Under the pieces are notes generated by a model. The model worked only from the letters and a program-made list of their open reading frames with translations. It ran no database searches and was not told where the DNA came from. From Planctomycetota bacterium (GTDB lineage Bacteria; Planctomycetota; Planctomycetia; Gemmatales; Gemmataceae), in NCBI GenBank assembly GCA_016873095.1, contig VGYC01000075.1, positions 1-32,419 on the forward strand: 32,419 bases of DNA. The letters run 5' to 3'. The translations under genes and the position numbers were made by a program. How positions within the stretch are numbered: the stretch's first letter is position 1; the number at the start of each line of letters is the position of its first letter. Below, piece after piece: positions 1 through 32,419 of this stretch.

Positions 1-218
1 CCAACAATGCCGCCGAGCAAGCGCTGCGGCACGCGGTCATCTGGCGGAAGCTCTCGTTCGGCACGCAATCAGCGTCCGGCAGTCAGTTCGTCGAGCGACT
101 GCTGACTGTCATCGAAACCTGCCGCCGCCAATCCTGCAACGTCTTCGACTGGCTTGTCGAGGCAGTCCAAGCCCACCACAATCAACAAAGGGCAATATCT
201 CTATTGCCCGCGCCGTGA
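1..218 (+). CDS. IS66-family transposase, C-terminal end (partial)
   Basis: Only the last 71 codons are in the window, read from base 3 to the TGA at 216-218. The peptide starts NNAAEQALRHAVIWRKLSFG, continues with SGSQFVERLLTVIETCRRQ, and ends in SLLPAP. This order matches the C-terminal part of the DDE transposases of IS66 elements, where the N-N-x-A-E-x-x-L-R segment carries the last catalytic glutamate. The body of the element lies to the left, outside the window. I could not find a clear IS66-type terminal inverted repeat between 219 and 300, so the right end is either divergent or lost. The neighbouring leftward gene reads into the transposase 3' end, which suggests the IS landed in it. 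Confidence 0.85.
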   Translation, partial: NNAAEQALRHAVIWRKLSFGTQSASGSQFVERLLTVIETCRRQSCNVFDWLVEAVQAHHNQQRAISLLPAP

Positions 219-848
219 ACCAATACCTTGGCACTCCGTATCGACCTTGTTCGCCTGATACTGAAAATGGACCCTCACCAAATTACTCGTTGCTTCAAAT
301 TGGACGCCGCGCAAGTTTGACTTGGATGCGTCGTCGAATGCTCCGAGTGCCGTTAAGACCATGTGCCAATCCGTAGAAACGAGGAGGTGCAGCCCTCCCA
401 AGACTTGCGTAGCGAGAGGATTCTTCGACTTGCCTTTGCCGTAGCTCACGAGCGCGTATGGAGATGTCGCGGTTCCTTTCGCAAGCTCGAAATAGTAGTC
501 TTCGTTCTCGCAGTCCAAGCGGATGAGCGGGCGATTGGGTTCTCGATCCAAGACCCAGATCTTTTCGAGCAGAGTATGGTCGTTGCCGAGGCGCACAATC
601 CGTTCCGAGTTGCTGCCGAAGGCGATGGCATCCTCTAATTTGCTAGCCGACCCGGGCGCCTTCACTACTCGCGACTCGCTCTCTTCTTCAAGCCGGTTGC
701 GCAGCGACCGGTACTTGTCGTATGCCGCCTTGCCCTGCGTGCGCACTCTTGCCGCCCACGTCGCATCAATTGCCGATTGCTGGGCGCACGCTTGAGTTCT
801 CAGCACATCGACAATCACGAATGCGGCTATGGCGATTCGCAAGGTCAT
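201..848 (-). pseudogene. Secreted protein paralog truncated at its C-terminus by the IS66 element
   Basis: The open frame gives 215 residues: an N-terminal signal-like segment (MTLRIAIAAFVIVDVLRTQACAQ) and then a region that aligns without gaps at its start with the next gene to the right (SAIDATWAARVRTQGKAAYDKY against GSIDQLWVDKAKTEGKACYERY). Similarity continues through the D/Y-Y-F-E-L and V-x-Y-G-K-G-x-S-K segments to about residue 195. The last residues show no match, and the stop lies inside the transposase 3' end. The paralog continues for roughly 140 more residues, including an FRLTAFGLPEP motif and a membrane anchor, all missing here. I infer a gene broken by the insertion. The shortened product might still be made and secreted, but unanchored. 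Function unknown; GC is lower than in the genes further right. Confidence 0.65.
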
Positions 849-933
849 CGGTCACCCCTTATTGCTCGTGCCTGCTTGGCATCCGGTTATTGCCGCTAAT
901 CCGGCCACGCGGAGCCGGATCGCTGACGCTGCC

Positions 934-1938
934 TCATTTGACGTCCAACCTCTCTTGTCGGCGCGCGTTTCCCGTTCGCAGCTGCCAACGAATGGCCACC
1001 GCCAGGGCGGCACTGACGCCCGCCACCAACAGCACCCAGAGATACCAGCGCGACGGCGGCGGCGTGGGCACGTCTACCGGCTCCGGAAGCCCGAACGCCG
1101 TCAGGCGAAAATCGTCTTCTGAATGGTTCGGCTGCTTGACGCTAACGACCCGGCCGACCATTTCGCTGGTAGGGACGCGATTTTCACCCTTGGCGATCTT
1201 GGTTTTCAACTCTGCGGGGAATTCCACGCCCGCAATCGGCACGCCGTAAGTCACCAAGGACGTTACCACAGAAAGCTTGGACTCCGTTCGGGCCTGGGCA
1301 ACCCGCCAGTTTCGAGCCGGCTCAAGAATGACCAGGTTTTGCGTCGGCTGGTTGTTCATCACGTCGCCATATTCGATATGCAACCAGCCCGTGCCGGCAT
1401 CATAACGCACCGATTTCAACACGGGCATGTGCGGGACTTCCAGGGCACCTAGTGCCGCCAGACTATTCCGGCATTTGTAGTAGACCTGGCCATGTAAACC
1501 TTGAAGGAGGTCGATCAGCGGGTACTTGGACCTGCCTTTGCCATAGTCCACAAGTGCGTAGGCAGATCCGTCATTGGCCTTTTGGAGCTCGAAGTGGTAG
1601 TGGCTGTTGTTGCATTCAAGCCGTCTTAGTGTGCTCCAAGAGGCATCCTCGAACGAAATTGTCTTTTCCACAATCATGTTGCGACCCAAGCGCAAAGTGC
1701 GCTCGCGGCTGCTCCGTATTACGGATGCGTCGTCAGGCGCACCGGGAATCCTGTGCACCTGCCATTCGCACTCTTCCTCAAGACGCTCGGCAACTCGAAG
1801 GTACCTTTCATAGCAGGCCTTGCCCTCGGTCTTGGCCTTGTCAACCCAAAGCTGGTCGATCGAGCCAGGTTCAGATAGGCGGGCGCCCACCGGCATTAAC
1901 GTTGCCAAGCCGAGAGAGAACCACATTGTGTTGCGCAT
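934..1938 (-). CDS. Secreted, C-terminally anchored protein of unknown function (paralog 2 of 3)
   Basis: 334 residues from the ATG at 1938. That start was chosen because it places the N-terminus exactly level with the truncated paralog to the left (24 residues before the shared block); the open frame runs further upstream but would overlap the gene to the right. The protein has a signal-like N-terminus, a globular region, a motif FRLTAFGLPEP near residue 275, a proline hinge (VPTPPP), and a single hydrophobic helix (WYLWVLLVAGVSAALAVAI) followed by basic residues. This predicts an exported domain held by one C-terminal membrane helix. I do not recognise a named domain. The gene lies 50 bases after the preceding leftward gene, so the three paralogs are probably co-transcribed. 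An alternative start is at 1959. Confidence 0.7.
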   Translation of the reverse strand: MRNTMWFSLGLATLMPVGARLSEPGSIDQLWVDKAKTEGKACYERYLRVAERLEEECEWQVHRIPGAPDDASVIRSSRERTLRLGRNMIVEKTISFEDASWSTLRRLECNNSHYHFELQKANDGSAYALVDYGKGRSKYPLIDLLQGLHGQVYYKCRNSLAALGALEVPHMPVLKSVRYDAGTGWLHIEYGDVMNNQPTQNLVILEPARNWRVAQARTESKLSVVTSLVTYGVPIAGVEFPAELKTKIAKGENRVPTSEMVGRVVSVKQPNHSEDDFRLTAFGLPEPVDVPTPPPSRWYLWVLLVAGVSAALAVAIRWQLRTGNARRQERLDVK

Positions 1939-1988
1939 ATTCTTGCACCAGCAAAACATGAACGCGGTAATGACGTTCCAAATCGCAA

Positions 1989-3182
1989 TCAGGTTGTCCA
2001 AATGCGCGAGACGCGGCGCCGAAGGCCAACGCTCAAGATCAGGATTCCTATTCCGGCTGCCAGAAACCACAAGTGATGGTTGGCGCTTGTATGCCAAACA
2101 ATGCCGTGGGGCTCGGGAAGATCAAAAGCCGAAAGAGTAAAGGCGTGCTCTGGCGGGGGTGTCGATTCACGCAAATCGAACTCGTGAACAAACTCACGCG
2201 CGCCGATCTTGTGCCCATCGGCGTCTGTCCCTTGCAGCTTCGTCTCGTTGCGCTGGATAATGGGCAGCTGACGGGAACCGGCGCCCACTTCGTTCCGGAC
2301 CCGAATGATGCCACCCGACCCGTCTTTGGAGCGCGCGTGAATCTCCATCTCGAGCAGGCACCAGTAACGCTCCGGGTCCACGATCAACCAGCCAGGATGT
2401 GTCTCGCGTTCCGGGTTCGATTCAATGGCGCAGTAATCAAATTCAACTCGCACCAATTGCCGATTGTCACGCTGGATTGCCGTTTCCCGCTTGACCACAA
2501 GCTCCTTGTTCTTGACGGCGTGGGACAACGTGGTCATGACTAGCATGAAATGCGGAGAGATGCTTTGGAAAATGTCGTCCGCCATCGGCAACTTGTATTC
2601 GTTGAAGCTTGTCTCTGGATGCATGGAGATCTTGTCCAGCGCCCAATCTGGGCGGCTCCTGGCACGCGTCAGCCGGAATGCGTACTTGGCATTCTTTCCC
2701 AGCACCTGGTCGAACTGGATGTTCCTGGTCTTGTCCTCAACGATTTCCTTGTCCGTATAGCTTCGGATGATGACCCCCGCGGTCGTGGTCTGCTTGATTT
2801 CATCCTCCCAGACGGCATCACTCGTGACCAGGTCCTTGTGCGTGATCTTTGCTCGGCCTTTTTTCTTCCCCTGAAGGCTGACGGATCGCTGACGATACTC
2901 CTGCCATTTCAGCGGGGCCTCCGTAAGAAACCGATTTGTCGCAGACGGCGCTTGTCCCTGGAGATTCGAAACGAGAAGGAGAACAAGCAGGGCCGCGCAG
3001 AGGTGCACCACCGCCAGGATGGTGGAAGTCCACGACCAGAACAGCAGCCGAATAGGCTCACCCGCAGGCCGCGACAGGCTTTCGGCCAGTCGGTCTGTTT
3101 CGACGACAGACGCCTGGATGCTCTCTGGCACGGTGACGCTCCTTGTGGAACGCTGCACCTCGCCAATCCCTAGGCCATCCAT
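1989..3182 (-). CDS. Membrane-anchored protein of unknown function (paralog 3 of 3)
   Basis: 397 residues. Residues 1-42 are polar, 43-72 form a hydrophobic segment (LLFWSWTSTILAVVHLCAALLVLLLV), then comes a long exported-looking region and a second hydrophobic helix near the C-terminus (HLWFLAAGIGILILSVGL) followed by arginines. The stretch AFTLSAFDLPEP, with STPPPE before it, matches FRLTAFGLPEP in the next gene, so the two belong to one family. They differ at the N-terminus: this one has an added cytoplasmic segment and two membrane helices. No catalytic motif is visible. It is first in a three-gene leftward run and has a good sigma70-like promoter 28-55 bases upstream. GC is near 50%, unlike the neighbouring PQQ operon. 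Confidence 0.75.
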   Translation of the reverse strand: MDGLGIGEVQRSTRSVTVPESIQASVVETDRLAESLSRPAGEPIRLLFWSWTSTILAVVHLCAALLVLLLVSNLQGQAPSATNRFLTEAPLKWQEYRQRSVSLQGKKKGRAKITHKDLVTSDAVWEDEIKQTTTAGVIIRSYTDKEIVEDKTRNIQFDQVLGKNAKYAFRLTRARSRPDWALDKISMHPETSFNEYKLPMADDIFQSISPHFMLVMTTLSHAVKNKELVVKRETAIQRDNRQLVRVEFDYCAIESNPERETHPGWLIVDPERYWCLLEMEIHARSKDGSGGIIRVRNEVGAGSRQLPIIQRNETKLQGTDADGHKIGAREFVHEFDLRESTPPPEHAFTLSAFDLPEPHGIVWHTSANHHLWFLAAGIGILILSVGLRRRVSRIWTT

Positions 3183-3209
3183 CCCTACGTGAGATATGTG
3201 CTATCGCCA

Positions 3210-3237
3210 ATCGTAACGATGGCATACGGAATGTCAA
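3210..3237 (-). promoter_or_regulatory. Sigma70-like promoter for the paralog array
   Basis: On the minus strand TTGACA (3232-3237) is followed after 16 bases by TACGAT (3210-3215). The predicted transcript would start near 3203, about 20 bases before the ATG at 3182. The -35 matches the consensus fully; the -10 matches at four of six positions. Confidence 0.5.
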
Positions 3238-3262
3238 GAAAGAATTTGAAACAGTCTTGACC

Positions 3263-3292
3263 AAAAAAGCTCGGCTTTCTCCCGCCGCCAGC
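3263..3292 (-). terminator. Candidate rho-independent terminator of the PQQ operon
   Basis: On the minus strand, GCTGGC (3292-3287) can pair with GCCGAGC (3275-3269) with one bulged base, and six T residues follow (3268-3263). It lies about 120 bases after the pqqA-like stop and before the promoter of the next leftward genes, as an operon end should. The stem is short and imperfect. Confidence 0.4.
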
Positions 3293-3410
3293 GCGATTGG
3301 CAATTCGTGCGTGGCGATGCATGTGGACGTGCGCTGCTGCGTCCGGCCCGCGAGCTGACGGCGGTCGGCGCGTATGATCTTCAGCGCTGCCGCGGCGAAC
3401 CGCACCAGCG

Positions 3411-3584
3411 TCAGCCCTCCGGACGCTCACCGCCAAGAAAGCTGGCGGCAGGCGCGGCCGGATTCAGATTGCAGGCCGCGGGGGCAATTTCTTGTTGCTT
3501 GCGTACCTCGCCGTCAGTGTTGACGTAGGCCGTCACCTCCATGTTCAGCGTGCTTTCCTGGAAATCCGGCTTTGACCATTGCAT
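3411..3584 (-). CDS. pqqA: PqqA-like precursor peptide with C-terminal extension
   Basis: A 57-codon gene from ATG 3584 to TGA 3411. The peptide begins MQWSKPDFQESTLNMEVTAY. In characterised PqqA peptides (for example Klebsiella MWKKPAF...LEVTLY) the glutamate and tyrosine of E-V-T-x-Y are cross-linked by the radical SAM enzyme PqqE and become PQQ. Here these are E16 and Y20, at the same distance from the N-terminus as the known pair (15 and 19), and the W-x-K-P-x-F start is shared too. An AGGAG sequence (about 3592-3596) stands 8 bases before this ATG and only 3 bases from an out-of-frame ATG, which decides the start. The 37 residues after Y20 are unusual, since PqqA is mostly 22-40 residues long. 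The gene closes an operon with a PQQ dehydrogenase. No pqqB-E gene is in the window. Confidence 0.8.
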   Translation of the reverse strand: MQWSKPDFQESTLNMEVTAYVNTDGEVRKQQEIAPAACNLNPAAPAASFLGGERPEG

Positions 3585-3620
3585 GGCATGCTCTCCTGTG
3601 AAATCGAGGATGACGCGATT

Positions 3621-4469
3621 CTATTCCAGCGTCGTCAGGAACGCAAACAAATCGTGCAGTTCCTTGACGGTCAACTGCTCTGCGACGTTGTCAGGCATGA
3701 GCGACTTTTTGAGGACGCTTGATTCCTCCAGGTCGCGCTTGTCGAATGAATGAAACCGGCCGTTTTCCTCGCGAAGCTGGATGCTGAAGTTGGTCTCATT
3801 GATGCGCAGGCCAATGATCGATAGCCCCTTCTTGGTCACGACCTGGACGGCTTCATACTGAGGGTCGATGTCCTTGGAAGGCTGCAGGATCGACTCCATG
3901 ATGAACTCGGGCGAACGGCGATACGCCAGCTTGTCGAGCGCCGGCCCGATGCGGCCGCCCTCGCCATCAATGGTGTGGCACTTGGCGCACTGGATCTTGC
4001 TCTTGGGATCGAAAAACAGGTGCCGGCCCGCCTTGGGATTGCCGGCGAGATAAGGCTTCCACGTCTCACCCCCTGGAGCGCGCGACAAGCTGCGAATGAA
4101 CAGCACCAGCTTGGCAATCTGGTCCTCCTTGAGCGATTCGCCGAGCTTCTTCATGGTCGTCTTGGGCACGCCTTCGCGGATGACGCGGCTGATGTCGGCG
4201 TCCGTATTGCCGTGCATGAATTTCTTGCGCGTCAGGTCCGGCCCCTTGCCGCCGCGGCCCGCCCCACCGTGACAGCCGCTGCACAGTCCGCGAAAGAGCG
4301 CCTGGCCTTCGGCGAGAGCGGCCTGGTCGGCGGCGGTGGGCGCCGGCTTTTTTTCGGGCTCAGCCTTGTTCTGCGCAATCAATGGTCTCGATCCGAGCGC
4401 AACCATCGTGGCACAAACAAGGACTGCGCTGCCCAGCAACAGCTTGCGATATCGTTGGAGTGGATTCAC
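3621..4469 (-). CDS. Di-heme cytochrome c, XoxG/MxaG-like role, with PVC-type heme domain
   Basis: 282 residues. A signal-anchor (residues 8-32) is followed by a first cytochrome c domain with CSGCH (C63, C66, H67; M106 is a possible axial ligand). A second domain carries CAKCH (C161, C164, H165) and then the long C-terminal region typical of the putative heme-binding domain of Planctomycetes/Verrucomicrobia proteins (IGPALDKLAYRRSPEFIMESIL, then IIGLRINET). It is predicted to be periplasmic and to carry electrons. The start is GTG at 4469, overlapping the preceding stop by 4 bases (GTGA), which implies translational coupling to the binding-protein gene. Its place after a quinoprotein dehydrogenase and MxaJ-like protein suggests that it accepts electrons from PQQ, as XoxG/MxaG do in methylotrophs. 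That role is inferred from context; it is not a close sequence match to XoxG that I can see. Confidence 0.85.
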   Translation of the reverse strand: MNPLQRYRKLLLGSAVLVCATMVALGSRPLIAQNKAEPEKKPAPTAADQAALAEGQALFRGLCSGCHGGAGRGGKGPDLTRKKFMHGNTDADISRVIREGVPKTTMKKLGESLKEDQIAKLVLFIRSLSRAPGGETWKPYLAGNPKAGRHLFFDPKSKIQCAKCHTIDGEGGRIGPALDKLAYRRSPEFIMESILQPSKDIDPQYEAVQVVTKKGLSIIGLRINETNFSIQLREENGRFHSFDKRDLEESSVLKKSLMPDNVAEQLTVKELHDLFAFLTTLE

Positions 4470-6832
4470 CTTGGTAGTTTCTCATTGGTGTGGGATGCAC
4501 GATCCGGAACGTGCCAGCGGGCGAATACGTCGGCCAATTCGGCGGACTGAGCGAGTTCCGCAAAGGCCCGGTCAATGGCGTCGCGCAAGTCGCCGTCAGC
4601 CTTGCGAACGACCGCGCAGATTGGAAACCGATCCGCGCTGGCAATACCGACGAACCTGAGCTTGCCTGGCCATTTCTGCTGAGCGAGCCACTGGCTGCGC
4701 GTCGAGATCACGCAGCCGGCCTTGGCCTTGCCGTTGGCCACCGCTTCCAGGACTGCATCCAGGCTGGGATAGGGCCGCAGCATCGCTTTTTCTGGAAGAC
4801 CGCGCACGGCAGCGCCCTCTTCGATGGCGACTGGCTGATCCCAAGAGGTGGCAGGTGGCCTGTCACCCTCGCGCACCACGAGGCAGTACGTTGCCTTGTA
4901 ATAGGGCATTGAGTAGAGCACGCGTTTGGCGAAACGATCATCGGGCATGACGCCGAGCATCACGTCGCAGAGCTTGCGGGTCGCCAGCCTCGATGGATAA
5001 GAAGCGTGCGAGGAATAGCCCCAGTAGATACGCAGCGACACGCCAAGCTTCTTGGCGAGCAAGCCTGCGATCTCGTAATCGAGGCCGGCCGGTCTAGGAT
5101 GCGCGGTCGAGAACGGCAAATTGCGCTGATCCAGGCCGACCACCAGGACGCCCGCCGAGCGAACCCGCTCCAGCCCGCTGTAGGGATTCTTCGAACCCTG
5201 TACGCGTTGCATCTGCGGCTCGAGGCCGCGCTCAATGGCCGGATGCTTGATGACGCGCGCTTCTGCGTCCTTGCTACCACCCTTGTCTTTCTTGTCGTCC
5301 GGAAATGGCGCGAAGTAGGGCACATGGTACCTGGCCAGCGTCTTGGCGACGGTGCCATCCTTGATGAGCTTTGTGAGCGCAGCATCGACGTGCTTTTTCA
5401 GTTCCTCGTCGCCATGCCGCATGGCGATGGCGATGTTCCAGTGGTCTTCCGGCACGTAGCCGGCGGCGAGCTTCACGGCAAGATCGGGTGAGGTGTGCAA
5501 GGTCCAGCCGACGTTGGCCCAGAGGTAACCATAATCGATGCCGCCGTCGTGCATGGCCTTCAAGACGGCAAGCTGATTGCGGTACAGGCTGCGCAGGTAG
5601 CCGCGCTGCCGCAGCCGATAGTCGGCGACCGAGCCGGCCTCGGCGCCCAGGCGCCGTGCCTTCTCACCCTTCAAATCGGAGAGGGATTTTATCGGCGGCC
5701 CGTCCTTGCGCGTCACCAGCAAGTAGCCGGTGCCATAGTATGGCCGCGAGAACAGCAACTTGCCGCCAAGATCGTCGTCGTCCTCCACGGCGTTGTCGTC
5801 GATGGGAGTGCCGAAGGCCAGGTCGCTGGCGCCGTCGAGCAGCTTGCCGATGGCCGTGGCACGATGGATGTCAAGCCAGTCGATGCGCAGCTTCACGCCC
5901 ATCTCCCTGGCGAGGGCGCGGAGCAACTCGACGTCGAAGCCGGCACGCTCCGTCTTGGCGCTTGAATACGGCAGGTTGGCCGGATCCAGGCTGACCGCCA
6001 TCACGCCGCGCTCCTGGATTCGCTTCCAGGTGTTGAAAGAAGTCTTGCGGCGTGCGTTGCTCGTGAACGGCGGACGATAGGCCACGCCTTGCGCGGCATA
6101 GACCTTGCGAATCTGCCCTGACTCGGACAATTCCGCGAGAGCCTTGTTCAGGTCCGTGAGCAGGTCAACGCTCTTGATCCGCACGGCCAAGGCCATGTTC
6201 CAGTGCTCGCGCGGCACATAGTCCTTCACAAGCTGCAAGCCAAGCTTCGGATGCTGATGCAGTTGCCAGGAGGCGAAGTCAGCATCGACAAACGCTGCCG
6301 CCAGCTTGTGCTTGTGAAACTCGTGCAGCAACTGTTCGCGCGACTTGAACTGCCCGACCTTGTGTTCGGTCTCTGAAATGGCCACGGTGCCGGCGACGAT
6401 GCCGACGCGCTGACCGCGCAGGTCGGCCAGCGAACGGATGTCCTTGGCGTCACGCGCGATCACCAGTCCGAACTGGCTGCCGGCGTAGGGGACGCTCCAG
6501 GCGATGTCCTTGGCGCCGTCGGGATCGTGCGGATGGCCAAGGATCACGTCGCACCGTCCCTCGCGCAGACAGCGCCGGGAGCATGCCGGGCTGGCACACC
6601 AGTGGACCTCGAGCTTGCGCCCCAGGCTGCGCGCCAGCAGTTCCGCGATGGCGAGGTCCACGCCCTGCGGCTTGCCATCCGCCGTCTTGCCGGTCCGCGG
6701 CATGGCGTGCGGCTCGGCACAGACGACGAGGGGCTTGGGGCTTTCCGTGGCAACGTCGGCCCTCGATACCGAACCGCAAGTGGCCAACAGCGACAATGCC
6801 AATGGAGTCAGCGATTTTAAACTCGATTCCAT
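4466..6832 (-). CDS. Triple periplasmic binding-protein fusion, MxaJ/XoxJ-like
   Basis: 788 residues from ATG 6832 (a GTG four codons upstream is also in frame). After a signal peptide come three family-3 solute-binding-type domains at about 33-252, 275-506 and 557-777. Each starts with a strand and a D/E-P/Q-x-N/A-L/M-P motif: VCAEPHAMP, VSLDPANLPYS and VGLDQRNLPFS. Each has the typical G-x-D-x-E/A-x-x-x-x-L helix and ends with a D-H/E-H-W-N-x-A-x-A segment or an equivalent. Domains 2 and 3 resemble the quinoprotein dehydrogenase-associated binding proteins (MxaJ/XoxJ), which have one domain. A charged linker (DDKKDKGGSKDAEAR) separates domains 2 and 3. There are no permease or ATPase genes nearby, so transport is unlikely; partnership with the dehydrogenase or cytochrome is the better guess. 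It overlaps the cytochrome gene by 4 bases. Confidence 0.85.
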   Translation of the reverse strand: MESSLKSLTPLALSLLATCGSVSRADVATESPKPLVVCAEPHAMPRTGKTADGKPQGVDLAIAELLARSLGRKLEVHWCASPACSRRCLREGRCDVILGHPHDPDGAKDIAWSVPYAGSQFGLVIARDAKDIRSLADLRGQRVGIVAGTVAISETEHKVGQFKSREQLLHEFHKHKLAAAFVDADFASWQLHQHPKLGLQLVKDYVPREHWNMALAVRIKSVDLLTDLNKALAELSESGQIRKVYAAQGVAYRPPFTSNARRKTSFNTWKRIQERGVMAVSLDPANLPYSSAKTERAGFDVELLRALAREMGVKLRIDWLDIHRATAIGKLLDGASDLAFGTPIDDNAVEDDDDLGGKLLFSRPYYGTGYLLVTRKDGPPIKSLSDLKGEKARRLGAEAGSVADYRLRQRGYLRSLYRNQLAVLKAMHDGGIDYGYLWANVGWTLHTSPDLAVKLAAGYVPEDHWNIAIAMRHGDEELKKHVDAALTKLIKDGTVAKTLARYHVPYFAPFPDDKKDKGGSKDAEARVIKHPAIERGLEPQMQRVQGSKNPYSGLERVRSAGVLVVGLDQRNLPFSTAHPRPAGLDYEIAGLLAKKLGVSLRIYWGYSSHASYPSRLATRKLCDVMLGVMPDDRFAKRVLYSMPYYKATYCLVVREGDRPPATSWDQPVAIEEGAAVRGLPEKAMLRPYPSLDAVLEAVANGKAKAGCVISTRSQWLAQQKWPGKLRFVGIASADRFPICAVVRKADGDLRDAIDRAFAELAQSAELADVFARWHVPDRASHTNEKLPR

Positions 6833-6861
6833 GGGGGATCTCACAAACCGCCAGGTTCGAT

Positions 6862-7338
6862 CTAGTTATTGCCCTCGGGACGGAGCTTGCTGCGTAGTTC
6901 AGCAATCGTTCCTGACCTCCAAATCGAGCGCCGGTTTGGCGAAGCATGTTCAGCAAATATGGACTTCAGAAGTCCTAGGAGTTTGTCATGCACGGGATCG
7001 AAAAAACCTCCACGTCTTTCTCGTGGACCGGTCACAATCCAACCAGAGCATGTGAAACCAACCAACACGCTTACCGTGCCGCGGCTTCCTGACGTTTGAA
7101 AGAGGGCGGTATCACGAGGCAGGCAGCGCTTGACGCAGAAGTACCATGAGTCGGGATCAAGCAATAATCCCTTCAACGACGTCAGTTGTTCGGTGTCCAG
7201 TTCCCTGGCAGCAGTCAAAACTTTCGGGCGCGTCCATGTTCCATTTGGATCAAGTATCTGGCAACATCCACCGGTTGAAGCTTCGATCGCTGCGCTCGTT
7301 GAGGGCTTCAAAATGGAATCGATAGCGCTGGTTTTCAT
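6862..7338 (-). CDS. Small cytosolic protein of unknown function inside the PQQ operon
   Basis: 158 residues from ATG 7338, 26 bases after the dehydrogenase stop and 29 bases before the next start, so it is spaced like an operon member. No signal peptide or membrane segment is present. The core (LKGLLLDPDSWYFCVKRC, then a strand-rich stretch ending GGFFDPVHDKLLGLLKSIF) resembles small conserved planctomycete proteins with a pattern 'LL-D-x-x-S/T-Y ... K-x-C ... FDP-x-x-x-x-L-x-x-x-x-K-x-x-F', which have no assigned function. That resemblance is from memory and could be superficial. GC is about 50% in the lines counted, against about 65% in the dehydrogenase, so it may be a recent arrival. Its upstream frame stays open into the dehydrogenase, but that part is only a shadow. 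Confidence 0.65.
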   Translation of the reverse strand: MKTSAIDSILKPSTSAAIEASTGGCCQILDPNGTWTRPKVLTAARELDTEQLTSLKGLLLDPDSWYFCVKRCLPRDTALFQTSGSRGTVSVLVGFTCSGWIVTGPRERRGGFFDPVHDKLLGLLKSIFAEHASPNRRSIWRSGTIAELRSKLRPEGNN

Positions 7339-7364
7339 AGCATTGGTTTCTGTCCGAACTTGTG

Positions 7365-9251
7365 CTATTCTTCCTTCGGCAGCGCAAACACAAATGTCGT
7401 ATTCCCGCGGCGGGCATTGCGCAGCCATGGCGCTCCATCGCCCGCAAAGCCGGCGGTCCAGCCGCCCCAGCCGACGCAGACGGCGATGTATTGGCGGCCA
7501 TCCAGCACGTAGGTCACCGGCGAGGCGTGATGGCCGGAGCCGCACTGGAAGGTCCAGAGGATCTTGCCGGTGTCGGCGTCGTAGGCGGTGAAGAATCCTT
7601 CGGCATCGCCGGTGAAGGCGAGGCCGCCGCCGGTCGCCAGCACGCCGGCGACCATCGGCGAACGCGTGGCCACTTCCCACTTGGACTTGCCCGTCTTCAC
7701 GTCGATGGCCTTGAATGATCCGGACGCCTGGTTGTCGATCAGCGTCAAGGCGCTGCCCCAGTAGGGCTGGCCCTTGATGAAGAACGCCTTGCCGGAGGTG
7801 AACTTGGCGCAGTTGTTGATGACCGGCACATAGGCGAGGCCCGTGCCCGGATGATAGGCCATCGGGTTCCATTCCTTGCCGCCGGCGGCGCCGGGACAGA
7901 CGCGGACGCCCTTCTCCGTGGGCAATGCCTTGGGGTTGATGAACGGCCGGCCGGACTTCGGATCGAGACCGTCCACTCCCTTGGTGCGGTCGGTCCAGGT
8001 GATCTCGCAGAACGGTTTGCCGTAGATGAACTCGCCGTTCTCGCGATTGAGGCAATAGAAGTAGCCGTTGCGATGCGCTTGCACCAGCGCCTTGATCTTC
8101 TTGCCGCCATTTCCGCCTCCCTCTCCTTCGGGAGAGGGTTGGGGTGAGGGGATATCGACCAGCACCGGCTCGTTGACGCCGTCGTAATCCCAGACGTCGT
8201 GCGGGCTGGCCTGGAAATGCCACTTGTATTTGCCGTCGTCCGGGTTCAGGGCGACGATAGAACAGGTGTAGAGGTTGTCCCCCTTGCGCACCTCGCCGTT
8301 GAAATCCGGAGATGGATTGCCGACGCCCCAGTAGAGCGTGTTCAGCTCCGGATCGTAGGTGCCGGTGACCCAGGCCGAGCCGCCGCCGGTCAGCCACGAC
8401 TTGCCTTCCCAGGTCTTAAGGGCCTTCTTGGCATGCGCCTCCTTGTCATCGGGGCCGGGGACGGTGTAGAAGCGCCACAGCCGTTTGCCGGACTTGGCGT
8501 CGTAGGCGTCGATGAAGCCGCGGATGCCGTACTCCGCGCCGCTGATGCCCATGATGACCTTGCCCTTGACGACCAGCGGCGCCACCGTGGCGCTGTAGGC
8601 CAGCTTGTAGATGTCCTTGACCTCCTTGCCGTCGTCGCCGGTGATGGTGATGGGTCGGTCCCAGATTTCCTCGCCGGTATTGCGGTCGAGGCAGACCAGG
8701 TGCGCGTCCAGCGTGGTCATGTACAGGCGGTCGCCCCAGCACGCCAGGCCCCTGTTGACAGCGTCGCAGCATAGCGCCAGATTCTCCGGTAGCGCCTTCT
8801 GATAATGCCAGATCTGCGAGCCAGTCTTGCAATCAACAGCGTAGGCATGGTTCCAGGGCGTCGAGATGTACATGATGCCGTCGATGACGAGCGGCGTGCA
8901 CTCGAAGCCGTCCAGCACGCCGGTCTGAAAGGTCCATACAGGGATGAGCCGTTTGACGTTCTTCTTGTTGATCTGGTCGAGCGGGCTGAAGCGCTGGGCG
9001 TCATAGGTCCGGCCATACATGAGCCAGTTGGCGTTGTTCTTGCCGGCATTCAGTAGCGTCTTGTCATCCACGCTGCCGACCGGCTCGGCAGCCTGCGCCG
9101 CCGCTGCTTTCCCGGTTTCCTGCCTGGCAACGACCGGCTCGTCGGCCCAAGAAGCCGGTTCGACGGGCTGCGAGTAGCCGCCAAAAAACGCGAGCATCCC
9201 GGCGGCGATGCAGACTGCGACAGCGCGGAACGTGATTCTGGAGAGGTTCAT
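7365..9251 (-). CDS. PQQ-dependent alcohol dehydrogenase with lanthanide-type active site
   Basis: 628 residues from ATG 9251, chosen because a signal peptide follows it directly (MNLSRITFRAVAVCIAAGML) and GGAG lies about 10 bases upstream. It is a quinoprotein eight-blade propeller. Visible key residues are the vicinal cysteines C161-C162 (ALCCDAVNRG), E240 (SGAEYGIRG) and N312 (GVGNPSPDF) as metal ligands, catalytic base D355, and D357 two residues later (HDVWDYDGVNE). In known enzymes the second aspartate marks lanthanide-dependent forms (XoxF, PedH); calcium MxaF has alanine there. GDNLYTCSIVALNPDDG is closer to the PedH/ExaA group than to XoxF. It should oxidise an alcohol in the periplasm and pass electrons to the operon's cytochrome. 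A repeat-derived insert (PSPQPSPEGEGGGNGG, residues 369-383) follows the active-site segment. Confidence 0.92.
   Translation of the reverse strand: MNLSRITFRAVAVCIAAGMLAFFGGYSQPVEPASWADEPVVARQETGKAAAAQAAEPVGSVDDKTLLNAGKNNANWLMYGRTYDAQRFSPLDQINKKNVKRLIPVWTFQTGVLDGFECTPLVIDGIMYISTPWNHAYAVDCKTGSQIWHYQKALPENLALCCDAVNRGLACWGDRLYMTTLDAHLVCLDRNTGEEIWDRPITITGDDGKEVKDIYKLAYSATVAPLVVKGKVIMGISGAEYGIRGFIDAYDAKSGKRLWRFYTVPGPDDKEAHAKKALKTWEGKSWLTGGGSAWVTGTYDPELNTLYWGVGNPSPDFNGEVRKGDNLYTCSIVALNPDDGKYKWHFQASPHDVWDYDGVNEPVLVDIPSPQPSPEGEGGGNGGKKIKALVQAHRNGYFYCLNRENGEFIYGKPFCEITWTDRTKGVDGLDPKSGRPFINPKALPTEKGVRVCPGAAGGKEWNPMAYHPGTGLAYVPVINNCAKFTSGKAFFIKGQPYWGSALTLIDNQASGSFKAIDVKTGKSKWEVATRSPMVAGVLATGGGLAFTGDAEGFFTAYDADTGKILWTFQCGSGHHASPVTYVLDGRQYIAVCVGWGGWTAGFAGDGAPWLRNARRGNTTFVFALPKEE
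8117..8151. repeat. REP-like palindromic element inserted in frame in the dehydrogenase gene
   Basis: CCCTCTCC (8119-8126), a TTCG loop, and GGAGAGGG (8131-8138) form a perfect 8-base stem, followed by GTTGGGGTGAGGGG. On the coding strand it is translated as SPQPSPEGEGG, a peptide seen where this dispersed 'CCCTCACCCCAACCCTCTCC' type repeat enters genes in diverse bacteria. Only this copy is present in the window. Confidence 0.75.
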
Positions 9252-9297
9252 GGCTGCGGTCTCCGTGTGGATACGGAAATGCAAATGGGACTCGGAT

Positions 9298-9325
9298 ACT
9301 GTAACAAGTGCTGAAGTGCAGTCAA
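9298..9325 (-). promoter_or_regulatory. Sigma70-like promoter of the PQQ operon
   Basis: On the minus strand TTGACT (9320-9325) is followed after 16 bases by TACAGT (9298-9303). A transcript would start near 9291, giving a leader of about 40 bases before the dehydrogenase ATG. It lies in the 272-base divergent region shared with the sialidase-subtilase gene. Confidence 0.5.
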
Positions 9326-9523
9326 GAAATTTCAGACCACGACTCGATGGGAAAGGACGTCGCGTTTTCTCGCCGCGATCACGTCGGCGTCGTGCTGACC
9401 GCGATGTCCGGCCGATAAGATAGACGATGCGCTCGCACATCCATGCGAACCGGTCTGTTGGGCTCCGTGCCGGCGCGCACCTTGACATTCTTCCAGGGGA
9501 CAAACGCGAGAAAAGGAGCGGCC

Positions 9524-11683
9524 ATGAAGAGCGTTCGCTGGCTGTCTGGTTGCTGGATCGTCCGGTGCCTGCTCGTTGGCGGAATCGGTTGTCTGCCGGA
9601 TGTCACTGCGGAAGAAAAGCCCGGTGCCCGTCCAATCCGAGTCATCAGGCCGCGCGTGCTGGCCGGTGAGGATGTACCGGCGCTCCGCATTCCCCTGGGA
9701 TTGCCCAATGACTACAAGCCGTGGATCGTCCGACTGCTCAACGGCGATTTGCTGATCGTTGCTTTCTGTTTCGGTGGAACACCGAGTAACGAGCTTCCCA
9801 AGGGCCAGCCCTATCGCGAGCGAGCTGTGTTCTGGCGGTCCAAGGACGATGGCAGGACCTGGGGGCCGCGCGAGGAGCGGGCTGATATCCGTGGCCGGGA
9901 ATTCGCGCTCACTTGCCTCGCCGACGGCACACTGATCATGCCTTGCCATTTTCTGGCAAACGACGCGGCCAACAGGACTGGCCATACCTACAGCAAGATC
10001 TTTCGTTCAGTTGATGAGGGCAAGACCTGGTCAGAGTTGCGCGTCGGCCCGGCACAGTTTCCCGCGAAGGCCAGCACGGCAACCGACTGGAATGTGGTCG
10101 AATTGCCCGACCCTCGCCGTCCCGGCAAGACGGTCGTGCAACTTGGGGTCAGTATGCAGAACGGCGGGACAGCTGCAGCGAAACACGTGTTCTTGTGGCG
10201 ATCCACGGACAGCGGCGTTACCTGGGACAAGTCGTTGATTCCCGATACGGACAGGTGGAGCGACGTGGATGGCTTCTTTTCACAATCGACAACCTATCGG
10301 GCCCGGTCGGGAGTCTTGCTGCATCCGGTGCGCGTCGATGCAAGTGGCCCGCACTGGAAGCTGCCGTCGACCAAGAGTGTCGAGGACCGTTCGGGCGATC
10401 AGGACGACCGCACCATGCTCTGGAAATCGACAGACGATGGCAAGACCTGGCGTCGGCACAAGAATGATGGTCGGTTTGGGACCTATGGCGAAATGTATCC
10501 ACGTTTCTTGAGATTGAACGACAAGCGACTGCTGCTCACCTTCACGGTTCGCAGCAATTCCATGGACAAGCAGCCACTCGGCTTGCGCGCCATCATCAGC
10601 CTCGATGACGGCCAGACCTGGGACTTCACCCAGGACCGCATCGTCATTGCCGATCAGAACCACGGCGCCAGCGGCGGCGGCTTCGGCAACACGATTCAGC
10701 TCCCGGACGGGACATTGGTGTCCTGCTACAGTTATCGCGGCAGAGACAACAAGACGCATGTCGAGGCGGTTCGCTGGAAACTGCCACCGATGCCTGCCGA
10801 GCCGACGTCGTTCAAGCATGCGCGCGTGACGGCTGCCTGGGCCGCATATCAAGGGAAACTGACATTCGGTAAGGGTCAAACGCTGGCGTTGCTCGATGAC
10901 GGCTGCAATCTGTCGATGCCGGAATGGTCGCAGCCAGCGGGAGGCGTGCCAAAAGTGCTCGCTGCGTACGACAGCGTGGATGGCGACAACGATCCGAAAC
11001 ACGAGGGGCGAGGCTATCATGGCTCGACCATCGGCATTCCTTCATCGTTGAACTACCAGGGAAAGCTAGGTGTCGCCTTCAATAATCAGCTGGCCGTGGT
11101 TCGCGCGCTGGAATGCTGCCACTGCAAGGTGGCGGACAGCAAGACCCTGGCCGCCGGACTGCAGTGGGTCATCGACAACCATGCGAAATACCGCATCACG
11201 ACCGTCAACCTGGCGCCGGTGGACGATCTGGAGCACGCCAAACCAGTTGCGACGGCAATCGATGCCAAGCTCAAGCGCCTGCGCGAGCTGGGAATCTGGG
11301 TGAGCGCGCCGTCAGGCAACCACAACTTTACCAGGGGGATCTCCTGGCCGGCGTGCCAGACCGATTGCTTTGCCATCGGTGCCGTGAAGCCTGGAAAGGA
11401 CGAGATCTTTCTGGATCGGAACACCAAGATCGATCTTGTCGTACCCGCCGCCGCCACATCCTCCTCCAACGCGATCGTCTGCGGATCGGTGATGCTGCTG
11501 CGCGAAGCGATCGTCAACACCGGCTACGACTGGAAGAAGGACGGCCCCAATCTTCCCGAAGCAATGATGAAGATCCTGAAGCGTACCGGAGTAGCTGTGC
11601 ACGATCCCGCGACCAGGCTTACTTTCCGAAGGCTCGATCTGAAGGCAGCGCTCGATGAAGTGTTTCGGCCGGCGAAGCGTTGA
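9524..11683 (+). CDS. Secreted sialidase-like and subtilase-like fusion protein
   Basis: 719 residues from ATG 9524, which has AAAGGAG 6-7 bases upstream and starts a signal peptide; the longer frame from 9443 is unlikely. Residues about 50-420 are a BNR/sialidase-type propeller with five Asp boxes (S-x-D-x-G-x-T-W): SKDDGRTW 106, SVDEGKTW 162, STDSGVTW 227, STDDGKTW 302, SLDDGQTW 359. Residues about 450-670 resemble a subtilisin-like (S8) protease: ALLDDG (D458/459), GYHGSTIG (H499), SAPSGNHN with the oxyanion asparagine about 599, and ATSSSNAIVCG (S646) in place of G-T-S-M-A. All triad positions seem filled, but the motifs around His and Ser are non-standard, so activity is uncertain. Many planctomycete Asp-box proteins are not true sialidases. 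It may act on sulfated or host glycoproteins outside the cell. Confidence 0.8.
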   Translation: MKSVRWLSGCWIVRCLLVGGIGCLPDVTAEEKPGARPIRVIRPRVLAGEDVPALRIPLGLPNDYKPWIVRLLNGDLLIVAFCFGGTPSNELPKGQPYRERAVFWRSKDDGRTWGPREERADIRGREFALTCLADGTLIMPCHFLANDAANRTGHTYSKIFRSVDEGKTWSELRVGPAQFPAKASTATDWNVVELPDPRRPGKTVVQLGVSMQNGGTAAAKHVFLWRSTDSGVTWDKSLIPDTDRWSDVDGFFSQSTTYRARSGVLLHPVRVDASGPHWKLPSTKSVEDRSGDQDDRTMLWKSTDDGKTWRRHKNDGRFGTYGEMYPRFLRLNDKRLLLTFTVRSNSMDKQPLGLRAIISLDDGQTWDFTQDRIVIADQNHGASGGGFGNTIQLPDGTLVSCYSYRGRDNKTHVEAVRWKLPPMPAEPTSFKHARVTAAWAAYQGKLTFGKGQTLALLDDGCNLSMPEWSQPAGGVPKVLAAYDSVDGDNDPKHEGRGYHGSTIGIPSSLNYQGKLGVAFNNQLAVVRALECCHCKVADSKTLAAGLQWVIDNHAKYRITTVNLAPVDDLEHAKPVATAIDAKLKRLRELGIWVSAPSGNHNFTRGISWPACQTDCFAIGAVKPGKDEIFLDRNTKIDLVVPAAATSSSNAIVCGSVMLLREAIVNTGYDWKKDGPNLPEAMMKILKRTGVAVHDPATRLTFRRLDLKAALDEVFRPAKR

Positions 11684-11834
11684 TGCCAGGGCCCTGTCGC
11701 GGATCGATCTCCTTCCGAGCAGTGAGCAGCGTAATTGGGCAGGAGTTGCCTTTACCGCCAAGGATCAGGCGGCCTGGCAGGAAGCTCACCCATCCCAAAC
11801 GCACGTGGCGACCCGAAACGGCGGATCTTGTCGC

Positions 11835-12794
11835 TCACGCCCGATGCGCCGTCACCATCATGCAGTCCGCTTGCCGCGTACGCCAGGCGAACCAGCTTGC
11901 CAGGGAGGACGGCAAGCGTGACTGGAGGCACCTTCGCCAGCGGCCTGGATTCGGCATGGAAGCCGCCAGTCTTGCGGAGCCGCGAAGCCAGCTGCCGCGC
12001 CGGATCATCCGCACCGGTTCGATCTCGAAACCGGCGCGCACCAGCATGAGCTGCAACGTCCACGGCGCGAAATGCGTCAAATGCCTCGGCAGATCCAGGC
12101 CGAACCATGCGGGCCCGAACCAGCGAAACGCCAGACTATCGATGTTCGGCACCGAGACGATGAGCTTGCCGCCGGGCGCGAGCAGACGATGCGCCTCGCG
12201 CAGCACCGCCAGTGGGTCGTGCAAGTGCTCCAGGGCCTGCCACATGGTGATGACGTCGAAGCTTGATTTGTGCAGCGCTGGATGCGGCAGCGTGCCGACC
12301 AGCGCCGGCAGATTGAGTCCTTGCCGGATGCGATCGACCGGCAAGGGTGAGACATCGAGGCCAGTGACCTTCCAGCCTTGCAAATGCAGTCGTTCGAGAA
12401 ACGATCCGCCGCCGCAACCGAAGTCGAGCAGCCGTCCCTGACCATGCCAGGCCAGTCCGCGCCGTGAGTCCAGGCCCCGCAGCCAGCGTCCGAATCGCTT
12501 CGTGACTCCCTGGACTTTCTTGTTCTTGGGTGGAGTGCCGTGCGGGCGATAATCGGTCGGGTAAAAGGCGCTGATGGAAACCGGCGACGGCCGTGGATTG
12601 GTATAGCACAGCCCGCAGTCCTGGCACTGGACGACGGCAAACCACAGTCCCGTGCGGTCGGGAGTTGGATCGCGCGCCTCGACAAGCAGGTTTCGCTGTC
12701 CGCCGCCGCAAAGCAGGCAGGCAACGTCCTCCCATTCGACCTTGGGCCGCTCGCATTCCGAAGTCGCCAACACGCTCCGCGCGGAATAGACCAT
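11835..12794 (-). CDS. Class I SAM-dependent methyltransferase with N-terminal cysteine cluster
   Basis: 319 residues from ATG 12794, with AAGGGG about 9 bases upstream and a good promoter behind it. The N-terminus has CLLCGG (about residue 26) and CQDCGLCYTNPRP (about residue 57), a zinc-ribbon-like arrangement common in this methyltransferase group. The Rossmann core follows: LLDFGCGGGSFLERL (motif I, SAM binding), VTGLDVSPLPV (acidic end of strand 2), FDVITMWQALEHLHDP (motif IV region) and LLAPGGKLIVSVPN. This fits the Methyltransf_23-like enzymes often found with lipopolysaccharide or secondary metabolite genes, and ubiquinone-type UbiG relatives. The substrate cannot be told from sequence. 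It stands alone between two rightward genes and ends about 150 bases from the sialidase-subtilase stop, tail to tail. Confidence 0.85.
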   Translation of the reverse strand: MVYSARSVLATSECERPKVEWEDVACLLCGGGQRNLLVEARDPTPDRTGLWFAVVQCQDCGLCYTNPRPSPVSISAFYPTDYRPHGTPPKNKKVQGVTKRFGRWLRGLDSRRGLAWHGQGRLLDFGCGGGSFLERLHLQGWKVTGLDVSPLPVDRIRQGLNLPALVGTLPHPALHKSSFDVITMWQALEHLHDPLAVLREAHRLLAPGGKLIVSVPNIDSLAFRWFGPAWFGLDLPRHLTHFAPWTLQLMLVRAGFEIEPVRMIRRGSWLRGSARLAASMPNPGRWRRCLQSRLPSSLASWFAWRTRQADCMMVTAHRA

Positions 12795-12825
12795 CCCTGG
12801 CCCCTTTGCTGCAAGTGGTCGCCCA

Positions 12826-12854
12826 TTTATAGTCCGTGGCGCGAGCGTGGTCAA
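12826..12854 (-). promoter_or_regulatory. Sigma70-like promoter for the methyltransferase
   Basis: On the minus strand TTGACC (12849-12854) and TATAAA (12826-12831) are separated by exactly 17 bases. The start would fall near 12819, about 25 bases before the ATG at 12794. It is the best-looking promoter in the window. Confidence 0.6.
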
Positions 12855-12930
12855 GCGAGGCGAGTGAAACAACGTGCTTGCGAAGCTTACCAGGCTAACG
12901 CGGATCGCCCAGAATACCCTGGAGATCATC

Positions 12931-15060
12931 ATGCCGCGCTGCGACGCGCCCGTCCTTGCCCCGTGCCTGTTGGTGGTCATCATAGCGGCGAGCTGGCTCG
13001 GTGCGGCACGCGTTGCCGGCGATGACGAGCCCGCCGGCAACCCAGTCGTCTTGCATCCGAAGTGCAAGGTCCGCATCGAGAAATTTGTTCAGGTCCCGGT
13101 GCGTGACGGCGTCAAGCTGTCTGCGACACTGATTCGTCCCGATGCTGAAGGCAAGTTTCCTGCTGTTGTCGAGTACATTCCTTATCGCAAGGACGATGTC
13201 ACCTACGGCGTCAACGACGTGCATCACTATCTCGCGGAGCGCGGCTTCGTCGGCGTCCGCCTCGACGTTCGCGGCACTGGCAGCTCCGAGGGGGTGAACA
13301 CCGACGAATACATGCCCGTCGAGCAGACCGACGGTTTCGACGCCGTCGAGTGGCTTGCCAGACAGCCGTGGTGCAACGGCAAGGTGGGCATGTTCGGCAC
13401 GTCTTACGGCGGTTTCACCTGTGTGCAGGTCGCCATGCATCGGCCGCCCAGCCTGAAGGCCATCGCCCCCATGTACGCGACTGACGATCGTTACAGCGAC
13501 GATTGTCATTACTCGCCGGGCGGCAACATGCGCATGTACTACGACGTCGGAACGTACGGCGGCAACATGGTCGCCATGAACGCCCTGCCACCGGTTCCCG
13601 AGTACGTCGGCGAGAAATGGGTCGAGATGTGGAAGGATCGCCTCGAAAACAATCAGCCGTACATCCCGACATGGATGAAGAATCAGGTGGACGCTCCGTA
13701 CTGGCGTGGCGCGTCGCTGCGACCGGATTATGAGCGCATCCAGTGTCCCGTATTCCTCATCGCGGGCTGGCGCGATGGCTACGCCAACGCCATGCTCCGC
13801 ATGTTCACAAGGCTCAAGACGCCGACGCGGCTGTTGATGGGTCCGTGGGTGCATCAGCGGCCCAACGCGTCAGTACCCGGTCCGCGCATCGACTACCTCA
13901 ACGAGGTGTCGCGTTTCTTCGCCCATTACTTGCGCGACGACGACACGGGATTCACGAAGGAGCCGGCGATGGCCGTGTACATGCAGCACTACGTCAGGCC
14001 GGATCGCACGCTCGATGTGTCGCCGGGACACTGGCGGTCGGAGCGGTCACTGACGCCGGCAGGAAGCTCCGAAATGACCTGGCACCTTCAGGAGGGCGGG
14101 GTACTGAGCGCGAAACCGCAAGCGGCGGGCCGGCAGCCGTTTGATGGCGTCGAGTATGTCCCTACGGTGGGGCTGGCCAACATGTTCTGGTCCGCGGGGG
14201 GGATGACCTATTACCTCGCGGATGACCAGCGTGCCGACGAGGCATACTCGCTGGTCTACACGACGCCGCCGCTGGCGAAGGATGTCCACATCCTCGGCTG
14301 GCCCAGGGTGATCTTGCACGGATCGTCGTCGGCCCGCGTGGCGACGTTCACGGCCAAGCTCGCAGATGTGGCCCCGGACGGCAGTTCCTGCCTGATTGTC
14401 GATGGCTCACTCAACGGCACGCGCCGCAAGTCGCTATCACAACCCGAGCCGATGAAGCCGGGTGAGATCTACGAACTGGACATCCCGATGAACCCGATCG
14501 GCTGGGTACTGAAGAAGGGGCACCGGCTACGGCTTGCGGTGGCGGCAGCCGACTTTCCGAATCTGTGGCCGACACCCGAGAAGGCCAGCAACCGGCTCTA
14601 TCGCGGCGGCGACCATCCCTCGCGCGTCCTCCTACCAGTGGTGCCGGCCGCGAAGCTATCCCCGCCCGCCTTCCTGCCGCCGCCGGCGCTCAAGGCATTC
14701 GGCAAAAGCTTCGGACGACCCGGCAAGCAGGAGATGCACCACGACCAGATTACCGGCACAAGTTCCATCGTGCATGAGTCCGCGTCGCAGCGCATCTTGC
14801 CGGACGGTCTGGGCAGCCTTGCCGGCGAGCAGAAGTTCCGTTGCACGGCCTCGGCGAGGGACCCGGCCCAGGCCAGCATCATCGGGACGCACAAATTCAC
14901 CCTGACGCGTGAGAACGAGACCATCGAGGTCACCGGCGAGAGCAGCATTCGCGCCACCGCGACCACGTTCATCATCAGCGTCAACCTGATCGTCACCCGC
15001 AACGGCCAGCCGTTCTTCCAGAAGAAATGGATGACGACCGAGCCGCGGCGGCTATTGTGA
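12931..15060 (+). CDS. CocE/NonD-type alpha/beta hydrolase (X-Pro dipeptidyl-peptidase family), secreted
   Basis: 709 residues from ATG 12931, preceded by CTGGAG at good spacing and followed by a signal peptide (VLAPCLLVVIIAASWLGAARVAG); an in-frame GTG at 12874 is less likely. The hydrolase domain has VRDGVKLSATLIRP, YIPYRKDD, and the nucleophile elbow GTSYGG (S158), with D282 (AGWRDGY) and H308 (GPWVHQ) completing the triad. The beta-sandwich C-terminal domain typical of the family follows (about 400-590: LGWPRVILHGSSS, then NPIGWVLKKGHRLRLAVAAADFPN). About 110 further residues, after a proline-rich stretch, form an extra strand-rich region that ordinary CocE proteins lack. Family members cleave esters, amides or X-Pro dipeptides; the substrate here is unknown. 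The protein is probably periplasmic. Confidence 0.88.
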   Translation: MPRCDAPVLAPCLLVVIIAASWLGAARVAGDDEPAGNPVVLHPKCKVRIEKFVQVPVRDGVKLSATLIRPDAEGKFPAVVEYIPYRKDDVTYGVNDVHHYLAERGFVGVRLDVRGTGSSEGVNTDEYMPVEQTDGFDAVEWLARQPWCNGKVGMFGTSYGGFTCVQVAMHRPPSLKAIAPMYATDDRYSDDCHYSPGGNMRMYYDVGTYGGNMVAMNALPPVPEYVGEKWVEMWKDRLENNQPYIPTWMKNQVDAPYWRGASLRPDYERIQCPVFLIAGWRDGYANAMLRMFTRLKTPTRLLMGPWVHQRPNASVPGPRIDYLNEVSRFFAHYLRDDDTGFTKEPAMAVYMQHYVRPDRTLDVSPGHWRSERSLTPAGSSEMTWHLQEGGVLSAKPQAAGRQPFDGVEYVPTVGLANMFWSAGGMTYYLADDQRADEAYSLVYTTPPLAKDVHILGWPRVILHGSSSARVATFTAKLADVAPDGSSCLIVDGSLNGTRRKSLSQPEPMKPGEIYELDIPMNPIGWVLKKGHRLRLAVAAADFPNLWPTPEKASNRLYRGGDHPSRVLLPVVPAAKLSPPAFLPPPALKAFGKSFGRPGKQEMHHDQITGTSSIVHESASQRILPDGLGSLAGEQKFRCTASARDPAQASIIGTHKFTLTRENETIEVTGESSIRATATTFIISVNLIVTRNGQPFFQKKWMTTEPRRLL

Positions 15061-15174
15061 AAGGAACCACCGATCGCGCGGATACCGCGATCCCGCATCG
15101 ACTAGACCTGGTTTGTTCGTGCAATTGGTGCCGTCCGCGGCTCGTATTTATTTTCCCGGTAGGAGAATTACAAC

Positions 15175-16158
15175 TTGAAGCCATCCATTCTCGACAAGCT
15201 GAAACAAGGCATCGTCCTCGGCGACGGCGGCTATTTGCTGGCGCTGGAGAACCGCGGCTACGTGCAGGCAGGGCCGTTCACGCCGGAGGTGACCATCGAG
15301 CATCCTAACGCCCTGCTCGCTCTGCATCAGGAGTTCGTCAACGCCGGCGCGGAGGTGTTGCAAGTCCTCACCTTCTATGCCAGCGAAAACAAGCTCGCCC
15401 AGATCGGCTACGCCAACCGGCTCGAGGAGATCAACCGGGCGGCGGTCAAAATCGCCAGGCAAGCGGCGGGCAAGGACGTGCTGGTCGCCGGTGATCTGTG
15501 CTTGACGTGGAAGTACGTCGAAGGCGATTCAAAGTCCCACGACGAGTGCCGCAAGCTCTTCGACGATCAAATTCGCTACCAGGCTGCCGAGGGCGTCGAT
15601 TTCTGGATCTGCGAGACGTTCCTGCATGTCGGCGAGGCCAAGATCGCAATCGAGTGCGCCAGGAAGACCAAGCTGCCAGTGATGGCGACGATGGCATTCG
15701 AAGGCCCGAAGACACGCGATGGCAAGACGCCGGCCGAGGCCGCCAAGATCCTTGAGGACGCCGGCGCCGATATCGTCGGCAGCAACTGCTGGCAGGATCC
15801 GACGCGCATGTTGCCCGCCATCGAGCAGATTCGCAAGGCCGTCAAGTGCTTCGTTGCCGCCCAGCCGGTCGGCTACCGCTGCTCGGATGAGATTCCGTTC
15901 TTCACCGGGCAGAAAGGCTTTCCCGACAAGCTGAATCCCTATCACCTGACGCGTTACGAGCTTGGCGACTTTGCGCAGAAGGCGAAGGACCTGGGCGTGA
16001 ACTACATCGGCGGTTGCTGCGGCTGCGAAGGCTCACACATCCGGCAGATGGCCCGCGTCCTCGGCAAGAAGCCCAGCGAGCTGCGCGAATGGAAGGTGGA
16101 CTACCAGGCCCCGCAGTCCGCCACCGAGGCGTACAAGTCGCTGCGCGACAAGCAATAG
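15175..16158 (+). CDS. Betaine-homocysteine S-methyltransferase-like enzyme
   Basis: 327 residues. The only fitting start is TTG at 15175, with AGGAG at 15161-15165; no ATG follows until deep in the conserved domain. The sequence is very close in pattern to animal BHMT: GDGGYLLALENRGYV, AGPFTPE, EHPNALLALHQEF, and VLTFYASENKL near the N-terminus. Zinc ligands are visible as C205 (VGSNC), C281 and C282 (YIGGCCGCE). The enzyme moves a methyl group from glycine betaine, or a related donor, to homocysteine, giving methionine in the cytosol. It is about 80 residues shorter than the human enzyme, lacking the C-terminal oligomerisation arm, as is usual in bacteria. The next gene starts 25 bases downstream, so the two are probably co-transcribed, although no functional link is obvious. 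Confidence 0.9.
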   Translation: MKPSILDKLKQGIVLGDGGYLLALENRGYVQAGPFTPEVTIEHPNALLALHQEFVNAGAEVLQVLTFYASENKLAQIGYANRLEEINRAAVKIARQAAGKDVLVAGDLCLTWKYVEGDSKSHDECRKLFDDQIRYQAAEGVDFWICETFLHVGEAKIAIECARKTKLPVMATMAFEGPKTRDGKTPAEAAKILEDAGADIVGSNCWQDPTRMLPAIEQIRKAVKCFVAAQPVGYRCSDEIPFFTGQKGFPDKLNPYHLTRYELGDFAQKAKDLGVNYIGGCCGCEGSHIRQMARVLGKKPSELREWKVDYQAPQSATEAYKSLRDKQ

Positions 16159-16183
16159 CGGCGCCCAGCAGTAGGGACTGACC

Positions 16184-17599
16184 ATGCGTGACATGACATC
16201 CATCCGCGGCGGCATCCTGCTCTTCTTGCTGCTTGCCGGTTGTGGGCAAGCACAGACGCAGGAGATCGCCACGGATTCTTCGAAAGTCGAGGCAGGCGCC
16301 AAGGCGAATGCGGATCGTCCGGTCCTCGACAAATTCGTTCTTGACTGGGCCGGTTTTCTTGGCCCCTTCGGCAACAGCGTCTCTCCAGAGAAAGGCGTCG
16401 TCGCCCCCTGGCCGAAGGAAGGGCTCAAAATCCTGTGGCACCGGAAAGTCGGTACGGGCTACGGCGTGCCGTCGATCAGCAAGGGAAGAATGTTCCTCTT
16501 CGATCGGCACGAAGACAAGAATCGGCTCACATGCATGAGGCCGGAGAACGGCGAGGAACTGTGGAGATTCGAGTACCCGACGCAATTCCGCGACAAGTTC
16601 GGCTACAATGGCGGCCCGCGCTGCTGCCCGGTCATTGACGACCAGCGCATCTTCCTGCATGGTCCCGAAGGCATGCTTTACTGCGTCAGGTTCAAGGACG
16701 GCAAGGAACTCTGGAAGGTCGATACCCGCGCCGACTTCGGCATCGTGCAGAACTTCTTCGGCGTCGGCAGCACGCCTGTCGTCGAGGGAGACCTGCTCAT
16801 CGTGCAGGTCGGCGGCAGCCCAAAAGATAGCAACCAGCGCGAATTCGACAAGCTGAAGGGCAATGGCAGCGGCGTGGTCGCGTTTGACAAGCGCACCGGC
16901 AAGGTCGTTTATCGTATCACCGACGCGTTGGCCAGCTACGCCAGTCCGGTGCTGGCGACGATCAACGGCCGGCGCTGGTGCTTCGTGTTCGCACGCGGCG
17001 GTTTGATCGGCTTCGAGCCAAGCAAGGGCAAGGTCGATTTCCATTTTCCCTTCCGCAGTGACGACCTGGAAAGCGTCAACGCCAGCAATCCAGTCGTCGT
17101 CGGCGATCGCGTGTTCATCTCGGAATGTTACGGTCCCGGCAGTGCGCTCCTGACAGTCAAGCCCGGCGGCTACGAAGTGCTCTGGGACGAAACCAAGAAC
17201 TTCAAGAAGAGCATGCAGGCCCACTGGATGACGCCGATCCATCACGATGGCTACATCTACGGCAGCAGCGGGCGACACACGCAAAACGCCGAACTGCGCT
17301 GCGTCGAGATGGCCACCGGCCAGGTGATGTGGCGCGTCCCGCGCCTCGGCCGTTGCTCGCTGCTCATGGTCGACGGCCATCTTGTCTGCCTGAGCGAAAT
17401 CGGCCCACTCCTGCTCATCAAGATCAATCCGAAGAAGTTCGAGGAAGCCGGATTCACGATTGCCAAGGACAAGGGCAAGGAACAGCCGCTCCTCGAGTAC
17501 CCCTGCTGGGCGGCGCCCGTGCTCTGGAACGGACTGCTTTTCGTCAGGAGCGAGGAACGTCTGGTGTGCTTCGAGCTGATCGCCAGGAAAAGAAGTTGA
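16184..17599 (+). CDS. PQQ-like beta-propeller lipoprotein
   Basis: 471 residues. The N-terminus MRDMTSIRGGILLFLLLAGCGQ contains a lipobox (L-A-G-C20), so the mature protein should be a lipid-anchored envelope protein. The body opens with DWAGFLGPFGNSV, a form of the 'W-x-x-x-R/L-G-P' start seen in planctomycete PQQ-like propellers. Repeats such as LTCMRPENGEELWRFEYP, LYCVRFKDGKELWKV and VVAFDKRTGKVVYR follow, each with the G-x-x-x-W/Y tryptophan-docking style of BamB and quinoprotein blades. It lacks the CC pair, the W-D-Y-D active site and heme motifs, so I do not expect dehydrogenase activity or bound PQQ. Its function is unknown. It ends 8 bases from the stop of the oppositely oriented cytidylate kinase. 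Confidence 0.85.
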   Translation: MRDMTSIRGGILLFLLLAGCGQAQTQEIATDSSKVEAGAKANADRPVLDKFVLDWAGFLGPFGNSVSPEKGVVAPWPKEGLKILWHRKVGTGYGVPSISKGRMFLFDRHEDKNRLTCMRPENGEELWRFEYPTQFRDKFGYNGGPRCCPVIDDQRIFLHGPEGMLYCVRFKDGKELWKVDTRADFGIVQNFFGVGSTPVVEGDLLIVQVGGSPKDSNQREFDKLKGNGSGVVAFDKRTGKVVYRITDALASYASPVLATINGRRWCFVFARGGLIGFEPSKGKVDFHFPFRSDDLESVNASNPVVVGDRVFISECYGPGSALLTVKPGGYEVLWDETKNFKKSMQAHWMTPIHHDGYIYGSSGRHTQNAELRCVEMATGQVMWRVPRLGRCSLLMVDGHLVCLSEIGPLLLIKINPKKFEEAGFTIAKDKGKEQPLLEYPCWAAPVLWNGLLFVRSEERLVCFELIARKRS

Positions 17600-17607
17600 G
17601 GCGGAGG

Positions 17608-18273
17608 TCAAGCGTCGTCGGCAATCTGCATGCGATTGCGCACGATTTGTTCCATCGCGCTGACAACCTGGTCAAGACTCATGTGCGTGCTGTCGAGGAG
17701 GACGGCATCCGCCGCCGGGACCATCGGGCCGACGGCGCGGGCGGAGTCGCGGCGGTCGCGTTCCTCCTGGGCTTGCAGCACGGCGTCGGCTTCAAGGTGC
17801 TCACCGCGCTCTTGCAACTCCCTTTGCCGGCGGCGAGCGCGTTCCACTGGATCGGCGCTAAGGAAGAATTTGCAGCGGGCATCGGGAAAGACCACGGTCC
17901 CCTGGTCGCGGCCTTCGCAAACGATGTTGCGCCCGTGCGCGAGCCGGCGCTGCTGCTCGACCAGGTGCGCGCGCACCGTCAGGTTGCTCGCCGTGGCTCC
18001 GGAAGCGGCGGTGACTTCCGGCTTGCGGATCGCCTCGGAGATGTCTTCGCCATCGAGGATGACCTTGTTTCCAGGCATTTCCAGGTTCATGCCTGCGAGC
18101 AGGGGCCGCACCGCCATGATGTCGGCAAGATCGCAACCGCTGCGCAGACCCGCGAGAGTGACGGCGCGGTACATGGCGCCGGTGTCAAGGAAGTCGAAAC
18201 CGAGCCGGCCGGCCAGTTCTCTGGCTGCGCTACTCTTGCCCGCCCCCGCCGGGCCGTCGATGGTGACGATCAT
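17608..18273 (-). CDS. cmk: Cytidylate kinase
   Basis: 221 residues from ATG 18273, the length usual for bacterial CMK; a longer frame from 18327 adds a non-conserved stretch. The N-terminus MIVTIDGPAGAGKSSAARELA is the P-loop, followed by LGFDFLDTGAMYRAVTLA (nucleoside binding), SEAIRKPEVTAASGATASN, GRDQGTVVFPDARCKFFLSADPVERARRRQREL (R-D-x-G-T-x-V-F-P, CMP and lid region) and MVPAADAVLLDSTHMSLDQVV near the end. The enzyme phosphorylates CMP and dCMP with ATP in pyrimidine nucleotide recycling. The start codon is preceded by GAAGG. In many bacteria cmk is followed by rpsA or plsC; here it converges with a propeller gene instead. It lies downstream of a clear terminator, so it probably has its own promoter. 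Confidence 0.95.
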   Translation of the reverse strand: MIVTIDGPAGAGKSSAARELAGRLGFDFLDTGAMYRAVTLAGLRSGCDLADIMAVRPLLAGMNLEMPGNKVILDGEDISEAIRKPEVTAASGATASNLTVRAHLVEQQRRLAHGRNIVCEGRDQGTVVFPDARCKFFLSADPVERARRRQRELQERGEHLEADAVLQAQEERDRRDSARAVGPMVPAADAVLLDSTHMSLDQVVSAMEQIVRNRMQIADDA

Positions 18274-18283
18274 GCCTTCATTC

Positions 18284-18321
18284 AAGAAAAAAAGAAGCGA
18301 AACGGCGAGATGCCGTTTCGC
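18284..18321 (-). terminator. Rho-independent terminator of the coiled-coil protein gene
   Basis: On the minus strand GCGAAACGGC pairs perfectly with GCCGTTTCGC (arms 18312-18321 and 18297-18306, five-base loop), followed by TTCTTTTTTTCTTG. It lies 49 bases after the stop at 18370 and just before the cmk start. Confidence 0.85.
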
Positions 18322-18369
18322 TTGCAAGATTCTAACTTCGTGCTCCGTGCTGCGTGGAAACGAGGATCA

Positions 18370-19548
18370 TCAGCGGGCGCTGATGGTCACGGTTTCGTTC
18401 GGGGCCACGGGACTGGTACGCTGGCTGATCAGGCCGTAGGTAGGCGACACGACCTCGTAGGTGAAGGTTCCAGACGGCACATTGTCGATGGGCAGCACGC
18501 GATTCGGGGCGACCCGACCGTACGGCCGGCCGTTGATGGTCAGCAGCAACTCTTCGCTGTACAGGTTGACGAACATCACCCGGCCAGTGCTGGACGGCGA
18601 CAAGGCGATGCGATTCGACTGTTGCATCCTGGACATGGCCTCCTCAATCTGCGAGAGGCGTTTCTCGATCTTGTCGAGGCTGGCCTTGTCCGCGGGCGGG
18701 TAGTTGCTGGCGACGTCGGACGATTTCTTCTCGCCCTGCAACTTGGCGAGTTGCTTCTCCATCGTCTCGATCTTGGTGGCGAGCTTGTCGATCTCGACGC
18801 GCTGCGTGAGGTGATCGCCCTTGAGATCGCCAAGTTCCTTCTTGAGGTCGCCGAGGTCCTTGCCAAGGTCCTTGAAGCTCTTGGCCAGCGACGCATCCAT
18901 GGTTTCGATCTTCTTCAAGACGGTCTTGATGTCCGCGGCGTCCTTGTCGCCGCCGGCCGTTGCCGGCGCCGAGGCCAGGACAATGGCGAACAGCCCGGCC
19001 AGGTCGATCATCTTCCAGTTGCGTAACATGGGGCTATCTCCTGGTGGTTTGCCAAATGCCAGTACCGTATCATCTTCGATCGCCGGCGGACCGATCGGGT
19101 CAATCGCCGGCAACGGCTCGGGAACCTGCACGACGGGAATGACCGGCGGCGGCTCCAGCGCTGGTGGCGACTCGGGAAGCGGCGGCGGCGAAGGCGGCAT
19201 CTCTGGCGGAGGAGTTGGTGCGACTATCGGCTCCAAATTCTTCTCGGCCAGCTCCGGTTCCGCGGTCGCCAGCGGCATCGGCGGCTCAGCCGTCAACACC
19301 GGCACTTCGTGCTTCGCTGGAATCACCACGCTGGTAGCTTTGAATTTAGAGGACGGACGCTGGGCATGCAAGTCATTTTGGCTTCTTTTTTCACGGGCAA
19401 AGCAAATGCCCCAGCCCAGCGCAGTCAACGCCAGGGCATTGACCAGCAAGGCAGCCAAGAAAACCCAGCGCGAACACGTCGAGCCATCCTCGCGGCGCTC
19501 GCCGGGACAGTGATAGACCACCGGATGGAAGGGAAAGCGCACGGTCAT
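18370..19548 (-). CDS. Coiled-coil envelope protein with an in-frame Pro-rich upstream region
   Basis: The full frame encodes 392 residues. Residues 1-25 are polar, 28-50 form a membrane helix (WVFLAALLVNALALTALGWGICF), and 85-170 are low-complexity proline-rich sequence. At M174 a second signal-like stretch appears (MLRNWKMIDLAGLFAIVLASAPATA), followed by a long coiled coil (about 200-320, K/E/L/D-rich) and a C-terminal strand domain (VMFVNLYSEELLLTINGRPYGRVAP ... TFTYEVVSPTYG) that looks like a PEGA-like or wrapping domain. No stop separates the two halves. The internal ATG at 19029 has a strong ribosome site, so there may be one long protein, a separate 218-residue secreted protein, or both. 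Function unknown. The first ATG has GAGGAG directly against it, and a GTG at 19542 would be better spaced. Confidence 0.65.
   Translation of the reverse strand: MTVRFPFHPVVYHCPGERREDGSTCSRWVFLAALLVNALALTALGWGICFAREKRSQNDLHAQRPSSKFKATSVVIPAKHEVPVLTAEPPMPLATAEPELAEKNLEPIVAPTPPPEMPPSPPPLPESPPALEPPPVIPVVQVPEPLPAIDPIGPPAIEDDTVLAFGKPPGDSPMLRNWKMIDLAGLFAIVLASAPATAGGDKDAADIKTVLKKIETMDASLAKSFKDLGKDLGDLKKELGDLKGDHLTQRVEIDKLATKIETMEKQLAKLQGEKKSSDVASNYPPADKASLDKIEKRLSQIEEAMSRMQQSNRIALSPSSTGRVMFVNLYSEELLLTINGRPYGRVAPNRVLPIDNVPSGTFTYEVVSPTYGLISQRTSPVAPNETVTISAR
19027..19044 (-). promoter_or_regulatory. Internal ribosome binding site and start codon
   Basis: On the minus strand CAGGAGATAGCCCC stands directly before ATG 19029, giving a GGAG core at ideal spacing inside the long open frame. 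The codons that follow encode a complete signal peptide, which is not expected in the middle of a membrane protein. It could start a separate 218-residue secreted product. Confidence 0.55.
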
Positions 19549-19607
19549 CTCCTCGCAATGTCGAAGTGCGGCACTGGGGACGGAATGAGGGCGGCGCTCT
19601 CATTGTT

Positions 19608-19681
19608 CAATTCTTCGTTCTCAGTTCCTCATTTCTGCCAGAAGCGCTGTTCAGCAATGAAGAATTGAGAACGAAGAATTG
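19608..19681. repeat. 26-base near-perfect inverted repeat
   Basis: The left arm 19608-19633 and the right arm 19656-19681 are inverted copies matching at 24 of 26 positions, with a 22-base loop. Each arm contains two copies of a 9-base word (GAAGAATTG, with one variant). It lies 25 bases after the acetyltransferase stop and 60 bases before the next start. It is AT-rich against a GC-rich background. Confidence 0.85.
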
Positions 19682-19706
19682 CCAATGATAGCCGCATGCG
19701 AGAAAC

Positions 19707-20240
19707 CTAGTTTTCCTCGAACTGGGCAATGCGGTTGACCGACTCCTCGAAGTCATCGCCGGTGTCGTCGCCGAAGCGATATTGCATGAGGAAGGCGTCC
19801 TCGCCGCTGTCCTCGTAGAACGAGCGGAGCACGCGGACCGCGCGAAAGTCCTGGCGGGCGAAAAAGAGCTGGGCCGCCAGGTTGGTTTCTCGGACCTCTA
19901 GCGTGATGCGCGTGCGGCGATGGCTGGACAGCTTGCTGACCAGCTTGCCGACCATCTGGGCGCCGACGCTCTGGCGGCGATAGCCTGGGTGGACCGCGAA
20001 GTTCAGGATGTGCAACTTGGACTTGTGTAGCTCGTAGATCATGAAGCCGACGACCTTTTCGCCTTGCTCGGCCACCATGCCGATGCAGTTGCGCTGGCGG
20101 AGGCAGCGCAGGAAGTCTTCCTCGGTCCAGGGATACTCGAAACTCAGCTGCTCGGCTTGCAAGACCTCCGGCATGTCACGGCGGATCATCCAGCGTATGT
20201 GGACGCGCAACTGTTCCTTGTCGGTACGACCCATGCTCAT
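19707..20240 (-). CDS. rimI: GNAT N-acetyltransferase, RimI-like
   Basis: 177 residues from ATG 20240, which has GGAGG five bases upstream; the frame stays open to 20459, but that part is arginine-rich and unlike the family. The fold is the GNAT type: IRRDMPEVLQAEQLSFEYPWTEEDFLRCLRQRN matches the RimI N-terminus (E-x-x-x-F-x-x-P-W-T/S-E-x-x-F), VVGFMIYELHKSKLHILNFAVHPGYRRQSVGAQMV carries the acetyl-CoA-binding R-R-x-x-V/G-G-A loop, and ITLEVRETNLAAQLFFARQDFRAV is the usual N-x-x-A-x-x-F-Y end. RimI acetylates the N-terminal residue of ribosomal protein S18 using acetyl-CoA in the cytosol. The first Q-R-R-x-x-G glycine is replaced (Q-S-V-G), and a C-terminal acidic tail of about 25 residues is added. 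The exact target here is not certain. Confidence 0.85.
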   Translation of the reverse strand: MSMGRTDKEQLRVHIRWMIRRDMPEVLQAEQLSFEYPWTEEDFLRCLRQRNCIGMVAEQGEKVVGFMIYELHKSKLHILNFAVHPGYRRQSVGAQMVGKLVSKLSSHRRTRITLEVRETNLAAQLFFARQDFRAVRVLRSFYEDSGEDAFLMQYRFGDDTGDDFEESVNRIAQFEEN

Positions 20241-20919
20241 GCTGACCTCCCCTCGCGACGGCGCGCGAAGCCCCCTCCGTGGGTGCGCCACGCTTCCGCG
20301 ATTCCGCGTTCCTTGTGGTTCTCGTTCCGATCGGGACCAACGGCAGCTGAGAAAGGCTGAGCGGCGTGCTCCGCGACACTGGGACTCGTTGCGGCTCAAG
20401 AAATCCTGCGTTGCCGACTCCCAAACCACGGGCGGATAGTAGCAATGCTCCCGATACACCTCAAGGTCAACAAACGGTGTGCCGCCCAGCTGCCAGCGGA
20501 AGCTGGAGAAAGGAGCGAACCAACACGCCCATGGTTGCAGCTGTCATTCCTCACGAAGGTTCACTCAGATTGCTGAGAACAGCTGCATTACGTCGAATTG
20601 TGATCCGACGATGAAAACTCGAGCGTGAAGATTATCTAGGTGTGCTGATTCGCCTGGCAGAAGAGGAAAGGGGGGAATCCTTTCCCCTGTTCTGCCGCCT
20701 TCTTGGCGGAATGCTTCGCGGCGGTATGCCTTGATGGTCAAGGTGGGAAGTTACGATAGGTAAGAAAGATAACGACCGAAGGGCGATTTGGCAAAGAATC
20801 TTTTCCAGAAATTTACAATTAACGATTGTTTACTTGTTGTTCCGTGTGCGCGGACGCATGTAATTTCCCGATTCTCGCGCGAATGAGTGGCCCGGTCTGC
20901 GCTCCAGAAAACTTTTTTT
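20241..20919. other. Intergenic region of about 680 bases with hairpins and an AT-rich block
   Basis: I see no convincing gene. The half next to the acetyltransferase start is GC-rich. At 20656-20696, GGCAGAA pairs with TTCTGCC around a second pairing of GGAAAGG with CCTTTCC, forming a 41-base hairpin. A small one follows at 20695-20709 (CCGCC/GGCGG). Bases 20755-20860 are AT-rich with no clear promoter spacing. Neither hairpin has a T tract, so they are not typical terminators. Confidence 0.5.
20656..20696. repeat. Long imperfect hairpin
   Basis: Outer arms GGCAGAA and TTCTGCC and inner arms GGAAAGG and CCTTTCC pair around a short purine-rich loop. It stands alone in the intergenic region, about 220 bases downstream of the DUF11 gene on its transcribed strand. 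It may be a processing or termination signal, or a small RNA stem. Confidence 0.5.
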
Positions 20920-23499
20920 TCACTCACGAAACACCCACGTTCGGTCCTCGCGGACGAGAGGACTCGCCAGCTGACGGCTGGTGGCGCTGACGCTCATGCG
21001 CTGGTCCCCGGACGAGCGCGCCTGTGCAGTGATCCGGTAGATCGCTTGCTTTTGCCCGTCAAGCTGGGCCAGCGGTTCAAAGACCACGCTCTGACCATCG
21101 ATGCGATAGGGCACAGGCGCCTGGGCGGCACGCGGCAGCAGACCGTCGGGAAAGCTGGCACGGACCTCGACGCCGGTGTCCGCCAAGGTGCCTTCGTTCA
21201 AGACGCGAACCTCGTACACCGTCTCGCGGCCGATGCGCAACGGATCGTCCCGGTGAGAAACGTTCATGGTCACGCGAGCTTGCCCTTGGACGTTGATGGT
21301 CCCTTCAGCTTGCGTCTTGTGCCCATCTTGAGATTGTGCGATCACCTGATGCACATGAACGGCGGCCGTGCGTGGGCGGACGCGCAGTCGCAGCGTCCGG
21401 CTCTGGCCGGGCGGCAGATAGTCCAGCACCCAGTGGACGCTGCGCGTCACGGAGCGATACATGCCGCGATCGCTCGAGGCGACGTAGTCCAGTCCTTCCG
21501 GCAAGGTATCGGTGATGGCGATGTTGCGCACGGCTTGCGGTTCGGAGTTGGCCAGTTCGATCAGCACATCGCACTCGCGATCGAGTGCGGCCTGCTTGGC
21601 GGCTCCCACTTGCAAGGCCAAGCCGGCCTCGCCGACCAGAACGGTGCCCTGTGCCAGCGCCTCCTGGCTATCGCCTGAGCGCACGCGGGCTTCGAGGAAA
21701 TGTCGCCCAGGTTGGGTGGTTTCCAGCGGCAGCGGAATGTTCCGTGACGCGCCGGCCGCAAGGTCTCCGATATCCGCCTCGATCGTTGTGCCCTGCGGAT
21801 GCCGCAAACCGGGCGGAACGATCGCCTGCAAAGTCAGGCCGGTGAGTTTCAAGCCGGCGACATTCTTCATGCGGATGTCGAACACGGCTTTCTTGCCGGT
21901 CGCAACCCGTCCGGGACTGCGGACTTCCAGTTCCAGCACCGGCGGGGCGATGGTGGTCGTCAGTCCGCCGTAGAGCGAGACGCTGGTGTGGCAGATGACT
22001 TCGCCATTGGCCGCCGCCTGGGCATCCAGGTAAAGATTCTGCTTGGCTCCCGGCGCCAGCTGATCGATGCTCCACACGACCTTGCCGTCCTGCAGCACAG
22101 GCTGCGGACTGCCATCGAGGTAGCGTAAGCCATCGGAAAGATCGTCTTCCACGCGCACTTGCGGAGCGACCTCGGAGCCCAGGTTCTGGATGATGATCTC
22201 GTAGCGCACGGGTTGCCCCATCGCCACAGACGTCGGCCCGCGTTTCTCGACGGTGAGCATCGGGCCGGGAGACCTGGGACCGGCTACTTCCGCGCTAGCC
22301 GCGCGCGGCTCAGCTGGACCTGGACTTCTGCTGACGGATTCGCGTGCAGGCTCCGGGCGCGGCGCACGGCGAATGGGCACCGCCGTCCGCAATGAGGGCG
22401 CCGGCAACGCTGGCTGCAATTCCAATGGTCGCTGCGTCAATGGTTGCGGTGTCGATGGCTGCTGCACGAGCGGCTGCGCCCCGACTTGCGGCCTCGAAGT
22501 GAGCGGCACCGCCTTGGGCGTCGGTGTGGCCGGCACTTCGAGCGGCGGCTTCGTCAAGGTTGGTTGTGCCACGGGCGCCGAATGCGGTGGATTGAAGACA
22601 GGCGTCTCATCAGGCACCGGCCTCGACGCCGGTGACTGGAGCTTCAGAGGCGTCGGCGTCTTGCTCATCTCCGGAAACAGCATCACCTCCGGACCACGAC
22701 TGGGCGCGGCGGTCTTCGCCGGTTCCGGCAGCAGGTTCACCTCGATAGACTTGGGAGCCGCTGGATTGTTGGTTTCTGGAAACTGGAACAGCTTCGGCGC
22801 GTCCACATCCGGTTTGAGGGTCTCCGTATTGACCGCGTCGGTCCTGGGTTGATCCGTCTTGTGTAAGTCCGTCTTGTGTAAGTCCGTCTTGTGAGGTTCC
22901 GCCAGCGGTTGCACCGGTTCGGTCTCGATGATGAAGCCATCGCGGGGCTGCACGGGCAGATTGAGCATGCTGTCCGACTTCGGTGGCAAGGTGTTTTCGA
23001 TCCGGGGCTCGATTTTCGGGTTGGCATTGTCTGCAGCACTGGAATCGAGGTTCGACTCGAGAACGGGAAGCTTGTCCTGAGTTTGCGGAGAAATCGGCAG
23101 GGGCGGCCCCGGAGGCAAAGGTGCCGGCGATGTATCCAGATCCGGACCGGGGACGTCGATCTTTTCGAGCCCCTGTGCGGGGATCACGGCCTCGTTCTCT
23201 TCCAGACCCACGCGCCTTGAGTCCGGAACATCGCGAACGGGAACCATCTTCGGGTTCGGCGGGTTTGGCGAGGCGGCGGGCAACGCATGGCTCGCCCGCA
23301 TGATGCCGGTGTGGCTGGTGCCGGTCTGGGGTGGAGATTCCCGGAAAGGCACCGAACTGGCCGGCGGCTTGATGGGCGGAGGCGGCCCGGGCAGGCTCGA
23401 CGCCGACGCACCCGCTCCGATGACCAGCGTTGCCAGGATAAAACCCAGCACGGCCAGTCCCGCAAGCATCCCCACCAGCGGCAGTCCGTTCGGCCGCAC
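20920..23499 (-). CDS. Proline-rich envelope protein with four DUF11-type repeats
   Basis: 859 residues from GTG 23499, which is supported by GGAG 8 bases upstream. One membrane helix (residues 9-30) is followed by about 380 residues of proline-rich, low-complexity sequence, including a tandem HKTDL repeat near 203-216. The C-terminal half holds four Ig-like DUF11/conserved-repeat domains at about 414-520, 522-625, 627-735 and 740-850. Their cores read LTVEKRGPTSVAMGQPVRYEIIIQNLG, LELEVRSPGRVATGKKAVFDIRMKN, ECDVLIELANSEPQAVRNIAITDTLPEGLDYV and VTMNVSHRDDPLRIGRETVYEVRVLNEG. Such proteins are envelope-attached with the repeats outside, and the Pro-rich part is probably a spacer. The specific role is unknown. 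The upstream pyrophosphohydrolase gene ends 32 bases away, so they likely share a transcript without an obvious functional tie. Confidence 0.88.
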   Translation of the reverse strand: MRPNGLPLVGMLAGLAVLGFILATLVIGAGASASSLPGPPPPIKPPASSVPFRESPPQTGTSHTGIMRASHALPAASPNPPNPKMVPVRDVPDSRRVGLEENEAVIPAQGLEKIDVPGPDLDTSPAPLPPGPPLPISPQTQDKLPVLESNLDSSAADNANPKIEPRIENTLPPKSDSMLNLPVQPRDGFIIETEPVQPLAEPHKTDLHKTDLHKTDQPRTDAVNTETLKPDVDAPKLFQFPETNNPAAPKSIEVNLLPEPAKTAAPSRGPEVMLFPEMSKTPTPLKLQSPASRPVPDETPVFNPPHSAPVAQPTLTKPPLEVPATPTPKAVPLTSRPQVGAQPLVQQPSTPQPLTQRPLELQPALPAPSLRTAVPIRRAPRPEPARESVSRSPGPAEPRAASAEVAGPRSPGPMLTVEKRGPTSVAMGQPVRYEIIIQNLGSEVAPQVRVEDDLSDGLRYLDGSPQPVLQDGKVVWSIDQLAPGAKQNLYLDAQAAANGEVICHTSVSLYGGLTTTIAPPVLELEVRSPGRVATGKKAVFDIRMKNVAGLKLTGLTLQAIVPPGLRHPQGTTIEADIGDLAAGASRNIPLPLETTQPGRHFLEARVRSGDSQEALAQGTVLVGEAGLALQVGAAKQAALDRECDVLIELANSEPQAVRNIAITDTLPEGLDYVASSDRGMYRSVTRSVHWVLDYLPPGQSRTLRLRVRPRTAAVHVHQVIAQSQDGHKTQAEGTINVQGQARVTMNVSHRDDPLRIGRETVYEVRVLNEGTLADTGVEVRASFPDGLLPRAAQAPVPYRIDGQSVVFEPLAQLDGQKQAIYRITAQARSSGDQRMSVSATSRQLASPLVREDRTWVFRE
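22853..22893 (-). repeat. 15-base in-frame tandem repeat, about 2.7 copies
   Basis: TCCGTCTTGTGTAAG occurs twice exactly (22853-22867 and 22868-22882), and a third copy matches for its first 11 bases. On the coding strand it encodes the pentad HKTDL in the proline-rich spacer of the DUF11 protein. Unit length is a multiple of three, so copy changes keep the frame. Confidence 0.8.
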
Positions 23500-23531
23500 T
23501 CTTGTTCTCCGGCTTGCGCGATCTTACGCGA

Positions 23532-23894
23532 TCACTTCGTATACCGGCCGCGATACTGCTCGGCCGGGTATTTCAAGTCGTTCTTCGCCATCTTCGCTCG
23601 AAACGCCTCGCTCAGATCCAGGCCCACCACGTTGCACAGGTTGAAAAGATGGCAGGCCACGTCGGCAATCTCTTCTGCCACCTGTTCCCGGCGGTCCGGA
23701 TCCTTCATCAATTCCAGCGACCCGGGACCATCGACCCAAAGAAAATGCTCCATCAACTCCGCTGCTTCGATGGCCGCCCCCATCGCGAGGTTCTTGGGAG
23801 TGTGATAAGGCTCCCATTCCCGGTCGGCGGCAAAGCGGCGCACCATGTCGCGCAGCATCGCCACGGTCGTCGTCTCGTCGTTCCTGTTGCTCAT
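23532..23894 (-). CDS. MazG-like nucleotide pyrophosphohydrolase (dCTP pyrophosphatase type)
   Basis: 120 residues from ATG 23894, with GAGGAAA upstream. The pattern REWEPYHTPKNLAMGAAIEAAELMEHFLW, followed by EQVAEEIADVACHLFNLCNVVGLDLSEAF, is that of the all-alpha NTP pyrophosphatase superfamily, DCTPP1/RS21-C6 branch. The four acidic magnesium ligands (E-x-x-E in the first helix pair, E-x-x-D in the second) are all present. KNDLKYPAEQYRGRY is the usual K-x-x-x-K-Y-P end. Members hydrolyse non-canonical or excess (d)NTPs to the monophosphate and pyrophosphate, cleaning the nucleotide pool. It is a complete, normal-length member. It is first in a leftward pair with the DUF11 gene. Confidence 0.92.
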   Translation of the reverse strand: MSNRNDETTTVAMLRDMVRRFAADREWEPYHTPKNLAMGAAIEAAELMEHFLWVDGPGSLELMKDPDRREQVAEEIADVACHLFNLCNVVGLDLSEAFRAKMAKNDLKYPAEQYRGRYTK

Positions 23895-24290
23895 GATGCG
23901 TTTCCTCAGGTTGACGCTTCAGGTTGCTTCGTCCATTTCAGCGCGCGAGCTTAAATGGGATCCGACGAATTTTCGGATTCTAGGCATTCTCTCGCAGCGC
24001 TTAGGTTCGCCGAGATTGCCCACCTTGCCCGGCCTGTTTACGAAATGAAGCGCGGCGACTATAGCGTGCCGCCGGCGCCTGTCAACAGGCTTGAGGGTTT
24101 GCCGGAGCAACGCAGCCGCCAGCCGCGGTAACAAGGCATGGCCACCTCTGTATGGCCCTTCGGGGCTTGGGGAAATGATACGACGGTCCCGCGCGGATGC
24201 GGGTGGTTCGATTGGGGATGACAGCCGTTGGCGACTTTGCTATCTCGCCGCGCTGTTGGTCGCGATTCGGAACACGAGGAGGAAATAGCA
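23895..24290. other. Divergent intergenic region of about 395 bases
   Basis: It separates the leftward pyrophosphohydrolase from the rightward cysteine-rich protein, so promoters for both should lie here. I see a possible TTGACG box at about 23909 but no convincing partner -10. The rightward gene has a strong AGGAGG at its start. No small gene is convincing. Confidence 0.4.
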
Positions 24291-25865
24291 ATGACGCGAG
24301 CCTTGCGGATGCCGGCCTGCCTGCTGGGACTGTTCCTGGCAAGCAGCTTCGGCCAGGCCCAGACAGGAACCTGTGATCCGGCAGCGGCCGGCGCGGTTCC
24401 TTATTACCATCAGCTTCCCCAGGCAATCTTCTATGCTCAATGTGGCGGGCCGAACAAGCCCGACAAGCCGGTCGCTGCCGCCATGAACTCCGGCGACTGC
24501 CTGCAGGTATGGCAGGCTCTCTGGTCGCTGGGCAAGTACGAAGAGGCCCACGCCCTGGCCCAGCAAGCGTGCCAGGCATGTCCCGGTAACGTCGACCTCG
24601 AGCATGCTCGTGCCCTGGCTCAGATCATCCTGCAGCACGCCGCCCAACGTGCGCCCTGCTGTCCCGTGACCGGCTGCCAGGCCGCCGGCACTTGCTGCGC
24701 TTCAGGTGCGAGCGTGACATGCCCGGCGGCGTGCGGCACGTGTGATGAGCACTGCTGCTCGAACCACGCGGAGACGTGCTGCGCCGCGGCCGCCTGCTGC
24801 AAGAAGAAGAAGTGTGGCGGCGACAAGTGTGCGTGTGGCAAGGATTGCTGCTGTGCCAAGAAGACCTGCGCCGGCAACTGCTGCTGCGCGAAGAAGGCTT
24901 GTGCCTGCGGACCAGATTGCAGCTGCTGCAAGAAGTCTGGTACTTGCGGCAAGACCTGCGCCTGCGGTGCGGATTGCGCGTGTTGCAAGAAGTCCTGCGC
25001 CTGCGGCCCCGACTGCGCGTGTTGCAAAAAGTCCTGCGCTTGCGGGCCTGATTGCGCCTGCTGCAAGAAGACCTGCGCATGCGGCACGGGCTGCACTTGC
25101 AAGGAGCAGGGGCAAACACAGCGCCTCGTGCGGCAGATGAAGGCGCTGCAGAAGTTGCTGGCCACAAGCTGCCGGCCGTGCATCGGCTTGCCTGGTATGC
25201 CTGGCTGCGCCATGCCGGCCTTCACTGGCCCGCTGCCCACGCACATGATGATGTTGCCTGACCAGACGGTGGTCGAGATGCCGTGTCCCTTGCCGGGCCC
25301 CGGGATGCCGTGCCAACCAATGATGGGGTTGCCTGGACTGCCGCCATGCATCGGTCCAGTGTGCCAGCCGACGCCGTCGCCCGTCCCGGCCATGCCGGTC
25401 AGCCGGCCGGTGGACGTGCCGCCGAGCTGTCCGCTGGGCTTCAACATGCCCCCGTGCTGCCCCGCGCCAGTGTGCTGTCCCGCGCCGGTGTGCTGCCCGC
25501 CCTGTCCGGGGGCAACCGCGGCAGTTTCGGCCACTCGTGAACCCATCGAGATCACTGCCAAGGGTGGCCGAATTCACGTAAAGTCCACTCGATTCCAGGC
25601 GACCTGCGACCACCTCACCTATCAGGAAAACAACGATCAGGTGGTCCTGACGGGGTCGGTGCGCTTGAGTATCAACAATGGCGCCTGCACGGACAAGATC
25701 CGCGCCCAGCGCGTCGAAGTGGGCATCCATCACGCCCATTACCAGGTTACGCCCACCGGTTCGAGCAGTCGCAGCAACGCCGTTCGCCGCGAGAGCAAGC
25801 CGGATATGTCGCCGTGCTCGGCCTCGAAGCCGCAGGCGTGCTGGCCGACCTGCCCGTGTGATTAG
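24291..25865 (+). CDS. Secreted cysteine-rich repeat protein with LptA/OstA-like C-terminal segment
   Basis: 524 residues from ATG 24291 (AGGAGG upstream; the earlier start at 24228 is not used). A signal peptide (ACLLGLFLASSFGQA) is followed by a short helical domain (about 65-120). Residues 123-270 hold 49 cysteines in 148 residues, with five or so near-repeats of C-A-C-G-P/A-D-C-A-C-C-K-K. Residues 294-435 are rich in proline, methionine and cysteine (C-C-P-A-P-V repeats). Then REPIEITAKGGRIHVKST, CDHLTYQENNDQVVLTGSVRL and KIRAQRVEV resemble the beta-taco repeat of LptA/OstA proteins. The cysteine part could bind metal like metallothionein or form disulfides outside the cell; planctomycete walls are known to be cystine-rich. 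I know no named family for the whole. A strong terminator follows. Confidence 0.82.
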   Translation: MTRALRMPACLLGLFLASSFGQAQTGTCDPAAAGAVPYYHQLPQAIFYAQCGGPNKPDKPVAAAMNSGDCLQVWQALWSLGKYEEAHALAQQACQACPGNVDLEHARALAQIILQHAAQRAPCCPVTGCQAAGTCCASGASVTCPAACGTCDEHCCSNHAETCCAAAACCKKKKCGGDKCACGKDCCCAKKTCAGNCCCAKKACACGPDCSCCKKSGTCGKTCACGADCACCKKSCACGPDCACCKKSCACGPDCACCKKTCACGTGCTCKEQGQTQRLVRQMKALQKLLATSCRPCIGLPGMPGCAMPAFTGPLPTHMMMLPDQTVVEMPCPLPGPGMPCQPMMGLPGLPPCIGPVCQPTPSPVPAMPVSRPVDVPPSCPLGFNMPPCCPAPVCCPAPVCCPPCPGATAAVSATREPIEITAKGGRIHVKSTRFQATCDHLTYQENNDQVVLTGSVRLSINNGACTDKIRAQRVEVGIHHAHYQVTPTGSSSRSNAVRRESKPDMSPCSASKPQACWPTCPCD

Positions 25866-25942
25866 TCGGCCCGGGCCAGGCCGACACGCGTGACGGTTGC
25901 GCGTCGCCGGCATGTCGGATTCAGCAAACCTCAAAACGTGGA

Positions 25943-25978
25943 GCCGGGCCTGGACCTTGTTCAGGCCCGGCTTTTTTT
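25943..25978 (+). terminator. Rho-independent terminator after the cysteine-rich gene
   Basis: GCCGGGCCTG (25943-25952) pairs perfectly with CAGGCCCGGC (25962-25971) around a 9-base loop, followed by seven T. It is 78 bases after the stop. Confidence 0.93.
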
Positions 25979-26048
25979 GTGGCAGGAACGGCCCGGCAAA
26001 CGTAAGATACGTGGCGAGTACACCTTAGAATCTACAGGGAGGTCAGCC

Positions 26049-27008
26049 ATGTGTCGTGCGCCAATCTTTGCGTGTGTATGCGCCATCCTCGCCTTCGCAG
26101 CTGGTACTGCAGACCTGGCGGCAGACGAGGCCAGGGCCATTGCCAGGATCGAGCGCTTGCAGGGGAAGGTCATCGAAGATGTGGACGGCAAGCGCGTTGT
26201 GGACCTGGCCTTACGCTTCGTCATGGACGCCGAACTCGAGGGCATCGACCAGATTGCCGAGATCAAGAGATTGGTCTTGTTCTACACGTTGATCGGCAAT
26301 AAGGGCCTCGCGCATTTGACCGACCTTGCTGACCTCACCGAGTTGAACCTTCGTGGAACTCGGGTCGATAGCGACGGCTTGCAACATCTTCGCAAGGTGA
26401 AAAGCCTCAGGACTCTCGACCTGGGCAACACGAGAGTTCAGGGCCGGGGCTTGAAATACCTGAAGGATTGTCGGCTCATCAGTCTGAATCTGAGCGGCAC
26501 CAGTACGCGCAACCTGCAATACATCGCGCGGCAAGATGAGCTGCAGGTTCTCGAACTCGCCGGCACGCACGTTGCCGACCATGGCTTGAAGCAACTGGCC
26601 GGGCCCAAGGGCGACGGCCTCGCCAAGCTGACAAGACTGAATCTGCGCGGCAGCAAGATCAGCAACGATGGGCTCGCGCACCTGGCCGCGCATCGCCATC
26701 TCAAGCAGCTTGACCTGGGCGATGTCGATATCACGGACGCGGGCTTGAAACACTTGCAACGCTTGCCCTACCTGGAAAAGCTCGATCTGACCGGCAACGA
26801 CCTCACCGACGCCGGCTTGCAGAACCTCAAGGACATGAAAAACCTCAAGGTGCTCTATCTTGGCAAGACCAGCATCACGGACAAGGGCTTGGCGCACCTG
26901 GCGGGCTTGCCGATTCAGTTGCTCGATGTCAGCGGCACCGATGTGACGGAGGCAGCGGTTCGCAAGTGCCTGCCGGAAACCTACTGCGTCGGAGCAATCT
27001 CGGAATGA
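26049..27008 (+). CDS. Secreted leucine-rich repeat protein
   Basis: 319 residues from ATG 26049, with GGGAGG 8 bases upstream; the frame open from 25890 crosses the terminator and is not used. A signal peptide (MCRAPIFACVCAILAFAAGTADLA) is followed by about nine LRR units of the L-x-x-L-x-L-x-x-T-x-V/I-x-D-x-G-L-x-x-L type: LRTLDLGNTRVQGRGLKYL, LTRLNLRGSKISNDGLAHL, LKQLDLGDVDITDAGLKHL, LEKLDLTGNDLTDAGLQNL, LKVLYLGKTSITDKGLAHL. These are the 23-24-residue bacterial repeats very common in Gemmataceae. There is no other domain. Such proteins probably bind partners in the periplasm, but their roles are unknown. It lies 97 bases before the glycogen synthase gene and shares its direction. Confidence 0.88.
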   Translation: MCRAPIFACVCAILAFAAGTADLAADEARAIARIERLQGKVIEDVDGKRVVDLALRFVMDAELEGIDQIAEIKRLVLFYTLIGNKGLAHLTDLADLTELNLRGTRVDSDGLQHLRKVKSLRTLDLGNTRVQGRGLKYLKDCRLISLNLSGTSTRNLQYIARQDELQVLELAGTHVADHGLKQLAGPKGDGLAKLTRLNLRGSKISNDGLAHLAAHRHLKQLDLGDVDITDAGLKHLQRLPYLEKLDLTGNDLTDAGLQNLKDMKNLKVLYLGKTSITDKGLAHLAGLPIQLLDVSGTDVTEAAVRKCLPETYCVGAISE

Positions 27009-27105
27009 GCCGGAATGCCCCCGGGCATTGTCCTGTCGGGGTGTCGGGTCGAACAACACAAGCATTGTTGCCGCCGCGCGCGCCTTCCTCTAAAGTGGAA
27101 GCAGG

Positions 27106-28626
27106 ATGCGTTGCGTATATGCGGCCAGTGAAGTGGCGGGCTTTGCCAAGACGGGAGGCTTGGCCGACGTGGCGGCGTCTTTGCCGCGTGCCCTTGCGGA
27201 GCGCGGCGTCGAGTCTGCCATCATCATGCCGCTCTATCGCTGCGTCCGCCAGGCCTGCAAGGACCTCCGCGACACCGATCTCACTTTCGACGTCTCCATC
27301 GGCTTTCGCACGGTCACCGGTTCGATCTTCCGGGCCACCTTGCCGCAATCGCAGGTTCCTGTTTTCTTCATCGGCCAGCCGGAATTCTTTGACCGCGACG
27401 ATCCCGCGCAGGGAGCGGGACTTTACCAGTTCACCGCTGCCGACGGCAAGAAGACGGACTATCCGGACAACTGCGAGCGCTTCGTCTTCTTCAGCCGCGC
27501 CATCCTGGAGGTCATTCGCCTGCTCGGCTTCTGGCCGCAAGTCTTGCATTGCAACGACTGGCAGACCGGCCTCGCGCCCGTCTATCTGCGTGAGGTCTAT
27601 CACTACTATCATCAGCCGTCCGCGCAAGCGCGTTTTCGGAGCATGCGCACCCTGCTGACCGTCCACAACCTGGCTTACCAGGGCCTGTTCTGGCACATGG
27701 ACATGCCGCTTACCGGCTTGCCGTGGCGACTGTTCAACTTTGAGCAACTTGAGTTCTACGGGCAGATGAACTTTCTCAAGGCGGGCATCGTGTTCGCCGA
27801 CGCGATCACCACCGTGAGCCCGACGTACGCTCGCGAAATTCAGACGCCTTATTATGGCTGCGGCTTGCAAGGCGTCCTCATGCAGCGCAGCCGCCGGTTG
27901 CACGGCATCGTCAACGGCGTCGATTACGCAACCTGGGACCCGGCCGGTGATGCGCTCATTGCGAAGCAGTACGGGCCCGATGATGCGCCCGCCGGCAAGG
28001 CGGCGTGCAAGCGTGCCCTGCAGCGCCACATGGGCCTGCCGGACAGGCCGCGCACGCCGCTGCTGGGAATCGTTACCCGGCTCGTCGATCAGAAAGGTCT
28101 CGACCTGTTGTTGCCGGTAGCGCCGACCATGCTGGAGCAGGATAGCCAGCTCGTTGTCCTCGGCCAGGGGGACTCAGCGTATGAGAAATCATTGAGCGCG
28201 CTCAGCCGGCAGTTTCCAGAAAAGGTCGCCGTCGTCTTGGCACAGGACGAGAAGCTGGCACACCAGATCGAGGCTGGCGCCGATATGTTCCTCATGCCCA
28301 GCCGCTTCGAGCCGTGCGGGCTCAACCAGCTATACAGTCTGAAGTACGGTACAGTTCCCGTGGTGCGCGCGACCGGCGGCCTGGCCGACACCGTCGTCGA
28401 TGCCACGCAAGCCAGCCTCAAGTCGGGCAAGGCGACTGGTTTCAGCTTCGTCGCCTATTCCCCGGAAGCATTTCTGGATACAGTGCGACGGGCTCTCGAC
28501 ATGTACCGGAATCAGCCCGAGAGCTGGCGCGCGCTCATGAAGGCAGGCATGACGCAGGACTGGTCCTGGGCCCACTCCGCCGCCGAGTACGAGAAGCTGT
28601 ACCGGTCGCTGGCAGGCACGGAATGA
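27106..28626 (+). CDS. glgA: Glycogen synthase, GT5
   Basis: 506 residues from ATG 27106. The N-terminus MRCVYAASEVAGFAKTGGLADVAASLPRALAERG has the K-T-G-G-L-A-D-V motif (residues 15-22) that binds ADP-glucose. Further family blocks are HCNDWQTGLAPVYLR, TVHNLAYQGLF, TVSPTYAREIQTPYYGCGLQGVL, GIVNGVDYATWDPA, GIVTRLVDQKGLDLL and SRFEPCGLNQLYSLKYGTVPVVRATGGLADTV. It transfers glucose from ADP-glucose to the non-reducing end of glycogen in the cytosol. It is a full-length GT-B enzyme. The GH57 gene that follows by 82 bases probably works on the same polymer. Confidence 0.96.
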   Translation: MRCVYAASEVAGFAKTGGLADVAASLPRALAERGVESAIIMPLYRCVRQACKDLRDTDLTFDVSIGFRTVTGSIFRATLPQSQVPVFFIGQPEFFDRDDPAQGAGLYQFTAADGKKTDYPDNCERFVFFSRAILEVIRLLGFWPQVLHCNDWQTGLAPVYLREVYHYYHQPSAQARFRSMRTLLTVHNLAYQGLFWHMDMPLTGLPWRLFNFEQLEFYGQMNFLKAGIVFADAITTVSPTYAREIQTPYYGCGLQGVLMQRSRRLHGIVNGVDYATWDPAGDALIAKQYGPDDAPAGKAACKRALQRHMGLPDRPRTPLLGIVTRLVDQKGLDLLLPVAPTMLEQDSQLVVLGQGDSAYEKSLSALSRQFPEKVAVVLAQDEKLAHQIEAGADMFLMPSRFEPCGLNQLYSLKYGTVPVVRATGGLADTVVDATQASLKSGKATGFSFVAYSPEAFLDTVRRALDMYRNQPESWRALMKAGMTQDWSWAHSAAEYEKLYRSLAGTE

Positions 28627-28708
28627 CCGGCGTTCCTGCACGTCATGCCCGCAGTCATCAATCATCGGAAAGGCAAATGTTGACAACGAGAGCTTCGAGA
28701 GGCTTGCG

Positions 28709-30898
28709 ATGGCCGAGGTAGCCCTGGCATTCTTCTGGCATCAGCATCAACCGTACTATCCGGACGATCTGGGCGGCGAGAACCTCATGCCCTGGGTGCG
28801 GCTGCACGGCGTCAAGGACTACTACGGCATGGCGCTGCACCTGCTCGAAGTGCCGGAGATGCGCTGTACCATCAACCTCGTGCCCAGCCTGCTTGCCCAG
28901 ATTCAAGCCTATGTGGACGGCAAGGCCAGCGACCGCCCCTTTGACGTGTCGTTCATCGATGCCGGCAGCTTGCGCGAGTCGGACTGCCTGTACCTTCTGG
29001 ATCACTTCTTCATGGCCAACGCGGAGCACATGATCCGGCCGTTTCCGCGGTACGCCGAGCTATTTCACCGCCGAGCGGCGGGGCGCAACACAGCCGCCGA
29101 GGCGCGGCGGCGCTTCAAGGACAAGGACTTCCGCGATCTGCAAGTATGGTTCAACCTGGCCTGGGTCCATCCACTGGCCATTGAGCGCGACGAGGAGTTG
29201 CGTGAGCTTGTCAGCAAGGGGAAGAACTTCAGCGAGGACGAAAAGCAGCGCCTGCTCGCCAAGCACCTTGAGATCATGCGCGAGATCATCCCGCTGCACA
29301 AGAAGCTGCAAGATCAGGGACAGGTGGAGTTGACGACCACGCCGTACTTCCATCCGATCCTGCCGCTGTTGCTCGACAAGAAGCTGGCGCGCGAGGCGAT
29401 GCCCGCGGTCAAGCTGCCGCGCTACACCGGCGGCTATCTCGAAGACGCCGCGATCCACGTCCGCCGGGCGGTCGAGCAACATCGAACGATCTTCGGCACA
29501 GCGCCGATCGGCATGTGGCCGGCGGAAGGCAGTGTTTGTCAGACCATGATTCCGCTGCTCGTGCAGCACGGCATCCGCTGGATTGCCACGGACGAGGGTG
29601 TGCTCAGCCAGTCGACACAGGGTTTTGTCAGCCGGGACGCGCACGGCCACGCCCGCAATCCGGAGCTGCTTTATCGTCCGTACATGGTGCGCGAAGGCGA
29701 CAGCGAGCTGGGCATCGTCTTCCGCGACCATGCGCTGAGCGATATGATTGGCTTTCACTACCAGCGGAGTGCTGGTGCGGACGCGGCTGCCGACTTCATG
29801 CGGCATCTGCACAACATCGCGCAAGCCGTGAAGCTAGGCCAGCCGCCGCTGGTCCCCGTGATCCTCGACGGCGAGAACTGCTGGGAACACTATCCGCACG
29901 GCGGCGTGCCGTTTCTGCGGGCTCTCTATCAGCAGTGCGCGACGTCGCCGACGGTCAAGCCCGTCAAGCTTGGTGAGTACCTGGAAAGCAATCCGCCGCG
30001 TGACACGTTGCCGCGGCTCTTTGCCGGCAGCTGGATCAATCACAACTTTGCCATCTGGATCGGGCACGAGGAAGACAACAGTGCCTGGGACGCGTTGCAT
30101 CGGGCTCGCGAGCATCTCCGTTCGCGGACGCAGCAGAAGCATGTCCCGCAAGATCGCATTCAGCGCGCCTGGGACGAGATCTACATTGCCGAGGGCAGCG
30201 ACTGGTTCTGGTGGTTCGGCGACGATCATTCCAGCGCCCAGGATGCACTCTTCGACTACCTGTTCCGCAAGCACTTGCAAAACGTGTATCTGCTTCTCGG
30301 CGACCAGCCGCCCGCGGACCTGGCGAGGCCGATCAGCCGTCGCGGCCAGAAGGCGATCCACACGTTGCCGCGCAGCTTTCTGGATGTCGTCGTCGACGGC
30401 CGCGAGACATTTTTCGAGTGGATCAGCGCCGGTCGTTACACGTGCCAGAGCGAGCGCGGCACCATGGCCATGGTCACGCGCGGGCCGATCGAGGACGTGT
30501 ACTTTGGCTTCAGCCTCAAGACGTTGCTCGTGCGCGTGGATTTCGACGGCCCGGCCAGCACGGTGCTCAAGAGCTTCGAGACGCTACGCATCGGCTTCGT
30601 CGAGCCGACCGGCTGGGACGTGTTGATCGACAGGCCCGCCACCTCCGAGCAACGGCTGCGCCTGCTCCACAACGGCGCGACCGCCGCCGCCAGCCCCGCC
30701 AGCGTCGATGTCGGCATCGACCGCATCGTCGAGGCGTCGATCCCCTTCGATCTGCTCGGCGTCAAGGAAAACCAGCCAGTGCATTTCTTCGTGGAACTTC
30801 TGGAGAACAAGCAAAGCCGTGACCGCGCGCCGCGCGAGGGAGGAATTGTGTTGACCTGCCCCTCCGCCGATTTCGAGCAGATCATGTGGGATGTTTGA
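28709..30898 (+). CDS. Glycoside hydrolase family 57 enzyme
   Basis: 729 residues from ATG 28709, with GAGAGG upstream. GH57 conserved regions are seen: HQHQPYY (11-17), TTPYFHPILPLL (about 210-221), GMWPAEGSV with E273 as the probable nucleophile, WIATDEGVL, and VILDGENCWEHYP with D387 as the probable acid. Residues about 480-729 form the family's C-terminal helical part and a beta-rich domain (VVDGRETFFEWISAGRYTCQ, then DVYFGFSLKTLLVRVDFDGPA). GH57 contains 4-alpha-glucanotransferases, amylases, amylopullulanases and branching enzymes; the C-terminal domain recalls the amylopullulanase-like group. Adjacency to glgA suggests action on glycogen, as a branching or trimming activity. The specificity cannot be settled here. 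There is no signal peptide, so it is cytosolic. Confidence 0.9.
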   Translation: MAEVALAFFWHQHQPYYPDDLGGENLMPWVRLHGVKDYYGMALHLLEVPEMRCTINLVPSLLAQIQAYVDGKASDRPFDVSFIDAGSLRESDCLYLLDHFFMANAEHMIRPFPRYAELFHRRAAGRNTAAEARRRFKDKDFRDLQVWFNLAWVHPLAIERDEELRELVSKGKNFSEDEKQRLLAKHLEIMREIIPLHKKLQDQGQVELTTTPYFHPILPLLLDKKLAREAMPAVKLPRYTGGYLEDAAIHVRRAVEQHRTIFGTAPIGMWPAEGSVCQTMIPLLVQHGIRWIATDEGVLSQSTQGFVSRDAHGHARNPELLYRPYMVREGDSELGIVFRDHALSDMIGFHYQRSAGADAAADFMRHLHNIAQAVKLGQPPLVPVILDGENCWEHYPHGGVPFLRALYQQCATSPTVKPVKLGEYLESNPPRDTLPRLFAGSWINHNFAIWIGHEEDNSAWDALHRAREHLRSRTQQKHVPQDRIQRAWDEIYIAEGSDWFWWFGDDHSSAQDALFDYLFRKHLQNVYLLLGDQPPADLARPISRRGQKAIHTLPRSFLDVVVDGRETFFEWISAGRYTCQSERGTMAMVTRGPIEDVYFGFSLKTLLVRVDFDGPASTVLKSFETLRIGFVEPTGWDVLIDRPATSEQRLRLLHNGATAAASPASVDVGIDRIVEASIPFDLLGVKENQPVHFFVELLENKQSRDRAPREGGIVLTCPSADFEQIMWDV

Positions 30899-30964
30899 CG
30901 CCGGATCTCGCCGCAAATCAACGCGCGAGTGCCTGTCGATCACCTGCGTCCTGCGCTGGCTTGG

Positions 30965-31156
30965 TTACTTCGCCGGCGCCTGTGCTTGTGGCGCCTTGGG
31001 GACAGGCGGCGGATCCTTGGAAGGATACTGGCTCCAGTCGAGGTACAAGAACAGGCAACCGGCCAGGAGAGCCAGCAGCGAGATCGCCAGCATGCCGGTC
31101 CAGGCGTCGTTGCTGGGCTTGCTGGTTTCCTCAAAAATGTCGTCGGATGCGGCCAT
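30965..31156 (-). CDS. Small membrane protein of unknown function
   Basis: 63 residues from ATG 31156, with GAGGATCAC upstream. The order is an acidic N-terminus (MAASDDIFEETSKPSNDAW), one hydrophobic helix (TGMLAISLLALLAGCLFLYL), DWSQYP, and a proline/alanine-rich tail. The cysteine in L-A-G-C looks like a lipobox, but it lies too far from the start and inside the helix, so I prefer a plain single-span membrane protein. Short proteins of this layout are common in the group. It follows the coiled-coil gene by about 50 bases in the same direction, so the two are probably one transcript. The other frame over the same bases is a shadow. Confidence 0.75.
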   Translation of the reverse strand: MAASDDIFEETSKPSNDAWTGMLAISLLALLAGCLFLYLDWSQYPSKDPPPVPKAPQAQAPAK

Positions 31157-31205
31157 GTGATCCTCGAATCATCGTGCAGCCGGGGCGGGATGCCCGGACA
31201 TCATG

Positions 31206-32081
31206 CTAATTGCCGATCTTGCTGGCGACATGGTCGCCAGGGCGGAGCGGGCCGCGGGCGGCGGCGTACGGCGTCCGCATCATCCGGGCCACCGACTTGT
31301 GGTTGTAGACGTCCACCACGCGGATCGTGCCCAGGTATTCCGGACGCGGGTTGAGGCGAAATACTTCCAGCGTGTTGTATTTCTTCAATCCCTGGTCGCT
31401 TCCCAGGGAGATTTCGACCAGCGTCGGATCCTTGGTGTCGATCCGGTCGATCACGCCCTTGACGTTGACGGAAGGCGGATTGGGGCGATTGCCGTCGGCC
31501 ACCGTGGCCGTGGCTTCAACGCCCTTCTCGCCTTCCAGCTTCTGCCGCAGCAGGGCTTGGTAGTCGTTCAGCAACTTCTCGTTGCGTTCTTGCAACGTCT
31601 GGTTTTCGCGGTCCTTGAGGGCAGCGAACACGCGCAGGTCCTTGTTCTTCTTCTGCATGTCGAGGATCTCTTCCTCGCGCTTCTTGATGGTCACGAGAAG
31701 GTCCTGGGTTTCCTTGCGCAGACGGGCGGCCGCGGCCAGGACCTGCTGACCGGTGAGGTCAGCATCCTTCAACTTCAGGTTTGCCTCCTCCAGCTTGCTC
31801 TTGCCTTCCTCGATCTGCACCTTGTACTGAATTTCATCGTCCTTGCGCAGTTGCCGCTCGGTTTCGATGTCGAGCTTGAGCTTGGTAATGCTGCGGTTGA
31901 GATCGACGTTGGTGAGGGTCGAGGCCTTTGACTGGGCCTGGCCGACATCCATCTCACGCTTGATGCCCTCGGCGTAGGTTTTCCAGTTGGTGCGTGTCGC
32001 GAAATCAACCGCCAGAAAACCTCCGGTCGCCACGGCGAACACAAGGTTCAACAGAACGAGAATCTTGCCGACAATGTTCAT
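31206..32081 (-). CDS. Membrane-anchored coiled-coil protein of unknown function
   Basis: 291 residues from ATG 32081, with GGGGAAG just upstream. A single N-terminal helix (IVGKILVLLNLVFAVATGGFLAV) anchors the protein. Residues about 40-200 are a near-continuous coiled coil rich in K, E, L, D and Q (two main heptad stretches, roughly 60-125 and 130-190). The last 80 residues (VNVKGVIDRIDTKDPTLVEISLGSDQGLKKYNTLEVFRLNP, YLGTIRVVDVYNHKSVARM, LRPGDHVASKIGN) form a beta-rich domain recalling the MreC-type or 'G-x-x-x-G-D-x-V' strand folds. Plausible roles are envelope scaffolding or cell shape; this is a guess from architecture. It seems to be first in a two-gene transcript with the small membrane protein. 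Confidence 0.78.
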   Translation of the reverse strand: MNIVGKILVLLNLVFAVATGGFLAVDFATRTNWKTYAEGIKREMDVGQAQSKASTLTNVDLNRSITKLKLDIETERQLRKDDEIQYKVQIEEGKSKLEEANLKLKDADLTGQQVLAAAARLRKETQDLLVTIKKREEEILDMQKKNKDLRVFAALKDRENQTLQERNEKLLNDYQALLRQKLEGEKGVEATATVADGNRPNPPSVNVKGVIDRIDTKDPTLVEISLGSDQGLKKYNTLEVFRLNPRPEYLGTIRVVDVYNHKSVARMMRTPYAAARGPLRPGDHVASKIGN

Positions 32082-32395
32082 GTCTTCCCCCTTCCCGCTC
32101 GTTCCTCCCCCGAGGACGCACGGGTTCCTTCCAAATGGCTGACAGTGCCTGACAGGCCGACGCGCGCCGCAAAGTCTCAGCGCGCCCGGCGACCGAGTTC
32201 TTCCTGGAAAGAGGCGGGACTATGCCGTCCACCCCAATCCGTGTCAAGCCCACTCCTCGCGTGCTGTTGCGAAAGACAGGCTTTACGTAATTACTAAGGT
32301 TTTGCAAAGCTGCAGCTGGCCTTGTCAAAATGGGCAATTTCGTTCAAATTCCTGGTAATTTCACATGGCGCACGACGACCACGGAGGGTCCGGTC
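32082..32395. other. Divergent intergenic region before the right-hand partial gene
   Basis: Bases 32082-32250 hold the leader and candidate promoter of the coiled-coil gene. Bases 32270-32370 are clearly more AT-rich (for example TTACGTAATTACTAAGG) and could be the end of a mobile element, but no inverted repeat partner is visible inside the window. Confidence 0.4.
32219..32247 (-). promoter_or_regulatory. Possible sigma70-like promoter for the coiled-coil gene
   Basis: On the minus strand TTGACA (32242-32247) is separated by 17 bases from CATAGT (32219-32224). The leader would be about 130 bases. The -35 is perfect and the -10 moderate (four of six). Confidence 0.4.
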
Positions 32396-32419
32396 ATGCC
32401 AGGGATTGTCGAGTTCCCC
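32396..32419 (+). CDS. Start of a gene cut by the window edge, possibly a transposase
   Basis: Only eight codons are present (MPGIVEFP). GGAGGG stands 8 bases before the ATG, which supports a real start. I recall this opening peptide from Gemmata-type DDE transposases, but eight residues are too few to claim the family. A second ATG at 32365 opens another frame without a comparable ribosome site. Confidence 0.4.

What the first reader, a model, noticed from the sequence alone, without database searches (positions are those of the whole stretch)
3263..9325. Complete quinoprotein operon: PQQ dehydrogenase, orf158, triple XoxJ-like protein, cytochrome c and pqqA
Five leftward genes are separated by 26, 29, -4 and 36 bases, with a promoter before the first and a possible terminator after the last. 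In methylotrophs xoxF/mxaF sits with J (binding protein) and G (cytochrome). Here the same three roles appear in a planctomycete setting with a different cytochrome type, a tripled J domain, and the PQQ precursor gene at the end. That makes one transcript for enzyme, electron acceptor and cofactor precursor, which I do not know as a described arrangement.
Basis: partly seen in the sequence, partly recalled or inferred. Interest (0 to 1): 0.85.

Follow-up and report, generated by a model that had tools for sequence, protein, structure and literature searches.

The report
Planctomycete alcohol-oxidation operon with cofactor-precursor gene
A group of uncultured planctomycete bacteria carries a compact set of genes for what is probably a rare-earth-dependent alcohol-oxidising enzyme, its helper and electron-carrier proteins and, where the cell makes the cofactor itself, the gene for the cofactor's precursor; the kind of gene cluster is known, but this version has a tripled helper protein and an unusual order and history.

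Summary
Five leftward genes lie at the stated places with gaps of 26, 29, -4 and 36 bases: PQQ alcohol dehydrogenase (lanthanide-type Asp pair), orf158, a protein of three J-like domains, a two-haem cytochrome c, and pqqA (over Pfam and NCBIfam cut-offs). Of 397 genomes drawn from the class, ten (own included) have this dehydrogenase at 79% identity or more; seven show DH-J-cytochrome on one contig. Four of the ten have PqqC and PqqE, and in all four pqqA directly follows the cytochrome gene. In this genome pqqBCDE sits on another contig. The other six show no PqqC, PqqE or over-cut-off PqqA. A TTGAC-N16-TAnnnT site precedes the dehydrogenase in 6 of 9 loci, window included (pattern chosen after looking). 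No terminator was called, and orf158 looks like an unrelated insertion. The arrangement is not new in kind: Phyllobacterium zundukense has XoxF5-cytochrome-J-CXXCW-pqqA-pqqB-pqqC in a row. What is new here: the planctomycete version, the fused triple J, the diheme acceptor, pqqA staying when pqqBCDE are apart, and apparent PQQ non-producers keeping the cluster. Transcription, metal and substrate are untested.

The parts
9298..9325 (-). Promoter-like site TTGACT-N16-TACAGT upstream of the dehydrogenase
   Evidence: TTGAC-N16-TAnnnT is present within 250 bases upstream of DH in 6 of 9 loci, window included, against 0 (990 times) or 1 (10 times) of 9 in 1000 Markov-1 resamples (the pattern was chosen)
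7365..9251 (-). PQQ-dependent alcohol dehydrogenase, signal-peptide-like start, 628 aa, with adjacent Cys-Cys and WDYDGVNE Asp pair (lanthanide type)
   Evidence: the only one of 37 matches in the genome that is over the TIGR03075 cut-off
8130..8150 (-). REP-like sequence (my label) inside the DH gene; part of 12 extra residues just after the metal-site aspartates
   Evidence: the 12 residues face a gap in all 11 other dehydrogenases aligned
6862..7338 (-). orf158, family unknown; probably an insertion in the DH-J junction, not part of the conserved module
4466..6832 (-). J-like protein with three tandem periplasmic-binding domains (788 aa)
6065..6736 (-). J domain 1
5315..6031 (-). J domain 2
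4508..5176 (-). J domain 3
3621..4469 (-). Two-haem cytochrome c (Cytochrome_CBB3 domain plus TIGR02603 domain) with signal-peptide-like start, probable electron acceptor
   Evidence: both CxxCH motifs invariant in 10 of 10 sequences aligned, window included
3411..3584 (-). pqqA, 57 aa, with EVTAY crosslink motif and a C-terminal tail
3210..3237 (-). Promoter-like site of the next gene (TTGACA-N16-TACGAT): probable downstream boundary

Best explanation
This is the planctomycete form of the lanthanide-type quinoprotein alcohol dehydrogenase cluster. The exported dehydrogenase oxidises an alcohol (substrate unknown) in the periplasm with PQQ and, probably, a lanthanide. The triple J protein acts like XoxJ or MxaJ, helping to load or activate the enzyme or to dock it to its cytochrome. 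The two-haem cytochrome takes the electrons. pqqA supplies the peptide that PqqE, PqqD, PqqB and PqqC, encoded elsewhere, turn into PQQ. The ancestral cluster in the PQQ-making lineages was probably DH-J-cytochrome-pqqABCDE; here pqqBCDE are apart while pqqA stayed, so precursor supply could still follow demand for the enzyme. orf158 is a later insertion. Shown: gene content, order, conservation, motif presence, recurrence of the promoter-like site. Inferred: export, co-transcription, metal, substrate, J function, direction of the rearrangement.
For: DH-J-cytochrome on one contig in 7 of 10 genomes with this dehydrogenase. pqqA 13-61 bases after the cytochrome gene in 4 of 4 genomes of the ten that have PqqC and PqqE (G000, G028, G061, G366), including G061, where cytochrome-pqqA-pqqB lies on a contig other than DH-J and other than pqqCDE. 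Whole line DH-insert-J-cytochrome-pqqA-pqqB-orf-pqqC-pqqD-pqqE in G028. WDYDGVNE aligns with WDFDGVNE of the best PDB match (6zcv), where three other quinohemoprotein ADHs have WD[FY]T; the Asp pair is in 10 of 10 clade members. Recurring promoter-like site. In Methylorubrum, loss of xoxG or xoxJ equals loss of xoxF1 and xoxF2 in methanol-lanthanum medium (PMC7391723, passages).
Against: The J domains score better against amino-acid-binding proteins than against XoxJ, and TIGR03871 is below its cut-off. Six of ten genomes with the dehydrogenase show no PqqC (E 1e-10), no PqqE (E 1e-80) and no PqqA over the cut-off, so pqqA linkage is not general. No expression data. The source genomes are fragmented assemblies (three relatives are named MAGs), so breakpoints could in part be assembly or binning errors. 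The DH of this genome carries 12 extra residues near the active site, so its activity is not certain. The literature seen does not place planctomycetes among methanol oxidisers: in PMC10994693 the Planctomycetota MAGs are named as non-methylotrophic (passages).
Confidence: 0.75

Rival explanations
1. The triple J protein is a periplasmic receptor that captures a small molecule (PQQ, a peptide or an amino acid) for uptake or sensing, not an enzyme helper; the cluster is a scavenging unit, which would suit relatives without PQQ synthesis.
For: Best sequence and fold matches are amino-acid-binding proteins, among them the SBD1-SBD2 tandem of GlnPQ. Six of ten genomes with the dehydrogenase show no PqqC, PqqE or over-cut-off PqqA.
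Against: The Arg of the EERKK segment of the amino-acid binders (recalled as the carboxylate clamp) is not matched by Arg in the profile alignments of domains 1 and 2, and in domain 3 only an Arg one place away is present. No ABC permease or ATPase family was matched by the window genes scanned. J genes next to quinoprotein dehydrogenases are common in the annotated records opened.
Confidence: 0.12
2. Genes in a row without functional unity: pqqA sits here by chance after a rearrangement and is made from another promoter or not used.
For: pqqBCDE are elsewhere; five relatives read have no pqqA after the cytochrome gene, though these show no PqqC or PqqE either.
Against: pqqA directly follows the cytochrome gene in 4 of 4 PQQ makers of the ten, from two families, in one of them apart from the dehydrogenase. 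It is the only PqqA match found in this genome at E up to 10.
Confidence: 0.08
3. The dehydrogenase is a calcium-type ethanol dehydrogenase or an inactive paralogue.
For: Overall similarity also to quinohemoprotein ADHs, recalled as calcium-type; in-frame REP-like addition near the metal site.
Against: Second Asp of the lanthanide type in 10 of 10 clade members; the addition replaces a short variable stretch in the alignment; it is the only enzyme over the family cut-off in a genome that keeps the PQQ genes.
Confidence: 0.1

Closest known systems
xoxF-cytochrome-J-pqqABC cluster of Phyllobacterium zundukense (NZ_CP104969.1)
   Same: Dehydrogenase, cytochrome, J-type substrate-binding protein and pqqA-pqqB-pqqC collinear on one strand; lanthanide-dependent dehydrogenase as annotated
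   Different: Order F-G-J; single short J; another cytochrome family; a CXXCW protein between; pqqBC follow pqqA, here they do not
ped / exaF-type clusters (Azospirillum thermophilum; Pseudomonas review PMC12997753, passages)
   Same: PQQ dehydrogenase, cytochrome, J homologue (PedG in Pseudomonas), pqqABCDE in the cluster; in P. aeruginosa the pqq operon lies inside the ped cluster
   Different: Cytochrome c550 PedF, regulator and SoxYZ-like genes present; single J
xoxF-xoxJ-xoxG:J operon of Methylacidiphilum (PMC6688271 and PMC5623727, passages)
   Same: Order dehydrogenase-J-cytochrome; more than one J domain per operon; PVC superphylum (recalled)
   Different: Second J is fused to the cytochrome, not to J; pqqABCDE in a separate cluster
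mxaFJGI of Methylocystis and DH-J-cytochrome of Mesorhizobium
   Same: Order dehydrogenase-J-cytochrome
   Different: Single J; no pqqA in the stretch read; small MDH subunit present in Methylocystis

Membership tests
PQQ-dependent methanol/ethanol dehydrogenase (TIGR03075) | Score over curated cut-off | tested here: met
   634 bits, cut-off 480
Lanthanide-type quinoprotein ADH | Extra Asp at the metal site (DxD) | tested here: met
   WDYDGVNE aligned to 6zcv WDFDGVNE; three other quinohemoprotein ADHs have Thr at that place; 10 of 10 clade members. That 6zcv is lanthanide-dependent PedH and that this Asp marks lanthanide enzymes is recalled.
Lanthanide-type quinoprotein ADH | Lanthanide-dependent activity | not testable with these tools
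   needs enzyme assay
XoxF/MxaF clade | Placement with XoxF/MxaF in a tree | tested here: not met
   Two XoxF, one MxaF and a Mesorhizobium DH form a 100/100 clade; the planctomycete ten form their own 100/99 clade apart from it (21 sequences, some long branches)
PedH/ExaF clade | Placement with ped-type enzymes | tested here: inconclusive
   Best PDB matches are 6zcv and 6zcw, but the tree joins the planctomycete clade with other lineages on unresolved forks
MoxJ/XoxJ family (TIGR03871) | Score over curated cut-off | tested here: not met
   186 bits, cut-off 212; still the best NCBIfam family, three stretches
MoxJ/XoxJ family | Gene next to a quinoprotein dehydrogenase and its cytochrome | tested here: met
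   7 of 10 genomes on one contig
MoxJ/XoxJ family | Closest fold among solved structures | tested here: inconclusive
   top rows are amino-acid-binding proteins, mostly over domain 1; a family that is not listed is not excluded
Cytochrome cL / MoxG (TIGR03872) or PedF (TIGR04494) | Score over curated cut-off | tested here: not met
   43 of 147.8 bits; 28 of 122 bits
TIGR02603 haem-binding domain | Score over curated cut-off | tested here: met
   107 bits, cut-off 68
PqqA (TIGR02107, PF08042) | Score over cut-offs and Glu-x3-Tyr motif | tested here: met
   24.3 of 20 and 21.7 of 21.1 bits; E and Y invariant in 4 of 4
Single operon | One transcript | not testable with these tools
   no RNA data; gaps, overlap and promoter-like site are consistent with it

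The most novel reading that the evidence does not exclude
In these planctomycetes the precursor peptide gene, not the maturation enzymes, is what selection holds in the dehydrogenase transcript: pqqA is kept behind the cytochrome gene as a one-to-one supply of cofactor precursor while pqqBCDE disperse. Relatives that lost PQQ synthesis keep the same cluster and use imported PQQ, loaded by a tripled J protein that works as a relay of three binding domains.
Probability: 0.15. Interest if true: 0.7.

Novelty: new variant of a known kind. Interest (0 to 1): 0.5.

Why it matters
It suggests that lanthanide-type alcohol oxidation reaches several planctomycete families. My library searches with planctomycete plus xoxF and PQQ, pqqA and alcohol dehydrogenase, lanthanide and quinoprotein, pqqA alone, or xoxJ listed no title on such a system; I saw listings, and passages of a few of those papers, so mentions in the body of others are not excluded. 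The function of J proteins is open, and a natural triple J with a dedicated diheme acceptor is a new test case. The split pqq genes allow a test of whether precursor supply is matched to enzyme demand. Six genomes with the enzyme but without PqqC and PqqE matches predict dependence on PQQ from neighbours.

Tried and rejected
XoxF or MxaF as the name of the dehydrogenase: rejected on the tree and on PDB scores. orf158 as a part of the system: rejected, because the slot holds different things in relatives (PIN-domain gene in G061; SEC-C/HINT/Colicin D-type gene with immunity gene in G028; gaps of about 36 to 305 bases with no gene assigned in G188, G227, G191, G197, G371). Its homologues (11 of 397 class genomes, own included) gave no telling neighbour in the four flanking ORFs scanned. 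A terminator after pqqA: not confirmed. A second pqqA in this genome: not found at E up to 10. The first search for PqqA (PF08042 at E 0.001) found nothing, not even the one in the window, and was discarded as insensitive.

J outside the class: 1 of 392 genomes drawn from the phylum matched at 1e-40, the window's own, so no wider spread was seen in that sample. The named scan found only three planctomycete MAGs with the two peptide patterns it used; the f3 and f13 homologues were not among them, so it is far from exhaustive. Structure of J: mean pLDDT 74, pTM 0.37; the arrangement of the three domains is not to be trusted, and no entry titled XoxJ or MxaJ is among the 50 fold rows shown, which excludes nothing. 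PqqE was counted at E 1e-80, which misses the PqqE fragment at the contig end in G042 (seen); G042 has a different dehydrogenase (38% by tblastn, 43-44% in other alignments) and is not among the ten. One query (named pqqA_g028) was translated in the wrong frame; its rows were not used, and a repeat with all four PqqA peptides in frame found no pqqA in 11 loci without one (best E 0.6). The promoter pattern and the pattern were both written after looking at the sites, and the start codons upstream of which I looked are partly GTG starts of my choice, so their chance figures are too favourable. Two papers on alcohol-cycling soils and sediments were looked at for planctomycetes (passages): one lists planctomycete putative isopropanol dehydrogenases, the other treats its Planctomycetota MAGs as non-methylotrophic.
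Full report
Observation. The window is a whole contig (C75, 32,419 bases) of an 8.36 Mb genome in 548 contigs, 95.5% complete. The dehydrogenase scores 634 bits to TIGR03075; the long protein has three SBP_bac_3 stretches, with TIGR03871 (MoxJ_2) its best NCBIfam family, though below the cut-off; the cytochrome has two haem motifs and a TIGR02603 domain; the small gene passes both PqqA cut-offs. orf158 matches no family. The dehydrogenase is the only one of 37 matches in the genome over the TIGR03075 cut-off. pqqB, pqqC, pqqD and pqqE stand together on contig C77, each over its NCBIfam cut-off, with no pqqA found in the first 12 kb of that contig by motif or by tblastn.

Relatives. Within the family, 4 of 95 genomes have the J protein at E 1e-20, own included (in G031 only as a fragment at a contig end), and 4 of 95 a dehydrogenase at E 1e-90 (one of these, G042, is a distant one). 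In the class, 11 of 397 genomes drawn match the dehydrogenase at 1e-130: ten, the window's own included, at 79% identity or more, and one (G241) at 44%. Around those ten I read the DNA. The order DH-J-cytochrome stands on one contig in seven: G000, G028, G188, G227, G191, G197, G371. In G061, DH-J and cytochrome-pqqA-pqqB are on two different contigs and pqqCDE on a third. In G230 the DH ends at the end of one contig, and J then cytochrome begin another, J being matched from base 97 on. In G366 the DH ends 44 bases from the end of a contig, and cytochrome-pqqA-pqqB-C-D-E begin another, so J is not seen.

pqqA. PqqE (E 1e-80) and PqqC (E 1e-10) each pass their cut-offs in the same 4 of 13 genomes examined: G000, G028, G061, G366. 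PqqA passes in these four and in G042; PqqA, PqqB and, in G000, PqqD were also scored over cut-off one by one. In all four, pqqA begins 13 to 61 bases after the stop of the cytochrome gene (36, 13, 61 and 48). pqqB follows in G028, G061 and G366, but not in the window. The six other genomes with the dehydrogenase (G188, G191, G197, G227, G230, G371; completeness 83 to 99%, contamination 1 to 10%) show no PqqC or PqqE at those thresholds and only PqqA matches below the cut-off (best E 0.137). In the five whose downstream DNA I translated no pqqA follows the cytochrome gene, and in-frame PqqA queries found none in their loci. The plain reading is that the DH-J-cytochrome module is conserved, that pqq genes are joined to it behind the cytochrome gene in PQQ makers, and that the joined set was broken at different places in G000 (between pqqA and pqqB) and G061 (between J and cytochrome, and between pqqB and pqqC). 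The direction of these events is inferred from gene order, not from a dated tree.

Dehydrogenase. The best solved relatives are 6zcv and 6zcw (420 and 418 bits), then quinohemoprotein ADHs (395 to 372), then chains recalled or titled as XoxF (4mae 354; 6dam and 6oc5 334) and MDH large subunits (318 and below), with other quinoprotein ethanol dehydrogenases among them. In the alignments the window has WDYDGVNE where 6zcv has WDFDGVNE and three quinohemoprotein ADHs have WD[FY]T. Ten of ten clade members have it. A tree of 21 sequences puts the ten in one clade (100/99), apart from the XoxF/MxaF clade (100/100); its deeper place is not resolved and several branches are long. The window's gene alone has 12 added residues, read from a REP-like sequence just after this site.

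J. The three domains are 29 to 32% identical to each other, with alignment scores 23 to 41 standard deviations above 100 shuffles. The predicted model shows three two-lobed binding folds, at moderate confidence. Profiles of each domain find amino-acid-binding proteins first; XoxJ (6onp) is matched by all three at lower rank (E 8e-7, 3e-11, 3e-8), MxaJ (9ism_B) by domain 3 (E 4e-7), and 5sv6, which PMC9728263 gives as MxaJ, by all three. The Arg of the EERKK segment in the amino-acid binders is not matched in domains 1 and 2 and is one place off in domain 3, which fits a domain that no longer binds an amino acid in the usual way; that this Arg is the ligand clamp is recalled. A J-like role is therefore likely by gene context and best family, but the formal family cut-off fails.

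Cytochrome. Both CxxCH motifs and two Met (M106, M258) are invariant in the 10 of 10 sequences aligned, window included. Scores to MoxG and PedF are far below cut-off.

Operon evidence. The gap lengths and the 4-base J-cytochrome overlap favour one transcript. TTGAC-N16-TAnnnT stands within 250 bases upstream of the DH in 6 of 9 loci (window, G061, G028, G227, G230, G191; G197 was left out, its DH being cut at the contig start), 74 to 203 bases before the starts that I chose. Of the other three, one (G188) has only 83 bases of upstream DNA and two (G366, G371) have looser forms at the same spacing. In 1000 Markov-1 resamples of the nine stretches, 990 gave none and 10 gave one; the pattern was written after seeing the sites, so this figure flatters. 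A related motif, TTCTTGAC-N15-GTTAC, occurs at this site and once more in the window, before the next gene at 3240-3213, which marks a likely new unit after pqqA. No terminator was called in between.

Precedent. Phyllobacterium zundukense has XoxF5, cytochrome, J, a CXXCW protein, pqqA, pqqB and pqqC in a row on one strand. Azospirillum thermophilum has pedF, J, two accessory genes, dehydrogenase, a response regulator, a CXXCW protein and pqqABCDE. Of the nine plasmid records I opened, out of 314 with a match, two therefore have pqqA in line; seven do not within the stretch read, one of these (Streptomyces) having no annotation there. The Pseudomonas ped review (passages) reports the pqq operon inside the ped cluster in P. 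aeruginosa and a proposed role of J homologues in inserting PQQ and metal. Methylacidiphilum has xoxF-xoxJ-xoxG:J with pqqABCDE apart (passages). So enzyme, acceptor, J and precursor in one cluster is a known kind.

Verdict. The anatomy is real and conserved, and it is a new variant of a known kind. What would interest a specialist is the triple J with its own diheme acceptor, pqqA staying behind the cytochrome gene where the rest of the pqq set is apart, and relatives that seem to keep the enzyme without making PQQ. Function, metal and transcript remain to be tested.

Noticed in passing
L025 7179-8442; L024 10684-11500; window 6862-7338: The DH-J junction holds a different foreign cassette in each of the three f1 genomes where it is seen: SEC-C/HINT/Colicin D-type gene with colicin immunity gene (G028), a PIN-domain gene (G061), orf158 (window). 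No gene was assigned there in the five f3/f13 genomes read.
   Followed up: partly
L024 about 11506-11440 and 10525-10480: In G061 the start of the J gene is duplicated on both sides of the PIN-domain cassette, as if the insert came with a partial duplication.
   Followed up: no
window 8130-8150: REP-like sequence (my label) read in frame inside the dehydrogenase gene, adding 12 residues beside the metal site; a similar sequence lies between cytochrome and pqqA in G061 (L073 near 5600-5640).
   Followed up: partly
window 9328-9301 and 3240-3213: TTCTTGAC-N15-GTTAC occurs exactly twice in the window, before the DH operon and before the next gene (2 matches; 1 of 100 shuffles had as many, two mismatches allowed; pattern written after seeing the sites).
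   Followed up: partly
G188, G191, G197, G227, G230, G371: Genomes with this dehydrogenase, J and cytochrome but no PqqC, PqqE or over-cut-off PqqA match: possible PQQ auxotrophs.
   Followed up: partly
L051 1-2634 (G042): Another genome of the same family has a PqqE fragment, pqqA and a distant PQQ dehydrogenase in a row, with pqqA before the dehydrogenase.
   Followed up: no
window 9524-11683: Divergent neighbour gene with BNR repeats and a weak peptidase S8 match in one 719-aa frame.
   Followed up: no
window 1989-3131: Next gene downstream, 380 aa, no Pfam or NCBIfam match.
   Followed up: no
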